Source: Sandarakinorhabdus limnophila DSM 17366
GTDB lineage: Bacteria > Pseudomonadota > Alphaproteobacteria > Sphingomonadales > Sphingomonadaceae
Direction of reading: 5' to 3'
NCBI RefSeq assembly: GCF_000420765.1
Contig: NZ_ATVO01000007.1
Location: 124,001-188,000 of the forward strand
Length of the DNA: 64,000 nucleotides
Part shown: one piece after another, positions 1-64,000 of the stretch
Layout: the number at the start of each line of letters is the position of its first letter
Numbering within the stretch: the stretch's first letter is position 1
Notes under the pieces: model-generated
Database searches by the model: none
What the model was told of the DNA's origin: nothing
The model's input: the letters and a program-made list of their open reading frames with translations, nothing else
Program-made: the position numbers and the translations under genes

Positions 1-171
1 GGCATCGAGCGCGCCTACGTGACGCTCACCCGCGGCATCCATCTTGGTGCCGACGAGCTGACCGCCGAAAACGTGGCGGCGCGCTTTGCCGAGATCAGCG
101 ACCGCACCGGCGAAGTGGCACCGGACAATGGCGGCGCGCAGGCGGCGATGGCGCTGGGCGGCGCACGCTGA
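1..171 (+). CDS. C-terminal end of a probable short-chain dehydrogenase (partial)
   Basis: An open frame enters the window at base 1 and ends with TGA at 169-171, leaving 56 residues. The tail reads like the C-terminus of an SDR oxidoreductase of the longer, acyl-CoA-processing kind: a short hydrophobic strand, then an acidic helix with the pattern ENVAARFAEISD. The Rossmann fold and active site lie outside the window, so the reaction cannot be stated. The last 44 bases overlap an alternative upstream start of the next gene. The reading frame is secure; the family is a guess from the tail alone. Confidence 0.45.
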   Translation, partial: GIERAYVTLTRGIHLGADELTAENVAARFAEISDRTGEVAPDNGGAQAAMALGGAR

Positions 172-178
172 CCATCCG

Positions 179-1246
179 GTGATCGAGGAGCGCGATCTGG
201 ACGCCGCTGTGGCGGCCGGTGTGATCGATGCGCCCACCCGCGAGCGACTGGTGGTCTTCGCCCGCCAGTTGCGCCGTGGCACGGCTGGCGGCGACGAGGA
301 ATCCTTTCGTCTGCTTACCGGCTTCAATGATATCTTCGTGGCCATCGCCATTGGCATGCTGCTGTTGGCCATCGCCGCAATCGCCCTGCCAGTGTCTGAA
401 CTGGCGTCGGCCGTCGCCGTCGCCGCGACCAGCTGGGCCCTGGCGGAATATTTCACCCGCCAACGCCGCATGGCGTTGCCCAGCGTGTTGCTGATGCTCA
501 GCTATTCCGCAGCGGCATTCCTTGTGGTCCTAGGGCTGTTTGGTGGTCTCGCGGCGCTGCGTCTTGGCGCCGCCAATGGCAATATCCTGCAAGCCAGCGG
601 CATGTTGACGGCGGCTGGCATGCTGACGGCCGCCGCTGCCGCCGCGCACTGGTGGCGGTTTCGGGTGCCTATCACCGTGGCGGCCGGAGCTGGCGCCTTG
701 AGCCTGACCGTTATCAGCCTGGCTGGCGGCATCATCGGCCCGGCCTTTGCCATTGTTGGCATCAATATCCTCACCCTGCTGGTCCTGCTGTGCGGAGTTG
801 GTGTCTTCACGCTGGCAATGTGGTATGATAGCCGCGACCCCGCGCGCATCACGCGCCGTTCCGATATTGCCTTCTGGCTGCATCTGCTGGCGGCGCCCAT
901 GCTGGTGCACCCGCTGTTCACTGGCACCGGGCTGAGCGCGTCGGGCGGCCAACCAGGAACAGCCATACTCGTGGTCGTGGCCTTTGCCATTCTAACGTTG
1001 GTTGCGCTGGCCATTGATCGCCGGGCATTGATCGTGTCGGCTCTTGGCTATGCTATCTACGCCATCCAGACGTTGGTAGGGCAGGGCAGTGATTTGTCGA
1101 TCGGCAGCAACGTCGGTCTCCTGCTGGTAGGCTTGATGCTGGTCTTGCTCTCGGCCGGTTGGCGGCGGGCGCGGGCGCTGCTGGTGCCGCGGCTGCCGGT
1201 GGGCCTGCGGGCAAATCTGCCCACTATCGCCCAGGCGAACACTTAG
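179..1246 (+). CDS. Multi-pass inner-membrane protein, DUF2157-like
   Basis: The protein has a soluble N-terminal helix (about residues 1-45, rich in Asp, Ala and Arg) followed by roughly ten hydrophobic segments separated by short polar turns, ending about residue 340. The pattern of a cytoplasmic helical domain plus a membrane block resembles DUF2157/DUF4401-type proteins of unknown function. The GTG at 179, which lies 8 bases after the upstream stop, gives 355 residues and places the N-terminus where relatives usually begin. An ATG at 128 would add 17 Arg/Trp-rich residues that look untranslated. Neither start has a clear Shine-Dalgarno site. It converges with the DUF2794 gene and the two stop codons overlap. 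No substrate can be inferred. Confidence 0.6.
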   Translation: MIEERDLDAAVAAGVIDAPTRERLVVFARQLRRGTAGGDEESFRLLTGFNDIFVAIAIGMLLLAIAAIALPVSELASAVAVAATSWALAEYFTRQRRMALPSVLLMLSYSAAAFLVVLGLFGGLAALRLGAANGNILQASGMLTAAGMLTAAAAAAHWWRFRVPITVAAGAGALSLTVISLAGGIIGPAFAIVGINILTLLVLLCGVGVFTLAMWYDSRDPARITRRSDIAFWLHLLAAPMLVHPLFTGTGLSASGGQPGTAILVVVAFAILTLVALAIDRRALIVSALGYAIYAIQTLVGQGSDLSIGSNVGLLLVGLMLVLLSAGWRRARALLVPRLPVGLRANLPTIAQANT

Positions 1247-1590
1247 CCTTCCACGGCTTTCAGCAACCGCCGTTCCACCACCGCCAGCACGCCGGCCAGT
1301 TCGTGGCCGCGTTTCAGCACCACGCCGCCTTCGCCATACAGCACCCATTCGCCCTGGCGCTGGCGCAGGGATGGGTCTTTCACCAGCCGCACCTCCGGAT
1401 TCTCGGCAGAGCGGCGGAAGGCGGAGAAGCTCGCCACTTTCGCCCCCAGTTCCAGCGCATAATCGCGCCACAGGCCGGCGGCGACCATGCGGCCATACAG
1501 CGACATGATCCGGTCAAGCTCGATACGGGTGAAAGCGACCTGGCGAACGGCTGCGGTCGGGGTCAGCGGGATGACAATGCTCACGCCCAA
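1243..1590 (-). CDS. DUF2794 domain protein
   Basis: This 115-residue protein matches the alphaproteobacterial DUF2794 family along most of its length. It has a conserved core around SLYGRMVAAGLWRDYA, a strand reading FSAFRRSAENP, and a C-terminal KRGHELAGVL block. The family has no established function and is nearly restricted to Alphaproteobacteria, which supports the taxonomic placement. The ATG at 1590 is the only good start; the first dozen residues are variable. It lies 25 bases downstream of cysE on the same strand, so the two may be co-transcribed. Its end overlaps the stop codon of the convergent membrane-protein gene. Confidence 0.8.
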   Translation of the reverse strand: MGVSIVIPLTPTAAVRQVAFTRIELDRIMSLYGRMVAAGLWRDYALELGAKVASFSAFRRSAENPEVRLVKDPSLRQRQGEWVLYGEGGVVLKRGHELAGVLAVVERRLLKAVEG

Positions 1591-1615
1591 TGTTTGGCGC
1601 GGCGCTATGGAGAGG

Positions 1616-2284
1616 TCAACCGGCCTTGCGCGTGTCTTCGCGGGTCAGTTCGTCCAGCCGGCTTTTCAGCACTTCCATCTCGCAGCGCAGGAGTTCCAGC
1701 TTCTGGGTTTCTGGATCGAATTTCTGCGCGCATGGCGTGCCATAGGGCAGGAATGGCTTCACATAGTCCTCGGCCGCCATCACCACCGGCTTAGCGGGGA
1801 TGCCGATCATGGTCGCGCCTTCCGGCACATCACGCGTCACCACCGCATTGGCGCCAATACGGGCCTTGGCACCCACGGTGATCGGGCCCAGCACCTGCGC
1901 GCCGGAGCCGACGATGGCGCCATCCAGGATGGTGGGATGGCGCTTGCCGCCCGTGCCGCCAGCCGGATCGGTGCCGCCCAGCGTCACGCACTGATAGATG
2001 GTCACCTCGTCACCGATCTCGGCAGTCTCGCCGATCACCACGAAGCCGTGATCGATGAAGAAATTGCGGCCGATACGGGCACCGGGGTGGATGTCGATGG
2101 CAGTGAGGAAGCGGCTGAAATGATTGACCAGTCGCGCGGCGAAGAAAAAGTGCCCGCGGAACAGCATATGGGCGATGCGGTGCAGCCCAAGCGCCCAGAC
2201 GCCGGGATAGGTAAGGATTTCCCAGCGCGAACGCGGCGCCGGATCGCGTTGTTTCACCGAGTCGAGATAGGCGATCAAACCCAT
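1616..2284 (-). CDS. cysE: Serine O-acetyltransferase
   Basis: It transfers acetyl from acetyl-CoA to L-serine, giving O-acetylserine for cysteine synthesis in the cytoplasm. The 222-residue protein is the short EpsC/CysE type: an N-terminal helical part (1-65), then a left-handed beta-helix of hexapeptide repeats (about 65-170) with the signatures IDIHPGARIG, IDHGFVVIGE, TLGGTD and GKRHPTI. The HPGA and DHG histidines correspond to catalytic positions of the family. The C-terminus ends in a charged helix rather than the usual short regulatory tail, so feedback inhibition by cysteine cannot be predicted. No cysteine synthase gene is adjacent. Confidence 0.9.
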   Translation of the reverse strand: MGLIAYLDSVKQRDPAPRSRWEILTYPGVWALGLHRIAHMLFRGHFFFAARLVNHFSRFLTAIDIHPGARIGRNFFIDHGFVVIGETAEIGDEVTIYQCVTLGGTDPAGGTGGKRHPTILDGAIVGSGAQVLGPITVGAKARIGANAVVTRDVPEGATMIGIPAKPVVMAAEDYVKPFLPYGTPCAQKFDPETQKLELLRCEMEVLKSRLDELTREDTRKAG

Positions 2285-2345
2285 GGCGGTTCTCCGGCTG
2301 GCCAGAAAGCGGCTACCGATTTGAGCGTCACTTAATCCAATTCAA

Positions 2346-2382
2346 ACAAAAAGGCCAGTCATCCCACGCGGGATGACTGGCC
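2346..2382 (-). terminator. Intrinsic terminator of the ahpC-ahpD unit
   Basis: A perfect 13-bp stem (2353-2365 with 2370-2382) closes a four-base loop. On the minus strand it is followed by a T-rich run (TTTTTGTTTG). It lies about 23 bases beyond the ahpD stop, where the minus-strand ahp transcript should end. Confidence 0.85.
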
Positions 2383-2405
2383 CTTCATGTTGACCTGACA
2401 GGGCC

Positions 2406-2924
2406 TTACAGCGCCTGAAGCGTTCGGGCGACGGCATGCACCACGGCGGCGATGCGCACCGCGGCCTGGATCTTGTCGGCGCCGATGCCGTGCTGGGCCA
2501 GTACCTTGTCATGCGCGTCGATGCACATGCCGCAGCCATTCACGGCCGAAACCGCCAGGCTGTAGAGCTCGAAATCGGCCTTCTCGATGCCCGGCGTGCC
2601 GATCACGTTCATGCGCAGCTTGGCGGGCATCGTCTTGTAGTCCGGCCGCGACGCCATGTAGGTGAAGCGATAATAGATGTTGTTCATCGCCATGATGCTG
2701 GCGGCGGCCTTGGCGGCGTTCATTGCTTCGGGGCTGAGCTTGGTGGCGGCTTCGGCTTCGGCCGCATCAATGAGCGGCTTGTGCGCACAGGCATGGGCCA
2801 CCGCCACGATCGTGCCCCACTTCTGCTGATCGCTGAGCAACTGCTCGGTTAGCAGGCTGGAGACGTTGAGGCGCAGATCCTTGGCGTAATCCGGCAGGGT
2901 TTTGGCGAGTTCGGAAAAGATCAT
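2406..2924 (-). CDS. ahpD: Alkyl hydroperoxidase AhpD
   Basis: AhpD reduces AhpC disulfide using electrons from a dihydrolipoyl carrier, and has weak peroxidase activity itself. The 172-residue all-helical protein carries the catalytic pair C131-x-x-C134 followed by H138 (motif CGMCIDAH), nearly the same numbering as the mycobacterial enzyme. Start ATG at 2924 has AGGAA upstream. It is the downstream partner of ahpC; the 150-base gap between them contains hairpins, one perfect, so the two may be expressed at different levels. This AhpC/AhpD pairing replaces the flavoprotein AhpF used by enterobacteria. No ahpF is present. Confidence 0.93.
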   Translation of the reverse strand: MIFSELAKTLPDYAKDLRLNVSSLLTEQLLSDQQKWGTIVAVAHACAHKPLIDAAEAEAATKLSPEAMNAAKAAASIMAMNNIYYRFTYMASRPDYKTMPAKLRMNVIGTPGIEKADFELYSLAVSAVNGCGMCIDAHDKVLAQHGIGADKIQAAVRIAAVVHAVARTLQAL

Positions 2925-3047
2925 GGGGGTTCCTTTCCCCTCGGCGGGGGAGGGTTGAACGAAGGGGAAGGGGCCGCGAAAAAGCCGCGGCTGAGGTCGA
3001 ACAGGTTCAGCGGGCTTGATCCTCGCCGCCCCGCCTTTGACGAGTCG

Positions 3048-3073
3048 GGGGATAGCGCCGAGGCGCTATCCCC
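3048..3073 (-). other. Perfect hairpin between ahpC and ahpD
   Basis: An 11-bp perfect stem (3048-3058 with 3063-3073) with a CGAG loop lies 7 bases past the ahpC stop. There is no T-run on the minus strand. It looks like an mRNA-stabilising or attenuating element rather than a full terminator. The rest of the gap (2925-3047) holds further G/C-rich inverted repeats. Confidence 0.5.
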
Positions 3074-3079
3074 TCGCCG

Positions 3080-3628
3080 TCACGCGGCTGGCTTCAACGT
3101 GTCCTGGCCTTCGGTCCAGTTGCACGGGCACAACTCGTCGGTCTGCAGCGCATCGAGGATACGCAGCGTTTCGGCCGGGTTGCGGCCAACGTTCAGGCCG
3201 TTCACGGTGATGTGCTGGATCACGTTTTCCGGATCGATGATGAAGGTGGCGCGCAGCGGCACGCCGGCGCCAGCAACGATGATGCCCAGCGCGTCGGCCA
3301 GCAGCTTGCTGTTATCGGCCAGCCACGGGAAATCGCAGGCGGCCAGACGCTCGTCGCTCTTGCGCCAGGCGAAGTGCACGAAATCGGTGTCGGTCGAAGC
3401 GCCGATCAGCACGGCGTCACGGTCAGCAAAATCGCCCTTCAGATCGCCATAGCCGATGATTTCGGTCGGGCAAACGAAGGTGAAATCCTTCGGCCAGTAA
3501 AACAGGATCTTCCACTTGCCAGGATAAGCCGTGGTGATGTCCAAAGATTCGCCGTTCGGCAGCGCGGCAACGCCCTGCTGCACCGGCAGATCGAAGGAAG
3601 GAACTTTATCGCCAACAGTGAGAGCCAT
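3080..3628 (-). CDS. ahpC: Peroxiredoxin, alkyl hydroperoxide reductase subunit C
   Basis: It reduces H2O2, organic peroxides and peroxynitrite in the cytoplasm. The 182-residue Prx1/AhpC fold shows the peroxidatic cysteine C53 in FVCPTE and resolving cysteines C167/C169 in a CPCNW tail. Two C-terminal cysteines are typical of the AhpD-dependent type. The ATG at 3628 gives the normal N-terminus (MALTVGDK); upstream in-frame codons run into the promoter and are unlikely to be translated. It is divergent from oxyR, with a palindrome in between, so peroxide induction through OxyR is expected. Confidence 0.93.
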   Translation of the reverse strand: MALTVGDKVPSFDLPVQQGVAALPNGESLDITTAYPGKWKILFYWPKDFTFVCPTEIIGYGDLKGDFADRDAVLIGASTDTDFVHFAWRKSDERLAACDFPWLADNSKLLADALGIIVAGAGVPLRATFIIDPENVIQHITVNGLNVGRNPAETLRILDALQTDELCPCNWTEGQDTLKPAA

Positions 3629-3703
3629 GAGGTGAATCCTTGGTTTGGGGGGTGTAAACGGGAACCAGCGAGCGCCAGCACGGTTCCATTGGCCTTGCAC
3701 GAG

Positions 3704-3735
3704 ATAGAAATCCAATCGATAATATCGCTATTATC
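3704..3735. promoter_or_regulatory. Candidate OxyR operator in the ahpC-oxyR intergenic region
   Basis: The 121-base gap between the divergent starts contains ATAG (3704-3707) and a perfect 7-bp inverted repeat, GATAATA (3718-3724) / TATTATC (3729-3735). ATAG and CTAT half-sites spaced over several helical turns are the hallmark of OxyR binding. Spacing only partly follows the enterobacterial consensus, so the exact register is uncertain. Confidence 0.5.
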
Positions 3736-3749
3736 AATCGAGTTTGTCG

Positions 3750-4655
3750 ATGACAGCCTTCCTGCCCACACTGAAACAGCTGCAGTATCTCACCGCGTTG
3801 CACATCCACGGCCACTTCGGCCGCGCCGCTGAAACCTGCTTCGTCACCCAGTCCACCTTGTCGGCGGGCCTTGCCGAGCTGGAATCGCTGCTGGGCGTGC
3901 GGCTGGTGGAGCGCAACCGCCGGGTCGTGCGCTTCACGCCAATGGGCGAACGGGTGGTGTCCAAGGCCTATGTTGTGCTGCGCGAGGCCGATGAACTGGC
4001 CGGGCTCACAGTGGGTGGAGACAAGCCGCTTTCCGGCCCGCTGCGCCTTGGCGTCATCCCCACCATCGCGCCCTATCTGCTGCCACGCGCGCTGCCCAAG
4101 GTGCGGGCCGATTGGCCCGATCTGAAACTGCACTTGCGCGAGGAAATGAGCGGCCCGGCGACCGAAGCACTGGCGCGCGGCATGTTGGATGTGGTGCTGC
4201 TGGCGCTGCCGTGGGACACGGCGGGGCTCAGCGTGATGCCGCTGTTCGATGATCCCTTTTTCTTGGTGTTCCGCCCCGGCGATCTGCCCGATCCGCCGCC
4301 GGCCGTCGCGCCCGATGCCATCGATCCACACCATCTGCTGTTACTGGAAGATGGCCATTGCCTGAAGGAGCAGGTGCTTTCCGCCTGCGGTCGTCCGGAA
4401 CTGCGCGCCGATCCCGCCCATCGCGGCACCAGCCTCGTCACGCTGGTGGAGATGGTGGCCGGTGGACTGGGCCAGACCCTGGTGCCGAAACTGGCGCTGG
4501 ATGCCGGTATCCTCACCCATGGCAATCTGATCGCGCGGCCGGTATCGGGCAACGCTGCGCGCACCGTGTCGCTGGTGTGGCGACACGCCTCCCCGCGCGA
4601 AGCCGAATTCCGCCTGATGGGCGAATCATTAGTGGCAGGATTGGCGCTGTCGTAA
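3750..4655 (+). CDS. oxyR: Hydrogen-peroxide sensor, LysR-type regulator OxyR
   Basis: OxyR senses peroxide by forming a disulfide and activates genes such as ahpC. An N-terminal winged helix-turn-helix (about residues 5-65, with LHIHGHFGRAAE and TQSTLSAGLAELE) precedes a periplasmic-binding-like effector domain. The two redox cysteines are present at C204 (EDGHCLKEQ) and C213, nine residues apart exactly as C199/C208 in E. coli. This separates OxyR from other LysR proteins. I take ATG at 3750; an in-frame TTG lies two codons upstream. The gene is divergent from ahpC, the classic arrangement. Confidence 0.92.
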   Translation: MTAFLPTLKQLQYLTALHIHGHFGRAAETCFVTQSTLSAGLAELESLLGVRLVERNRRVVRFTPMGERVVSKAYVVLREADELAGLTVGGDKPLSGPLRLGVIPTIAPYLLPRALPKVRADWPDLKLHLREEMSGPATEALARGMLDVVLLALPWDTAGLSVMPLFDDPFFLVFRPGDLPDPPPAVAPDAIDPHHLLLLEDGHCLKEQVLSACGRPELRADPAHRGTSLVTLVEMVAGGLGQTLVPKLALDAGILTHGNLIARPVSGNAARTVSLVWRHASPREAEFRLMGESLVAGLALS

Positions 4656-4694
4656 GCCGCGGCTATTGTCGGGCGAAACTTGGGAGAGCATCAC

Positions 4695-5669
4695 ATGAAG
4701 GCCGTGCTGTGCGTTGAACATGGGCCACCGGAAAAGCTGGTGGTGAAGGACGTGCCCACGCCGGAGCCGGGCCGTGGGCAGGTGCGCATCAGCGTGAAGG
4801 CGGTGGGGGTGAATTTCCCCGACACGCTGATCATCCAGAATCTCTATCAGTTCAAACCGGCGCTGCCGTTCAGCCCCGGCGGCGAATGCGCCGGCGTGGT
4901 GAGCGCGGTGGGTGAGGGCGTGGCTGATATCGCCGTGGGCGATGAAGTGATCGCCATGACCGGCCACGGCGCAATGGCCGAGGAAGTGATCGCCAATCGC
5001 GGCCAGATCGTGAAGATGGCGCCAGGCATGCCGTTCGACGTGGCCGCCGGTTTCACCATGACCTATGGCACCAGCCACCACGCGCTCAAACAGCGCGGCG
5101 CACTGAAACCGGGCGAGACGCTGCTGGTGTTGGGCGCGGCGGGCGGCGTCGGCCTCACTGCCGTTGAACTCGGCAAGGTGATGGGCGCCAAGGTGATCGC
5201 CGCAGCATCGTCGGACGAGAAACTGGCGCTGTGCCGCGAGATGGGCGCCGACGAGGTGATCAACTATGCCACCGAAGACCTGAAGGAGCGCATCAAGGCG
5301 CTGACCAATGGCCGCGGGGTTGATGTGATCTACGATCCGGTTGGCGACCGTTATGCCGAACCGTCCTTCCGCGGCATCGCCTGGAATGGCCGTTATCTGG
5401 TGATCGGCTTTGCCGCCGGCGCCATCCCGGCGCTGCCGCTCAATCTGCCGCTGATCAAGGGCGCCAGCATCGTCGGCGTGTTCTGGGGCGCGTTCACCCA
5501 GGCCGAACCGGCGCTGCACCAACAGAATATGGAAGAGCTGCTGCGCTGGTACGCGGAAGGCAAGCTGAAGCCGCATGTCTCGCGCCATTTCGCGCTGGAT
5601 GAAGGCGCCGCCGCCATCCGCTGGATGATGGATCGCAAGGCGCTGGGCAAGATCGTCCTGACCGTCTGA
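4695..5669 (+). CDS. Zinc-independent NADPH:quinone oxidoreductase (MDR family)
   Basis: The protein is a 324-residue medium-chain dehydrogenase/reductase of the quinone-reductase branch. It has an N-terminal GroES-like domain with GVNFPDTLI and PGGECAGVV, then a Rossmann fold with the nucleotide loop GAAGGVGLTAVELGK. The cysteine and histidine ligands of zinc alcohol dehydrogenases are missing. Start ATG at 4695 follows GGGAGAG. The next gene, an aldehyde dehydrogenase, begins 12 bases downstream with its own strong ribosome-binding site, so the pair probably forms one oxidation/reduction unit. Substrates in this family include quinones and alpha,beta-unsaturated carbonyl or acyl-CoA compounds; the true one cannot be told. 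Confidence 0.82.
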   Translation: MKAVLCVEHGPPEKLVVKDVPTPEPGRGQVRISVKAVGVNFPDTLIIQNLYQFKPALPFSPGGECAGVVSAVGEGVADIAVGDEVIAMTGHGAMAEEVIANRGQIVKMAPGMPFDVAAGFTMTYGTSHHALKQRGALKPGETLLVLGAAGGVGLTAVELGKVMGAKVIAAASSDEKLALCREMGADEVINYATEDLKERIKALTNGRGVDVIYDPVGDRYAEPSFRGIAWNGRYLVIGFAAGAIPALPLNLPLIKGASIVGVFWGAFTQAEPALHQQNMEELLRWYAEGKLKPHVSRHFALDEGAAAIRWMMDRKALGKIVLTV

Positions 5670-5681
5670 GGAGGCACGACA

Positions 5682-7124
5682 ATGGCGCTGCGCGACACCT
5701 ATCCGCTCTATGTGGCCAATGTGCCGGAGCAGCCCAACACCGATCTGGTGGTGACCGACAAGTTCACCGGAAAGCCCGCCACGCGCGTTGCCATGGCCGA
5801 TGCCGCCACTATCGATCGCGGCATTGCCGCGGCGGTGGCGGCGGCCGAGCCGATGGCGCGCATGGCCAGTTTCGAACGGCAGGCCGTGCTTGCCCATTGC
5901 GTGAAACGCTTCACCGAGCGCGCCGATGAACTGGCGCAGGCCCTGTGCATCGAAGCCGGCAAGCCGATCCGCGATTCGCGCGGCGAAGTCGGCCGGTTGA
6001 TCGACACGTTCCGCATTGCGGCGGAAGAAAGCGTGCGGATGACCGGCGAGGTGCAGCCGCTCGACATTTCAGCGCGTGCCAAGGGCTATCAGGGCATGTG
6101 GAAACGCGTGCCGATTGGCCCCTGCAGCTTCATCAGCCCGTTCAACTTCCCGCTGAACCTCGCCGCCCACAAGATCGCGCCGGCCATCGCGGTGGGCTGC
6201 CCGTTCGTGATGAAACCGGCCAGCCGCACGCCCTTGGGGGCCATCATCATCGGCGAGGTGCTGGCTGAAACCGATCTGCCGCCGGGTGCCTTCTCCATCC
6301 TGCCGGCCCACCGCGAAGGGGCGGACCTGTTCACCACCGATGACCGGCTGAAACTGCTCAGCTTCACCGGATCGCCCGATGTGGGCTGGGATCTGAAGGC
6401 CCGCGCCGGCAAGAAGAAGGTGGTGCTGGAACTGGGCGGCAACGCGGCCGTGGTGATCATGCCCGACGCCGATCTGGATGATGCGGCCGATCGCACGGTG
6501 TTCGGTGCCTTTTACCAGTCCGGCCAGTCGTGCATTGGCGTGCAGCGCATTCTTGTTCACGACGCCGTGTATGACGCCTTCAAGGCGAAACTGGTCGAGC
6601 GCACGGCCAAGCTGATCGCCGGTAACCCAAGCGACGAAGCCACCTTCATCGGCCCGATGATCGACGTGAAGGAAGCCGCCCGGCTGGACGGCTGGATTCA
6701 GGAGGCCGTGGCTGGCGGCGCGAAGCTGCTGTGCGGCGGTCAGCGTGACGGCGCGATGCTGGCGGCAACCCTGCTGGAAGATGTGTCCCGCAGCGCGAAG
6801 CTCAACACCGAAGAGGCCTTCGGCCCTGTCGCTTTCTTCACCCGCTTCAAGACGTTCGACGAGGCGCTGCACATCGTGAACGACAGCAAGTTCGGCCTGC
6901 AGGCCGGTATCTTCACCCGCGATCTGTTCCAGATGCTGAAAGCCTGGGACGTGCTCGATGTCGGCGGGGTCGTCATCAACGATGTGCCCAGCTACCGGGT
7001 CGACAACATGCCCTATGGCGGCGTGAAGGATTCTGGCCTGGGCCGCGAAGGCGTGCGGTTTGCCATGGAAGACATGACCGAGATCCGGAACCTGGTGATC
7101 AGGCGGCGGCCGCAGGACATGTGA
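5682..7124 (+). CDS. NAD(P)+-dependent aldehyde dehydrogenase
   Basis: It oxidises an aldehyde to the carboxylic acid. The 480-residue length and motifs fit the ALDH superfamily: the cofactor-binding segment with ISPFNFPLNL, the general base E250 in LELGG, the nucleophile C284 in GQSCIGVQR, and the C-terminal EEAFGPV and PYGGVKDSGLGREG blocks. Sequence flavour is of the succinate-semialdehyde/lactaldehyde group rather than CoA-acylating methylmalonate-semialdehyde dehydrogenases. It is coupled to the upstream quinone oxidoreductase (12-base gap, GAGGAGG site). A semialdehyde from amine or aromatic breakdown is plausible but unproven. Confidence 0.88.
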   Translation: MALRDTYPLYVANVPEQPNTDLVVTDKFTGKPATRVAMADAATIDRGIAAAVAAAEPMARMASFERQAVLAHCVKRFTERADELAQALCIEAGKPIRDSRGEVGRLIDTFRIAAEESVRMTGEVQPLDISARAKGYQGMWKRVPIGPCSFISPFNFPLNLAAHKIAPAIAVGCPFVMKPASRTPLGAIIIGEVLAETDLPPGAFSILPAHREGADLFTTDDRLKLLSFTGSPDVGWDLKARAGKKKVVLELGGNAAVVIMPDADLDDAADRTVFGAFYQSGQSCIGVQRILVHDAVYDAFKAKLVERTAKLIAGNPSDEATFIGPMIDVKEAARLDGWIQEAVAGGAKLLCGGQRDGAMLAATLLEDVSRSAKLNTEEAFGPVAFFTRFKTFDEALHIVNDSKFGLQAGIFTRDLFQMLKAWDVLDVGGVVINDVPSYRVDNMPYGGVKDSGLGREGVRFAMEDMTEIRNLVIRRRPQDM

Positions 7125-7198
7125 GGCGGCAGCCAGCCCCCATTCATCGTTTCACACGCACCTTCCCCCCCAACATCCATCCTGCTAGTGGTGCCTTC

Positions 7199-8008
7199 AT
7201 GCCCCGTCTGAACCGCTCCGCGCTTGCCTTGCTGCTGCTCACCCCGCTGGTGCTCACCGCCTGCGGAGGCGGCCGCAAGGCCAAGAAGGACCAGAGCTAT
7301 ATCGCGCAGGATGTGGAGACGCTGTATAGCGCCGCGCGCGAAACGCTGGCGAAGCGCCAGTATCGCCTTGCTGGCGCGCAGTTCGACGAAGTGGAGCGTC
7401 AGCATCCCTACAGCGTGTGGGCCCGCCGCGCACAGCTGATGTCGTCCTTCGCTTATTATGCGGCGGGCGAATATCAGGAAGCCATCGGCGCCGCTCAACG
7501 CTTCCTGTCGCTGCACCCCGGCAGTCGCGAGGCGCCCTATGCCTATTACATGGTGGCCTTGAGCCACTACAACCAGATCATGCCGGTCAACAAGGATCAG
7601 AAGACCACGCAGCAGGCGCTGGATTCACTGGGGGAGCTTATCCGCCGTTATCCCAACACCGATTATGCCGCCGATGCCCGGCTGAAGATCGATCTGGCCC
7701 GCGATCACCTCGCCGGCAAGGAAATGGAGATCGGGCGTTTCTACCAGAGCCAGGGCCTGTATCTGGCGGCGATTGTCCGGTTCCGCACCGTGATCGACAA
7801 GTTCGACACCACCAGCCATGCACCCGAAGCGTTGCACCGGCTGGTCGAATCCTACCTCGCCATGGGCATCCCGGAAGAGGCTACCAAATCGGCCGCCGTG
7901 CTGGGCAATAATTATCCGGAATCCAAGTGGTACCAACGCAGCTACAAGCTGATTGGCCGCTGGGTACCGGATGCACCCAAAAAGATGGCCAATCAGGGCG
8001 GTCGTTGA
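7199..8008 (+). CDS. bamD: Outer-membrane assembly lipoprotein BamD
   Basis: BamD is an essential part of the BAM complex that inserts beta-barrel proteins, including the TonB receptors of this window, into the outer membrane. The 269-residue product has a lipoprotein signal peptide ending in LTAC (lipidated cysteine near residue 21) and then tetratricopeptide-like helices with FDEVERQHPYS, AQRFLSLHPGS and SLGELIRRYPNTDYA. The ATG at 7199 starts the signal peptide; in-frame codons further up lack a signal and are rejected. The TGA overlaps the ATG of the following MAPEG gene. In many alphaproteobacteria bamD lies near recN; here recN is 54 kb away. Confidence 0.92.
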   Translation: MPRLNRSALALLLLTPLVLTACGGGRKAKKDQSYIAQDVETLYSAARETLAKRQYRLAGAQFDEVERQHPYSVWARRAQLMSSFAYYAAGEYQEAIGAAQRFLSLHPGSREAPYAYYMVALSHYNQIMPVNKDQKTTQQALDSLGELIRRYPNTDYAADARLKIDLARDHLAGKEMEIGRFYQSQGLYLAAIVRFRTVIDKFDTTSHAPEALHRLVESYLAMGIPEEATKSAAVLGNNYPESKWYQRSYKLIGRWVPDAPKKMANQGGR

Positions 8009-8424
8009 TGCCGATACCGGCGACCCTGATCACTGCCGGGCTGCTTGGTCTCGTTTTCCTAGCGCTCACCATCCGCGTTGTCGGACGCCGCGTTTCCGGC
8101 AAGATCATGATCGGTGATGGCGGCGACAGCCAAATGCTGGAACGCATCCGCGCCCACGCCAATTTCACCGAACATGTCCCGCTCACCCTCATCCTGATGG
8201 CGGGCATCGAGATCACCGCCGGCCATCATGCGCCATGGCTATGGCTTTCGGGCGGCCTGGTGGTGCTGGCCCGCATCGCCCATGCCATTGGCATGAGCCG
8301 GCCATCGCCCAACCCGTTCCGGGCCGGCGGCGCACTGATCAGTTGGGGGCTGATCCTGGGGCTGTCCTTATGGGCGCTGTGGCTGGGGTTGGGGCTTCAG
8401 CCGCCATCTCCCAACTATATTTAG
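8008..8424 (+). CDS. MAPEG-family membrane protein
   Basis: A 138-residue protein with four hydrophobic helices. It shows the MAPEG signature: the polar stretch MLERIRAHANFTEHVPL between helices 1 and 2, and ARIAHAIGMS near helix 3. MAPEG proteins are glutathione-dependent membrane enzymes in eukaryotes; bacterial members are mostly uncharacterised. The start ATG (8008) shares its A with the TGA of bamD, so translation is coupled. It converges with the metallo-hydrolase gene, overlapping by four bases. Confidence 0.85.
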   Translation: MPIPATLITAGLLGLVFLALTIRVVGRRVSGKIMIGDGGDSQMLERIRAHANFTEHVPLTLILMAGIEITAGHHAPWLWLSGGLVVLARIAHAIGMSRPSPNPFRAGGALISWGLILGLSLWALWLGLGLQPPSPNYI

Positions 8425-9083
8425 CCAAGCATCCGATCTGCCACAAAGGCATTGGCCTGGCGTTCGCGGCCAAATGTGCTCATCGGGCCGTGGCCGGGCA
8501 CGAACGCCGTTTCATTGCCCAGCGGCCACAACTTGGTGGTAATGGCTTCCACCAGATCGTTGAAATTGCCCTTGGGGAAATCAGTGCGGCCGATGTTGCC
8601 CTGAAACAGCACATCGCCCACAATGGCGAGCTGCGATGGCGCGTGGTGAAACACGACATGGCCGGGCGTGTGGCCGGGGCAGTGATAGACATCCAGCACC
8701 AGCTCGCCCACCGTCACCTGGTCGCCATCGTGCAGCCATCTGTCGGGCGTGAACGCCTCGGCGCCGGGCACGCCGTAAGCGGCGCCTTGCGCGGGGTTCA
8801 TGTCGATCCAGAACTTGTCATCGGGGTGGGGGCCCTCGATCGGCACGCCCAGATCGCGCGCCAGCACCGCGGTGAGGCCGCAATGATCGATATGGCCGTG
8901 GGTGACGAGCAGTTTCTCGATGGTCACGCCATTGTCGGCGGCGACCTGCTTCAACCGATCGAGATCGCCGCCCGGATCGGTGAAGGCGCCGCGCATGGTT
9001 TTCGTGCACCATATCAAGGTGCAATTCTGCTGGAGCGGCGTGACCGGCACAATAACGGCTTGCAGGGGCGGTTTGGCGTTCAT
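8421..9083 (-). CDS. Metallo-beta-lactamase-fold hydrolase, glyoxalase II-like
   Basis: The 220-residue cytoplasmic protein has the binuclear metal motif THGHIDH (H62, H64, D66, H67), a further histidine in CPGHTPGH, an aspartate in IVGDVLF and a histidine in PGHGP. This set is typical of the YcbL/glyoxalase-II-like group that hydrolyses thioesters such as S-lactoylglutathione. It is shorter than true glyoxalase II (about 250 residues) and lacks the C-terminal glutathione-binding domain. I prefer ATG 9083 to the upstream in-frame start at 9119, whose extra residues look unstructured. Confidence 0.85.
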   Translation of the reverse strand: MNAKPPLQAVIVPVTPLQQNCTLIWCTKTMRGAFTDPGGDLDRLKQVAADNGVTIEKLLVTHGHIDHCGLTAVLARDLGVPIEGPHPDDKFWIDMNPAQGAAYGVPGAEAFTPDRWLHDGDQVTVGELVLDVYHCPGHTPGHVVFHHAPSQLAIVGDVLFQGNIGRTDFPKGNFNDLVEAITTKLWPLGNETAFVPGHGPMSTFGRERQANAFVADRMLG

Positions 9084-9205
9084 GCCACCATCAGTGGCGA
9101 ATCCGCCGGCCCCATGCAAGCTGCCAGAAACATTGCTGTTCCGTAATGACGCAATGCGGCAATCTGCTGCTATTCATTGCGTGATTGTAATCAATGAGGC
9201 TGCGC

Positions 9206-10786
9206 ATGCAGGAAAAGACAGGCCTGCTGGCCAGTTGGCGGCAGGATGTGCCGGCGTCGATTGTTGTGGCGCTGGTGGCATTGCCCTTGTGTCTGGGGGT
9301 GGCGCTGGCGTCGGGTGCGCCGCTGATTTCGGGGCTGGTCGCCGGCATTGTCGGCGGCATTGTGGTCGGCGCCATTAGCCGGTCTGCGCTGTCGGTGTCT
9401 GGCCCTGCCGCCGGTCTCACCACCATTGTGCTGGCGGCCATTACCTCGCTGCCCACGTTCGAGGCCTTTCTGCTGTCGGTGTGTCTGGCCGGCGCACTGC
9501 AATTGCTGTTTGCGGCCTCGCGCGGCGGCGTGATTGCCGAATTCGTGCCGGGCGCTGTCATCACCGGCATGCTGGCCGCGATCGGCCTGATCCTAATCCT
9601 CAAGCAGATTCCGCACGCGGTGGGCTATGATGCCGATCCCGAAGGCGATTTCAGCTTTTTCCAGCGCGATGGCGACAACACGCTGACAGCGCTTGGCCAC
9701 ATGCTCAGCAATGATTTCCTGTGGGGCGCGGCCCTGATTGCAGCCGTCAGCCTGGCGTTCCTGTTCTGGTGGGACAAGGCCAAGCCCAAGGATGGCCGAT
9801 TGAAATTGCTGCCCGGCCCGCTGGTGGTGGTGCTGTTTGCCGTCGCCGCCAATGAAGCCTTCCGCCAGTTCGCACCCGATCTGGCCGTGGCCAGCACCCA
9901 TCTGGTGCAGGTGCCGGTGTCGGCGACGCCTTGGGCGCTGGCCGATCAGATTCGCCTGCCGGATTTCGCCACCATCACCAACACCAAGGTTTGGACGGTG
10001 GCGCTCACCCTGGCCATCGTCGCCAGCTTGGAATCGCTGCTGTCGGTGAAGGCGGTCGATGAAGTCGATCCCAAGCGCCGGGTAACCGACAAGAATCGCG
10101 AGCTGCTGGCCCAGGGCGCCGGCAACCTTATCTCCGGCCTGCTGGGCGGTCTGCCGGTCACCTCGGTGATCGTGCGATCTTCGGCCAACGTCGAATCCGG
10201 AGCAGATTCCAAATTCTCCACCATCCTGCACGGCATCTGGCTGCTGCTCGGCCTTGCCGTCATCCCGTCGGTGCTGAACCTGATCCCGCTGTCGGCGCTG
10301 GCGGCAATCCTGATCGCCACCGGCTACAAGCTGGCCAAACCGGCGCTGTTCATCCAGCGCTGGAAGCAGGGCTACACCCAGTTCGCGCCGTTCGTGATCA
10401 CCGTGGCGGCGATCCTGTTCACCGATCTGCTGATCGGCATCGGCATCGGGCTGCTGGTCGGCTTCGGCTTTGTCATCTGGCGCTCGGCAGGCAACATCAT
10501 CACCTATGTCGAATATGGTGGCACGGTGATGGTGCGGGCGCGGCGCAATCTGCATTTCATGCACAAGCCGGCGCTGGTGGAGTCGCTGAGCCGGGTGCCC
10601 GATGGTGCCGAACTGCTGATTGACCTGTCGGCCACCTCCTATGTCGATCTTGATTGCATCGATATCATCAACGGCTTTGTGAAGGCCGCCGGCTTCCGCG
10701 ATATCAATGTCAGGGTGCGCCCCGATCCGGGCCGCAAGACGGCCGCCCTGATCAACGCCCCCGTTTCCCGCGCCCGCGCCACCTGA
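9206..10786 (+). CDS. SulP-family anion transporter, probable bicarbonate/sulfate
   Basis: A 526-residue inner-membrane permease with 10-14 hydrophobic segments. SulP marks include PLCLGVALASGAP in the first helices, SGPAAGLTTIV, and ESLLSVKAVDE with GNLISGLLGGLPVTSVIVRSSAN in the core. The C-terminus (about 460-515) is a short STAS-like domain (LLIDLSATSYVDLDCI). The carbonic anhydrase gene starts 16 bases downstream. SulP-carbonic anhydrase pairs are generally taken as HCO3- uptake systems, so bicarbonate is the best guess for the substrate. ATG 9206 has GAGG at a suitable distance; ATG 9194 is possible too. Confidence 0.85.
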   Translation: MQEKTGLLASWRQDVPASIVVALVALPLCLGVALASGAPLISGLVAGIVGGIVVGAISRSALSVSGPAAGLTTIVLAAITSLPTFEAFLLSVCLAGALQLLFAASRGGVIAEFVPGAVITGMLAAIGLILILKQIPHAVGYDADPEGDFSFFQRDGDNTLTALGHMLSNDFLWGAALIAAVSLAFLFWWDKAKPKDGRLKLLPGPLVVVLFAVAANEAFRQFAPDLAVASTHLVQVPVSATPWALADQIRLPDFATITNTKVWTVALTLAIVASLESLLSVKAVDEVDPKRRVTDKNRELLAQGAGNLISGLLGGLPVTSVIVRSSANVESGADSKFSTILHGIWLLLGLAVIPSVLNLIPLSALAAILIATGYKLAKPALFIQRWKQGYTQFAPFVITVAAILFTDLLIGIGIGLLVGFGFVIWRSAGNIITYVEYGGTVMVRARRNLHFMHKPALVESLSRVPDGAELLIDLSATSYVDLDCIDIINGFVKAAGFRDINVRVRPDPGRKTAALINAPVSRARAT

Positions 10787-10802
10787 AGCTGGACCAGATC
10801 CC

Positions 10803-11441
10803 ATGAAGGAAATCGATCAACTGCTGCTGTCGAACCGGGCCTGGGCCGCTGAAATGCTGGCCGAGAACCCCGAGTTCTTCAACCGCAACGTCAACTGGCA
10901 GCGCCCGGCCTTTCTGTGGATCGGCTGTTCCGACAGCCGGGTGGCACCTGACCAGATGACGCAGGCGGTGCCCGGTGGCCTGTTCGTGCATCGCAACATC
11001 GCCAATCTGGTCTATCCCGATGATCGCAACCTGATGGCCGTGCTGGATTATGCCGTGAACGTGCTGGAAGTGGAGCATGTGGTGATCTGCGGCCATTATG
11101 GCTGCGGCGGCATCCAGGCGGCGCTGGACGGCGCGCCAGAGGGCGCGATTGCCCACTGGCTGAAACATGCCCGCCAGGTGCTGAACGATCACCGCAGCGA
11201 GATCGAGGCGCTGCCGGAAGGCGAGGAGCGGGTGAACCGGCTGGTGGAAGTGAATGTGCGCGACCAGTTGCTGCATCTGGCCGGCGCCGGCCCGGTGCAG
11301 AAGGCATTCCAGGCCGGCCGGCCGCTGTCCCTGCACGGCTGGGTCTATGATCTGCGCGATGGCCACATCAAGCCGCTGATGCGCATCGATAAGGACACGA
11401 TCCTTTCCGAAGTGCCCAAGCCGGAACGCGTGCTGGTATAA
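10803..11441 (+). CDS. can: Beta-class carbonic anhydrase
   Basis: It interconverts CO2 and bicarbonate. The 212-residue product carries the zinc ligands C42, H98 and C101 and the catalytic dyad D44-R46 (motifs GCSDSR and GHYGCGG). The core continues into a C-terminal helical region with WVYDLRDGHIK. Length and motifs fit the Can/CynT branch. Translation is probably linked to the SulP gene (16-base gap). The pair would supply cytoplasmic bicarbonate to biotin carboxylases, relevant if the 3-hydroxypropionate genes at 48-57 kb are active. Confidence 0.93.
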   Translation: MKEIDQLLLSNRAWAAEMLAENPEFFNRNVNWQRPAFLWIGCSDSRVAPDQMTQAVPGGLFVHRNIANLVYPDDRNLMAVLDYAVNVLEVEHVVICGHYGCGGIQAALDGAPEGAIAHWLKHARQVLNDHRSEIEALPEGEERVNRLVEVNVRDQLLHLAGAGPVQKAFQAGRPLSLHGWVYDLRDGHIKPLMRIDKDTILSEVPKPERVLV

Positions 11442-11444
11442 CGG

Positions 11445-11474
11445 AAAAGGGCCGCCGCGTCGCCGCGACGGCCC
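11445..11474 (-). terminator. Terminator between ridA-like gene and carbonic anhydrase gene
   Basis: An 11-bp stem with one mismatch (11449-11459 with 11464-11474) and a TCGC loop lies between the convergent gene ends. On the minus strand it is followed by TTTT, so it should end the RidA-like transcript. It may also slow plus-strand readthrough. Confidence 0.7.
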
Positions 11475-11495
11475 CTGGATTGCGTTGTGCCGCGG

Positions 11496-11966
11496 TTACT
11501 TGGCGGCGATCACCGTCAACTCCACCAGGAACTGCGGGCCAGCCAGCGCGCTGATCTGCATGGTGGTGCGGGTGGTGGTGGTCGGGTTTTCGGCATTGTT
11601 GAAGAACTCGGCGAACCCGGCGTTGAAGCCGGCGAAGTCCATCTTGCCGTCCATGCCGGGCGCAGCGACCAGATAGGCATCCATGCGCACGATGTCCTTC
11701 ATGGTCATGCCGTGCGCGGCCAGCAGTTCCTTGATCTTCTTCAGCGTGCTGATCGTCTGGGTCTTGGTGTCACCATAATCGCTGCCGCCCGGCGTGGCCG
11801 GCGAAGCGAGGTTGCCCGACAGATAGACGGTGGTGGCGCCGGCCTTGACCTTGGCGGCGGTGAGGATGCGGCCGCCGGCGGGGCCGACCTTTTCGACGTT
11901 CTGGGCGAACGCCGGTGCGGCAATCGCCATGGCCAGGGTGGCAGCTGCAAGCGTGAACAATTTCAT
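11496..11966 (-). CDS. Exported RidA/YjgF-family protein
   Basis: RidA proteins deaminate reactive enamine/imine intermediates. This 156-residue member has a clear Sec signal peptide (residues 1-21, ending PAFAQ), then a RidA fold with YLSGNLAS, TLKKIKELLAAHGM, IVRMDAYLV and ARTTMQI-like strands, so it acts in the periplasm. The conserved arginine of cytoplasmic RidA appears as TRTTMQISAL. Upstream on the same strand is a TonB-dependent receptor; a strong terminator separates them, so this gene either has its own promoter in the 90-base gap or depends on readthrough. Role in the periplasm is unknown. Confidence 0.83.
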   Translation of the reverse strand: MKLFTLAAATLAMAIAAPAFAQNVEKVGPAGGRILTAAKVKAGATTVYLSGNLASPATPGGSDYGDTKTQTISTLKKIKELLAAHGMTMKDIVRMDAYLVAAPGMDGKMDFAGFNAGFAEFFNNAENPTTTTRTTMQISALAGPQFLVELTVIAAK

Positions 11967-11986
11967 GGATCAGGTCCCCTTCGGTT

Positions 11987-12026
11987 GCAAAAAGAAGCGG
12001 GCGGCAGGATTGCCCTGCCGCCCGCT
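11987..12026 (-). terminator. Intrinsic terminator downstream of the TonB receptor
   Basis: A perfect 13-bp G/C-rich stem (11996-12008 with 12014-12026) with a five-base loop is followed on the minus strand by a stretch reading TTCTTTTTGC. It sits 30 bases beyond the receptor stop. Confidence 0.85.
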
Positions 12027-12056
12027 GTTGGCAAGCGATATCGCTTGCGCCTCCGC

Positions 12057-14780
12057 TTAGAACTTGGCGGTGGCGCGCACGTACCAGAAGCCGCCCGCCT
12101 GACCCAGCGGCGAGGAGCCGGGGTAAAGCGAACCGTTGGCCTGGCCGCCGGTGGACGGATAGGCGTTGCGGGTTTCGACATCCGGATAGTTGTTGAACAG
12201 GTTTTCGACACCGACGGCGAGACGATAATTCTCGGCAACGGTGAAGCCGGCTTCGAGATCGATGCCGATTTCGGCACCGAAGGTCTTGCCCCATTCAGGG
12301 ATACCCGCGGCTGCGTTCGGTGCCGGATACCGGGCGCGGAAGGCCACCGGATCAACCCCGGCCGGGACAGACCCGATCGGCGCGAAATAGGTGCTGAACT
12401 TGCCGAAGTAGTTGGCACGCACCGTCAGGTCGAAAGCACCGCTGGTGTAGTTGGTGCTCAGCACGGCGCGCCAGCGCGGGTTGCTATCCTCGATGTTGCC
12501 CTTGCGGGTGTTGTCGATCAGGCTCAGCACGCGGGTATCGGTCGGCCGGATGGCCGAAAGCGCGATGGTCTGACGATTGGTGACCTTGGTCCTGTTGTAG
12601 TTGATCGCCAGGCTGGAGTTGAAGCGCCCGATGCCGGTATCCGTCCGGTGCGACAACACGATGTCGAAGCCCTGGGTGCGAGTGCGGAAGCCGTTGGTGA
12701 AATAGTTCACCTGGCCCAGATCAAGCGCGGTGGGCAGGCCGAGCGCCAGCAGCGCCTGCTGGTCCGCGCCGGTCACGGTCACCGAAGAGGTGATGCCGAT
12801 ACGATCCTTCACGACGATGTTGTAGGCGTCGACCGTCAGGTTGAAGCCACCACCCGGCGTGAGCACGAAGCCGCCCGAGAAGCTGGTCGACTTTTCCGGG
12901 GACAGTGACTTGGCGCCGAAATACTGCGCCGAGATGCTGTCCGGGCGGGCGGTCTGTGTTGCCACCGGGACCGGGCTGCCCTGCGGGAAGCCGGTCTGCG
13001 TGTTCTGGGTGAACTGCTGACCCGGCGTCGGCGCGCGGAAGCCGGTCGACGCGGCACCGCGCAGGGCGATAACATCGTTGATGGCCCAACGGGCGCTGAA
13101 CTTGCCGTTGAAGGTGCTGCCGAAGTCATTGAAATAATCGTAACGGGCAGCAAGGCCGAGATCGAGGCCTTCAACCACTTCGGCTTCGAAATCGAGGTAG
13201 GCCGAATAGTTGTTGCGGCCGCCTTCAGACACGTCGCTCGGACCGAAGCCGGGGAAGCCGTTGGCGCCCACGGCCTTGGTCACGTTGAAGGTGGTGCCGT
13301 TGGCGCGCTGTACCAGTTGCGAACCATAGATGCCCGGTTCCCACGAGGCGCGGTCACCCAGACCAACCGCAAAGGCTTCACGGCGGAATTCCAGACCGGC
13401 GGCGATGAACAGCGGTTTGTACAGCCCGATGTCAGTTTCATAGCTGAAATCGGCGTTGATGTTGTATTCCTGCTGCGTGACCTTGCCGAGGTAAAAATCG
13501 GTCGGCGACGCCGGACCCAGCGACGGGTTCAGCGTGTCATACATGAAATAGCGGATTTGGTTGCGCCCGAAAGATGCGGTCACATCATACTTCAAGCCGC
13601 CTTCGGTGGAGCCCTTGTAGCCCGCGACGAACGACATATCCTCGATCGATGCTTCGAACACCGGCACGAAGCCGTTCGGGAAGATCGAAGTTTCCGTGAA
13701 GGTACGGCCGGTTTCGCTGTAGATCGGGCGGCCGGTAGAAGCCTCGGTGCCGATGCGATCCAGATACCACAGCGAGTTGATCGACTTGGAGAAGGTGCCG
13801 GTGCCCGGACGCAGCGGAATATCCTGCGCACTCACGGCGATCGGGCGGCGATAGTTGAAGTCGTTGGACTGGCGCTGCCAGCCATAGTTGCCGAACATGT
13901 AGACTTCATCGCCATCACCAACCGGAACGGCGGCGTTCCAGACCACGCGATAGGCGCGGTTGGACGGCTGGCCGAGCTGGTTGCCCGTGGGACGCGGCGG
14001 CTTGATACCGGCAGCGATCAGCGGGGCGATTTCCGGACGCGGCACCGAACGATCGAACACGTTCTGATCGATGAATTCGCCGGTGATGTTAAAGAAGCCG
14101 CCATCGCCCAGCTTGAAACCGGCGTTGGCGCTGATCTGCAGGTCTTCACCGTCGCCACGATAGGTCTGGCCATAACGAGCGGCGAGGTTGTAGCCGGAAT
14201 CGGCGCGGTTGAGGCCGATGTTGATCACGCCGGCGATGGCGTCCGAACCGTACTGGGCAGCAGCGCCGTCGCGCAGCACTTCGATGCGGCTCACGGCCGG
14301 CGAAGAGATCTGCGACAGATCGGGACCCTGCGAACCGGCGTTCAGCGAATCGCCAGCGACCTGCACCAGCGCCGAACGGTGCATGCGCTTGCCGTTGATC
14401 AGCACGAGGATCTGGTCAGCCGGCAGGCCGCGCAGGTTCGGCGGACGCACGAAGGCCGAGGCATCGCCCAGCAGGTTGCGGTTCTGGTTGAACGACGGCA
14501 CCAGCGTTTTCAGGATGCTCTGCAGCTGCGGCGACGGCTGGGCCTTGAAATCTTCGGTGGAGAAGACGTCGATCGGCACGGCGCTTTCAGACACAGTGCG
14601 GTCGGTACGACGGGTACCGGTCACGATGATCGTGGTGTCTTCCTTCGATCCTGCGGCGGCCGTTTCCTGGTCGTCGGCGGCAGCGAGGGCCGGTGCGGCC
14701 ATGCTGGCCAGCACAAGGGCGACCATCGAGGTGGCCAGCTTCAGATCGACCCTTTGGGCCTTGTCGTTCAATCGCATCAT
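12057..14780 (-). CDS. TonB-dependent outer-membrane receptor
   Basis: Product of 907 residues: signal peptide (about 1-35, ending APALAAAD), TonB-box region with TIIVTGTRRTDR, a plug domain (about 60-180, with PPNLRGLPADQILVLINGKR and GAAAQYGSDAIAGVINI), and a 22-stranded barrel ending in the aromatic C-terminus YVRATAKF. It belongs to the large sphingomonad group often annotated as iron-complex or vitamin receptors; the substrate cannot be read from sequence. I choose the ATG pair at 14780, preceded by AGGGG. An ATG at 14807 lacks a ribosome-binding site. Downstream is a periplasmic RidA-like gene beyond a terminator. Confidence 0.88.
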   Translation of the reverse strand: MMRLNDKAQRVDLKLATSMVALVLASMAAPALAAADDQETAAAGSKEDTTIIVTGTRRTDRTVSESAVPIDVFSTEDFKAQPSPQLQSILKTLVPSFNQNRNLLGDASAFVRPPNLRGLPADQILVLINGKRMHRSALVQVAGDSLNAGSQGPDLSQISSPAVSRIEVLRDGAAAQYGSDAIAGVINIGLNRADSGYNLAARYGQTYRGDGEDLQISANAGFKLGDGGFFNITGEFIDQNVFDRSVPRPEIAPLIAAGIKPPRPTGNQLGQPSNRAYRVVWNAAVPVGDGDEVYMFGNYGWQRQSNDFNYRRPIAVSAQDIPLRPGTGTFSKSINSLWYLDRIGTEASTGRPIYSETGRTFTETSIFPNGFVPVFEASIEDMSFVAGYKGSTEGGLKYDVTASFGRNQIRYFMYDTLNPSLGPASPTDFYLGKVTQQEYNINADFSYETDIGLYKPLFIAAGLEFRREAFAVGLGDRASWEPGIYGSQLVQRANGTTFNVTKAVGANGFPGFGPSDVSEGGRNNYSAYLDFEAEVVEGLDLGLAARYDYFNDFGSTFNGKFSARWAINDVIALRGAASTGFRAPTPGQQFTQNTQTGFPQGSPVPVATQTARPDSISAQYFGAKSLSPEKSTSFSGGFVLTPGGGFNLTVDAYNIVVKDRIGITSSVTVTGADQQALLALGLPTALDLGQVNYFTNGFRTRTQGFDIVLSHRTDTGIGRFNSSLAINYNRTKVTNRQTIALSAIRPTDTRVLSLIDNTRKGNIEDSNPRWRAVLSTNYTSGAFDLTVRANYFGKFSTYFAPIGSVPAGVDPVAFRARYPAPNAAAGIPEWGKTFGAEIGIDLEAGFTVAENYRLAVGVENLFNNYPDVETRNAYPSTGGQANGSLYPGSSPLGQAGGFWYVRATAKF

Positions 14781-15128
14781 GTCAGTCCCCTGGTTATAAT
14801 TCGTCATGCTCAGTCGCCGGTTGCTGCGAAGCGATCCTTCCCGCCGCTCAGCAGTTCCGGCCCTGTCAGGCCACACCGAATCGACAACCGGCCTTGGCCG
14901 CCGCCGATCCACGTTACCAACTCACTGGCAACGCCCAACGGCATTCAACTGAACAGCCCAAGTTTCAGGCTGCAAGCGGATTCCGGTGGGCTTTTTCAAG
15001 CGCCAATGCACCTGTGCCTGACATACGCCATTCGCGCACCCCAATAAATGGCCGCAGGGCTGTTGCCGCAATGATACAGTTGCCGAGCGTTGCATTGGCG
15101 CAACAGTTCGCTGCTGCAACGGGCCGCT
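14781..15128. other. Intergenic region upstream of the TonB receptor
   Basis: These 348 bases separate the receptor start from the GNAT stop. I see the receptor's AGGGG ribosome-binding site, but no recognisable operator, riboswitch, small RNA or terminator. Short reading frames on both strands have no family resemblance. Confidence 0.5.
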
Positions 15129-15686
15129 TCAGGCCGGGAATGTCTTTCCCATCGGCACGAAGCGCACCGCCACCCCGCCGCAATCCAAATCGATCGGGGC
15201 CTGGCCGGTGTAGCCATGGGCAGCATAGAAGGGCTCGCCGGGCAGAGTCGCCATCAGTTCGGTGCGGGTGAAGCCGGCGTCTGCGGCTGCGTCTTCACAG
15301 GCCTTGAGCAGTGCCGCCCCCACCCCGCGCCGGGCGGCGTGCGGCGCCACGAAGAAGGCGCGGATCTTGGCGGCATCGCGCGCCGGATCGAGCAGGCCGG
15401 ACTCGCGGCCGGCAAACTTGTCCCCGCCGAACAGCGTCGCGCGCTTGCTCCAGCCGCCGCAGCCCAATCGGTCGCCCGCGCTGTCTTCCACCACCAGATA
15501 GGTGCCATCCGCTACCAGCTCCGTATCGACGCCGAACACATGGGCGATGGCGGCTTCGGTTTCCGCAGGCGTGTAGAAACCCTGGCTTAGGATGCGGGCC
15601 GAAGCGGTGATGATGGCCTCAAGCGCCGGGATTTCGGCAGGCTGTGCCTGACGGATGTGCAGATTGGTCATGGTAGCAAGGCTCAT
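15129..15686 (-). CDS. GNAT-family N-acetyltransferase
   Basis: A 185-residue acetyl-CoA-dependent transferase. The acetyl-CoA pyrophosphate loop is visible as ARRGVGAALL (motif A), preceded by the strand AKIRAFFVAP and followed by FYAAHGY (motif B). The acceptor substrate is unknown. Its ATG at 15686 overlaps the stop codon of the upstream amidohydrolase gene (ATGA), so the two are translated from one message. A second ATG at 15671 is possible. Its physical coupling to an exported hydrolase does not by itself show a shared substrate. Confidence 0.85.
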   Translation of the reverse strand: MSLATMTNLHIRQAQPAEIPALEAIITASARILSQGFYTPAETEAAIAHVFGVDTELVADGTYLVVEDSAGDRLGCGGWSKRATLFGGDKFAGRESGLLDPARDAAKIRAFFVAPHAARRGVGAALLKACEDAAADAGFTRTELMATLPGEPFYAAHGYTGQAPIDLDCGGVAVRFVPMGKTFPA

Positions 15687-17380
15687 GCCCGATACTGGCT
15701 GCGCCCGTCCACCACGGTTTCCAGGATGGGAATGTCCTTGATGCGGTCGGACTTCACCACGGTCGGGTCTTCGCCCAGCACGACATAATCAGCCAGCTTG
15801 CCGGCGGTCAGGCTGCCCTTGATGGCTTCCTCCTTCGCGGCCCAGGCACCGTTGAGGCTGTTGATGCGGATCGCTTCCAGCACCGAAACGCGCTGGTTGG
15901 CGCCCCAGGTTTCGCCGTTCCAGCCGGTACGCGTCACCATGCCCTGGATGCCCATCAGCGGCGCGAACGGGCCGGGGAAGAAATCACTGCCGGCGCACAC
16001 CTTGATGCCGTGATCGAGGAAATCGCGGAAGGCCATGGCGTTGGCCATCCGGTCGGCCCCGTAAAATCCGAACTTGTCGCTGTTGTAATAGGCGTAACTG
16101 GTGAACGGTGCCGGCACCGCGCCCAGCGCCGCCATGCGCTTGAGCAGACCGGCATTGACCAGCGTGCAATGGGTGATCTTTGGCCGCAGATCCTTCACGG
16201 CCAGCTTCGCCTGTGCCCGTTCAAAGGCGGTGAGCGCCATGTCGATCGCCACGTCGCCATTGGCGTGGATATTGGGCTGGATGCCGGCGCGCACCACCTT
16301 TTCCACCCACGCATCCAGCACGTCCTGCGGTTCGGTGACATTGCCATAATAGGCCGGGTTGCGGCCGGCGTAGGGCGTCGAAAGCGCCATGGTGCGTTCC
16401 GAAAAACTGCCATCGGCGGTGTGTTCGGCAGTCGCGCCCAGCCGGATCCAGTCATCGCCGAACCCGGTTTTCAGGCCGGCGGCGATCATCTGGTCCACCA
16501 TGGGCCCCCAGGCTTCGTAATTCACCCGGTGCTTCAACTGCCCGGCGGCTCGCACGTCCTGAATGGCGGCCAGATCGCCGCCCTGATGGTGCACGGTTGT
16601 CAGGCCATAGCGGCTGAAGGCGCCGCTGATGTGCGCCATGCCGGCCCGCGCGCGCTTCGCCTTTTCGGCGGCATCCAGCACCGGGCGCTGGCCCTTTTCC
16701 TCGACCAGATCGATGGCGTTATCGGTGATGCGGCCCGAAAGCCGGCCATCGGGCAGGCGATCGAAGGTGCCACCGGGCGGGTTGGGCGTGTCCTTGGTGA
16801 CCCCGGCGAGCGCCAGCGCCAGGCTGTTCACGAACACGGTGTGGCCGCCGCGATGGCGCACCATCACCGGGTGGGTGGTGCTGATCTTGTCGAGATCGTC
16901 AACCGTCAACTGCCGGCCATCCTTCACCTTGGTATCGTCGTGGAAAAAGCCCTCCACCCAGAAACCGGCCGGCGTCTTTGCGGCCTTGGCCTTCAACTTG
17001 TCGATGATGGAGGCGATGGTGACGAATTCCACCTCGAACGGATTGCCTACCAAGGTTTCATACAGCAGGACGTCGCCGATCGGGTGGTTGTGGCAATCGA
17101 TGAAGCCCGGCATCACGCAGGCGCCCTTCAGATCGATCATGCGCGTGCCGGTGCCAGCCAGGCCCTTCACCGCATCATCGCCCACCGCCATGATGCGGCC
17201 GCCCTTGATCGCCATCGCCGTGGCGGTGGGCAGGGCATCATCCATGGTGATCAGCCGGCCATTGTGCAGGATCGTATCGGCATCGCGTTCCTGCGCGGCG
17301 GCACGGGCGGCCCAATTGGCCCACAGCGGCGTGGCCATGGCGACTGCAAGCAGGTGGCGGCGATTGGCATGGATGGTCAT
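15683..17380 (-). CDS. Exported amidohydrolase (YtcJ-like, amidohydrolase family 3)
   Basis: A 565-residue metal-dependent hydrolase. The N-terminus holds a twin-arginine-like signal (NRRHLLAVAMA followed by an Ala-rich stretch ending RAAAQ), pointing to a periplasmic enzyme. The beta-strand sandwich DTILHNGRLITMDD is followed by the metal motif GFIDCHNHP, an HANGDVAID block, a late GSDFF aspartate and the terminal domain GKLADYVVLGEDP. This order is characteristic of amidohydrolase family 3, whose known members act on formamides and amides; the substrate here is unknown. Start ATG 17380 begins the signal; upstream in-frame codons are not needed. It overlaps the GNAT gene by four bases. Confidence 0.86.
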   Translation of the reverse strand: MTIHANRRHLLAVAMATPLWANWAARAAAQERDADTILHNGRLITMDDALPTATAMAIKGGRIMAVGDDAVKGLAGTGTRMIDLKGACVMPGFIDCHNHPIGDVLLYETLVGNPFEVEFVTIASIIDKLKAKAAKTPAGFWVEGFFHDDTKVKDGRQLTVDDLDKISTTHPVMVRHRGGHTVFVNSLALALAGVTKDTPNPPGGTFDRLPDGRLSGRITDNAIDLVEEKGQRPVLDAAEKAKRARAGMAHISGAFSRYGLTTVHHQGGDLAAIQDVRAAGQLKHRVNYEAWGPMVDQMIAAGLKTGFGDDWIRLGATAEHTADGSFSERTMALSTPYAGRNPAYYGNVTEPQDVLDAWVEKVVRAGIQPNIHANGDVAIDMALTAFERAQAKLAVKDLRPKITHCTLVNAGLLKRMAALGAVPAPFTSYAYYNSDKFGFYGADRMANAMAFRDFLDHGIKVCAGSDFFPGPFAPLMGIQGMVTRTGWNGETWGANQRVSVLEAIRINSLNGAWAAKEEAIKGSLTAGKLADYVVLGEDPTVVKSDRIKDIPILETVVDGRSQYRA

Positions 17381-17496
17381 CGGCTGGTTCCCCCTGATGG
17401 CATCGTCGCGCCGCAAATCATGAAGTGCAAGAGGCAAGAAAAAGGGCGGGGCTGGCCCCCGCCAACCCCGCCCACTTCGCGACGAGCGAAATCAGA

Positions 17497-18642
17497 TCAG
17501 CCGGGCTGGCCCGCGGCGCGGCGGCGGGCGACGGCGCCTACCAGGCCAAAGCCCAGCAGCATGAACATCCAGCTGGCCGGTTCCGGCACCGGATCGAACA
17601 CATTGCCGGATACAGCCAGATTCAGCTGATAGCTGCGGGCGCCCACGCTGCCAGCCGGGGCGAAATCGATGAAATTGAAGGTGAAGATGTCGCTCACCGC
17701 GCCCACGGCGAGCGGATCGAAGGTCATCGAATATGTGTTGGAAAGGCCGCCATCAAGGCCGTTGCTGAACGTGGTGATGGTGCTGGTCAGCTGGCTGTTG
17801 TTGGTCGACCGGCTGATCGAGGTGAGGCTGAGCCCGGCCGAATTGATGTTGCCGATGTTGGTGATGGTGAAATTGAGCAAGGCCGGGCCGCTGTTGACCA
17901 GCAGCGTGCCAAAGTTCAGCGAACTGCTGGTCACGGTCGATCCGGTGCTGAACGACGGGTTGGCGAAGTTCAGATAATCATAGGCCACGCTGTACTGGTT
18001 GTTGGCCGCCGTCGTGCCGCCGACCGTAAACCTCGTGTCTGCAAAGCCGGTGATGACGTTGGAGCGATTGACGATCTGGGTATTGGTTGCGTTGACTGAG
18101 GTCGTGAAATTGACAGTGCCGGGGCCTGCGCCTGCCAAGAGGGCAAGGTTGGCTGCCGATACGGCCGTTGAACCACTGAGCGTCCGCGCCGACGAGGTCG
18201 TGTTGCCTGCCGTGGGCACCAGGCAGGCATCGTTGTCGCATCGTTCTGTCACGGCAAAGCTGGTCGATGTCACCGATGCGCCAGCAAGCGCAACCGTGCC
18301 GGACATCGTCGAACCCACGTTGACGCGGCGATTGTTGCCTGAAGTCGGCACGTTGCCGCGCGCGGTCAGCGCCAGCGTGATCGGAATGTTCACGCTCATC
18401 CGTGCGCCAACCAGGATGCCGGTCGTGGTATCGAAACGGCTTATCGGAACCAGTGTCGGGCCGACGACGGTGGACGTGCCAGCGAAGGTGCTGGTGCCGA
18501 CGCCGTTACGGCTCTGAGTCTGAATGGTGGTGAACTGGCTGGCGGTCGTGTTCTGGGTGATGGTGATCGGCGTTGCCGCCATCACAGACCCGGCCATCCC
18601 GACAGCTGCCATGCCGGAGACAAATTTCGCAATCTTGTACAC
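17497..18642 (-). CDS. Secreted protein with PEPxxWA-CTERM anchor
   Basis: A 381-residue extracytoplasmic protein: signal peptide (about 1-22, ending GSVMA), a long Ser/Thr/Asn-rich low-complexity beta domain (about 25-345), and a C-terminal sorting signal comprising VPEPASWM, a hydrophobic helix and a basic tail RRR. PEP-CTERM proteins are processed by exosortase and are usually linked to exopolysaccharide. The start is GTG at 18642 with AGGAAAG upstream. The only two cysteines lie near the middle (CDNDAC). A sigma-54-type promoter lies about 50 bases upstream. No exosortase gene is in the window. Confidence 0.85.
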   Translation of the reverse strand: MYKIAKFVSGMAAVGMAGSVMAATPITITQNTTASQFTTIQTQSRNGVGTSTFAGTSTVVGPTLVPISRFDTTTGILVGARMSVNIPITLALTARGNVPTSGNNRRVNVGSTMSGTVALAGASVTSTSFAVTERCDNDACLVPTAGNTTSSARTLSGSTAVSAANLALLAGAGPGTVNFTTSVNATNTQIVNRSNVITGFADTRFTVGGTTAANNQYSVAYDYLNFANPSFSTGSTVTSSSLNFGTLLVNSGPALLNFTITNIGNINSAGLSLTSISRSTNNSQLTSTITTFSNGLDGGLSNTYSMTFDPLAVGAVSDIFTFNFIDFAPAGSVGARSYQLNLAVSGNVFDPVPEPASWMFMLLGFGLVGAVARRRAAGQPG

Positions 18643-18691
18643 GTGACCCAACTTTCCTGGTCCCGACCCCTTGGGACTTACCCGCAAGGGG

Positions 18692-18706
18692 GCAAGAATT
18701 GTGCCA
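18692..18706 (-). promoter_or_regulatory. Sigma-54 (RpoN) -24/-12 promoter for the PEPxxWA-CTERM gene
   Basis: Read on the minus strand the site is TGGCAC-N5-TTGC, a perfect match to the -24/-12 consensus with correct spacing. It would start transcription near 18681, about 40 bases before the GTG. RpoN control with the PrsK/PrsR two-component system is reported for PEP-CTERM genes in several proteobacteria, so the position makes sense. No regulator gene is nearby. Confidence 0.72.
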
Positions 18707-18910
18707 AGCGTGAAAAATCCAGACAAGTCATTGAGAAAAAACAATAGTTAAGGAAGTATTTACAGCCATTTTGTAAACCAGCCCGACAGGTTTTTCCCGG
18801 AATCACGCGCGAACCTCCGATACCGCTGCCGCTTGCGCCTTCCCCAATCAACCAGTTTTGCCGAACCGCGCGTCGGCTCACAGTGGCGGTGAAAAAGGGA
18901 GGACCCACCC

Positions 18911-20203
18911 ATGGATTTCGCGCTGCCCGCCGATCTGATTGCCTATCTGGCCGAGCTTGACGCCTTCATCGAAGCCGAGATCAAGCCACTGGAGCAACAG
19001 GACGACAATATCCGTTTCTTCGATCATCGCCGCGAATGGGCGCGCACCGATTTCGAACACGGTGGGTTGCCAAGGCGCGAATGGGAATTGCTGTTGCGCG
19101 AAGCCAGCATGCGGGCCGACAAGGCCGGCCACTGGCGGTTTTCGGCGCCGAAGAAATATGGCGGCAAGGACGGCAGCAACCTGTGGATGGCGGTGATCCG
19201 CGACAAGTTCGCCGCCAAGGGCCTGGGCCTGCACAATGATCTGCAAAACGAACACAGCATTGTGGGGAATTTCCCGTTTGTCGCCATGTTCGAAAGCTTT
19301 GGCACCGAAGCGCAGCAGCAGGAGTTCATCCTGGGCGGCTTTGCCCGCAACCGCATCACCGCCTTCGGCCTGACCGAGCCTGATCACGGCAGCGACGCCA
19401 CCCACATGGAAACCACCGCCGTGCCGGAAACCCGCGACGGCGTTGATGGCTGGCTGATCAACGGCGAGAAGATGTGGACGACCGGCATGCACGTCGCCAC
19501 CCACTGCGCCACCTTCTGCCGCACATCGGGCGCTGCCGGCGCCGCGCGCGGCATCAGCTGCTTCCTGGTGCCCACCGACACGCCCGGCCTGAAGGTGGAA
19601 GAATATCTGTGGACCTTCAACATGCCCACCGATCACCCCCGTGTGAGCTTCACCAACGTGTGGGTGCCGGATTCGACGCGGCTGGGGCCAGCCGATGGCG
19701 GCCTGTCGCTGGCGCAGAGCTTTGTTCACCAGAACCGCATCCGCCAGGCGGCCTCGTCGTTGGGCGCGGCCACCTTCTGCGTGGAAGAGAGCGTGAAGTA
19801 CGCCCGGACCCGCAAGCCGTTCGGGGAGGCACTGTCGAAGAACCAGGCCATCCAGTTCCCGCTGGTCGAACTCGCCACCCAGTGCGAAATGCTGCGCCTG
19901 ATGATCTACAAGACCGCGTGGGACATGGATAACATGCCCCACGAGGCCATCGAGAGCCAGCTTTCGGACAAAATCTCCATGTGCAACTATTGGGCCAACC
20001 GGCTGGTGTGCGAAGCCGCCGATCGGGCGATGCAGGTGCACGGCGGCATCGGGTACAGCCGGCACAAGCCGTTCGAACATATCTTCCGCCACCACCGCCG
20101 CTATCGCATCACCGAAGGGTCGGAAGAGATCCAGATGCGCAAGGTTGCGGCCTATCTGTTCGGCTATCTCGGCCCCAGAAAGAAGCTGTTCGCCGATTTG
20201 TAA
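18911..20203 (+). CDS. Acyl-CoA dehydrogenase
   Basis: A 430-residue FAD enzyme that oxidises an acyl-CoA to the 2-enoyl-CoA. An N-terminal helical domain (1-150) precedes the middle beta domain with FGLTEPDHGSDATHM and the C-terminal helical domain with ARTRKPFGEALSKNQAIQF, HGGIGY and RITEGSEEIQ. The last motif holds the glutamate found at the catalytic-base position in many family members. The sequence resembles the ACAD10/11-like group rather than the short-chain enzymes. A strong GGGAGGA ribosome-binding site precedes ATG 18911. The beta-galactosidase gene follows after 18 bases, an unusual partner with no evident metabolic link. Confidence 0.88.
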   Translation: MDFALPADLIAYLAELDAFIEAEIKPLEQQDDNIRFFDHRREWARTDFEHGGLPRREWELLLREASMRADKAGHWRFSAPKKYGGKDGSNLWMAVIRDKFAAKGLGLHNDLQNEHSIVGNFPFVAMFESFGTEAQQQEFILGGFARNRITAFGLTEPDHGSDATHMETTAVPETRDGVDGWLINGEKMWTTGMHVATHCATFCRTSGAAGAARGISCFLVPTDTPGLKVEEYLWTFNMPTDHPRVSFTNVWVPDSTRLGPADGGLSLAQSFVHQNRIRQAASSLGAATFCVEESVKYARTRKPFGEALSKNQAIQFPLVELATQCEMLRLMIYKTAWDMDNMPHEAIESQLSDKISMCNYWANRLVCEAADRAMQVHGGIGYSRHKPFEHIFRHHRRYRITEGSEEIQMRKVAAYLFGYLGPRKKLFADL

Positions 20204-20221
20204 GCGTGGCAAGCAACGCTC

Positions 20222-22147
20222 ATGAAACTGGGCGTCTGCTGGTATCCCGAACAATGGCCGGAGGCGCTCTGGGCCAGCGATGTGCAGCGCATGGCGGCGC
20301 TGGGCTTATTGTTCGTGCGCATCGGCGAGTTCGCCTGGAGCCGGATCGAGCCTGAACCCGGCCGGTTCGAATGGGACTGGCTCGACCGCGCCGTTGATCT
20401 GGCCCATGCGGCGGGGCTGGAGGTGGTGATGGGCACCCCCACCGCCACGCCGCCGAAATGGCTGGTGGATGCGCACCCGGAAATATTGGCGAAAGGCCGC
20501 GACGGGCAGGTGCGCGGCTTCGGCTCGCGCCGGCATTATTGTTTTTCGTCAGACGTGTATCTGGAGCAGGCCAAGCGTATCACGGCATTGATGGCGGATC
20601 GTTACGGCCAGCACCCGGCCGTGGTGGCGTGGCAGACCGACAATGAATATGGCTGCCATGACACGGTGGTGAGCACGTCCGACGCGGCCAAGGCGGCGTT
20701 CCGGCGCTGGCTGGCCGAACGTTATGGCAGCGTGCAGGCGCTGAATGCGGCGTGGGGGCTAAGCTTCTGGAGCCAGGAGTATCGCAGCTTCGACGAGGTA
20801 GACACGCCGTTCGGCACCGTCACTGAAAGCCACCCGGCGCACCGGCAGGACTGGCAGCGCTTCTCCTCCGCCATGGTGGAGCGGTTCAACGCAGCCCAAG
20901 TGGAGATTTTGCGCGCCGCTTCGCCGGGGCGGGATATCGTCCACAATTTCATGGGGCTGTTCACGGAGTTCGACCACTACGCCGTCGGCCGCCAACTCGA
21001 CGTGGCGACATGGGACAGCTACCCGATCGGTTTCCTGGGGCAGGGGCCGTTCAGTGCCGCTGACAAGGCGCGTTACCTGCGCACCGGCCATCCGGACCTC
21101 ACCGCCTTTCACCACAGCCTGTACCGCGCTTGCGGGCAGGGGCGCTGGTGGGTGATCGAACAGCAGCCCGGCCCGGTGAACTGGGCGGCGTGGAACCCGG
21201 CGCCGGCGAAAGGCGCCGTCGAACTCTGGGGCTGGGAAGCCGTCGCCCACGGCGCCGAGCGCATGAGCTGGTTCCGCTGGCGGCAGGCGCCAACCGGGCA
21301 GGAGGCGATGCACGCCGGGCTGAACCGGCCGGACAACCTGCCGGGGGCGGCGTGGCCCGAGGTGGAGGCATTGGCCGCTTGTCTGGCCGCGCTTCGCCCG
21401 CTGCCGCCGCGCGGGCGCAGCGATGTGGCGTTGATCTTCGATTATGACAGTGTGTGGGCAGTGCAGAGCCAGCCGCAGGGCCGCGATCAGGATGCGCTGG
21501 CCACCGCCATGGCCTGGCACACGGCGGCGCGGCGGCTGGGGTTGAGTGTCGATATCGTGCCTCCAGATGCTGATATGGCGGGTTATGGCCTTGTACTTTT
21601 GCCCGGACAGGTCTTTGTGGATGAAGGGTTTGCGCGCCGCCTTGAAGACAGCGACGCAACTGTGCTTGCCGGCCCGCGTACCGGTTCCAAGACGCGCGAT
21701 TTCGCCATTCCTGCGCACCTGCCGCCCGATGGCCTGAAGACGCTGATCGACGTGACGGTGGCGCGGGTAGAAAGCCTGCCGCCCGGCATCGTGCTGCCCG
21801 CCGGCAATGCAGGAGAGGTGACGGGCTGGATGGAGGATGTCGAGGCCGGCACGGCAGTTGAAACGCGCCTCGCCCTCGATGATGGCCGCGGCCTGTGGTT
21901 TGCGAGCCAAGCAGCGCATTATCTCGCCGGCCAGGTTGATGAAGGCCTGCTGCGCCGCGTGCTCGCCGATGTGGCGACAACGGCCGGCCTCAGCCCGCGC
22001 GACCTTGGCCCCGATGTGCGGCTGGAACGGCGTGGCAACTTCAATTTCCTGTTCAACTATGGCCCGGAACCCGTCACCATCGCCCATGATCTTTTGATCG
22101 GCCAAAACCCGGTGCCGCCTGCGGGCGTTGCCATCTGGAGGGACTGA
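20222..22147 (+). CDS. Beta-galactosidase, glycoside hydrolase family 42
   Basis: It hydrolyses terminal beta-D-galactosides. The 641-residue protein begins with the GH42 TIM barrel (MKLGVCWYPEQWP, RIGEFAWSRIEPE), with the acid/base E142 in TDNEYG and the nucleophile E313 in VIEQQPG. Both lie within one residue of the positions known for the Thermus GH42 enzyme. A trimerisation domain (about 390-590) and a small C-terminal beta domain follow. There is no signal peptide, so it acts on imported oligosaccharides. A DUF2855 gene starts three bases after its stop. No galactose catabolic gene is adjacent, but edd lies about 1.7 kb away. Confidence 0.92.
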   Translation: MKLGVCWYPEQWPEALWASDVQRMAALGLLFVRIGEFAWSRIEPEPGRFEWDWLDRAVDLAHAAGLEVVMGTPTATPPKWLVDAHPEILAKGRDGQVRGFGSRRHYCFSSDVYLEQAKRITALMADRYGQHPAVVAWQTDNEYGCHDTVVSTSDAAKAAFRRWLAERYGSVQALNAAWGLSFWSQEYRSFDEVDTPFGTVTESHPAHRQDWQRFSSAMVERFNAAQVEILRAASPGRDIVHNFMGLFTEFDHYAVGRQLDVATWDSYPIGFLGQGPFSAADKARYLRTGHPDLTAFHHSLYRACGQGRWWVIEQQPGPVNWAAWNPAPAKGAVELWGWEAVAHGAERMSWFRWRQAPTGQEAMHAGLNRPDNLPGAAWPEVEALAACLAALRPLPPRGRSDVALIFDYDSVWAVQSQPQGRDQDALATAMAWHTAARRLGLSVDIVPPDADMAGYGLVLLPGQVFVDEGFARRLEDSDATVLAGPRTGSKTRDFAIPAHLPPDGLKTLIDVTVARVESLPPGIVLPAGNAGEVTGWMEDVEAGTAVETRLALDDGRGLWFASQAAHYLAGQVDEGLLRRVLADVATTAGLSPRDLGPDVRLERRGNFNFLFNYGPEPVTIAHDLLIGQNPVPPAGVAIWRD

Positions 22148-22149
22148 AC

Positions 22150-23178
22150 ATGACGACGCTTGCTGCCCGCGTTGGCGCTCTGGCGGAAACCACTGCGCTG
22201 CCCGATCCCGGCCCGATTGCCGATGGCGAAGCCCGCTTCTTGGTCGAGCATTTCGCGCTCACCGCCAACAACGTCACCTATGCGGTTCACGGCGAGGATT
22301 TTGCCTATTGGCGCTTCTTCCCGGCACCCGAAGGGCACGGAATTGTCCCGGTCTGGGGTTTTGCCCGCGTCAGCGAAAGCCGCGCCGAAGGGATCAGCGT
22401 TGGCCAGCGCTTCTTCGGTTACTGGCCGATGGGCGCCCAGGCGGTTCTCACACCCGTACAGGTCTCGGCCCACGGCTTCACCGATGGCGCCGCCCACCGC
22501 GCTGGCCTGCCGCCCTTCTACAACCGCTACAATCCGGCCAGCCCGGCCTGGGGCGATGAAGCGCTCCAGTGCCTGTTTCGACCGCTCTATGCCACCAGCT
22601 TCCTGATTGATTGCCTGGTGGCGACACGGCCGGTCGATACGCTGATCCTGTCCTCCGCCTCCTCGAAAACCGCGCTCGGCGTGGCGCAGGCGGCGAAGGG
22701 CCGGCAGCGCGTGGTTGGTCTCACTTCGCCGGGCAACAGGGAATTCTGCGAAAAGACGGGCTATTACGATCAAGTGCTCAGTTACGACGATATTGCGCAG
22801 GTGGTGGGCGAGGCCGTCGCCTTCATCGATTTTTCTGGCCATGGCGGCGTGCGCAGCGATGTCCACACCCTGCTGGGTGAGCGGTTGAAGGAAAGCCACA
22901 TCGTCGGCGACACCCACTGGCAGAGCCCCAACACCAACGAATTGCCCGGCCCGGTGCCGCAGCTGTTCTTCGCCCCCACCGTGGCGCAGGATCGGGTGGC
23001 GGAATGGGGCCCGGCTGGCTTTGAACAGCGGCTGGGTGAAGCCTGGGGCCGCTTTGCCGCCACCTTGGGCTGGTTGCGGGTGGAGCGCGTGACCGGCGAT
23101 GCCGCCGCTGCCAAGGCCTGGGCCGAACTGGTGGCGGGCCGCATCGATCCGGCGGCCGGGATCATCGCCAGTCTGTGA
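22150..23178 (+). CDS. DUF2855 family protein
   Basis: A 342-residue protein matching DUF2855 along its length, with the features LTANNVTYAVHG, YWPMGAQAVL and FIDFSGHGGVR. The overall pattern recalls the medium-chain dehydrogenase/reductase fold: a beta-rich N-terminal half, then a stretch like a nucleotide-binding strand (LILSSASSKTALGVAQA). The GxGxxG motif is replaced by a serine-rich turn. Function is unestablished in the family. It begins three bases after the GH42 gene and is surely co-translated with it. Confidence 0.82.
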   Translation: MTTLAARVGALAETTALPDPGPIADGEARFLVEHFALTANNVTYAVHGEDFAYWRFFPAPEGHGIVPVWGFARVSESRAEGISVGQRFFGYWPMGAQAVLTPVQVSAHGFTDGAAHRAGLPPFYNRYNPASPAWGDEALQCLFRPLYATSFLIDCLVATRPVDTLILSSASSKTALGVAQAAKGRQRVVGLTSPGNREFCEKTGYYDQVLSYDDIAQVVGEAVAFIDFSGHGGVRSDVHTLLGERLKESHIVGDTHWQSPNTNELPGPVPQLFFAPTVAQDRVAEWGPAGFEQRLGEAWGRFAATLGWLRVERVTGDAAAAKAWAELVAGRIDPAAGIIASL

Positions 23179-23370
23179 TCCATTCAGCTTGGTGAAAGCG
23201 CGGTGACGCCAATGTCCCACTCATGGAATGGGGTTTGGACACTAAGTCGCAAGTTCCCATCTTGAGTGCACCGCTGTGCGCGCGTAAGGACCGCCTCCAA
23301 GCGATCCGGCGCACCCGCCCGGGCGTGTGAGAAACCTGCCGGCATCCCGCCGGCGCGAGGAGAATAACCG

Positions 23371-23802
23371 ATGAAGATTCTGGGTTTTGTCGCCGCTGCC
23401 CTGGTGATCGCCGCTCCGGCCGCCGCTAAGGAAATCACCGTCAAGATGCTGAACAAGGGTGCCGAAGGCGCCATGGTGTTCGAACCGGCGTTCGTGAAGG
23501 CCGCCCCCGGCGACACCGTGAAGTTCGTGGCCACCAACCCGGGCCACAACGCGCAGACCATCGCTGGCTTCCTGCCGGCCGGTGAAGCCGAACAGAAGGG
23601 CGCCATGGGCAAAGATTTCGTGCTGAAGGCCGGCAAGCCGGGCGTGTACGGCATCAAGTGCCTGCCGCACTTCTCCATGGGCATGGTTGCCCTGGTGCAG
23701 GTCGGCAACGGCCCGTCGGCCAACCTCGCTGCCGCCAAGGCCGTGAAGCTGTCGCCGCTGGCCACCAAGCGCATGACTGCCTACCTGGCTCAGGCCAAGT
23801 AA
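23371..23802 (+). CDS. Pseudoazurin, periplasmic blue-copper electron carrier
   Basis: A small type-1 copper protein moving single electrons in the periplasm. The 143-residue precursor has a signal peptide (1-19) and a cupredoxin domain with all four copper ligands: H59 (PGHN), C97, H100 and M105 (KCLPHFSMGM). Known pseudoazurins donate electrons to nitrite reductase, nitrous oxide reductase or cytochrome c peroxidase. No such partner is nearby, so its electron acceptor is unknown. The 190-base upstream gap has a strong GAGGAG ribosome-binding site. An intrinsic terminator follows, so this is a single-gene transcript. Confidence 0.93.
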   Translation: MKILGFVAAALVIAAPAAAKEITVKMLNKGAEGAMVFEPAFVKAAPGDTVKFVATNPGHNAQTIAGFLPAGEAEQKGAMGKDFVLKAGKPGVYGIKCLPHFSMGMVALVQVGNGPSANLAAAKAVKLSPLATKRMTAYLAQAK

Positions 23803-23824
23803 TCGCCCACCAGCGATGATGAAG

Positions 23825-23855
23825 CGGCCGGGATGGCAACACCCCGGCCGTTTTC
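23825..23855 (+). terminator. Intrinsic terminator after the pseudoazurin gene
   Basis: An 8-bp perfect G/C stem (23825-23832 with 23843-23850) is followed directly by TTTTC. It separates the pseudoazurin gene from the convergent edd gene, whose stop codon lies at 23857. Confidence 0.85.
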
Positions 23856-23856
23856 G

Positions 23857-25677
23857 TTAGAGGCCCGCCGCCTTCAGCATCGCGGAAGCGCCAGCTTCCG
23901 CATCATCGCTGCCTGAGCGGAAGAAGGCGAAGAGTTCCCGCGCTGTGCCCGGCCCCGAAGCATCGATCGTCGCCGCTGGGCGGGACAGGAACTCTGCGGC
24001 ATCCACCAGCACATCCAGTTGCCCCTGCCGCGCGCAAAGGCGGATCACGTCACCATCGCGAACCCGCGCAATCGGCCCGGCGGCCATGGCTTCCGGGCAG
24101 AGGTGGATGGCCGCCGGCACCTTGCCCGACGCGCCCGACATGCGGCCATCGGTCACCAGCGCCACCTTGTGCCCGCGATCCTGCAGCACGCCTAGCGCTG
24201 GCGTCAGCTTGTGCAGTTCGGGCATGCCATTGGCCTGCGGGCCCTGGCCGCGTACCACCACCACCACGTCACGGTCCAGTTCGCCCGCCTTGAAGGCTGC
24301 CTGCACGCTCTCCTGATCCTCGAACACGCGCGCCGGAGCTTCGATCGTCCAGCGTTCTTCGTCCACGGCGCTGGTCTTGAAGATGGCGCGGCCCAGATTG
24401 CCTTTCACCAGCCGCATGCCGCCATCGGCCCGAAATGGCTTGCTGGCGGCGCGCAGGATGCTCTCGTCGCGGCTTTCCGGCACGTCGCGCCACACGAGGC
24501 GTTCGCCGTCCATGGCGGGATCGCGGGCATAATCGGCCAGGCTGTCGCCGGCGACGGTCGGGATGTCGCCGTGCAGCAGCCCGGCATCCAAAAGGGTGCG
24601 AATGGTGAAGGCCATACCGCCCGCCGCGTGGAACTGGTTCACATCCGCTGCGCCGCCCGGATAGACCCGGGCCAGCAGCGGCACTGCGCCTGACAAATCA
24701 TCAAAATCCTGCCAGTCGATCAGCACGCCCGCCGCCCGCGCGATAGCGGGCAAATGGATGGCATGGTTGGTCGAACCGCCGGTAGCCAGCAGGCCCACGA
24801 TTGCGTTGACGATGGCGCGTTCGTCCACACAGATGCCCAGCGGGCGTTCGCCCGGCTGGTTCAGCGCGATCTTTGCCAGCCGGTGCATGGCCGCGCGGTT
24901 CATCGCGGTGCGCAAGCCCGTGCCGGGATTGACGAAGGCAGCGCCCGGTACGTGCAGGCCCATCACCTCCATCATCATCTGGTTGCTGTTGGCCGTGCCA
25001 TAGAAGGTGCAGGTGCCGGGGCTATGGTAACTGGCGCTTTCGGCCTCCAGCAGCTCGGCCCGGCTGGCCTTGCCTTCGGCAGCGAGCTGGCGGATCCGCT
25101 GCTTTTCCTTGTTGGGCAGGCCGCTGGGCATTGGCCCGGCCGGCACGAAGATCATCGGCAGATGGCCAAAGCGCAGCGCACCGATGATGAGCCCGGGCAC
25201 GATCTTGTCACATATGCCGAGCAGCGCGACCGATTCGAACATGCCGTGGCTCAGCGCCACCGCCGTGGCCAGTGCGATGCTATCGCGGCTGAACAGGGAA
25301 AGCTCCATGCCCACCTGGCCTTGCGTCACGCCATCGCACATCGCCGGCACGCCGCCGGCCACCTGCGCCGTGGCGCCCACTTCGCGGGCAAACAGCTTCA
25401 ATTGCGGCGGATATTGGCCATAGGGCTGGTGGGCCGACAGCATGTCGTTGAAGGCGGTGACAATGCCGATGTTGACGCGCGCACCGGCCCTGATCGTCGC
25501 CTGGTCATCCAGTGCGGCGGCAAAGCCGTGGGCAAGGTTGGAGCATGACAGCCGCTCCCGGCCCATGCCGTTCTCCCGCTCGCGGCCGATATGATCGAGA
25601 TAGCGGGCGCGGCCAACGCGGCTTTTCTCGATGATACGGTCGGTGACGCGGGCGAGTGTGGGGTGCAGGTTCGTCAT
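23857..25677 (-). CDS. edd: 6-phosphogluconate dehydratase (Entner-Doudoroff)
   Basis: It dehydrates 6-phosphogluconate to 2-keto-3-deoxy-6-phosphogluconate. The 606-residue length is close to E. coli Edd (603). IlvD/Edd-family signatures are [20 protein letters not shown] (iron-sulfur ligand region), [27 protein letters not shown] and [17 protein letters not shown]. The Edd-specific N-terminus [12 protein letters not shown] distinguishes it from dihydroxy-acid dehydratase. I take ATG 25677; a long in-frame extension upstream crosses the divergent permease gene and is not coding. The usual partners zwf, pgl, glk or eda are absent, so edd stands alone. Confidence 0.92.
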
Positions 25678-25788
25678 GTGCTTAGCATAGGCAGCAACAC
25701 CGGGCTTGGGCAGCTGAAATAGCACTGCCCAAAAGCAACTCGTTGACGGCCAGGCAGCTAGCGGGCAGCAACAGCGGGTGGGGGACAC

Positions 25789-27060
25789 ATGACCGACACC
25801 AAAAAGCAAATGGGCCTGGTTGCCGCGCTGGCGCTGGTGGTTGGCAACATGGTGGGTTCCGGCGTGTTCCTGCTGCCGGCAACGCTGGCGCCTTATGGCT
25901 GGTCGGCTATGGGCGGCTGGGTGATCGCGCTGGCCGGCACGCTGGCGTTGGCCGGCTGCTATGCCGCGCTGTCCCGGCAGATGCCCGGCACCTGCGGGCC
26001 GCATTTCTATGTTGAAAAGGCGTTCGGTCCCAACGCCTCCTATATCGCGGCGTGGAGCTACTGGATCGGCGTCTGGGTCGGCAATGCCGCGCTGGCGGTG
26101 GCCGTCGTCTCCAATCTCACCGTGCTCTGGCCCGGTCTGGCCGGCCATCCACTCTTGAGCGCGCTCGCCGCCGTTGGCGTGCTGGTGCTGGTGACGGCAA
26201 TCAACTTGGCCGGCGTTGGTGCTGCCAGTTTCGTGCAGCAGGTCACCACCTTCCTGAAACTCATGCCGCTCCTCGCCGTGCTCGGCATCGCGGCCTGGCT
26301 GCTGTTCGCCAAGGGCAGCGCCGCCGTGGTCAACCCGCCCTCCGCCATGGAAGCCGATGGGGTGATCACCTCGGTCACGCTCACCATGTGGGCGTTCCTC
26401 GCGTTTGAATCGGCCACCGTGCCGGCCGACAAGATCCGCCGCCCGGAATTCACCGTGCCGGTGGCGACCATCGTGGGCCCGCTGCTGGCCGGCGTGCTCT
26501 ACATGGCGATTTCGGCGGCGATGATCGCGCTAGTGCCGGCCGATGCTCTGGCCAAATCCAATGCGCCCTTTGCCGATTTTTCCGCACCGTTCATCGGTTC
26601 GCAGGCCGCCGCGCTGATCGGCGTGTTTGCCGCCATCTCGGCGCTGGGCACGGTCAACGGCCTTACCCTCACGGCTGCCGAACTGCCGCGCGCCATGGCG
26701 CTGGTCGGGCAGTTTCCGCAGCGCTTTGCCGGGCTGAACCGCGCCGGCGCACCAGCAGCGGCCGTGCTGCTGTCGGGCGGGCTGGCGGCAGCGCTGGTGT
26801 TGATGAACACCGATCGCAGCCTTTCGGGCCTGTTCGAATTCACCATCCTGGTGGCCACCGCGGCAATGCTGGTCGGCTATATGGCGGTGGGGCTGGCCGG
26901 ACTGAAATTGCTCTCCGGCCCGATGCGCTTCATTGGCCTGGCCGGCACGCTCTATTCGCTGTTTGCGCTCTATGCCTCCGGGCTGGAAGCCACCTTGTGG
27001 TGCTTCGCGCTCATCGCCGCCGGTTGGCCAGTGCTGCTCTACGCCCGCGCAAAACCGTAG
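25789..27060 (+). CDS. APC-superfamily amino acid permease
   Basis: A 423-residue inner-membrane transporter with about twelve helices. The first helix contains [17 protein letters not shown], the family's unwound substrate-binding turn. A further block, [20 protein letters not shown], corresponds to helix 6. The sequence resembles the basic amino-acid/antiporter (AdiC/ArcD-type) branch of APC, but without a decarboxylase neighbour an antiport role is speculative. A GGGGG ribosome-binding site precedes ATG 25789. The 3' end overlaps the convergent flavoprotein gene by 22 bases. Confidence 0.85.
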
Positions 27061-28619
27061 AACCGGTCTGACAAGATCGCCTTGGCCGCATTGTGGCCGG
27101 GCGCGCCGGTGACGCCGCCGCCGGGATGGGCGCCGCTGCCGCACAGATACAGGCCCTTCACCGGCATGCGGTGATTGCCGTGGCCCAGCACCGGGCGCGC
27201 CGCCCACAATTGATCCAGGCTCATGCGGCCGTGGAAGATATCGCCGCCGATCAGCCCGAACTTGCGTTCCAGATCGAGCGGCGAATGGATCTGCCGCGCG
27301 ATGATGCTGCGCTTGAAATTGGGGGCATGCGCTGTGACGGTATCGACGATCAGATCGGCCACTTTCTCGCGCACATCGTCCCAGCTCTGGCCATCAGGCA
27401 ATTTGGGCGCGAATTGCTGGCAGAACAGGCTGGCGACATGGCGTCCCGGCGGCGCCAGCGTGTCATCCAGCGTTGATGGGATCAGCATTTCCACGATCGG
27501 CTTGGCAGACCAACCATAGGCCTTGGCGCCGGTATAGGCCCGGTCCATGTAATCCAGGCTGGGCGCGATGATGATGCCGGCGCCGTGGTGCGGGCCATGG
27601 CCCTTCAACACGCTGAATTCCGGCAGTTCCGAAAGCGCCACGTTCATGCGGAAGGTGCCCGATCCGGTGGCATAGCCATCCATCGACCGGGCAAATTCGG
27701 CCGGCAGTTCGGCGCGGTCCACCAATTGGCGGAACAACAGCGCCGGGCCGGCATTGCTGGCCACAATTTTGGCATCGAGCACGCGGCCATCCTCCAGCGT
27801 AACGCCCTTCGCCTTGCCGTTCACGATGTTGACGCGTGCCACACGCTCTTCCAGGCCGATGGAAACGCCCTTTTCGGCACAGGCGCGGGCCATGGCCTTG
27901 GTGATGGCACCCATGCCGCCGATGGCATGGCCCCAGGCGCCCTTCACCCCGTTCACCTGGCCGAACACATGGTGCAGCAACACATAGGCCGAACCCGGCG
28001 TATCCGGGCTGGCGAAATGGCCAACGATCGAGTCGAATCCCAGCACCGCCTTGATCGGATCGCTTTCGAACCAGCCATCCAGAAATTCGCGCGCGCTGCG
28101 GGTGAACAGGGTGAACAGATCATGCTGTTCGCCCTTGCTCAGCCCCAACATTGGCCAGCCCTGCGTGGCCAGCGCCGCCATGCCCTTCAGGCCCGGCCCG
28201 GGCGGGATTTTCAAGGCGAGGCGGCGCATCTGATCGGCCAGCACCTCCAGCCGCTGATCATAGGCGCCAAGCGCTGCGGCATCCTTTTCCGAAAAACGCG
28301 CCACTTCGCTTTCCGTCACGCCGGGGCCAACCTTCAGATAATCATTGGCCAGCGGGAGGAAATTGTTGAGCGGGCGGTTGACGATGGTCAGGCCATGCTC
28401 GCCGAGATTCATGTCGGATGCGACCCTGTCCTGCAGCAGCGAGACGGTGTAGCTGGCGGTGCTGTTGCGGAAGCCGGGTGCGAATTCCTCGGTCACGCAG
28501 GCACCGCCCACGATATCGCGCGCTTCGCAGATATGCACCTTCAGCCCGGCGCGGGCGAGATAGAAGGCCGTGACCAGGCCATTATGGCCTCCGCCAATGA
28601 TGATCGCGTCATACTGCAT
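27039..28619 (-). CDS. Phytoene-dehydrogenase-like FAD oxidoreductase
   Basis: A 526-residue flavoprotein. The N-terminal dinucleotide fold is clear: DAIIIGGGHNGLVTAFYLARAG and then CEARDIVGGACVTEE. A C-terminal FAD motif reads LYLCGSGAHPGGGVTGAPG. This combination marks the CrtI/PYROXD2-like branch. True carotenoid desaturases cluster with crtB or crtE, which are not here; relatives in sphingomonads are generally unassigned. No signal peptide is visible. Its end overlaps the convergent permease. The defective TSUP gene lies 51 bases away on the same strand. Confidence 0.82.
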   Translation of the reverse strand: MQYDAIIIGGGHNGLVTAFYLARAGLKVHICEARDIVGGACVTEEFAPGFRNSTASYTVSLLQDRVASDMNLGEHGLTIVNRPLNNFLPLANDYLKVGPGVTESEVARFSEKDAAALGAYDQRLEVLADQMRRLALKIPPGPGLKGMAALATQGWPMLGLSKGEQHDLFTLFTRSAREFLDGWFESDPIKAVLGFDSIVGHFASPDTPGSAYVLLHHVFGQVNGVKGAWGHAIGGMGAITKAMARACAEKGVSIGLEERVARVNIVNGKAKGVTLEDGRVLDAKIVASNAGPALLFRQLVDRAELPAEFARSMDGYATGSGTFRMNVALSELPEFSVLKGHGPHHGAGIIIAPSLDYMDRAYTGAKAYGWSAKPIVEMLIPSTLDDTLAPPGRHVASLFCQQFAPKLPDGQSWDDVREKVADLIVDTVTAHAPNFKRSIIARQIHSPLDLERKFGLIGGDIFHGRMSLDQLWAARPVLGHGNHRMPVKGLYLCGSGAHPGGGVTGAPGHNAAKAILSDRFYGFARA

Positions 28620-28670
28620 GGGCAGCAGCCATGCCCGGCTGTGGGCAGGTGGTCAATTGCGGGCGGCAGT

Positions 28671-29468
28671 TCAGCCCACCACGCCGGCGCACAGGGCGAG
28701 GCCGATAAGGCACATCAGCACCGCGACCACCGATCGGATCGCCGTGATGGTGAGTTTTTCAAGATGTCGCGTCGCTGCCCAAGCCCCGGCAAAGGCGGCG
28801 AGCGTGCCGACGCCGACCAGCAGCGCCTCCTGCCCATCGGGATTGAGGCCCAGCGCGGCGAAGGACGCGGCATAAGTGGAAAGCCGGGCCAGATCGACGA
28901 GAATGGCGATCATCACGCCTGTGGCGATGAACGGCTTGGCCGCCAACCCGGCGCGCAACAGGAAGATCGAGCGTAAGGCGCCCTGCTGGCCGGTAAGGCC
29001 GCCGAAAAAGCCGGTGACCAGCCCACCCAGTGGTTGCAGGCGCGGCGGCGCGGCCAGTTTCTGAAACCAGCTCTGCAATTCCAGTAGGGCGAAGATCAGC
29101 AGCAACAGGCCAACCGCCAGGCTGGCGCCGGTTGGCCCGAAGGTGCGGCCAAGGGCGCTCCATTCAAACAGGCGCGGCGTATCGCCCAGCCGAGCCAGCA
29201 GCTACGCGCCCAGCATCGCCGCCGGCACCGCCGTCAGGCCAAAGCGCAGCACCACCCGCCAATCCGCCTGCCGCCACAGCAGCCCGGCCTTGAACACGTT
29301 GTTGAGCAGGTGGACCACGCCGGTGGCCGCCACCGCCACCGGCACCGGGAAGAACAGCGCAAAGGCCGGCAGCAGGATCGTGCCAAGGCCGAACCCGGAA
29401 TAGAGCGTGAGCGCCGATGCCAGCGCGGCCACCACGGCAATCACGGTCATGTCCATGGCCCAATCCAT
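28671..29468 (-). pseudogene. TSUP (TauE/SafE) permease gene broken by an internal TAG
   Basis: Two halves of one 260-residue TSUP permease lie in the same frame, separated only by a TAG codon (29202-29204 on the minus strand). The first half holds LYSGFGLGTILLPAF and the hydrophobic helices after it; the second continues through GGLVTGFFGGLTGQQGALRS, the repeat-two signature, to the stop at 28671. No base is missing or added. The context MLGA-stop-LLARL suggests a former TGG or CAG codon. Either the gene is newly inactivated or the stop is a sequencing error. Intact TSUP proteins export sulfite, sulfonates or similar organosulfur anions. Confidence 0.82.
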
Positions 29469-29583
29469 GGCGGCGTCTATGCCGGCCGTCCGACCCTGCC
29501 GCAATCGATAACGCTCACCCCGTTGCAACTACCACCGCATCCGCTATGCCGGAGCGCAAGAAACAGGCGGGGAGGCCGGAGTT

Positions 29584-31167
29584 TTGGGCGCGGATGTTGA
29601 GACTGTCGAAGACGTGATCGATCCCAAGCGGGATCGGCTGGTGATCGTGGCCAGCAGCCTGGGCACCGTATTCGAATGGTATGATTTCTTCCTCTACGGC
29701 ATCCTCGCCAGCCTGCTCGGCAAACTGTTCTTTGCCACGGGCAACCCTACGACCGAGCTGCTGTTCAGCCTGTTCGCCTTTGCCATCGGCTTCTTCTTCC
29801 GGCCGCTGGGCGCGCTGGTGTTCGGCTGGTTCGGGGACAAGGTGGGCCGCAAATACACCTTCCTGATCACCATCGCGATGATGGGCGGGGCCACGGCCTG
29901 CATCGGCCTGCTGCCCACCTTCGAACAGGCCGGCATCGCCGCGCCCATCATGCTGCTGGTGTTGCGCACCCTGCAGGGGCTGGCAATGGGCGGTGAATAT
30001 GGCGGGGCGGCGATCTACGTCGCCGAACATGCCCCGCCCGGCAAGCGCGGGGCGTACACAAGCTGGATTCAGGCGGCGGCGGCCTGCGGCTTCATGCTCA
30101 CGCTGGGCGTAGTGTTGGGCACCAAGGCACTGATTGCGGAACCGGAATTTATTGCCTGGGGCTGGCGCGTGCCGTTCCTGATGTCGATCCTGCTGCTGGG
30201 CATTTCGCTGTGGGTGCGGCTGAAACTGTCGGAAAGCCCGGTGTTCCAGAAGATGAAATCGGCAGGTACAACGTCGGCCAATCCGTTCAAGGATGCGCTG
30301 TCGGCGCCGGGCAACAAGGGCCGGCTGCTGGTGGCGCTGGCGGTATCGGCGGGCTTCACGGTGATTTTCTACACCAGCCAGTTCGGCACGCTCTATTTCC
30401 TGCAGAACACCGCCCGCCTGCCGGAAACGGAGGCGTTGCTGTACCTGGCGGTTGGCGTGCTGGTTTCGGCCCCGGCCTATATCTATTTCGGCGGGCTTTC
30501 CGATCGGTTCGGGCGCAAGGCGGTGCTGGCCACCGGCTTTGCCCTCACGCTGGTCGCGTTGTTCCCGATCTTCGATCTGATGGCCAAGGGCGCCAACCCG
30601 GCGCTGTCCGAAGCCATGGCCAACGCGCCGGTTACCGTCGAGCTGCCGGCGTGCGACTACAACATCTTCACCAAGCAGGAGGCCGAATGCGGCAAGGCGC
30701 TGGAATGGCTGACCAAGCGCGGCGTTTCCTACAAGAAGACCGACGCCGATGTGCTGGCGATGCGGGTTTCCGGCGAACGGATGAAGGGTTTTGACAAGGA
30801 GGCCTGGGGCGCCGCGCTCAACGCTGCCGGCTGGCCCGAGAAAGCCGATCCGGATCGCATCGTCGCCTGGCAGTTGATCCTGGCGGTGATGGCCATTGGT
30901 CTGCTCAGCGGCTGGACCTACGCCCCCATCGCCGCGATGCTGGTCGAAATGTTCCCGGCCCGGGTGCGCTATACCAGCATGTCGGTGCCCTATCACATCG
31001 GCACTGGGTATTTCGGCGGCTTCCTTCCGGTGATTTCCCAGTACATCGTGGTTTCAACCGGCGATGTGTTTGCTGGCCTGTGGTACACGATCGTGGTGGT
31101 GGCGGTGGGCCTGGTGATCATGCTGCTGTTCCTCAAGGATTCGCGCCACATCAACATCAACGATTGA
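29584..31167 (+). CDS. MFS transporter, metabolite:H+ symporter (MHS) family
   Basis: A 527-residue twelve-helix permease. MHS marks are SSLGTVFEWYDFFLYG in helix 1, GRKYTFLIT after helix 2 (loop WFGDKVGRK), and GLAMGGEYGGAAIYVAEH in helix 4. This family takes up proline, betaine, citrate, alpha-ketoglutarate or shikimate with protons. An unusual soluble insertion (about residues 340-420), with two cysteines and many charges, splits the C-terminal helices. It is found in a subset of MHS proteins. TTG at 29584 is the first start, GTG 29614 a later choice. The CoA-transferase gene follows after seven bases, suggesting import and CoA activation of an organic acid. Confidence 0.85.
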   Translation: MGADVETVEDVIDPKRDRLVIVASSLGTVFEWYDFFLYGILASLLGKLFFATGNPTTELLFSLFAFAIGFFFRPLGALVFGWFGDKVGRKYTFLITIAMMGGATACIGLLPTFEQAGIAAPIMLLVLRTLQGLAMGGEYGGAAIYVAEHAPPGKRGAYTSWIQAAAACGFMLTLGVVLGTKALIAEPEFIAWGWRVPFLMSILLLGISLWVRLKLSESPVFQKMKSAGTTSANPFKDALSAPGNKGRLLVALAVSAGFTVIFYTSQFGTLYFLQNTARLPETEALLYLAVGVLVSAPAYIYFGGLSDRFGRKAVLATGFALTLVALFPIFDLMAKGANPALSEAMANAPVTVELPACDYNIFTKQEAECGKALEWLTKRGVSYKKTDADVLAMRVSGERMKGFDKEAWGAALNAAGWPEKADPDRIVAWQLILAVMAIGLLSGWTYAPIAAMLVEMFPARVRYTSMSVPYHIGTGYFGGFLPVISQYIVVSTGDVFAGLWYTIVVVAVGLVIMLLFLKDSRHININD

Positions 31168-31174
31168 GGGGCGC

Positions 31175-32359
31175 ATGAGTGGACCGCTGGCGGGCATCCG
31201 CATCGTCGATTGCTCGCAGATTGTTTCGGGGCCGATGGCCTGCCAGATGCTGGGCGATCAGGGTGCCGAGGTCATCAAAGTCGAAAGCCCGGGCGGCGAT
31301 CCGGTCCGCAGCCTGGGGCCGCGCAAGGCCGATCTGTCCAGCATGTTCATCGCCGTCAACCGCGGCAAGCAGGGCCTGTGCCTTGATCTGAAATCGCCCG
31401 ACGGCATCGCCGTGCTGGAAACGCTGGTGAAAACGGCGGACGTGCTGGTGGAAAATTTCCGCCCCGGTGTGCTGGCGCGGCTGGGTCTGGATTGGGAACG
31501 GTTGCACGCCCTCAATCCGCGCCTGATCTATTGCAGCATCACCGGCTTTGGCCCCGATGGCCCGTATCAGAATGTGCGCGTTTATGATCCGGTGATCCAG
31601 GCCGTCTCCGGCATCGCGGCGAGCCAGGTGGACAAGGAAGGCAACCCCGGCCTCGTGCGCCATCTGGTGGCAGACAAGGTGACGGCGCTCACGGCGGCGC
31701 AGGCCGTTACCGCCGCGCTTTTCCGCCGCGAACGATCGGGCGGGGAGGGGGAGCGGATTGAAGTCGCCATGCTCGATGCCGCCATCGCCTTCAACTGGCC
31801 AGAAGGCATGTACAATTACAGCTTCATGGATGATGCGCCGGCGGCATGGCCGGAATATGGCGCGCAGATGCGGCTGTGGAAGGCGGCCGATGGGCAGGTG
31901 GCGATCGGCGCGTTGCAGGATGCCGAATTCGTGGCGCTCACCCGCAGCCTGGGCCGCGAGGATCTCGCCGCCGATGAACGCTTCCGCTCCTCGGCCGGGC
32001 GCATCAAGCATCAGCGCGAATGGGCGCCGCAGGTTTCCGCCGAAATTGCCCGGCGCAACCGCGCCGAGCTGATGGACGGCTTCGTGGCGCAGGGCGCTGT
32101 CGGCGGCCCGGTTGTTCATCTTGCCGATGTGCCGGATGATGCACAGGTCCAGCACAACGGCATCTGCATCGAAGTGGCGCACAGCGACGCCGTAGGCCGC
32201 GTGCGCCAGGCCCGGCCGCCGGCCCGCTTTGGCCAGCCGCTGGATCAGGTCGGCCCGGCGCCGCATCTGGGCGAACATGGCCGGCAAATCCTTGCCGCGC
32301 TGGGCTATGACGCTGCCGCCATTGCCGCGCTTGTGGATAAGGGCGTCCTCAAGGGCTGA
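31175..32359 (+). CDS. Class III (CaiB/BaiF) CoA-transferase
   Basis: It moves CoA between carboxylic acids. The 394-residue protein shows the family blocks: the N-terminal GIRIVDCSQIVSGPMACQMLGDQGAEVIKVE, DVLVENFRPG, YCSITGFGPDGPY, and the region VYDPVIQA with the catalytic-aspartate candidate, then a C-terminal domain around HLADVPDDAQV. It follows the MHS transporter by seven bases, so the transported acid may be its CoA acceptor. Class III enzymes act on carnitine, oxalate, bile acids, mesaconate and others; none is singled out here. A relative, mesaconyl-C1-C4 CoA transferase, belongs to the Chloroflexus bi-cycle, but nothing here shows that this enzyme has that role. Confidence 0.86.
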   Translation: MSGPLAGIRIVDCSQIVSGPMACQMLGDQGAEVIKVESPGGDPVRSLGPRKADLSSMFIAVNRGKQGLCLDLKSPDGIAVLETLVKTADVLVENFRPGVLARLGLDWERLHALNPRLIYCSITGFGPDGPYQNVRVYDPVIQAVSGIAASQVDKEGNPGLVRHLVADKVTALTAAQAVTAALFRRERSGGEGERIEVAMLDAAIAFNWPEGMYNYSFMDDAPAAWPEYGAQMRLWKAADGQVAIGALQDAEFVALTRSLGREDLAADERFRSSAGRIKHQREWAPQVSAEIARRNRAELMDGFVAQGAVGGPVVHLADVPDDAQVQHNGICIEVAHSDAVGRVRQARPPARFGQPLDQVGPAPHLGEHGRQILAALGYDAAAIAALVDKGVLKG

Positions 32360-32420
32360 AGCCCCTATCGCGGCCGGCACGGCTCTTGCATCATCTGCGA
32401 CAAGCTTGCGCTGATTCTGC

Positions 32421-32450
32421 CATTGTACCCGTAAAGGGCGCTACCCATAT
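32421..32450 (+). promoter_or_regulatory. Possible heat-shock (sigma-32-like) promoter of lon
   Basis: CCCATAT (32444-32450) fits the -10 box of RpoH promoters. CATTGTA (32421-32427), 16 bases upstream, is a weak match to the CTTGAA-type -35 box. Distance to the lon ATG is about 45 bases. Heat-shock control of lon is common in proteobacteria, but the -35 is poor. Confidence 0.35.
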
Positions 32451-32495
32451 CAGCCGGGACAAAAGCGAAGGTCAGCCCTTCGCGACGGAGATGAC

Positions 32496-34886
32496 ATGAC
32501 CAACCAGACCCTGCCCGTTTTGCCGCTGCGCGATATCGTGGTGTTCCCGCAAATGATCGTGCCGCTATTCGTGGGCCGCGAAAAATCGGTGGCCGCGCTC
32601 GAAGCGGCCATGAACGACGGCCGCACCGTGTTCCTGCTCAGCCAGAAGAACCCCGGCGACGAAGATCCGGGCGCTGACGAGCTGTACGATGTCGGCACGC
32701 TGGCCAATGTGCTGCAACTGCTGAAACTGCCCGACGGCACGGTGAAGGTGCTTGTGGAAGGCCAGGGCCGCGCGTCGTTGGTCAAGCTGGATGCCAGTGG
32801 CCCCTATCTGATGGCCGAAGTTGAAGACCGGCCGGACGTGGAGCGCAACGAAACCGAGGTCGCCGCCCTTCTGCGTTCGGCGCAGAGCCAGTTCGAACAG
32901 TTCATCAAGCTGAACCGCAAGGTCGCCCCGGAAGTCGCCAGCCAGATTTCGGCGGTGGAAGAGCCGGGCCGCTTTGCCGACACCGTCGCTGCCAACCTGG
33001 GCCTGAAGATCGCCGACAAGCAGGCGCTGTTGGCCGAACCGGATGTGGGCCTGCGGCTGGAAAAGATCTTCGCCTTCATGGAAGGCGAGATGGGTGTGCT
33101 GCAGGTAGAAAAGAAGATCCGCAACCGCGTGAAGCGGCAGATGGAGAAGACCCAGCGCGAATATTATCTGAACGAACAGATGAAGGCGATCCAGCGTGAG
33201 CTGGGCGATGCCGACGAGGAAAAGGACGAAGTCGCCGAGCTGGAAGAGAAGATCAAGAAGGTCAAACTCTCCAAGGAAGCCCGTGAAAAGGCGCTGTGCG
33301 AGCTGAAGAAGCTGAAGGCGATGGCGCCGCAATCGGCGGAAGCCACGGTGGTGCGCAACTATCTCGATACGCTGCTGGGCCTGCCGTGGGGCAAGCGCAG
33401 CAAGGTGAAGAAGGACATCATCGCGGCCCAGGCCGTGCTGGATGCCGATCATTTCGGCCTTGAAAAGGTGAAGGACCGTATCATCGAGTATCTGGCCGTG
33501 CAGGCGCGCACCAACAAGCTGAAAGGCCCGATCCTGTGCCTCGTCGGCCCGCCCGGTGTTGGCAAGACCAGCCTGGGCCGCAGCATCGCCAAAGCGACGG
33601 GGCGTGAATTCATCCGCCACAGCCTCGGCGGCGTGCGCGATGAAGCCGAAATCCGCGGCCATCGCCGGACCTACATTGGCTCCATGCCCGGCAAGATCAT
33701 CCAGAATCTGAAGAAGGCTGGCACGTCCAACCCGCTGTTCCTACTCGATGAAATCGACAAGCTGGGCCAGGATTTCCGCGGCGATCCCTCAAGCGCACTG
33801 CTGGAAGTGCTCGATCCGGAACAGAACAAGGCGTTCAACGACCATTATCTGGAGGTCGATTACGACCTGTCCGACGTGATGTTCGTCACCACGGCCAACA
33901 GCTACAACATGCCCCAGCCGTTGCTGGACCGCATGGAGATCATCAGCCTGTCGGGTTACACCGAGGATGAGAAGCTGGAGATCGCCAAGCGCCACTTGAT
34001 CGAGAAGCAGTATGAAGCGCACGGGCTGAAGAAGGAGGAGTTCACGGTCACCGACAACGCGATCCGTGATCTGATCCGTTATTACACCCGTGAAGCCGGC
34101 GTGCGCAAACTGGAGCGCGAGATCGCCAAGCTGGCGAGGAAGGCCCTGCGCCGCATCTTGGAAGGCAAGGACACCAGCGTTACCGTGAGTTCGGAAAACC
34201 TCGCCGATTTCTCGGGCGTGCGGAAGTTCCGCTATGGCCTCGCTGACACTGAAGACCAGATCGGCGCTGTCACCGGCCTGGCCTGGACGGAAGTGGGCGG
34301 CGATCTGCTCACCATCGAAGCTGTCACTAGCCCCGGCAAGGGCGCGATCAAGACCACCGGCAAGCTGGGCAGCGTCATGACCGAATCGATTTCGGCGGCA
34401 CTCAGCTTCGTGCGGGCCCGCGCCACGCACTATGGCATCAAGCCGAGCGTGTTTGAAAAGAAGGACATCCATGTGCACGTGCCGGAAGGCGCGACGCCCA
34501 AGGATGGGCCCTCTGCCGGTATTGCCATGGTGACCGCCATCATCTCCACGCTTACCGGCGTTGCCGTGAAGCGCGATGTGGCGATGACCGGCGAAGTGAC
34601 GCTGCGCGGCCGCGTGCTGCCCATCGGCGGCCTGAAGGAAAAGCTGCTAGCGGCGCTGCGTGGCGGCATCACCATGGTGCTGATCCCGGCCGAGAACGAG
34701 AAGGACCTGGCCGACATTCCCGACAATGTGAAGCAGGGGATGACGATCGTGCCGGTTTCCCACGTTGATGAAGTGCTGGCGCTGGCGTTGACCCAGCCGC
34801 TGGTGCCGATCGAATGGACCGAGGCCGATGAAAAGGCCGCCATGCCACCAGCCGCGGTGGCCACCGAACCGGCGGTGCGGCACTAA
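32496..34886 (+). CDS. lon: ATP-dependent protease La (Lon)
   Basis: Cytoplasmic AAA+ serine protease that degrades damaged and regulatory proteins. The 796-residue protein has the usual order: N-terminal substrate domain (1-200), a coiled-coil region with [11 protein letters not shown]-like charge (about 200-310), AAA+ module with Walker A GPPGVGKT (351-358) and Walker B FLLDEIDK, then the protease domain with catalytic S673 in [11 protein letters not shown] and the dyad lysine in [13 protein letters not shown]. Length and motifs are normal for LonA. ATG 32496 is preceded by GACGGAGATG. It stands alone, followed by a tRNA gene. Confidence 0.96.
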
Positions 34887-34963
34887 AAATCTTGCGGTGA
34901 ACGGGTGGGCGGGGCTTTACAGCGCCGCCCGTCTCGCCTAATCCGCCCGCTCGCCAAGCAAGT

Positions 34964-35038
34964 GGGCGCGTAGCTCAGCGGTAGAGCACTGCTTTCACAC
35001 GGCAGGGGTCACAGGTTCAATCCCTGTCGCGCCCACCA
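34964..35038 (+). tRNA. tRNA-Val (anticodon CAC)
   Basis: A complete 75-nt cloverleaf: 7-bp acceptor stem (34964-34970 with 35028-35034), D arm with TAGCTCAGC, anticodon stem 34989-34993/35001-35005 with loop TTCACAC (anticodon CAC at 34996-34998), T arm ACAGG-TTCAATC-CCTGT, discriminator A and an encoded CCA at 35036-35038. It reads GTG valine codons. Confidence 0.97.
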
Positions 35039-35104
35039 CTTGCATCCCGCTCAATCTCGATCCTGATCACGCTGACCAGGCGTGCCGTTGCCGCCATCGG
35101 TGCG

Positions 35105-35275
35105 ATGGCGCGGTGCGTGCCGCACGTCCAGCCTGCGGTGCAGCAAGCAGGCCGAGCACTGCTCGACGCGCTCACCAGCATCGGCATGGCTCGCCAGCTG
35201 GCCGATGGGCGATATGCGGCATCGCGCAAGGCCCGCCCAAAACGCGCCCGTCGCCCCGGAGCAATTCTGGGGTGA
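35105..35275 (+). other. Gap after tRNA-Val with a doubtful small reading frame
   Basis: The 261 bases between the tRNA and the DUF3047 stop have no recognised gene. One 56-codon frame (ATG 35105 to TGA 35275) encodes a basic peptide with an amphipathic middle, ALLDALTSIGMARQL, and a polybasic end. It has no ribosome-binding site and no family match that I know. A similar minus-strand frame covers the same bases. Most likely intergenic, or decayed coding DNA. Confidence 0.2.
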
Positions 35276-35299
35276 CGACAAGGAAAGCGGTTGGCCCGC

Positions 35300-36007
35300 T
35301 CAGGCTGGGAAGCGGCAGGCCTGATCCCGGCTCACGAAGTGCAGATCGGCAAACCAGCCCCGCGTGGCTCCGCCGGTCTGATCCGTGTCCACCGCCACGG
35401 CGATGGAGGTGGCCTTGGCCGTCGTGCCGGGGAAGGCGCGGGCATAATCGCTGGCCAGATCCGCGCGCTGCTCCACCCAGCGGCCGGCATTCGCGGCGCC
35501 GCTTTGCGCCACCACCATGCGGGCGCGATCGGTGTAGGCGTTGGGCGCTGTGGTGCCGATGGGGTGCACATTGTCCCACACATAATTCACCGCCGCATCG
35601 GGGATGGGGCCGGGGAACAGCCGGCGGGCAAGGCCAAGCTTCATCTTGGTGCCCAGGCCCAATTGCCCATCGGGAATATCGAAGCCCACATAGACACGGG
35701 CGGCATAATCATCGCCGGCCTTGGTCTTCATGTTGGCGCCCGCCACCGGTGCTGCGATGCGCCAGCGCCAGCACAGCATGGGCGTTGCATTGAGATCAAC
35801 CGTGATTGGCCGGGCGAGCAACGCCATGCTGGCTTCGGCACTGCCTTCGATGGCCATGACGCCGTCGATGCGGGTGACGCGGTAGCGTGTGGGCGGCACC
35901 TTTTTGGAAACGACAGCGACCTGCCACGGTGGCGGCACCGGGCCTTCGGCACTGAACTGGCCCACCACGACCGCTCCAATCAGTGTGGGTATCAGGGCTG
36001 CGATCAT
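35300..36007 (-). CDS. DUF3047 family protein
   Basis: A 235-residue protein with an N-terminal hydrophobic segment (about 1-18, IAALIPTLIGAVVVG) that may be a signal peptide or anchor. The rest is beta-rich, with CWRWRIAAPV, GDDYAARVYVGFDIP, YVWDN and ATRGWFADLHFV, which fit DUF3047. Function in the family is unknown. The ATG at 36007 overlaps the stop of the phosphatidyltransferase gene (ATGA), making this the last gene of a four-gene minus-strand unit. Confidence 0.82.
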   Translation of the reverse strand: MIAALIPTLIGAVVVGQFSAEGPVPPPWQVAVVSKKVPPTRYRVTRIDGVMAIEGSAEASMALLARPITVDLNATPMLCWRWRIAAPVAGANMKTKAGDDYAARVYVGFDIPDGQLGLGTKMKLGLARRLFPGPIPDAAVNYVWDNVHPIGTTAPNAYTDRARMVVAQSGAANAGRWVEQRADLASDYARAFPGTTAKATSIAVAVDTDQTGGATRGWFADLHFVSRDQACRFPA

Positions 36008-36609
36008 GGCTTGAACGCCGCCCATGCGGCCGCCGTGCGCTGGATGACGGTGACGATGCACAGGCCAGCATAGGTGAGCGCGATGGTGGGGAAGTGGGCG
36101 GGCCACAGACAGAACAGGATGAAGACCACAATGGTTTCTGTTCCCTCGGCCAGGCCTGTGTTGTAGAAGAAGGTCTTCTTGCCATGGGCGCTGGTTTCCA
36201 TGCCCCGTTTGCCGGCGATGGTGGCAAAGGCGAGGAAGCTGATGCCGGTGAGGCCGAAGCAGCAGGCCAGCACCAGCGACGGGACCAGGTTGGCCGGTGC
36301 GGCTAGGCCAAAGCCCAGCGGCACCGCGAGATAGAAGACGAAATCGGCGACGATATCGAGATAGCCGCCAAAATCCGTTGGCCCGGTGATGCGCGCAACC
36401 GGGCCATCGAGCCCGTCGAGCAGGCGGTTGACGATGATCACAACCAGCGCCAGCGTGAACTGGCCCTGCGCCAGCAGTGCGCCGGCCCCGATGACGAGCA
36501 GGATGCCGATGCTGGTGATCGCATTGGCTGTCACGCCAAGGTCTGCCAGAACCCGCCCCAACGCGTTCAGCGGCGGGTCGATCAGCGGGCGCAGGCGGGC
36601 GTCAAGCAA
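36004..36609 (-). CDS. CDP-alcohol phosphatidyltransferase
   Basis: An inner-membrane enzyme that joins a CDP-activated lipid and an alcohol. The 201-residue, six-helix protein has the full signature DG-x2-AR-x8-G-x3-D-x3-D, seen as DGLDGPVAR, then GGYLD and VADF. All catalytic aspartates are present. Family members make phosphatidylglycerophosphate, phosphatidylserine, phosphatidylcholine or phosphatidylinositol; the acceptor here is not evident. Its start overlaps the end of the nucleoside transporter gene by eight bases, and its end overlaps the DUF3047 gene. Confidence 0.88.
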   Translation of the reverse strand: MLDARLRPLIDPPLNALGRVLADLGVTANAITSIGILLVIGAGALLAQGQFTLALVVIIVNRLLDGLDGPVARITGPTDFGGYLDIVADFVFYLAVPLGFGLAAPANLVPSLVLACCFGLTGISFLAFATIAGKRGMETSAHGKKTFFYNTGLAEGTETIVVFILFCLWPAHFPTIALTYAGLCIVTVIQRTAAAWAAFKP

Positions 36610-37858
36610 GCGGAGTCACCAGGCCGATCATGGCGCCGGTCATCAGCGTGGCGAAATTGCCGGCGATCCAGCTCTTGACGCCCAGTCCGGCCGCTTCGGC
36701 ACGGCGCTCTGGGCAAAGGCTGGCGATGGTGGAAACGAGCAGGCCGATGCTGGCCAGATTGGCAAAGCCGGCCAGCGCGTAGGTGACGATGAGGGCGCTG
36801 CGCGGGTCGAGCGTGCCGGCGGGCAGGGCCGCCAGATCGAGATAGGCGACATATTCGTTGAGAATGGCCTTGGTGCCCATCAATGCGCCCGCCGCTGGCG
36901 CCTGATCCCAGGGCACGCCAATCGCCCACATGAACGGCGAGAAGATCCAGCCGAACATGCGCTTAAGGGTGAGGGCGGCGCCATCCACGTGGGGCGCCAG
37001 CGCCAATATCTGATCGGCAAGCGCCACCAGCGCGAAGATGGTAATGATGATGCCGATCACCGCCAGCATCAGCTGCACGCCTTCCATGGCGCCGCGCACC
37101 ACGGCGTCCATGGCGCCATCATAGGCGAGGTCAGGCTCGGCCGCTTCGCTGGACTGCGGCTGGCCCGGCACCATCAGGCGGGCGACCATCAGCGCGGCGG
37201 GCAGGGAGATGAGGCTGGCCACGATCAGATGCCCGGCGGCGTTGGGGATCACCTTGCCCAACGTGCTGGCATAGAGCACCAGAATCGCGCCCGAAATCGT
37301 CGCCATGATCATCGCCATGATGGCGAACAGATCGGATCGGGACATGGTGGCAAACCAGGCGCGCAGCACCAGCGGCGATTCAACCACGCCCAGAAACAGC
37401 GTGCCGCCGCCGCCCAGCCCGACAACGCCCGAAACGCCCAGCGTGCGCCGCAGTGCCCAACTGAGCCCGCGCACCAGCGCCTTCAAGATGCCCCAGTGCC
37501 AGAGCAGCGCGGAGAGCGCCGAAAACACGATGATCAGCGGCAGGATCTGGAAGGCGATGATCAGCGGCGGGCTGGCGCCTTGCGCCAAGGCAAATGGCAA
37601 CGGCGCGCCGCCCAGATAGCCGAACATGTAGGAGGAGCCGACCAACGTGGCCTTCTCGATGGCAGCCACGCCTTGATTGGCCACGCCAACGGCGGCCCAG
37701 ATTGGCGGCACCCGCACCACGACCACGGCAATCGCCAGTTGCAGCAGCAACGCGCCGCCCAGCCAGCGCCAGCCAGGGCGATTGGCGCGGTCTTCGCTGA
37801 ACGCCCAAGCCAGCAGCAAAATGGCCGCCAGCCCGATCAGACCCTGAAATTGCTGCAT
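36602..37858 (-). CDS. Concentrative nucleoside transporter, NupC/CNT family
   Basis: Imports nucleosides across the inner membrane with a cation. The 418-residue protein has about ten hydrophobic segments and the CNT signatures GLGGGGTLFLGVVESPLVL (first re-entrant hairpin and substrate site) and ALMGTKAILNEYVAY (second, with the conserved asparagine-glutamate pair). ATG 37858 gives the usual N-terminus QFQGLIGLAAILLL; ATG 37870 is two bases past the receptor stop and is also possible. Directly downstream of a TonB receptor gene, it could form a cross-envelope nucleoside route with it. Confidence 0.88.
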   Translation of the reverse strand: MQQFQGLIGLAAILLLAWAFSEDRANRPGWRWLGGALLLQLAIAVVVVRVPPIWAAVGVANQGVAAIEKATLVGSSYMFGYLGGAPLPFALAQGASPPLIIAFQILPLIIVFSALSALLWHWGILKALVRGLSWALRRTLGVSGVVGLGGGGTLFLGVVESPLVLRAWFATMSRSDLFAIMAMIMATISGAILVLYASTLGKVIPNAAGHLIVASLISLPAALMVARLMVPGQPQSSEAAEPDLAYDGAMDAVVRGAMEGVQLMLAVIGIIITIFALVALADQILALAPHVDGAALTLKRMFGWIFSPFMWAIGVPWDQAPAAGALMGTKAILNEYVAYLDLAALPAGTLDPRSALIVTYALAGFANLASIGLLVSTIASLCPERRAEAAGLGVKSWIAGNFATLMTGAMIGLVTPLA

Positions 37859-37871
37859 CCCGGCTGGCATA

Positions 37872-40800
37872 TCAGAACTTGTACGCGATACCGAACTGGA
37901 ACTGGCGCGGCGGGCCGGCGTTGCGTTGCACGAAGGGTGCGCCGCCGCCGAACTGCACCTGGTTGGATGTGGTGGCCGCGTTGGCAAAGCCGGACTGGTT
38001 GTTGGCGTTGAACAGGTTGAACACGTCGGCCGAAAGCTCGATGCGCTTCAGCAGCAGATAACGGACGCCGAGATCGACCGTGGCTGACCACGGCAGCCGC
38101 GCCGAATTGCGGGAGGCGCCGGGGAAACGGTCGGAATTGCCGACGAAATTCTCGCCGAACGAAGCGCCGTCTCCGTTCAGATCCTGAGTGCCGAAAATCC
38201 GTGCATCGGGCACCAGATTGACCGGTTGGCCCGACTGGAACAGGCCGGCGGCCGTCAACGTCAGGCCCTCGATCGGATAGAGATAGCCCACCGCCGAAAT
38301 CAAGTGCCGTCGATCGTTTGCCGACGGGCCATATTCGGTGCTGAAATCATTGGCATTGGCAGCGCGGAAGTTGATGTCGTCGGTGTCGTTCTTCAGCCGC
38401 GACAGCGTGTAGCTGAGGCGGAAGCCATAATCATCTGCGCCGCGCTCCTTCACGGCCTGCAGGATGAGCGCCATATATTCCGAGCGGCCTTCGGTTTCCG
38501 AAACCGTGATCTGCCGCGCCCCGCCCGCGACCAGCGCGACCGGCCGGCTGGCATCAGCGGCAGCCTGGCTGCGCACGAGGCCCAGCGTCTGCGCCAGCGC
38601 CGCCCGCGTTGCATTGTCGGGCGCGGCCTGCAGCAGGGCGATATTGGCCGGCGTGAGCGCGGCGGTGTTGGGCGTGAAGGCCGCCGGCGCATTCAGGTCG
38701 CGCAGCCGCACCAGATTGCGGCTGCGGCTGTAGATGCCATCGATGCTCAGCGTCAGTGTGGACGTCGCCTGATATTGATAGCCGCCGCTCAACTGCAGGC
38801 TCCACGGGCTGTCATAGCCGGTGGGCGACAATATGCGCGCTTCGCCCAGCGTGGCGGCGCCGCGCAGCGCCTGTACCTGCGCCGGGGTTGGGCAGGCCGA
38901 AACCGTGGCGCAGGGCGGGGCGACGGTGAGGTTGCCGTCGAACGTCACGTCGCGCAGGTTGATACCGGTCGGGATGAGGCCGCGGCTCTGCAATTGGCCC
39001 AATTGGGTGAGGAAGGCCGGCGCTGTGGTGTTGCGCTGCAGGGCGTCGGAGATGACGGCATAACTCAATTTGCCGGTGAAGATGCCGGCGCCAAAGCGCA
39101 CCGACGAGCGGGCATCCGGCCGCCAGTTCAGCGCCAGCCGCGGTGCGATATTGTCGAAGTCACCGCCACCAAAACCCTTGGCGGTGAGGCTGTCATAATC
39201 CCAGCGCACGCCCAGCGTGGCGGTGAACCGCGGGCTGATCTGCCATTCGTCTTCCAGATAGAAGGCCAGCAAGGTCTGATCGGTGCCGAAGGATTGCGGT
39301 CGCAATTCAACGGCGTAATTGGCCACCACCGGGTTCAGCGCCAGCACGTCGCTGGCGGTCAGCCCCAGCCCGCGGCCGCCGGCGCGCAGCGCGGCCAGCT
39401 GCGGCGCGGTCAGATCGACGACGAAATTGCCATCGGGGTTGCCGCCGCCCAAAAGGGTGAAGTTGCTGTGGATGACGTCGGCGCCCAGCCGCAGCCGGTG
39501 TGCGCCCAGCTTGCGTTGCAGGCGATGGGTGGTCTGGATCGTCTCTTCCAGGCTGTCGAACAGATAACCGGGGTGGCCGACGACGCCGGCGGTCAGTCCC
39601 GAAGGGTCGCGGATCACCACCTGCGGCCCCGGCCCGGCCAGCGCCTCGCCATAATCCCAGCGGAAGCGCGCATATTGCACGGCGCCATCATAGCTCCAGT
39701 CATCGCCGGCATAGCTCGCCGTGGCAGCAACCAGCGTCGAATGGCGATCCTGGTTGGAGCCGGCCGAGGGCAGGCTGTTGCCGCCGCCCAGCCCGCCGCC
39801 GGGCCGTTCGATGGTGACGCGGCCGATATTGGCGCGCAGGCCCAGGGTCCAGTCATCGGTCAGCCGATGATCGAGCCGCAGCGAAGCGAGGTGGAACTGG
39901 TTGTTGCCGGTCACCGTGTCGGTGATGCCGAGCAGCGGCGCATCGACGACCTGGGTGTTGCGATCGCGGGTATACTCGTAGTTGATGTAGAAGAAGGTCT
40001 TGTCCTTCGCGATCGCCCCGCCGAGCGCAAAGCCGGCCTGATAGCGTTCGAAACTTTCACCTACCGCGTTGCCCGACAGGTCGCGGCGCGGGAAGGGCGA
40101 GGCGGCGTCCAGCGGCCGGCCGGGGCGGAGCAGCCCATAGGCTTCGCCGTGCAGCTCGTTGGTGCCCGATGGCGTGGTATAGTTGACGATGCCGTTGGCG
40201 GTGCGGCCATAGGCGACCGAATAGCTGTTGGCGAGCACCGTCACGCTGCGGGTGAAGCCCAGCGGCACCGGGAACTTGATGCCGCCAAGGAAATTCTCGT
40301 TATTGTCGAGGCCGTCGATCAGATAATTGGTGTCGAGGCCATTGCTGCCATTGATCGAGATCGACGGCGCTTCCGGGAAGAAGCCGGTGCTGGCCACCAC
40401 GTTCGGCAGCCGGATCAGCGAACCGATCACGTCGCGGCCTTCGATGGGCAGCGCGGTCAACTGCTCGCGGCCCAGCGATGCGGAGACTTCGGCGTTGACG
40501 GCGTTGAGGCCAACAACAGTCCGTGCGCCGGTCACCGTGATGGTCTGGCCAACGGGGGTCAACCGCAGGGTGATGCTGCTGGAAAAATTGCTGCGCAAGG
40601 TGAGCGACTGCGGTTCGGCGGCGTCATAGGCGGCGCTGGCAGCGGCGCTGATCCGGAACTGGCCGCTGGTGGTCAGGCCTTCTAGCCGCAACAGGCCCTG
40701 GGCATCGGTGCGGGCCACGCGGCGGAAACCGGTGCCGGGATTTTCGATGACCACTTCCACATCGGCTGCCGGTGCGCCGCTTAGCGCATCTACCACCGAA

Positions 40801-40892
40801 ATCTGGATGCCGGCCTGTTGCGCCTGCGCCGGCATCGCCACCATCGCTGCGCCGGCCAGAAAGACGGCCGCAGCCCGGTTCAAACCCTTCAT
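37872..40892 (-). CDS. TonB-dependent receptor with N-terminal carboxypeptidase-like domain (Oar type)
   Basis: A 1006-residue outer-membrane protein. After a signal peptide (1-26, ending PAQAQ) comes a small beta-sandwich of the carboxypeptidase-regulatory type (about 28-105, with VDALSGAPAADVEVVIENP). A plug follows with TVTGARTVVGLNAVNAE, RDVIGSLIRLPNV and LIDGLDNNENFLGGI, then a long barrel ending FQFGIAYKF. This is the Oar-like class, often large receptors for peptides or sugars. ATG 40892 follows a G-rich site. The nucleoside transporter gene begins almost at its stop, so both should be on one message. Confidence 0.88.
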   Translation of the reverse strand: MKGLNRAAAVFLAGAAMVAMPAQAQQAGIQISVVDALSGAPAADVEVVIENPGTGFRRVARTDAQGLLRLEGLTTSGQFRISAAASAAYDAAEPQSLTLRSNFSSSITLRLTPVGQTITVTGARTVVGLNAVNAEVSASLGREQLTALPIEGRDVIGSLIRLPNVVASTGFFPEAPSISINGSNGLDTNYLIDGLDNNENFLGGIKFPVPLGFTRSVTVLANSYSVAYGRTANGIVNYTTPSGTNELHGEAYGLLRPGRPLDAASPFPRRDLSGNAVGESFERYQAGFALGGAIAKDKTFFYINYEYTRDRNTQVVDAPLLGITDTVTGNNQFHLASLRLDHRLTDDWTLGLRANIGRVTIERPGGGLGGGNSLPSAGSNQDRHSTLVAATASYAGDDWSYDGAVQYARFRWDYGEALAGPGPQVVIRDPSGLTAGVVGHPGYLFDSLEETIQTTHRLQRKLGAHRLRLGADVIHSNFTLLGGGNPDGNFVVDLTAPQLAALRAGGRGLGLTASDVLALNPVVANYAVELRPQSFGTDQTLLAFYLEDEWQISPRFTATLGVRWDYDSLTAKGFGGGDFDNIAPRLALNWRPDARSSVRFGAGIFTGKLSYAVISDALQRNTTAPAFLTQLGQLQSRGLIPTGINLRDVTFDGNLTVAPPCATVSACPTPAQVQALRGAATLGEARILSPTGYDSPWSLQLSGGYQYQATSTLTLSIDGIYSRSRNLVRLRDLNAPAAFTPNTAALTPANIALLQAAPDNATRAALAQTLGLVRSQAAADASRPVALVAGGARQITVSETEGRSEYMALILQAVKERGADDYGFRLSYTLSRLKNDTDDINFRAANANDFSTEYGPSANDRRHLISAVGYLYPIEGLTLTAAGLFQSGQPVNLVPDARIFGTQDLNGDGASFGENFVGNSDRFPGASRNSARLPWSATVDLGVRYLLLKRIELSADVFNLFNANNQSGFANAATTSNQVQFGGGAPFVQRNAGPPRQFQFGIAYKF

Positions 40893-40995
40893 TCCAATCC
40901 CCCAAGTGCTCCGCCACCCACAGGCGTGCGCGCGGTTTTCATGACTGTTGCCATTCAAATACGCAACAGGCCGGCGATTGGTTACCCCCTCTCCA

Positions 40996-43137
40996 CTACC
41001 GCAATCGCCATGCGTGATAGCGGCCCACCCAGGCCAGCAGACCCTGCGGCGCATGCGCCCGCTTCCAGTTGCCCGCGGCGAACTTGTTGGCTTCGGCCAT
41101 GGTGGGGTAGGTGTGGATGGTGCCGAGCAGCTTGTTGAGGCCCAGGCCGTGCTTCATCGCCAGCACATATTCGGCCAGCAGCTCGCCGGCATGGTCACCG
41201 ACGATGGTGGCGCCCAGTATCTTGTCCTTGCCGGGTGGGGTGAGGACCTTCACGAAACCGGTGGTGGCGCTGTCGGCGATGGCGCGGTCGAGTTCGTGCA
41301 ACTTGTAGGTGGTCACCTCGACCGCGACGCCCTTGGCCTTGGCTTCATCTTCCGACAGGCCGACGCGCGCGATTTCGGGATCGAGGAAGGTTGTCCACGG
41401 GATGACGCGATAATCCGCCTTGAAGCGGCGGAACTGGCCGAACAGCGCGTTCACCGCTGCATACCAGGCCTGGTGCGAAGCGACATGGGTGAACTGGTAT
41501 GGCCCGGCGACATCCCCGCAGGCGTAGATATTGGGATAGAGCGTCGCCAGATAATCGTCGGTCACCACCGTGCGTTCGGTCTCGATGCCCAGCTCTTCCA
41601 AGCCATAGCCGGTGAGGCGCGCCTTGCGGCCAACTGCAACGATCAGCGCGTCGTAGGGCAGGGCGCGTTCGGCGCCGGCGTGGCTGACGATCAGGGTCTG
41701 CGCGCCTTCCACCCGCACCGCCGCATGGCCGGTGAGCACCTCCACGCCGGAGCCGAGCAGCGCTGCATGAGCGATGGCGGCGACATCGTCATCCTCGCGC
41801 GGCAGCACGCGCGGGCCCATCTCCACTTGGCTCACCTGCGCGCCCAGCCGGGCCAGCGCCTGCGCCAGTTCACAACCGATCGGGCCGCCGCCAAGCACGA
41901 TGATGCGTTTGGGAATGGCATCGAGCGCCGAGAAGGCATCCCACAGCGTGTCGCTGGTAAGGTGATTGCTGTCGGTGAGGCCCGGCAGCGGCGGCACCAG
42001 CGGCGCGGCACCGGCCGCGATCACGATGCTGCGGGTGGTGAGGCGCTGGGTTGCGCCGTCGTGACGGGTGATCTCCACCGTCCAGGGATCGAGGATGCGA
42101 GCATGGCCCAGCTCCATGTCGACACCCAGCCCGGTGTAGCGCTCCACGCTGTCGTTGGGTTCGATGGTGGCAATGACATTCCGGATGCGGGCCATGACGG
42201 CGCGGAAATCAAACTGGGCTTCGTGCGGGGTCAGGCCATAGGTATCGGCGTGGCGCATCTGGTGGGCGATGCGGGCGGACTTGATCAAGGCTTTCGATGG
42301 CACGCAGCCATAGTTGAGGCAATCGCCGCCCAGCTTGTGGCTTTCGACCAGCGTCACCTTGGCCTTCACCGTCGCGGCGATATAGGCGCTCACCAGTCCA
42401 GCCGCGCCGCCGCCGATAACCACCATGTTGCGGTCAAACCGGCTTGGGCGGGTCCAGCGGGCATAGACGCGGCGGCGCTTCAGCGCGCTCATCACGGCTT
42501 TCCCGATCCACGGCAGCAGGCCCAGCGCAGCGAAGCTGGCCAGCAGGCCGGGCGAGGCGACATCGCGCAAACTGGAAATGCCGGCCAGCTGCGTGCCAGC
42601 GTTCACATAGACCGCGGTGCCCAGCAACATGCCGATCTGGCTGACCCAGAAATAGGTGAGCGTGCGAATGGGGGTGAGGCCCATCAACAGATTGACCACA
42701 AAGAAGGGAAACACCGGCACCAGCCGCAGCGAGAAAAGGTAGAAGGCGCCATCGCACTCAATCCCGGCGTTGATCGCGCCAAGCCGCGCCCCGAACTTGC
42801 CCTGCACCCAATCACGCAGCAGGTAGCGGGACGTGAGGAAGGCCAAGGTTGCGCCGATGGTGGAGGCGAAGGAGACGATCAGCAGGCCCAGCCCCAGGCC
42901 GAAGATCGCCCCGCCGGCCAGCGTCATGATCGCAGCACCGGGGAAGGACAGGGCCGTGAGTGCCACATAGGCCGCGAAATAGCCGCCGATCACCACAGCC
43001 GGGTTGGCAGCATAGAGCGCGGCGATCTCGCCCTGCCGGGCTTTCAGCGCATCAAGCGTGAGGTACTGGCCAAGGTCGAACTGGAACCAGGCGAAGATCG
43101 CCGCCGCGATCAGCAGGATGATGGGCAGACGTTTCAT
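40996..43137 (-). CDS. Fusion of a TVP38/DedA-like membrane domain and a mercuric-reductase-like flavoenzyme
   Basis: A 713-residue two-part protein. Residues 1-230 form a VTT/DedA-type membrane domain with several helices and the motif SFPGAAIMTLAGGAIFGLGLG, plus YLFSLRLVPVFPFFVVN. Residues 238-713 form a class I pyridine nucleotide-disulfide oxidoreductase: NMVVIGGGAAGLVSAY for FAD, redox pair in GGDCLNYGCVPSKAL, NAD(P)-binding IIVLGGGPIGCELAQAL, FAD site IYACGDVAG, and dimer-interface HTYPTMAEA. The flavoenzyme lacks the C-terminal Cys-Cys of real MerA. Such fusions occur in several proteobacteria. A membrane-tethered disulfide or quinone reductase is plausible; the substrate is unknown. 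Confidence 0.87.
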   Translation of the reverse strand: MKRLPIILLIAAAIFAWFQFDLGQYLTLDALKARQGEIAALYAANPAVVIGGYFAAYVALTALSFPGAAIMTLAGGAIFGLGLGLLIVSFASTIGATLAFLTSRYLLRDWVQGKFGARLGAINAGIECDGAFYLFSLRLVPVFPFFVVNLLMGLTPIRTLTYFWVSQIGMLLGTAVYVNAGTQLAGISSLRDVASPGLLASFAALGLLPWIGKAVMSALKRRRVYARWTRPSRFDRNMVVIGGGAAGLVSAYIAATVKAKVTLVESHKLGGDCLNYGCVPSKALIKSARIAHQMRHADTYGLTPHEAQFDFRAVMARIRNVIATIEPNDSVERYTGLGVDMELGHARILDPWTVEITRHDGATQRLTTRSIVIAAGAAPLVPPLPGLTDSNHLTSDTLWDAFSALDAIPKRIIVLGGGPIGCELAQALARLGAQVSQVEMGPRVLPREDDDVAAIAHAALLGSGVEVLTGHAAVRVEGAQTLIVSHAGAERALPYDALIVAVGRKARLTGYGLEELGIETERTVVTDDYLATLYPNIYACGDVAGPYQFTHVASHQAWYAAVNALFGQFRRFKADYRVIPWTTFLDPEIARVGLSEDEAKAKGVAVEVTTYKLHELDRAIADSATTGFVKVLTPPGKDKILGATIVGDHAGELLAEYVLAMKHGLGLNKLLGTIHTYPTMAEANKFAAGNWKRAHAPQGLLAWVGRYHAWRLR

Positions 43138-43268
43138 CGGGCAGGGTTCCGTTTCATCAGGTCACGGTGAACGCAAAGCGCAGGCCACGCAAATCTGTTG
43201 TTCGCACGAGTGGCGGCAAAGGATGCAGTGTTTCCCTTTGCCGGCGCACTCCGCTATTCGCCCCCGGC

Positions 43269-44291
43269 ATGTCCCCCGTTGTTGATCTTGTCCTGCCACC
43301 CGCCGAAGCCTGGCAAGCGCAGGCCCGTGCTGCCCGCATCAGTACCGCCGATCTGTTGGCCCATATCGGGCTGATAGCGGCGGATTTTGCCGAGGGCGTG
43401 ATCGCTCAGCCGGATTTCCCGCTGTCCGTGCCGCCGCATTATCTCTCGCTGATCCGCCGCGGCGATCCGGCTGATCCGCTGCTGCTGCAGGTGCTGGCGC
43501 GCGGCGAGGAAGCCTTGCCGCAGCCGGGCCGCCTCACCGATCCGCTGGAGGAGGCCGATTATCGCGCCGCGCCCGGCGTTTTGCGCAAGTATCGCAGCCG
43601 GGCGCTGCTGATCGCGTCCGGCGCCTGCGCCATCCACTGCCGCTACTGCTTCCGCCGCCACACGGATTATGGCGCCGCCATGCTCACCCGCTCCGGCGAG
43701 GCCGAGGCACTGGCGGTGATTTCCGGCGATGCCGCCATCGACGAAGTCATCCTGTCGGGCGGTGATCCGCTCAGCCTGACGGATGCCAGGCTGACCGCGC
43801 TGGTGTCGGCCATCGCTGCCATCCCGCACGTCACCACGCTGCGTCTGCACAGCCGGACGTTTCTGGCCATTCCGGACCGGGTAACACCGGCGCTGGTCGA
43901 TCTGCTGGCCTGCACGCGGCTTACCGTGGTGATCGTCACCCACAGCAATCATGAACGGGAAATCTCCCACGACGTGGCGGCAGCACTGGGCCGGCTGCGG
44001 GCGGCGGGGGTGACTCTGCTCAACCAGTCGGTGCTGCTGGCGCAGGTGAACGACGATGCCACCACGATTGCGGCCCATTGCCGCCGGCTCTTCGCGGCTG
44101 GCGTGCTGCCCTATTATCTCCACCTCACCGATCCGGTGGACGGGGCAGCGCATTTCGATGTGGATGAATCCCGCGCCCGCGGAATCGAGACTGAACTGCG
44201 GGCGGCGCTGCCCGGTTATCTGGTACCGCGCATCGTGCGCGAAGTGCCGGGTGAAACGGGCAAGACGCCGCTGTGGGCGCTGCCCACATGA
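43269..44291 (+). CDS. epmB: EF-P (R)-beta-lysine precursor enzyme, lysine 2,3-aminomutase EpmB
   Basis: A radical-SAM, PLP-dependent enzyme that converts L-alpha-lysine to (R)-beta-lysine for modification of elongation factor P. The 340-residue length fits EpmB rather than catabolic KamA (over 400). The iron-sulfur site is C120-x3-C124-x2-C127 (CAIHCRYCFRRH). Further marks are ILSGGDPLSL, LRLHSRTFLAIPDRV and PYYLHLTDPVDGAAHF, with the PLP lysine expected near the C-terminus. ATG 43269 is used; in-frame codons upstream lie in the promoter. EpmA and EF-P genes are not in the window. Confidence 0.88.
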   Translation: MSPVVDLVLPPAEAWQAQARAARISTADLLAHIGLIAADFAEGVIAQPDFPLSVPPHYLSLIRRGDPADPLLLQVLARGEEALPQPGRLTDPLEEADYRAAPGVLRKYRSRALLIASGACAIHCRYCFRRHTDYGAAMLTRSGEAEALAVISGDAAIDEVILSGGDPLSLTDARLTALVSAIAAIPHVTTLRLHSRTFLAIPDRVTPALVDLLACTRLTVVIVTHSNHEREISHDVAAALGRLRAAGVTLLNQSVLLAQVNDDATTIAAHCRRLFAAGVLPYYLHLTDPVDGAAHFDVDESRARGIETELRAALPGYLVPRIVREVPGETGKTPLWALPT

Positions 44292-44373
44292 ACGGGCGAT
44301 AACAAGTCCGTTCAGACAGTTCACATGTGATCTGTGCGAATCAATCTTCATCAACACCAGCCGGAGACGGTCC

Positions 44374-44763
44374 ATGAAGATGACGCTGACCATCGCACTC
44401 CTCACCTCGCTTGGCCTTGGCATCGCAGCCCCGGCCGCAGCCCAGTGGCAGGAACCCGTGCAGCAGGCCGGCTGGAACGGCGGCTATCAGGGCGGTTGGG
44501 ACGATGGCTATCGCGGCGACCCCCGGCGCAATGGCAACTGGAATGGCGGCTATAACGCCGGATACCGCGGCGATTATCAGGGCGACGGCTATTGCCGGCG
44601 CAGCAGCGGCGGGACCGGCACGGTTGTTGGCGCGATTGCTGGCGGCGTGATCGGCAACCAGGTGGCCAGGCGCAATGATCGCACCGTGGCCACTGTGGCC
44701 GGCGCCGTTGTCGGCGGCCTGTTGGGACGCAGCATCGATCGCGGCCGCACCGTCTGCCGCTGA
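44374..44763 (+). CDS. Glycine-zipper 2TM-domain envelope protein
   Basis: A 129-residue exported protein: signal peptide (1-24, ending APAAAQ), a Gly/Asn/Asp/Tyr-rich linker with repeated WNGGY and RGD motifs (about 25-72), and a C-terminal glycine-zipper hairpin (GAIAGGVIGNQVARR ... GAVVGGLLGRSID) flanked by two cysteines (YCRR and VCR). This is the 17-kDa-antigen/Rick_17kDa-like domain found in outer-membrane lipoproteins and stress-protective proteins. It is not a lipoprotein here. A GGAGACGG site precedes ATG 44374. A larger paralogue follows after 23 bases. Confidence 0.8.
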   Translation: MKMTLTIALLTSLGLGIAAPAAAQWQEPVQQAGWNGGYQGGWDDGYRGDPRRNGNWNGGYNAGYRGDYQGDGYCRRSSGGTGTVVGAIAGGVIGNQVARRNDRTVATVAGAVVGGLLGRSIDRGRTVCR

Positions 44764-44786
44764 ACCGCATCTCAAGGAGAGTGACC

Positions 44787-45491
44787 ATGAACAGCCTGAA
44801 AATCAGCTTGGGCCTTGCCCTGCTCACGATGGGCGCCGCCACCCCGGCGCTGGCCGGCGATGATGATTGGCGCGATCGCCGCAACGCCTCCCCGCGCGAA
44901 GTGGCGCGCAGCTATGATCGGTTGCAGGAAGAACGCCGCGATCTCGCCCGGGCCCAGTATCGCGGCGATCCCCGCGACATCCGCGAAGAGTCGCGTGAAC
45001 TTTATCGGGCGCAGCGCGAATTCCGTCAGGATCGTGCCGATCTTTATCGGGCTGGCTGGGACGATGATCGCCGCCGCGGCGGCTGGGACGATGATCGCCG
45101 CCGCGGCGGCTGGGATGATGATGACCGCCGCCGTGGCCAGAAGAACGGCCGCGGCTGGGGCCCCGGTGGCCGGCCGGCCAATGATTGGCGCTATCGCCAG
45201 GATGGTTGGAACCGTCAGGGCTGGCATGCTGAGCAATTCTATCGCCCCGGCAACAGCTACCAGCCGCGCTTCCTTGGTGCCAATGATCAGATCTGGCGCG
45301 GATATGACAACCGCTATTACTGTCGGCGCAGCGATGGCACCACCGGACTGATTATCGGCGGCCTCACCGGTGGAACGCTCGGCAATGTGCTGGCGCCGGG
45401 CGGTTCCAAGGTGCTGGGCAGCATCATCGGCGGCACGCTGGGTGCCGTGATCGGCAACAGCGTCGATCGCAACCGGGTTGTCTGCCGATAA
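44787..45491 (+). CDS. Glycine-zipper envelope protein with tandem Asp/Arg repeats
   Basis: A 234-residue paralogue of the preceding gene. It has a signal peptide (1-23, ending PALAG), a highly charged region (24-80) of ERRD/RELYRAQRE pattern likely to form a helix, three tandem copies of GWDDDRRRG (about 90-118), a Trp/Arg/Tyr-rich linker, and the C-terminal cysteine-flanked glycine zipper (YYCRR ... IIGGLTGGTLGN ... IIGGTLGAVIGN ... VVCR). ATG 44787 is preceded by AAGGAGAG at good spacing; an in-frame GTG at 44781 is less likely. The shared C-terminus shows duplication; the charged insert is new to this copy. Confidence 0.78.
   Translation: MNSLKISLGLALLTMGAATPALAGDDDWRDRRNASPREVARSYDRLQEERRDLARAQYRGDPRDIREESRELYRAQREFRQDRADLYRAGWDDDRRRGGWDDDRRRGGWDDDDRRRGQKNGRGWGPGGRPANDWRYRQDGWNRQGWHAEQFYRPGNSYQPRFLGANDQIWRGYDNRYYCRRSDGTTGLIIGGLTGGTLGNVLAPGGSKVLGSIIGGTLGAVIGNSVDRNRVVCR
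45055..45138 (+). repeat. Three 27-bp tandem repeats inside the glycine-zipper gene
   Basis: Near-identical 27-base units encode GWDDDRRRG in tandem. The first two units are identical in bases; the third has silent and Asp-preserving changes and one extra codon. Slippage could expand or shrink the array. Confidence 0.8.
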
Positions 45492-45535
45492 GCGTCTGCC
45501 GTTAAGCGCCTACCGCTGAGCGGTTGAAAAAAGCG

Positions 45536-45569
45536 ATGGCGTTCATCGGATAATCCCGATGGACGCCAT
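45536..45569. terminator. Hairpin between the glycine-zipper gene and dps
   Basis: A 14-bp stem (45536-45549 with 45556-45569, one G:T-type mismatch) and a six-base loop lie 45 bases after the glycine-zipper stop. On the plus strand only TTT follows, so termination may be partial. On the minus strand a TTTTTT run follows, but no minus-strand gene is read through here. Confidence 0.55.
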
Positions 45570-45606
45570 TTGCATGCCCGGCCTATGCTTCTGCCAAAGG
45601 AGACTA

Positions 45607-46101
45607 ATGATGGCCAAGAAAAAAGCCAAGGATGATGCAATCAATCTGGGCATGCCCGATGCCCAGCGCCGCGCGATTGCCGACGGCCTGTCGCGGCTGC
45701 TCGCCGATACCTACACGCTCTACCTGAAAACCCACAATTTCCACTGGAACGTGACCGGCCCGCAGTTCAATTCGCTGCACCTGATGTTCGAAGGCCAGTA
45801 TACGGAATTGGCGCTGGCGGTTGATCTGGTCGCTGAACGCATCCGCGCGCTGGGTGAACCGGCGCCGGGCAGCTATTCGGCCTTTGCCAAGCTTTCGACC
45901 ATCAAGGAGGCCGACGGCGTGCCCAGCGCCACCGAGATGGTGCGCATCCTGGCCGACGATCAGCTGGCCGTTGTTCGCACCGCGCGCAGCGTGTTTCCGT
46001 TGGCCGACGCGGCCCAAGATGAGCCGACTGCCGATCTGCTCACCCAGCGCATGCAGGTGCACGAAAAGACCGCCTGGATGCTGCGCGCCAACCTAGGCTG
46101 A
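45607..46101 (+). CDS. dps: Dps-family DNA-protecting ferritin
   Basis: It stores iron as a dodecamer, uses H2O2 as oxidant, and may coat DNA in starvation. The 164-residue protein shows the ferroxidase-centre pattern of Dps: [25 protein letters not shown] (first helix, with histidines) and [23 protein letters not shown] (second helix). A basic N-terminus (MAKKKAKDD) could bind DNA. ATG 45607 follows AAAGGAGAC. Its end is three bases from the convergent nhaA stop. Confidence 0.92.
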
Positions 46102-46104
46102 GGC

Positions 46105-47280
46105 TCAGTCGCCGCGCTTGCAATACAGCAGCACTGTCACGCCAGCCAGCGCGGCCGCCACGCTGCCGGCAATGATGCCCAGCTTGGCGGCCGCTTCCTG
46201 GGGGCTGCCTTCGCCAAAGGCCAGTGCAGAGATGAACAGGCTAATGGTGAAGCCGATCCCGCACAGCAGCGACAGACCCCAGATCTGCCAGCCATTGGCA
46301 TTTGCCGGCATGTCGACGATGTCTAGCTTCACCAGTGCCATGATCGCGCCAAAGATGCCGATCATCTTGCCGAACACGAGGCCGGCCGCGATACCCAGCA
46401 CCAGCGGATCAATCACGGCATCCAATGAAAGCCCGCGCACATCCACGCCGGCATTGGCAAATCCGAAGATCGGCACAATGGCAAAGGCCACCCACGGCGC
46501 AATGCCATGCTCCACCCGCAGAAGCGGGCTGTCATGGATTTCCGGCACTCCGGGGCTGGGCTTGATGGGCAGCGCCAGCGCGGTGATGACCCCGGCAAGC
46601 GTGGCGTGGATACCGCTGGCATGCACCGCAACCCACAAGGCCGCCCCCAACAGCAGATAGGGCCACACCACCTGCACTCGCCGCCCGTTGAGCAAGGCCA
46701 GCAGGCCACACAGCCCGGCCGCCGCCGCCAGTGCCGCCAGATCAACCCCCTCGGTATAGACAGCGGCGATCACCACGATCGCGCCCAGATCGTCGATCAC
46801 GGCAATGGCGGTAAGCAGCAATTTCAGGCTGGCCGGCACCTTTTTGCCAAGCAGCGCCATCACGCCCAATGCAAAGGCGATGTCGGTCGCGGTGGGGATG
46901 GCCCAGCCCTTCAAATTGGCCGGAGCGTCAAGATTGAGGCCCACGAACACCAACGCCGGCGCCGCCATGCCCGCCGCCGCTGCCACGCCGGGCAATATGC
47001 GGCGCGGCCATGTCGCCATCTCGCCATCGACAAATTCGCGCTTGATCTCGCAGCCGACGAGCAGGAAGAACACCGCCATCAACGCATCGTTGATCCAGTG
47101 CAGCAGGCTCATCGGCCCGACATCCACATGCAGCAGGTGAAAATAATCCTCGGCCAGCGACGAATTGGCAATGCCCATCGCTGCCGCAGCCGCCAGCATC
47201 AATATCTGGCCGCCCGCCGCCTGGCTGGACAGCAACTCACGGATGACGCTCAGGCGCAGGCGGGGCAGGGGAAATGCCAT
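46105..47280 (-). CDS. nhaA: Na+/H+ antiporter NhaA
   Basis: Expels Na+ (or Li+) in exchange for protons at alkaline pH. The 391-residue protein has about twelve helices and the NhaA marks MAVFFLLVGCEIKREFVDGE, PTATDIAFALGVMALLG, and the ion-binding aspartate pair in AVIDDLGAIVVIA. Length agrees with E. coli NhaA (388). ATG 47280 is the natural start. The rfbB remnant ends 47 bases upstream on the same strand; it is not part of a functional unit with nhaA. Confidence 0.93.
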   Translation of the reverse strand: MAFPLPRLRLSVIRELLSSQAAGGQILMLAAAAAMGIANSSLAEDYFHLLHVDVGPMSLLHWINDALMAVFFLLVGCEIKREFVDGEMATWPRRILPGVAAAAGMAAPALVFVGLNLDAPANLKGWAIPTATDIAFALGVMALLGKKVPASLKLLLTAIAVIDDLGAIVVIAAVYTEGVDLAALAAAAGLCGLLALLNGRRVQVVWPYLLLGAALWVAVHASGIHATLAGVITALALPIKPSPGVPEIHDSPLLRVEHGIAPWVAFAIVPIFGFANAGVDVRGLSLDAVIDPLVLGIAAGLVFGKMIGIFGAIMALVKLDIVDMPANANGWQIWGLSLLCGIGFTISLFISALAFGEGSPQEAAAKLGIIAGSVAAALAGVTVLLYCKRGD

Positions 47281-47326
47281 GGCCCTGTGTTAGCAAGCAA
47301 GGCTCTGGCCGGAAAGGAAATCCGGT

Positions 47327-47790
47327 TCAGCGTGTATAGTTGGTGGCCACCCAGTCGCGGTAGCTGCCGTCGATCACCGCCCGCCACCAGCCTTTATTGG
47401 CCAGATACCAGTGCAGGGTTTCGGCAAAGCCCTGATCGAAGGTCCGCGCCGGAGCATAGCCTAGTTCGGCGCGTGCCTTGGTCTCGTCAATGGCATAGCG
47501 CCGATCATGGCCAGGACGATCGGTGACGAAGGTTTTCAGGCTGGCGGTGGGCTGGCCCTTGGCTGCCGGCGAGCCCGGGAAGCGCGCGGCGAGGCCGGGG
47601 TCAGCGGCAAAGGCGGCATCCACGGCAGCGCACAGCGTTTCGATCACGGTCAGGTTGGGCAATGGGCACCGCTACCGATATTGTAGGTCTTGCCCACCCG
47701 GCCCTTGAGCAGGGTCGCCTCGATGCCGCGGCAGTGATCTTCCACATGCAGCCAATCACGGATCTGCATGCCGATCCACAGGTCTTCATC
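47327..47790 (-). pseudogene. Remnant of a dTDP-glucose 4,6-dehydratase gene (rfbB/rmlB)
   Basis: Only the C-terminal half of the enzyme survives. The stretch with [14 protein letters not shown] and [13 protein letters not shown] (about 47675-47780) reads in one frame; then a one-base shift near 47660 moves to the frame with [28 protein letters not shown] and ALHWYLANKGWW-like end (stop at 47327). The Rossmann fold and YxxxK active site are missing. Homology stops abruptly near 47780. The intact enzyme makes dTDP-4-keto-6-deoxyglucose for rhamnose-type sugars in exopolysaccharide or O-antigen. The gene is dead: 5' deletion plus frameshift. Confidence 0.85.
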
Positions 47791-47871
47791 TTCGTTCCTT
47801 CGTCACTACGACGAAGCCCCAACCCTCCTTAATTCACAACCTCAAATCTGTGCCATTGGTGCTGACGGGGG

Positions 47872-47967
47872 ACACTCTATTACATTGAGAATTGGTCGAT
47901 CTGGCTCGATCTCTACATCTTGGTGCGGACCGTGGGTGCGGTTTTACTGCCCCGGAATGCCTTCTGA
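47872..47967 (+). pseudogene. 3' remnant of a polyprenyl-phosphate sugar transferase gene
   Basis: The last 31 or so codons of a bacterial sugar transferase (WcaJ/PssY type) are preserved: LYYIENWSIWLDLYILVRTV, then GAVLLPRNAF and TGA at 47965-47967. This matches the conserved C-terminal helix of exopolysaccharide-initiating phosphoglycosyltransferases. No homology is visible upstream of about 47872. The remnant and the rfbB fragment point away from each other's missing 5' ends, with only about 90 bases of unassigned DNA between. A deletion between two divergent EPS genes would leave exactly this. Confidence 0.75.
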
Positions 47968-48159
47968 GAGCGGTTGGCCGAGGGCGGGGCACGGCCTGCC
48001 GCAGACCTGACCGACCCTGGGCGGACAGAATGTCGCATTAGTAGCAAAATTACCATTCGCCACTTGGCGGCGACATAATCTTACCCTAAGCGCGGCTTCT
48101 ATCACGATTTCCTGTCCGTTGGCCGGCCTTTGCCGTGTCAGCGGCAATGGTTGGGCAGA
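47968..48159 (+). promoter_or_regulatory. Upstream region of the propionyl-CoA synthase gene
   Basis: These 192 bases must hold the promoter of the 3-hydroxypropionate genes unless an upstream one is used. The only structure I see is the short palindrome CGCCA-CT-TGGCG (48058-48069), a possible operator, with CATAAT just downstream (48074-48079) as a weak -10. No clear -35 or ribosome-binding site is visible. Confidence 0.3.
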
Positions 48160-51100
48160 ATGAACATGGTTGATCCCACTGCTGCTGCGCGTGTCCAGAT
48201 GCTGGTTCCCGGTGTCAATCCGGTGCGCACCCGAGCCGATTGGGAGGCAATGCGTGCCGAAGTTCTGACGGATCCGGGCGCGTTCCACGGCAGGATTGCT
48301 GCCCAAAACCTGCATTGGCTGGTTGATGTCGCCGGCCGCCCGGCCTGGCTGAGCAAATCGGAGGCCGGTTGGACCGGTTGGGATGCCGAAACCGCCGCGT
48401 CAGTGACCGCCGATCTGGGCGACGATTTCGTGCCCTGGACGCGCGCCTTCAACGCCGATGACGCGCCCAACTTCCGCTGGTTTGAAGGTGGCCGCACCAA
48501 CGCCGCCTTCAACGAGCTCGATCGCCACGTGCTCGCCGGCCACGGCGCGGAAGCCGCCTTCATCTTCGAGGGTGACCGCTGGGATCTCGCCGCCAACAAT
48601 GGCCGCGGCGCGCCGGTCGATTGCGTCACCGTCTCGCGCCGTCAGTTGCTGCTGGAAGCCGCCAAGTGTGCCGTCGCATTGCAGAAGCTCGGCCTCAAGG
48701 CCGGCGACCGCATCGCGCTCAACATGCCCAACGTGCCGGCCCAGCTGTACTGGACCGAAGCGGCCAAGCGCATCGGCGTCATCTACACGCCGGTGTTCGG
48801 CGGCTTTTCGGATAAGACATTGTCTGACCGCATCCACGATGCCGGCGCCCGTATCGTCATCACCGCAGACGGCGGCTATCGCAACGCCCAGATCGTGCCG
48901 TTCAAGACCGCCTATACCGATCCGGCGCTGGACAATTATGTGCCGGTCAATGTCGCGCTGCGGATGCTTGAGGACCGCCTGGGCGGGACCGATCTTGGCC
49001 TGTCCGACACGACCCGCACCGCCATGGCCGGCATCGTAACGGCGGCGCTCAAGGGCGAAGTTACCGTCGAGCGCGGTGACGTGATGCGCGGCCTGGGCCG
49101 GGCGCTGGCCGAACTGGGTAAGGAAGGCCTGGTTGATGCCGCGCAGTCCGCCCGCATCCGCATCGCCATCGCCGAAACACTGGTCTCCACCCCGCCGCGC
49201 GTCGATGCGGTGATCGTTGCCAATCATGCCCATGTGCCCGATATCGTCTGGCGTGATCGCGATGTGTGGGGCCATGATCTCACCAACGCCGCGCTGGCCG
49301 ACATCCTCGCTGCGGCCGGCTTGCCCGATGAAGCGGCATTGCATGCGCTCGACGATCAGGCGTTCGTGGCGGCCCTCTGGAAGGCGTCGAAGCCGCTTCC
49401 GGTGGATGCCGAATATCCGCTGTTCTTCATCTACACCTCGGGTTCCACCGGCAAGCCCAAGGGCGTCGTCCACGTCCACGGCGGCTATGCCAGCGGCATC
49501 ATGGAGACCATGAAAGTGGCCTTCGACGCCCGCCCCGGTGATACCATCTTCGTTGTCGCCGATCCGGGCTGGATCACCGGCCAGAGCTACATGATCGCCG
49601 CCGCGCTGCTGAGCCGCGTCACCACCGTGCTGGCCGAAGGCTCGCCGGTGTTCCCGCACGCCGGCCGCTTTGCCGCCATGATCGAGAATCACGGCGTCAC
49701 CATCTTCAAGGCCGGTGTCACCTTCCTGAAGGCGGTGATGACCGATCCGCAGAATCTGAAGGACATCCAGGCCTACGACCTCAGCGGCTTGCGCGTCGCC
49801 ACCTTCTGCGCAGAGCCCTGCTCGCCGCCGGTGCAGGCGTTCGGCATGGAGAATATCACGCCGCAGTACATCAACAGCTATTGGGCGACCGAGCATGGCG
49901 GCATCGCCTGGACGCATTTCTATGGCAACGGCGATTTCCCGCTGGCCGCGGATGCCCGCACCTTCCCGCTGCCGTGGATCGTGGGCGATGTGTGGGTGGA
50001 AGACGAAGCCGGCGACAGACAAGCCCGCGTGCTGTTGAACCGCGACGGAAGCGATGGCGTCACCTGGCGCAAGGCTGGCCGCGGCGAGAAGGGCGAGATC
50101 ATCATCGCCGCGCCCTATCCCTATCTCGCCCGCACCGTATGGGGCGATTCCGAGAATTTCCGCGTCGAAAATGGCGCCGTCGCCTCCGGCTGGGCCGGTG
50201 ACTCGGTGCGCTGGCGCGATGGTTACTGGAGCCGCTGGCAGGGCGTGTGGGCCTATACCCAGGGCGATTTCGCCGTGCAGGGCGATGATGACGGCTTCTC
50301 GCTGCATGGCCGTTCGGATGACGTGATCAACGTGTCTGGTCACCGCATGGGCACCGAGGAAATCGAAGGCGCCATCCTGCGCGACAAGGCGCTCAATCCG
50401 GAAAGCCCGGTCGGCAACGTGCTCGTGGTCGGCGCGCCGCACCGCGAGAAGGGGCTGACGCCGCTCGCCTTCATCACGCCAGCCCCCGGCCAGATCATCA
50501 CCCGCGATGACGAACGCCGGCTTTCCGACCTTGTGCGCACTGAAAAGGGCGCGGTCGCCGTGCCGGGCGATTTCCTGGTCGTCTCCCAGTTCCCCGAAAC
50601 CCGCAGCGGCAAATACATGCGCCGCATGGTGCGCGCGCTGGTGGAAGGCACGCCGATTGGTGACGTCACCACGCTGAAGAACCCGGAGAGCTTGGACGAG
50701 CTCAAGCGCGTCATCAGCGCCTGGGAGCGCAAGCAGCGCCTGTCCGAAGATCAGGATATCTTCGATCGCTATCGCTATTTCCGCATCCAGTACAACACGG
50801 TCGCGCCCGGCAAGAAGGTGGCCACGGTGTTCATCACCAACCCGCCGGTGAACGCGCTCAACGAACGCGCCATCGACGAACTGGTGATCGTCGTCGAGCA
50901 TCTGTCGCGCCGCGATGATGTGGCCGCCGTGGTGTTCACCGGTGACGGTACCGCCAGCTTCGTGGCGGGCGCTGACATCCGCCAGTTCCTGGAAGAAATC
51001 CACACGGTTGAAGAAGCCCGCGTGCTGCCGGCCAACGCCCAGCTGGCGTTCGGCAAGATCGAGCAGATGGGCAAGCCCTGCGTCGCGGCCATTCAGGGCG

Positions 51101-53655
51101 TGGCGCTGGGCGGCGGCATGGAATTCGCGCTGGCCTGCCATTATCGCGTCGCTGAAAGCCACGCCCGTTTCGGCCAGCCAGAAATCCGCCTGCGCCTGCT
51201 GCCGGGCTATGGCGGTACCCAGCGGCTGCCGCGTCTGCTCACCGATCGGCGTGGGCCGGAAGGGATGCTGGATGCGCTTGATCTGATCCTCGGTGGACGC
51301 AGCGTCGAAGCGGCGGATGCGCTGGACATGGGCGCCATCGATGCCATCGCCGATGGTGCCAATGATGCGCTCAGCCTCGCTCATGCCGCCGTGCGTGAAT
51401 TCGTGCGCCTCGGTGACACCAGCCATCTGGGCCGCGCCTGGGCGGAACGCCGCAAGGCTGCCAAGAGCGCCTGGCAACATGAAGGCCATGTCGATCTGGA
51501 TCATGCGCTGGCCGATCCGTTCGTGCAGCGAATCCTGAAGCAGCTCGATTGGGCCGGCCGCGGCAAGGCCGGTGAGCGCGCCATCGATGCGATCCGCACC
51601 GGCTGGACTCAGGGCATGGCCGCCGGCCTCGCTCGCGAAGCCGAATTGTTCAGCGAAGCCGTGGTTGATCCCGAAGGCGGCAAGACCGGCATCCGCCTGT
51701 TCATGGACAAGAAGGCGCCGCCGTTGCCGGTGCGCCGTAACGGCGTGCACATTGAAGCTGAGTTCGACGCCAAGGCAGAGCGGCTGGAAGCGGCCGGCGA
51801 CCTGCTGCCGGTGGGCGCGCCCTTCTTCCCCGGCGTCACCCCGATTCCGGGCCATCAATATGGCTTCGGCATCGCCCGCAGCCCGGATACCGGCGCGCCG
51901 CAGTTCGGTCCGCCGGAAACCCACGAGAAGCAGTTGATCGTGCCGACGCCGCAGCCGGAGCCGAACGAGGCGCTGGTCTATCTGCTCAGCAGCGAAGTGA
52001 ACTTCAACGATATCTGGGCCTTGACCGGCATTCCTGTCTCCCCGTTCGACAATCACGAGGAAGATGTGCAGCTGACGGGTTCCGGCGGTTTGGCGCTGGT
52101 CGCCGCGCTGGGCAGCGAAGTTCGCGGGCAGGGCCGGCTCAAGGTGGGTGATATGGTGGCGGTCTATTCCGGCACCTCTGATCTGCTCAGCCCGCAGGCC
52201 GGGCGTGACCCGATGTATGCCGATTTCTCCATCCAGGGGTACGAGACGAAATCGGGCAGCCATGCCCAGTTCCTCACCGTGCAGGCGCCGCAGCTGCACC
52301 CGGTCCCCGGCGATCTGACGCTGGAACAGGCCGGCAGCTACATCCTCAACCTCGGCACCATCTGGCGCTGCCTCTACACCACGCTGGAAATCATCGGCGG
52401 CAAGACCATCTTTATCGAAGGTTCGGCCACCGGCACCGGGCTTGATGCGCTGAAATCAGCCAAGGCCAGCGGGCTCGCCGTGACGGGCCTGGTTTCCAGC
52501 CCGGCCCGTGCCGAGTTCGTGATGTCCAAGGGCGCCGTGGGCGCGCTCGATCGCACCGATCCGCGCTTCAAATCGCTGTTCACCTCGGTGCCCGATGGCA
52601 CGAAGGCGGATTGGGCGGCGTGGGAACAGGCCGGCGAAGCGCTGGTGGCGGAATACAAGGCGCTGAATGGCGGCAAGCTGGCGGATTATGCCGTGTCCCA
52701 CGCCGGTGAAACCGCCTTCCCGCGCAGCTTCCAGTTGCTGGGCGATGGCGGCGTGCTGGCCTTCTATGGCGCGTCGTCGGGCTATCACCTCAGCTTCATG
52801 GGCAAGAAGGGCGGTTCCGATCCGGTTTCCATGTTGGCCCGCGCCGGTGCGCGTGGCGGCGAGGCCGTGCTGATCTTCTATGGCCCCGGCACCACCCAGC
52901 TGGCGGACGAGACCGGCCTGGAGATGATCGAGGCGGCGCGCGGGCTGGGTTGCCGCATCGTGGTTGTCACCAACACCGATGGCCAGCGCGAGTTTATCCT
53001 GTCGCTGGGCTTTGAAGATGCGGTGGCGGGCGTCGTGTCCCTTGAAGGCATCAAGCGGCGTGAAGGCGCCAATTTCGATTGGCCCGACACCATGCCGCGC
53101 CTGCCGGTGGCGCGCGAGGATATCGAGAATTTCCGCGAGGCCGTGCGCCAGTTCCAGGACAAGACGCTGAAGCCCTTCGGCAATGCGGTGGGCAAGCTGC
53201 TGCGTTCGCCGGACAATCCGCGCGGCAACCCGGATATCGTGCTGGAACGCGCCGGGCAGGACACGCTGGGCGTGACGACGGCGCTGGTGAAACCGTTCAC
53301 CGGCCGCGTGGTCTATTGCGAGGACATGGCCGGGCAGCGGTATAATTTCTACGCGCCGCAGGTATGGACGCGTCAGCGCCGGATCGTGATGCCGATGGCG
53401 GAAATCCGCGGCACACACTTGTGCAACGCCTACGAAGTCACCCGCATGAACGACATGATCGCGGCCGGCATCCTGGACGTGACCGAGCCGACGGTGGTGC
53501 CGTGGGAAGGACTGCCGGAAGCGCACCAGAGCATGTGGGACAACCGCCACACGGGGGCGACTTACATCGTCAACCACGCGCTGCCGGCGATGGGGCTGCG
53601 CGGCAAGGATGAACTCTACGAGGCTTGGGCGTCGTTGAAGGGGCAGGGGGAATGA
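48160..53655 (+). CDS. pcs: Trifunctional propionyl-CoA synthase (3-hydroxypropionate to propionyl-CoA)
   Basis: One chain of 1831 residues runs three reactions: 3-hydroxypropionate + CoA + ATP to 3-hydroxypropionyl-CoA, dehydration to acryloyl-CoA, and NADPH reduction to propionyl-CoA. Residues 1-860 are an AMP-forming acyl-CoA synthetase (YTSGSTGKPKG from 425, catalytic K818 in SGKYMRR). Residues 875-1130 are an enoyl-CoA hydratase with both active-site glutamates, E988 (GGGMEFAL) and E1008 (FGQPEIRL). Residues 1217-1831 are a crotonyl-CoA-reductase-like MDR domain (FIEGSATGTGLDALKSA near 1418). Domain order and length match the Chloroflexus enzyme (about 1822). ATG 48160 is chosen; ATG 48166 is possible, and TTG 48130 lacks support. 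Joined by ATGA to the malonyl-CoA reductase gene. Confidence 0.93.
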   Translation: MNMVDPTAAARVQMLVPGVNPVRTRADWEAMRAEVLTDPGAFHGRIAAQNLHWLVDVAGRPAWLSKSEAGWTGWDAETAASVTADLGDDFVPWTRAFNADDAPNFRWFEGGRTNAAFNELDRHVLAGHGAEAAFIFEGDRWDLAANNGRGAPVDCVTVSRRQLLLEAAKCAVALQKLGLKAGDRIALNMPNVPAQLYWTEAAKRIGVIYTPVFGGFSDKTLSDRIHDAGARIVITADGGYRNAQIVPFKTAYTDPALDNYVPVNVALRMLEDRLGGTDLGLSDTTRTAMAGIVTAALKGEVTVERGDVMRGLGRALAELGKEGLVDAAQSARIRIAIAETLVSTPPRVDAVIVANHAHVPDIVWRDRDVWGHDLTNAALADILAAAGLPDEAALHALDDQAFVAALWKASKPLPVDAEYPLFFIYTSGSTGKPKGVVHVHGGYASGIMETMKVAFDARPGDTIFVVADPGWITGQSYMIAAALLSRVTTVLAEGSPVFPHAGRFAAMIENHGVTIFKAGVTFLKAVMTDPQNLKDIQAYDLSGLRVATFCAEPCSPPVQAFGMENITPQYINSYWATEHGGIAWTHFYGNGDFPLAADARTFPLPWIVGDVWVEDEAGDRQARVLLNRDGSDGVTWRKAGRGEKGEIIIAAPYPYLARTVWGDSENFRVENGAVASGWAGDSVRWRDGYWSRWQGVWAYTQGDFAVQGDDDGFSLHGRSDDVINVSGHRMGTEEIEGAILRDKALNPESPVGNVLVVGAPHREKGLTPLAFITPAPGQIITRDDERRLSDLVRTEKGAVAVPGDFLVVSQFPETRSGKYMRRMVRALVEGTPIGDVTTLKNPESLDELKRVISAWERKQRLSEDQDIFDRYRYFRIQYNTVAPGKKVATVFITNPPVNALNERAIDELVIVVEHLSRRDDVAAVVFTGDGTASFVAGADIRQFLEEIHTVEEARVLPANAQLAFGKIEQMGKPCVAAIQGVALGGGMEFALACHYRVAESHARFGQPEIRLRLLPGYGGTQRLPRLLTDRRGPEGMLDALDLILGGRSVEAADALDMGAIDAIADGANDALSLAHAAVREFVRLGDTSHLGRAWAERRKAAKSAWQHEGHVDLDHALADPFVQRILKQLDWAGRGKAGERAIDAIRTGWTQGMAAGLAREAELFSEAVVDPEGGKTGIRLFMDKKAPPLPVRRNGVHIEAEFDAKAERLEAAGDLLPVGAPFFPGVTPIPGHQYGFGIARSPDTGAPQFGPPETHEKQLIVPTPQPEPNEALVYLLSSEVNFNDIWALTGIPVSPFDNHEEDVQLTGSGGLALVAALGSEVRGQGRLKVGDMVAVYSGTSDLLSPQAGRDPMYADFSIQGYETKSGSHAQFLTVQAPQLHPVPGDLTLEQAGSYILNLGTIWRCLYTTLEIIGGKTIFIEGSATGTGLDALKSAKASGLAVTGLVSSPARAEFVMSKGAVGALDRTDPRFKSLFTSVPDGTKADWAAWEQAGEALVAEYKALNGGKLADYAVSHAGETAFPRSFQLLGDGGVLAFYGASSGYHLSFMGKKGGSDPVSMLARAGARGGEAVLIFYGPGTTQLADETGLEMIEAARGLGCRIVVVTNTDGQREFILSLGFEDAVAGVVSLEGIKRREGANFDWPDTMPRLPVAREDIENFREAVRQFQDKTLKPFGNAVGKLLRSPDNPRGNPDIVLERAGQDTLGVTTALVKPFTGRVVYCEDMAGQRYNFYAPQVWTRQRRIVMPMAEIRGTHLCNAYEVTRMNDMIAAGILDVTEPTVVPWEGLPEAHQSMWDNRHTGATYIVNHALPAMGLRGKDELYEAWASLKGQGE

Positions 53656-56600
53656 ACGCGATGGGCAAGACCGAAACGCAGGGCCGCCTTGCCGGCAAGG
53701 TGGCGCTGATCACCGGGGCCGCCGGCAATCTGGGCGGCAGTATCGTGCGGCGCTATCTGGCCGAAGGGGCCACCGTGGTGATGAGCGGCCGAGATGCCGC
53801 GCGCACGCAGGCCGCGCTGGATGCCGCTGTTGCCGATGTCGGCGGCACCGCCAGCATCGTGACGATGGACGGCGCCAACATCGAATCCGTGCGCGCCGGC
53901 ATTGCCGACGTCGTCGCCCGCCACGGCCGCATCGATGTGCTGGTCAACAACGCCGGTTCGGCCGGGCCGAAACAGGTGCTGGGCGATCTGCCGCTGCTGC
54001 CCGAAGAACTGGAAGGCACGCCCGACAGCGAGACGGTGGGCGATGCTGCCCGCAACATCATGGTGGTGGCCTGGAATCTGGTGCGTGCCGCCGCTTCAGC
54101 AATGGGCGAAGGCGGCAGCATCATTAATGTCTCCACCATCTTCAGCCGCACCGATTATTTCGGCCGTGCTGCCTACACGGTGCCCAAGGCCGCGCTGAAC
54201 ATCCTTTCAAAGGGCATTGCGCGTGAACTCGGCACCCGCGGGATTCGCGTGAACCAGCTCTATCCCGGCCCGATTGCTTCCGAACGCATCCGCACCGTTT
54301 TTGCCGCCATGGACAAGCTGAAGGGCGACGACGCCGGCAGCACCGCCAACCACTTCTTCAACCTGATGGCGCTGGAACGCAGCGTGGGCGAGGACGCCAA
54401 GGCCAAGACCTTCCCGACGCCGGCCGATATCGCCAACACCTGCGTGTTCCTGGGCAGCGATGAGAGCGCCGCCTTTGCCGCTCATGATTTCGAAGTGACC
54501 CACGGCATGGCCGTGCCGCTTGAATCAAAGAGCGAGTTTCTGCACCGGCCCGATCTGCGCGCCATTGATGGTGATGGCCACGGCATCTTGATCAGTGCCG
54601 GCAACCAGTTGGACGACGCGCTGGCCATGGCCGGGCTGTTCGCCGCCCAAGGCTCAAAGGTGTTGCTCGGTTTCCATGCCCAGGCGGCGCTGGATGATGC
54701 CGCCGAGCGGCTGCCGGCCGGCGTGAAAGCAGTGCGCTTCCCGCGCCATGATCACATGGCGATGGATGCCGAACTGGCGCGCTTCACCGCGCACGTAGCA
54801 GCCATCGATGGCGCCATCATCCTGCCAACGCGCGGCCCGGGCTATTTCCACGGGGCGCTGAACGAAGCCAGCGATGCGGCGGTGGAACGCTTTGTCGATG
54901 ATGAACTGGAAGGCGCCATTGCGGTGGCGCGTACGCTCGATCGCTATTGGCAGCAGGGCCAGGATCTACCTGGCGATCCGCGCGTGCTGTTCATCACCAA
55001 TCCCGACGATGGCGCCGGCAACGGTTGGGCCGATGTGGGCCGTGCTGCCATCGAGGAACTGCTTCGCGTGTGGCGCGACGAGGCGCGGGTGGCCGCCACG
55101 CAGGGCAAGACGCCCCGCCCGGTGTGGGGCAACCAGATCGTGCGCTTTGGCAACAATGAGCCGGAGAACCGCGATTTCGCCGCCGGCCACGCCGCCCGCC
55201 TGCTGCTGGGAGGCCGCCAGATCGAGCCGATCAACCTGTACATCCCGGCCAGCATCACCAAGGCCACCGGAGCCCGCCGTGCGCTGGCCGGTACGGCGGA
55301 AAACATCACCGGGCTGCATTTGGGCAAGGTGGCGCTGATCACCGGCGGTTCGGCCGGCATCGGCGGCGCACTGGCGCGTCTGCTGGCCTTGGCCGGTGCC
55401 AAGGTGATGATGGTGGCCCGCCGCGAATCCGAACTGGATGCTGCGCGTGAACGCATTGTGGGCGAATTGCAGGATATCGGTTTTGCCGGCGTGGAACGCC
55501 GAGTGCTCACCCTGGCCGGTATCGATGTGGCCGACATGAAATCGCTGAAGCACGCGGTTGACGAGACCGTGCGCGCCTTTGGCCGCATCGATTATCTGAT
55601 CAACAATGCCGGTGTGTCGGGCGCGGAGGAGATGGCGGTGGACATGGGGGTGGAGAATTTCCGCCATACCCAGTTTGCCAATCTCATCTCCAACTATGCC
55701 CTGATGCATATGGTTGTGCCGATGATGCGCAAGCAGGGATCGGGCTATATCCTCAATGTTTCCAGCTATTTCGGTGGCGAGAAGTATCTGGCGGTATCTT
55801 ACCCGAACCGCACCGATTATGCCGTGTCCAAATCCGGACAGCGGGCCATGGTCGAATCCATGGCCCGCCACCTCGGGCCGGAAATCCAGATCAACGCCAT
55901 CGCGCCTGGCCCGGTGGACGGGGATCGCCTCGCTGGCTTGGGCGGCAAGCCCGGCCTGTTCGAACGGCGCGGCCGGCTGATTCTGGAGAACAAGCGGCTG
56001 AACGCCGTCCACTCCGCCGTGATCAAATCGGTGCGCGCGGGCGGTTCGGTGGCGCAAATCCTGTTCCGCCTGTCGCGCAACGATTCGGTGCAACTGAGCC
56101 ACGACAAGTCCAACCCGCAGCCGCTGCGGGATCTGGCGCTGGCCTGCGCCCGTGAAGGCGATGAAAGCTGCTGCTGGGATCGTTTCATCCTCACGCCCGT
56201 GCTGGCGGCCAAGCTGCTGAAGCGGCTGCGGCTGGGCGGCTGGCTGATCGGCACCGACTGGCAGAGCCGTGATGAGAGCGACTGGCTGCTGCGCGTGCCG
56301 CCCGATGACATGCCGTGGCTGCCCGTCGCCCAGATCGGCCGCGAAGCCGCCAAGGTGCGCGGCGGCGTGCTTTCCCAGCTCCACCTCGGCAAGATGCCGA
56401 CGGAGACGGAAGTGGCGCAGGCCACGGTGTTCTTCCTCGCCGATCGCGCCGTTTCGGGTGAAACCTTCATGCCGTCGGGCGGCCTCAACGTCGAACGCTC
56501 GGCCACCGAACGCGAATTGTTCGGCAGCCCCAAGGCCGAACGACTGGCCCAGATGGGTGGGAAGACGGTGTGGCTGGTGGGCGAGCATCTCGCCGATTAT

Positions 56601-57266
56601 CTGGGTGCCGCCGCACAGGGCTTCCTCAATTGCGACGTGGCGCGTGTGGTCCTGATCACCGCGAGTGCCGCCGGGGCGACAGCCATCAAGGGCCATATCG
56701 GTAGCGGTGCCGACCGGGTCGAATCGCTGCTCATCGACGGCGAGATTGAAACGGCGCTTGATGCAGCGCTGGCGACGTGGGGCCATCCCACCACCATCGT
56801 TTCGACGCCTTTGAAGGCCTTGCCCGATCAACTGTTTGATGCGGACAATCCGCTAGATGGCGATGGCTTTGCCGACGTGGTGGAACATAATCTCACCCAC
56901 CATTTCCGCATCGCCCGAAAGGTGTCGCTGTTCGACGAATGCCAGCTGGTGCTGGTTTCGCCCGATGTGCCGATGGGCGAGGGGGCCAAGGGTGCGTTTG
57001 CGCTGGCCAATTTCGTCAAGACGACGCTGCACGCCTTTACGGCAACTATTGCCGTGGAGAATGAGCGGCTAGTGCACGAAGTGGCTGTAAATCAGATCAA
57101 CCTCACCCGCCGCGTGCGATCCGAAGAGCCAAAGAACGCGGCCGAGCATGAGGAAGAGGTGCGCCGCTTTGCCCGTGCCGTGCTGCTGGCCGGGGCACCG
57201 CTGCCGGATGCGGAGGACAGCCGTTATCGGAGCCGCATCTATCGGGGCATGAGCCTGACCGTCTAG
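53652..57266 (+). CDS. mcr: Bifunctional malonyl-CoA reductase (NADPH, 3-hydroxypropionate-forming)
   Basis: Reduces malonyl-CoA to malonate semialdehyde and then to 3-hydroxypropionate. The 1204-residue chain is a tandem of two short-chain-dehydrogenase halves, as in Chloroflexus (about 1220). In the N-terminal half, TGAAGNLG (21-28) binds NADPH and the active site is S161, Y175, K179 (YTVPK); by analogy it reduces the semialdehyde. In the C-terminal half, TGGSAGIG (564-571) and S704, Y723, K727 (YAVSK) should reduce malonyl-CoA. Each half has an extra Rossmann-like extension. ATG 53652 overlaps the pcs stop (ATGA) with an AGGGGG site. It would feed its product directly to Pcs. Confidence 0.93.
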   Translation: MNAMGKTETQGRLAGKVALITGAAGNLGGSIVRRYLAEGATVVMSGRDAARTQAALDAAVADVGGTASIVTMDGANIESVRAGIADVVARHGRIDVLVNNAGSAGPKQVLGDLPLLPEELEGTPDSETVGDAARNIMVVAWNLVRAAASAMGEGGSIINVSTIFSRTDYFGRAAYTVPKAALNILSKGIARELGTRGIRVNQLYPGPIASERIRTVFAAMDKLKGDDAGSTANHFFNLMALERSVGEDAKAKTFPTPADIANTCVFLGSDESAAFAAHDFEVTHGMAVPLESKSEFLHRPDLRAIDGDGHGILISAGNQLDDALAMAGLFAAQGSKVLLGFHAQAALDDAAERLPAGVKAVRFPRHDHMAMDAELARFTAHVAAIDGAIILPTRGPGYFHGALNEASDAAVERFVDDELEGAIAVARTLDRYWQQGQDLPGDPRVLFITNPDDGAGNGWADVGRAAIEELLRVWRDEARVAATQGKTPRPVWGNQIVRFGNNEPENRDFAAGHAARLLLGGRQIEPINLYIPASITKATGARRALAGTAENITGLHLGKVALITGGSAGIGGALARLLALAGAKVMMVARRESELDAARERIVGELQDIGFAGVERRVLTLAGIDVADMKSLKHAVDETVRAFGRIDYLINNAGVSGAEEMAVDMGVENFRHTQFANLISNYALMHMVVPMMRKQGSGYILNVSSYFGGEKYLAVSYPNRTDYAVSKSGQRAMVESMARHLGPEIQINAIAPGPVDGDRLAGLGGKPGLFERRGRLILENKRLNAVHSAVIKSVRAGGSVAQILFRLSRNDSVQLSHDKSNPQPLRDLALACAREGDESCCWDRFILTPVLAAKLLKRLRLGGWLIGTDWQSRDESDWLLRVPPDDMPWLPVAQIGREAAKVRGGVLSQLHLGKMPTETEVAQATVFFLADRAVSGETFMPSGGLNVERSATERELFGSPKAERLAQMGGKTVWLVGEHLADYLGAAAQGFLNCDVARVVLITASAAGATAIKGHIGSGADRVESLLIDGEIETALDAALATWGHPTTIVSTPLKALPDQLFDADNPLDGDGFADVVEHNLTHHFRIARKVSLFDECQLVLVSPDVPMGEGAKGAFALANFVKTTLHAFTATIAVENERLVHEVAVNQINLTRRVRSEEPKNAAEHEEEVRRFARAVLLAGAPLPDAEDSRYRSRIYRGMSLTV

Positions 57267-57274
57267 GCGGTCAG
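57255..57274. other. Inverted repeat across the convergent mcr and parA stops
   Basis: CTGACCG (57255-57261) and CGGTCAG (57268-57274) form a 7-bp stem whose six-base loop contains both stop codons. There is no T-run, so termination would be weak. Partly it reflects similar C-terminal codons (LTV and LTA) on opposite strands. Confidence 0.4.
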
Positions 57275-57982
57275 CCGCCGCTCCACATCGGTCCACAATC
57301 CAGCGATGGCGGTGGCGGCCGGGCTGCTGCGGCCAGCGAGCAGGGGCTGGCGCGTAGCGGTCATGGCTTCGACGGCGGCGGCATAGGGGATCACCGGCCA
57401 TTCGGGATGCGCGGCCAGTGCCTCACGGTGCAGGCCCTTGCGGCGATCGGCCATGGAAAACGCTGGCATCACCGGCGGCGGTGATTTCATTTCAGCAGCG
57501 AGGTGTTGCGTCAACTGCTCCAGCGCCCGCGTGGAGAGCGGCGAGGGGATCAGCGGCACCACGATGAGATCGGCCGCGCGGAACAGTTGATCGGCCAATT
57601 CAGTGAGACCAGGCGGGCAATCAAGGATGATGCGATCATAGCGATCTTCCAGTGATTTCAGCGCTTTTTTCAGCCGCTTTTCACCTTCCGTGGCAAGATC
57701 GGCCTCCAGCCGGCGCAGCGAGCGATCAGCGGCCAGCACATCGAGATTGGGGAAGGCGGTCGGCTGCACCAGATCGGCGAGATCGGCTTCGGCGAGGCCC
57801 TTGCGGGCCTTGGCACCGGCGCGCGGTTCTACCTTCAGCAGCCAGCTGGCAGCACCCTGAGCGTCCAGATCCCACAGCAGGGTGCGCCGACCCGAAAGCG
57901 TAGCCGCAGCATGGGCCAGGTTGACGGCCAGCGCAGTCTTGCCCACCCCGCCCTTCACGCTGAACAGGGCGATGCAGCGCAT
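57263..57982 (-). CDS. ParA/MinD-family ATPase
   Basis: A 239-residue deviant-Walker-A ATPase. The nucleotide loop KGGVGKTALAVNLA starts at K10, the signature lysine of the ParA/MinD group; the switch region is DLDAQGAASWLL and Walker B-like DRIILDCPPGL. The C-terminal half has PLIPSPLSTRALEQL. There is no helix-turn-helix N-terminus and no ParB gene beside it, so this is not the chromosomal parAB locus. It may position an unknown cargo. It converges with mcr, overlapping by four bases, and lies seven bases past the merR stop on the same strand. Confidence 0.85.
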   Translation of the reverse strand: MRCIALFSVKGGVGKTALAVNLAHAAATLSGRRTLLWDLDAQGAASWLLKVEPRAGAKARKGLAEADLADLVQPTAFPNLDVLAADRSLRRLEADLATEGEKRLKKALKSLEDRYDRIILDCPPGLTELADQLFRAADLIVVPLIPSPLSTRALEQLTQHLAAEMKSPPPVMPAFSMADRRKGLHREALAAHPEWPVIPYAAAVEAMTATRQPLLAGRSSPAATAIAGLWTDVERRLTA

Positions 57983-57989
57983 GTGCGGA

Positions 57990-58349
57990 TCAGGCCGCCA
58001 ACGCGGCGGCGAGGCGATTGCGAATGGCGATCAGGGCCTGGCGATCCGGACCTGGCCTGCTGGCAGCGGGCATCGTGGCAGGAGACGCCGGCTCTTTCGC
58101 CGCTGCACCCTTTCCGGCCAGGGCCAGCTGCGCGCCGCGGATGGTCATGCCATCATCGTGCAGCAACGCCTTGATCTGGCGCAGCAAACTCATGTCCACC
58201 GGGCGGTAGTAGCGGCGCCCGCCGGCGCGCTTCAGAGGCTGCAGCATAGAAAAGCGGGTTTCCCAAAAGCGCAGCACATGCGCCGGAACGCCGATCTCTT
58301 CGGCAGCTTCGGAAATGGTGCGGAACGCTGTATCGGATTTTTCAGTCAC
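57990..58349 (-). CDS. MerR-family transcriptional regulator
   Basis: A 119-residue protein with the MerR winged helix: [52 protein letters not shown] (about 12-75). The short Ala/Pro-rich C-terminus has no cysteines for metal sensing. This member is the one regularly found beside ihfA in alphaproteobacteria. It lies 15 bases after ihfA. The target genes are unknown; local autoregulation is possible. Confidence 0.88.
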
Positions 58350-58364
58350 GTTCCGCCTTCTCGC

Positions 58365-58664
58365 TTACTTGTTGATCGCTTCGCGCAGCAGCTGGCTGGG
58401 CCGGAAGGTCAACACGGTGCGCGGCTCGATTGGCACTTCGACCCCGGTCTTGGGATTGCGGCCAACGCGCAAGCCCTTGCTTCGCAACACGAAACTGCCG
58501 AAACTCGAAATCTTGATGTTGCCGCCGGCAATCAGGGCATCGCTGATGCGATCCAGAACCTGTTCGACCAGTTGCGCCGATTCGGTGCGCGACAGGCCAA
58601 TTTCACGATGAACCGCGTCGGCCAGATCGGCACGTGTGACGCTTCCTGCTGCTGTGGTGGCCAC
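58365..58664 (-). CDS. ihfA: Integration host factor subunit alpha
   Basis: A DNA-bending protein that forms a heterodimer with IhfB. The 99-residue sequence has the HU/IHF fold, with the DNA-arm region [36 protein letters not shown]; the proline in RNPKTG intercalates into DNA. The [12 protein letters not shown] ending is of the IhfA type. IHF commonly assists sigma-54 promoters, of which one candidate is in this window. It sits 150 bases downstream of fabH. Confidence 0.92.
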
Positions 58665-58814
58665 GACTTCCCCCCATTTTGCTGCCTGCCCAGCAGCGAT
58701 TGACCCGATTGGTGAGGCAAAACGGCAAACGTACCCTGTTATTGCGTGATTTTACGCGATTTTTCGCGATTCGCTATACCTATTGTCGCACCCCCGATTT
58801 CGGGGGCGATCCGG

Positions 58815-59795
58815 CTACCAGCGGACGGCCGCGGCACCCCAGGTGAAGCCGCCGCCCATGGCTTCCAGCAGCAGCAAATCGCCGGGCTGGATGCGGCCAT
58901 CGCGCACGGCTGTGTCCAACGCCAGCGGCACCGAAGCGGCCGACGTGTTGGCGTGGCTGTCGACCGTCACCACCACCTGATCGGGTGAAATGTTCAGCTT
59001 CTTCGCGGTGGCTTCCAGGATGCGCAGATTGGCCTGGTGCGGCACCACCCATGCGACATCGCTGGCTTGCAGAGATGCCGCCTCAAGAACTTCGCCCATC
59101 ACGCTGGAAAGATTGGTGACGGCGTGGCGGAAAACTTCCTTGCCCTTCATCCGCAGCTTGCCGGTGGTGCCGGTTGAACCCGGTCCGCCATCAACATAGA
59201 GCAGATCGTTGTAGCGCCCGTCGCTGTGTAGGCGGCAGGCGATGACGCCGCGATCACTGGCATTGTCGCCGGGCTGCGCCTGCGCTTCCAGCACGATGGC
59301 GCCCGCGCCATCGCCGAACAGCACGGCGGTGGTGCGGTCGTCCCAATCAAGGATGTGGCTGAAGGTTTCGGCGCCGATCACCAGCGCGCGATTGTGGCCA
59401 CCAGTGGCCAGCAGAGAATCCGCCACGGTGAGGGCATAGAGGAAACCCGAACACACCGCAGCCACATCAAACGCGACGCCGTGTATCATGCCCAGCTTGT
59501 GCTGCACCACGGTGGCGACGGCGGGAAAGGTTTGATCCGGCGTGGCGGTGGCGACAATGATCAGATCAATGTCGGCCGGGGACTTGCCGGCGGCTTCCAG
59601 CGCGCGCTGTGCGGCGGCGACGGCAAGGTCAGACGTGAACTCGCCCGGAGCCGCAATATGGCGACGGCGGATGCCAGTGCGCTCGATGATCCATTCATCC
59701 GACGTGTCGAGCCGGGCGGCCAGATCCGTGTTGCTCAGCACGGTTTGCGGCAGATAGCTGCCGGTGCCGATAATGACGGAACGGCGCTTGCTCAT
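58815..59795 (-). CDS. fabH: Beta-ketoacyl-ACP synthase III
   Basis: Condenses acetyl-CoA with malonyl-ACP to begin fatty-acid synthesis. The 326-residue thiolase-fold enzyme has the complete triad C115 ([11 protein letters not shown]), H253 ([10 protein letters not shown]) and N283 ([12 protein letters not shown]), and the C-terminal GGGFTWGAA loop. Its ATG overlaps the plsX stop (ATGA). It draws on the same malonyl pool as malonyl-CoA reductase, encoded 1.5 kb away. Confidence 0.95.
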
Positions 59796-60853
59796 GCCGC
59801 GTCGGGCTCCAGGGTGGTCGCCAGCGCCATGTTAACGCCGGCGAGATCGTCGCGAATGCGGCGGTTGACGTCGTCGGTCACCAGATCATGTGCCACGCCG
59901 ATGGCATTGGCGAGGCCCCGGGCATTGGCGCTGCCGTGGCTTTTGACCACGATGCCGTTGAGGCCCAGGAACACCGCGCCATTGTGGGCGTTAGGATCGA
60001 GATGGGCACGCAGCGATTCGAGCGCGCCGCGGGCGATGAAATAGCCCAGCTTGCCCCAGATCGACGAGCGAAAGGCATTGCCGAGCAGGCCGGTGACCAG
60101 ACGACTGGTGCCTTCGGCCGTCTTCAAGGCAATGTTGCCGGAGAAGCCATCGGTGACCACCACATCGACATCGCCGGAACCGATCTTGTCCCCTTCGACA
60201 AAGCCGAGGAACTGCATCGGCAGGCGCGCGCCTTTCAGCACGGTCGCGGCAGCGCGGATCTCGCCGGTGCCCTTCAATTCTTCCTCGCCGATGTTGAGCA
60301 GGGCGACCTTGGGGCGTTCCAGCCCCAGCACGGTGCGTGCAAACGCCGCGCCCATCACAGCAAACTGCACGAGGTTGGTGACATCGCATTCGGTGTTGGC
60401 GCCCAGATCGAGCATCACCGATTCGGATTTCAGCGTGGGCAGCACCGCCGCCAGGGCCGGGCGATCAATGCCCGGCATGGTGCGCAGCGAGAACAGCGAC
60501 ATCGCCATCAGGGCGCCAGTGTTGCCGGCCGAAACGGCGGCATTGGCCTTGCCCTGTTTCACGGCATCGATGGCCATGCCCATTGATGTGGTGCGGGCCC
60601 GGCGCAGGGCTTGGCTGGGCTTGTCGCTCATGGCGACAACATCTTCGCTGTGGATGACTTCAGCGCGCGCGGCGAGGCGCGGCCAGCGCGCCAGTTCAGC
60701 AGCGATCACCGGCTGGTGGCCGAACAGCAAGAAGGAAAGGCGCGGATAGCGTTCGGCAGCAATATCAGCCGCAGCAACGGCTTCGGCGGCGCCGGCCTCG
60801 CCGCTCATCACATCAAGCGCAATGACCGGATCCCGGTTTGGCGTGCCTGTCAT
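59792..60853 (-). CDS. plsX: Phosphate acyltransferase PlsX
   Basis: Forms acyl-phosphate from acyl-ACP for phospholipid synthesis. The 353-residue protein has the typical start [12 protein letters not shown], then [34 protein letters not shown] and [19 protein letters not shown] 60853 is the family start; a longer frame upstream is not coding. It is translationally coupled to fabH and lies 31 bases downstream of rpmF. The rpmF-plsX-fabH order is widely conserved. Confidence 0.95.
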
Positions 60854-60884
60854 AGGAAACCGGGCCAGCCTGCCGGGCACCAAG

Positions 60885-61064
60885 TCAGGCTTCGACGGCG
60901 ACGACTTCGCGGCCGTTGTAGAAGCCGCAGGCCCCGCACAGGTTGTGCGGTAGCTTGAGCTCACCGCAGTTCGGGCATTCCTGGAACTGGGTCGCGGTCA
61001 GCGCGTGATGGCTGCGACGCATGTTGCGGCGGGAAGGCGAGGTCTTGCGCTTGGGAACGGCCAT
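60885..61064 (-). CDS. rpmF: 50S ribosomal protein L32
   Basis: A 59-residue ribosomal protein with the basic start [21 protein letters not shown] and a four-cysteine zinc ribbon (C30, C33, C43, C46: CPNCG ... CGACG). ATG 61064 matches the family; in-frame sequence upstream is not coding. It opens the rpmF-plsX-fabH unit. The 230-base gap to the divergent recN gene (61065-61294) must hold both promoters; I see no distinct box in it. Confidence 0.95.
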
Positions 61065-61294
61065 GAGGCACCTGTATCCATCAATCTGAAAGCGGTCGTT
61101 AGTGCCCCAACCCGGTGCGTCCTGAATGCCAACGGCCACAGCAAAAGGCCGGGCCAGATGCCCCGGATTAACGGCGAAGGAGGCGGCTATATTCGATTCT
61201 GCCTGAAGTGCAAGCAGGAATGGCATGAGGGGATGTTGCGGGCCTGTGAAAATGCCTCTCGCGCCCGCGTAGTGGGATGGGCTAACACAGCGCC

Positions 61295-62947
61295 GTGTTG
61301 ACCGCGCTTGCCATCCAGAATGTCGTGCTGATCGAGGCGTTGGCCATCGAGTTCGCGCCGGGCCTTGTTGTGCTTACGGGCGAGACAGGGGCGGGCAAAT
61401 CCATCCTGCTTGATGCGCTGGGGCTCGTGCTGGGCAGCCGTGCCGATGCGGGGCTGGTGCGGGCTGGCAGCGATACGGCGCGGGTGGTGGCAGAATTTGA
61501 TGTGGGCGCAGGTCATCCGGCTCGCGCGCTGCTGGCGGAAAACGAGCTGGAGGCCGATGGCGCCATCATCCTGCGCCGCCAATTGAAGGCCGATGGCGGC
61601 AGCCGGGCGTTCGTGAATGATCAGCCGGTTTCGGCGACGCTGCTGCGCGAATTGGGCGCGGCACTGGTGGAAATCCACGGCCAGCATGACGAACGCGGGC
61701 TGTTGAGCCCGAAGGGGCATCGGGCGCTGCTGGATCAGTTTGCGGGTCTTGGTGACCATCTGCTGGCGGCTCGTGACAATTGGGAGGCGGCACGGGCGGC
61801 GCGGGCGGCGGCGGCTGGCGCACGCGCGAAATTGGCTGCTGACCAACGTGATCGCGAGTGGCTGGAGCATGCCGTGGCCGAACTGGACGCGCTGGACATG
61901 CAGCCAGGCGAGGAGGAAGAACTCGCGCTCGCTCGCGCCGCCATGCAGAAGGGCGCGCGGCTGACCGACGACCTGGCGACGATCTCGGAACTGTTTGGGC
62001 AGGGTAGCACCACCTTGGCGCAGGGCGCCCGCCGGCTCGACCGGATTTCGGGTGAGCATTCGCTGCTTACCGCTGCGCTCGAGGCGCTGGACCGAGCGCT
62101 GGTGGAGGCTGGCGAGGCGGAGACAAAGCTGGCCGAAGCTGTTCACGCGCTGGATGCCGATCCGGCGCGGCTGGAGCAGGTGGAAAGCCGGCTGTTTGAA
62201 CTGCGCGGTCTGGCCCGCAAGCATAAGGTGACGGCCGAGGCGCTGCCAGTGCTGGCGGCGGAACTGAAGGCGCGCGCAGCCGCGCTGGTGGCGGGCGAGG
62301 AAGGGCTGGCGGCGCTGGATGCAGCGGTGGTGAAGGCCGAGGCGGCCTATGCAAGCGCGGCCGCTGCCCTGAGCAAGGCCCGGGTTGCCGCCGCCTCCCG
62401 ACTGGATGCGGCGGTCGCGGCCGAACTCAAGCCGCTGAAGCTCGACGCCGCGCGCTTCCGCACCCGCATCACCCCTCTGCCGCAGAGCGAGTGGGGGCCG
62501 GAGGGGCAGGAACGGGTGGAATATGAGATCGCCACCAACCCCGGCGCCGATTTCGCCCCGCTGATCAAGATTGCTTCGGGCGGGGAACTTTCGCGCTTCA
62601 TCCTAGCGCTGAAGGTGGCGCTGGCCAGCACCGGCAGCGCCGGCACCATGATTTTCGACGAGATTGATCGCGGCGTTGGCGGCGCGGTGGCATCGGCCAT
62701 TGGTGACCGGCTGGCGCGGCTGGCCGGCGAGGCGCAGGTGCTGGTTGTCACCCACAGCCCGCAGGTGGCGGCGCGTGGCCACAGCCAGTGGCGGATCGAA
62801 AAATCGGTGGAAGACGGCAGCACTCGCACCAGCCTTGCCCAGCTGGCGCCGACCGAGCGCCAGGAAGAAATTGCCCGCATGTTGTCGGGCGCCGATGTTA
62901 CCCCCGAAGCCCGCGCGCAGGCGGCCCGGCTGTTAGAAGGAGTTTGA
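61295..62947 (+). CDS. recN: DNA repair protein RecN
   Basis: An SMC-like ATPase that aids double-strand-break repair. The 550-residue protein has an N-terminal Walker A (GETGAGKS, 29-36), a central coiled coil rich in Ala/Glu/Arg (about 160-360, with [17 protein letters not shown] before it), the ABC signature [16 protein letters not shown], and Walker [14 protein letters not shown]. The start is GTG 61295 (TTG 61298 next), fitting the usual MLTALAIQN. The hydrolase gene starts three bases after its stop. Confidence 0.94.
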
Positions 62948-62950
62948 TCC

Positions 62951-64000
62951 ATGGTTGCTTTTGATCGTCGCCAACTGCTTTCGGCTATCGCTCTGGCGGC
63001 CGCTGGGCCAGCGGCCGCGCAACTGCCGCTGCGTCGCCAGGCCCCGCTGAGGCATGATGCGGTACAGTCGCTGATCGATGCCTATGTCGCCAAGGGCGCG
63101 GTGCCCGGCGCCGTGGTGGCGCTGGTGGAGCCAGGCAAGCACAAGCCGGTGTTCGTCTCGGCCGGGGTGACGGCCTTTGGCGGCAACGAGAAGGCCACGC
63201 CCGATACGCTATGGCGGATCTATTCGATGTCCAAGCCGATCACGGCGATGGCCATCATGCAGCGCGTGGCCACCGGCGAATTGAAGTTGGATCAGCCGAT
63301 CGCCGACATCATGCCGGAATTTCGCGACATGAAGGTGCTCGTCGGTCCCGACAAGGGCCTCGAATCGCGCCCGGCGGCCCGCCCGATCACCGTGCGTCAC
63401 CTGCTCACCCACACGGCGGGTTTTTCCTATACGATCAACGGCAACGGCCCGCTGGAAAAGGAATACAAGCGGCTGGGCATCCAGCCCGGCAGCGTGCCGG
63501 CCTTCCTGCAGCCCGGCGACGGCGCGCTGCCCGATTTGCAGGTGATGGCACAATCCTTGGCTGGCCTGCCGCTGGCGCTCGATCCCGGCACGGCGTGGAA
63601 ATATTCGATCAGTCTCGATGTTGCCGGCGCGCTGCTGGAACGGCTGACCGGCATGAGCTTTGACAAGGTGCTGGAGCAGCAGATCCTGGGGCCCCTGGGC
63701 ATGAAGGACACCGGTTTCTGGGCGAAGGACAAGACGCGTCTGGCAGCCAATTATCTGTGGACCGCGCCCGGTACCACCAAGGTGCTGGAGAAACCGATTC
63801 CGATCTCGGTGCTGGAAAAGGATGGCTTCACCACGCGGCCGCGCCTGCTGTCGGGCGGCGGCGGGATGGTGGGATCGGCGCGGGATTATGCGAAATTTGC
63901 CCAGATGGTCCTGAACGAAGGCGAATATGAAGGCCGCACCATCCTGCCGCGGGGCACGGCGCGCCTGGCAACCAGCAACCTCATGCCGCCCGGCGTGTTT
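62951..64000 (+). CDS. Secreted serine hydrolase, beta-lactamase/class C esterase family (partial)
   Basis: 350 residues are visible before the window ends. A signal peptide (1-24, MVAFDRRQLLSAIALAAA...QL, possibly Tat because of the RR) precedes a penicillin-binding-like fold: catalytic S92-x-x-K95 in SMSK, the Tyr motif beginning at Y218 (WKYSISLDVAG), and a Gly-rich RLLSGGGGMV stretch near residue 300 that may correspond to the third motif. Such proteins include esterases, D-aminopeptidases and class C beta-lactamases; YSI in place of YxN favours an esterase-like hydrolase. It lies three bases after recN. The C-terminus is missing. Confidence 0.85.
   Translation, partial: MVAFDRRQLLSAIALAAAGPAAAQLPLRRQAPLRHDAVQSLIDAYVAKGAVPGAVVALVEPGKHKPVFVSAGVTAFGGNEKATPDTLWRIYSMSKPITAMAIMQRVATGELKLDQPIADIMPEFRDMKVLVGPDKGLESRPAARPITVRHLLTHTAGFSYTINGNGPLEKEYKRLGIQPGSVPAFLQPGDGALPDLQVMAQSLAGLPLALDPGTAWKYSISLDVAGALLERLTGMSFDKVLEQQILGPLGMKDTGFWAKDKTRLAANYLWTAPGTTKVLEKPIPISVLEKDGFTTRPRLLSGGGGMVGSARDYAKFAQMVLNEGEYEGRTILPRGTARLATSNLMPPGVF

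Follow-up and report, generated by a model that had tools for sequence, protein, structure and literature searches.

Propionyl-CoA synthase (PCS) and malonyl-CoA reductase (MCR) are not new enzymes: structures have been solved from relatives, and the co-assimilation of CO2 by means of these enzymes has already been proposed, as set out in the consulted text of PMC10674011. The proposal was made for Porphyrobacter sp. ULC335, citing Erythrobacter NAP1, and the genes of the 3-hydroxypropionate (3HP) bi-cycle are described there as up by day (PMC10674011, in part). The strain belongs to the Erythrobacter-Porphyrobacter group and is an aerobic anoxygenic phototroph; it harbours the same enzymes as the organism discussed here but is from another genus. 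The same pathway occurs outside the Chloroflexota in MAGs of Burkholderiales and Gemmatimonadota, and photosynthesis is predicted in the Burkholderiales families (sections of PMC9802188). It is not settled which role the partial 3HP route plays in aerobic anoxygenic phototrophs, and the route is easily missed. As an example, the genome announcement of Porphyrobacter AAP82 states in its abstract that carbon-fixation genes are absent (PMC3593325), and yet a contig of this strain (L085) carries the pcs-mcr pair.

Here we describe the pcs-mcr pair in a stretch of 64,000 nucleotides from Sandarakinorhabdus limnophila DSM 17366, termed “the window”, compare its products to the known enzymes and discuss its likely role. 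Given that the enzymes themselves are known, the interesting part is their distribution, namely the nesting of the pair within phototrophs. This nesting was measured here and is absent from the consulted text of PMC10674011.

Organization of the pcs-mcr locus

An initial annotation of the window, made from the sequence alone, had pointed out two giant multidomain genes that overlap by ATGA, and its coordinates and reading frame proved exact. The features of the locus are as follows.

48030..48082, + strand: non-coding blocks ATGTCGCA and GACATAAT, 5' of pcs (identity with seven relatives)
48160..53655, + strand: pcs, propionyl-CoA synthase, 1831 aa, from the ATG to the end of the stop codon (structure match, Pfam, conserved residues)
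48427..50712, + strand: acyl-CoA ligase portion of PCS (aa ~90-851); K818 lies towards its end
50815..51594, + strand: enoyl-CoA hydratase part of PCS, aa ~886-1145, with E988 and E1008
51826..53556, + strand: MDR-type reductase part of PCS, aa ~1223-1799 (Pfam, structure match, crotonyl-CoA carboxylase/reductase model)
53652..53655, + strand: ATGA overlap of the pcs stop and the mcr start
53652..57266, + strand: mcr, bifunctional malonyl-CoA reductase, 1204 aa, from the ATG to the end of the stop codon (structure matches, Pfam, residues)
53682..55256, + strand: N-terminal half of MCR, SDR1-SDR2 (match to 6k8v and 8hi6)
55263..57263, + strand: C-terminal half of MCR, SDR3-extra domain-SDR4 (match to 6k8s and 8i6z)

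The ATGA overlap renders a translational coupling of pcs and mcr likely. Of the 80 named loci, which are the best 80 of 400 relatives, 68 have mcr downstream of pcs and in the same orientation, whereas the three Chloroflexota loci whose downstream sequence spans at least 7.4 kb contain no mcr match at any position. A PCS-MCR fusion protein in one locus (L092) was ruled out, since a stop at 15526 ends PCS and the MCR frame follows thereafter.

The two non-coding blocks upstream of pcs are identical in the window and the seven relatives and represent a candidate promoter. A PpsR-type site (TGT-N12-ACA) is absent from the 300 bases upstream of pcs in the window; of 71 upstream regions, taken from 70 loci and from the window, two contain the motif, compared to approximately three expected by mononucleotide shuffles, and control of the operon by PpsR is therefore not supported.

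Propionyl-CoA synthase

PCS matches the chain 6eqo_A across aa 24-1827 of 1831 (2824 bits, E=0). This chain is labelled “Acetyl-coenzyme A synthetase” in the PDB; we take it to be the propionyl-CoA synthase of Erythrobacter NAP1, and its length of 1850 equals that of the NAP1 gene when read from its ATG. The identity with the NAP1 protein of locus L063, read in this comparison from an internal start codon, amounts to 68.4% over 1816 aligned positions, and the identity with the Chloroflexus loci among the best 80 of 400 relatives is 59%. Pfam assigns AMP-binding, ECH and zinc-dehydrogenase domains, the last of which bears out the annotated MDR reductase domain, and a single chain of ~1800 aa thus comprises ligase, enoyl-CoA hydratase and MDR reductase in that order. 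Compared to the PCS of Erythrobacter sp. NAP1 and Chloroflexus, the domain order is the same and the length similar; the sequences have diverged, and no architectural difference was noticed.

The residues K818, E988 and E1008, which the initial annotation had singled out, are found in PCS and are invariant across 10 PCS proteins; the catalytic roles of the ligase lysine and of both hydratase glutamates are known from the respective enzyme families. The reductase part is related to crotonyl-CoA carboxylase/reductase, scoring 203.6 bits on the model of that enzyme, below the cut-off of 378.55. D1284, likewise invariant in 10 homologues, is expected to correspond to D1302 of the NAP1 enzyme, as judged from an alignment extrapolated with a 13-residue shift, and D1302 is presumably the site occupied by asparagine in crotonyl-CoA carboxylase/reductase; an aspartate at this site would indicate a reductase and not a carboxylase. 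PCS is predicted to convert 3-hydroxypropionate to propionyl-CoA at the expense of ATP, CoA and NADPH.

Malonyl-CoA reductase

MCR matches 8hi4_A end to end (aa 9-1204 of 1204, ~1200 aa) and 8hjw_A across aa 10-1204, as well as 6k8s and 6k8v, which represent the two halves of the Porphyrobacter dokdonensis enzyme. Pfam finds two short-chain-dehydrogenase stretches. We assign 8hi4 to the MCR of Roseiflexus castenholzii by agreeing residue numbers. Thirteen residues were taken from the consulted part of PMC10470521 and transferred onto MCR via the 8hi4 alignment; eight of them, in SDR3 and the extra domain, agree with the 8hi4 chain numbering, and the positions of the five SDR1 residues were obtained by manual counting from a single motif position. 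All of them (T162, Y169, R172, Y175, K179, S705, Y717, R720, Y723, K727, R759, L769 and R773) are invariant in 10 MCR proteins, and the MCR of the window shares 13/13 with the P. dokdonensis and R. castenholzii enzymes. Accordingly, the SDR1 triad and the MSA-binding Tyr/Arg are present in the N-terminal half, and the Ser-Tyr-Lys of SDR3, a Tyr/Arg pair and the extra-domain Arg in the C-terminal half, in keeping with the intact SDR active sites annotated for both halves.

According to the part of PMC10470521 used here, the C-terminal half converts malonyl-CoA to malonate semialdehyde, and the N-terminal half converts malonate semialdehyde to 3-hydroxypropionate. The predicted activity of MCR is the NADPH-dependent reduction of malonyl-CoA to 3-hydroxypropionate. 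At the level of sequence, the identities of the two enzymes, the coupling of their genes and the five-step capacity from malonyl-CoA to propionyl-CoA hold as originally annotated. The agreement goes well past what chance could produce, and the loss of catalytic residues, which would have counted against them, did not become apparent, as all the residues checked are kept.

Pathway and photosynthesis genes in the host genome

The host genome (2.61 Mb) encodes a methylmalonyl-CoA mutase, which scores 1197 bits on NF006944 (cut-off 876). It also encodes the beta chain of a carboxylase, the best solved match of which is the propionyl-CoA carboxylase 3n6r (857 bits); a biotin-carboxylase protein is encoded ~1.3 kb from the beta chain gene. 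The lack of both enzymes had been named as an argument against the pathway, and both are encoded; this search covered the host genome alone among the 34 pair-bearing genomes described below. In contrast, a propionyl-CoA carboxylase was not detected in phototrophs from a Microcystis bloom, a set including the genus Sandarakinorhabdus, according to the consulted portion of PMC11089705. The accA-D genes that the initial annotation had proposed to look for are matched in part, by AccA- and AccD-like proteins named by eye.

The puf genes were also to be sought, and pufL (447 bits, cut-off 266) and pufM (514 bits, cut-off 364) are present, together with BchY and BchZ, which exceed their family cut-offs. 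By gene content, the host is a bacteriochlorophyll-based phototroph, and by analogy to the named relatives it probably grows aerobically and without autotrophy.

An isocitrate lyase (NF005074, 1058.7 versus a cut-off of 446) is also present, and hence, the 3HP route is not the sole anaplerotic path. A replacement of the glyoxylate shunt by pcs-mcr is refuted, since 77 of the 79 genomes of the order that have reaction-centre genes show an isocitrate-lyase-family match, and every one of the 34 pair-bearing genomes is among these 77 (one of the 77 matches, in G002, is partial and may be another family member).

Distribution of pcs-mcr and reaction-centre genes

The distribution of the pair was assessed in 396 genomes of the window's order, using thresholds of E up to 1e-150 for PCS and up to 1e-100 for MCR. 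PCS and MCR were found in the identical 34 genomes, a count that would miss distant or partial copies due to the strict thresholds, and PufL/M in 79. The pair is present in 34 of the 79 PufL/M-bearing genomes and in none of the 317 others (Fisher p ~1.5e-27, with related genomes counted as independent). At the genus level, which represents the only control for kinship, 8 of 23 puf-bearing genera harbour the pair compared to 0 of 61 puf-free genera (p ~1e-5). Phototrophy does not require pcs-mcr, since 45 of the 79 reaction-centre-bearing genomes lack the pair. Of six genomes sampled from the window's genus, five contain PCS, MCR and PufL/M, and one (G338) contains none of them. The pair is also found on a contig of the cultured Sandarakinorhabdus strain AAP62 (L034).

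Beyond this order, PCS occurs in 3 of 340 genomes of the order of Methylibium (sample centre L081), all of them among the 43 with PufL/M; one of the three is a partial match, and one is the sample centre, which was picked for having PCS. From the best 80 of 400 relatives, to which the comparison was confined, 25 further PCS-bearing loci were chosen that fall outside the window's order or cannot be placed in it with confidence, and 23 of the 25 genomes contain PufL/M. The two genomes without a PufL/M match are a 2.0-Mb, possibly incomplete MAG (L086) and Aneurinibacillus danicus (L099), the 10.9-kb PCS contig of which shows no MCR match. In the sampled genomes, pcs-mcr thus occurs almost only together with a photosynthetic reaction centre.

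The pair and the reaction-centre genes are not neighbours. In 13 of the 34 genomes they share a contig, at distances of 79 kb to 1.7 Mb, and in 21 they lie on separate contigs, although draft contigs say little about distance. In 4 of the 13 same-contig genomes the distance is below 130 kb, and a loose linkage in some lineages is possible.

Proposed role of the pair

We propose, with a probability of roughly 70%, that pcs and mcr form an operon encoding the reductive half of the 3HP route, which supports a light-powered co-assimilation of bicarbonate and supplements heterotrophy rather than sustaining autotrophy. Acetyl-CoA and HCO3- would yield malonyl-CoA, the substrate of MCR, which would be reduced to 3-hydroxypropionate with two NADPH, the C-terminal half acting first and the N-terminal half second. 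PCS would then activate 3-hydroxypropionate to its CoA ester, dehydrate the ester to acryloyl-CoA and reduce the latter with a third NADPH to propionyl-CoA, which propionyl-CoA carboxylase and methylmalonyl-CoA mutase would turn into succinyl-CoA. The net result of a flux in this direction would be a refilling of the TCA cycle from acetyl-CoA and two bicarbonates, at a high cost of ATP and NADPH. Light-derived energy may pay for the route, which would explain why such a costly pathway was kept, and the route might also be a redox-balancing supplement.

The same genes could mainly provide propionyl-CoA as a building block for odd-chain lipids or 3-hydroxyvalerate units, or dispose of NADPH, with little flux to succinyl-CoA. 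It is established chemistry that PCS ends at propionyl-CoA and that three NADPH are used per turn, which suits a sink, and the annotated neighbours of the operon, genes for an NhaA-type antiporter and a ParA-type ATPase, are not drain genes. We nevertheless regard such a use as unlikely, since the genome contains the mutase and a carboxylase nearest to solved propionyl-CoA carboxylases. The use of external 3-hydroxypropionate or acrylate, e.g., from DMSP breakdown, is much less probable still, and among the three roles initially suggested (mixotrophic CO2 incorporation, redox balancing and external 3-hydroxypropionate) this one is, taken alone, the weakest. PCS alone would be enough for it, and the A. 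danicus contig would fit such a use in that organism; yet MCR, superfluous for this purpose, accompanies PCS in 34/34 genomes of the sampled order, and the prevailing pcs-mcr gene order in the named loci argues in the same direction.

A full autotrophic bi-cycle in the style of Chloroflexus is equally improbable, even though the genome encodes the two key enzymes of its first cycle. The consulted text of PMC9802188 describes gene sets that are complete or nearly so, both in Gemmatimonadota and in some photosynthetic Burkholderiales, and claims a bi-cycle over its completeness threshold, whereas for the organism of the window the first half alone is supported. As for the trifunctional malyl/citramalyl-CoA lyase of such a cycle, the genome shows a single HpcH/HpaI match, a CitE-like protein of 286 aa. 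This protein scores below the CitE and RipC cut-offs and shares ~29% identity over 304 positions with a protein from Chloroflexus that has the size of a malyl-CoA lyase; it also has a 65% identical counterpart in G338, the genome of the same genus without pcs-mcr. A Porphyrobacter with these enzymes is described as having no full fixation pathway (PMC10674011, consulted text). The initial 3HP reading is therefore retained for the reductive half with its drain to succinyl-CoA, and not for the entire bi-cycle.

Implications for phototrophic bacteria

The nesting within reaction-centre genomes tentatively suggests a broader reading, which we put a little short of even odds: pcs-mcr may be a phototrophy-dependent module that spread outside the Chloroflexota, between alpha-, beta- and gammaproteobacteria and Gemmatimonadota, and was kept only with a type II reaction centre, though outside the photosynthesis gene cluster. 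If this holds true, selection for this costly carboxylating route would depend on light energy, and a defined fraction of these phototrophs (34/79 sampled in the order) would be light-powered co-assimilators of CO2, and the others not. Provided that the nesting holds, one could tell from two key genes which of these organisms supplement their organic carbon with CO2 under illumination.

The synthase-reductase gene pair

Two large reading frames follow each other on the forward strand and share four bases, ATGA, at the end of pcs and the start of mcr:

48160-53655, + strand: pcs, propionyl-CoA synthase (PCS), 1831 residues
53652-57266, + strand: mcr, bifunctional malonyl-CoA reductase (MCR), 1204 residues

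The initial annotation had described these frames as a coupled unit for the conversion of malonyl-CoA to propionyl-CoA. Its coordinates and overlap proved exact, and both enzyme identities are borne out by near-full-length matches to solved chains. Residues 24-1827 of the synthase align to chain 6eqo, which carries the PDB label "Acetyl-coenzyme A synthetase" and which we take to be the propionyl-CoA synthase of Erythrobacter NAP1. The length of this chain agrees with the NAP1 gene, and the NAP1 protein, read from a named contig, is 68.4% identical to the window synthase over 1816 aligned positions. Residues 9-1204 of the reductase align to full-length solved chains, and both solved halves of the Porphyrobacter dokdonensis malonyl-CoA reductase match it as well. 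The expected Pfam domains are found in both proteins. Among the best 25 NCBIfam models listed per protein none is specific to PCS or MCR, and the general SDR subfamily NF005559 exceeds its cut-off for the reductase (232 versus 215 bits).

The ligase lysine K818 and the hydratase glutamates E988 and E1008 of the synthase, likewise read beforehand, are present and do not vary in an alignment of 10 synthases. For the reductase, excerpts of a study on Roseiflexus castenholzii (PMC10470521) provide 13 residues backed by mutation or structure. These were transferred by alignment to the solved chain; a script placed the eight in SDR3 and the extra domain, and the five in SDR1 were counted from a single motif position. 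All 13 are conserved in the window reductase and invariant in 10 reductases.

Host genome and probable fate of propionyl-CoA

The source assembly comprises 2,613,739 bases in 11 contigs (listed completeness 99.99%). Among the best 80 of 400 synthase relatives, that of a pond MAG reaches 98% identity, and those of Sandarakinorhabdus sp. AAP62, S. oryzae and S. rubra, at 93-95%, are the closest with a species or strain name; this single protein points to Sandarakinorhabdus as the genus. Since pufL, pufM, bchY and bchZ exceed curated cut-offs, the organism is, by gene content, a bacteriochlorophyll-based phototroph.

Methylmalonyl-CoA mutase is present, and one of five carboxyltransferase matches is nearest to solved propionyl-CoA carboxylase beta chains, with a biotin-carboxylase protein (689 aa) about 1.3 kb away. 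As for accA-D, two short carboxyltransferase matches resemble AccA and AccD by eye. Excerpts of a study on Microcystis-bloom phototrophs, with Sandarakinorhabdus among the enriched genera, report propionyl-CoA carboxylase as undetected (PMC11089705), whereas the genome studied here has a candidate. Isocitrate lyase exceeds its cut-off. The search for malyl-CoA lyase yielded a sole HpcH/HpaI match, which is CitE-like and below cut-offs, and therefore the second cycle of the Chloroflexus 3-hydroxypropionate pathway is not supported as far as this enzyme family is concerned.

Upstream region and flanks

Within the 285 bases upstream of pcs, the window and seven relatives share two non-coding blocks without any difference, a possible promoter: ATGTCGCA near 48030 and GACATAAT near 48072. 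No PpsR-type site was found upstream of pcs, which counts against a simple light switch. Further features of the window are:

40996-43137, - strand: protein predicted to join a VTT membrane domain to a pyridine nucleotide-disulphide oxidoreductase
47327-47967: scar left by the loss of an exopolysaccharide-type region
47875 to about 47967: final codons of a gene longer in relatives, resembling a sugar transferase by eye
57263-57982, - strand: ParA/MinD-like ATPase gene, convergent with mcr and overlapping its end by four bases

The scar consists of these final codons and of a - strand, C-terminal fragment whose weak match to GDP-mannose dehydratase narrowly misses the Pfam cut-off. The flanks of seven out of eight loci from the same clade become similar to the window from 47875 on, and the locus of Sandarakinorhabdus sp. 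AAP62 (L034) has 9.7 kb upstream of this break that are absent from the window. Another relative's locus (L033) seems to lack the ATPase gene, as the alignment skips from 57262 to 57983.

Distribution and reaction-centre genes

In 396 sampled genomes of the order, synthase (E up to 1e-150) and reductase (E up to 1e-100) were each found in 34 genomes, and the two sets coincide. The reaction-centre proteins PufL/M occur in 79 genomes. The pair is present in 34 of these 79 and in none of the 317 others, figures that count related genomes as independent and are softened in this respect only by the genus count (8 of 23 puf-bearing, 0 of 61 puf-free genera). From the window's own genus six genomes were sampled: five possess synthase, reductase and PufL/M, and the sixth (G338) has none of the three. 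In the order of Methylibium, the synthase was found in 3 of 340 genomes (one a partial match; one the centre genome L081, selected for having a synthase), all within the 43 with PufL/M.

The named loci are the best 80 of 400 synthase relatives, so a check for PufL/M among them reaches the nearer synthases. From them, 25 named genomes were picked that lie beyond the window's order or whose place within it is not clear, and 23 contain PufL/M. No PufL/M match was obtained for a Steroidobacteraceae MAG (L086; 2.0 Mb, completeness unknown) or for Aneurinibacillus danicus (L099), a member of the Bacillota:

L099, 2207-7666: Aneurinibacillus danicus synthase, 58% identity to the window synthase

This gene is surrounded by frames resembling ordinary bacterial genes, and no malonyl-CoA reductase match occurs anywhere on the 10.9-kb contig; its product may possibly serve on its own for the use of external 3-hydroxypropionate or acrylate.

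Gene order, linkage and possible transfer

In 68 of the 80 named loci the reductase gene comes directly after the synthase gene in the same orientation, and in 17 of these 68 an ATG is available at position -4. Seven of the remaining 12 loci run up to the contig end or close to it (L031, L055, L066, L076, L088, L101, L106), four have room downstream (L105, L107 and L109 from Chloroflexota, plus L099), and L110, also from Chloroflexota, offers 1.1 kb.

Across the order's 34 pair-bearing genomes, the pair lies away from the photosynthesis genes: both share a contig in 13, at distances of 79 kb to 1.7 Mb (under 130 kb in four), and lie on separate contigs in 21. A single compact travelling cluster thus fails to explain the nesting, though certain lineages may have the two loosely linked. 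In a quick tree built from the window synthase and those of 79 named loci out of 80, Aerophototrophica (Rhodospirillaceae) falls within the sphingomonads, Erythrobacteraceae appear twice, and Gemmatimonadota occupy three positions, namely beside gammaproteobacteria (L089), alone (L100) and near alpha/betaproteobacteria (L101); all three Gemmatimonadota genomes contain PufL/M. This scatter suggests transfers, although several of the rows concerned are long-branched.

Proposed role of the route

The steps from malonyl-CoA via 3-hydroxypropionate and propionyl-CoA to succinyl-CoA are established chemistry of these enzyme families. Accordingly arranged, the reductase would convert malonyl-CoA to 3-hydroxypropionate at the expense of two NADPH, the synthase would activate, dehydrate and reduce this product to propionyl-CoA, and carboxylase and mutase would yield succinyl-CoA. 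Light would pay for the flux, as suggested by the nesting in reaction-centre-bearing genomes and by one transcript study, excerpts of which describe bi-cycle genes of a Porphyrobacter as up by day (PMC10674011).

The literature already contains both the enzymes and the proposal that such bacteria co-assimilate CO2, as excerpts of three papers document (PMC10674011, PMC9802188, PMC11089705), one of which notes photosynthesis in Burkholderiales MAGs having the bi-cycle (PMC9802188). A contig of Porphyrobacter sp. AAP82 (L085) bears the pcs-mcr pair, whereas the abstract of the genome announcement states that carbon-fixation genes are absent (PMC3593325). In the open-access search results and excerpts consulted we found no statement of a strict nesting of the pair in reaction-centre-bearing genomes. 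The genes themselves are of a known kind, and it is their distribution that deserves follow-up.
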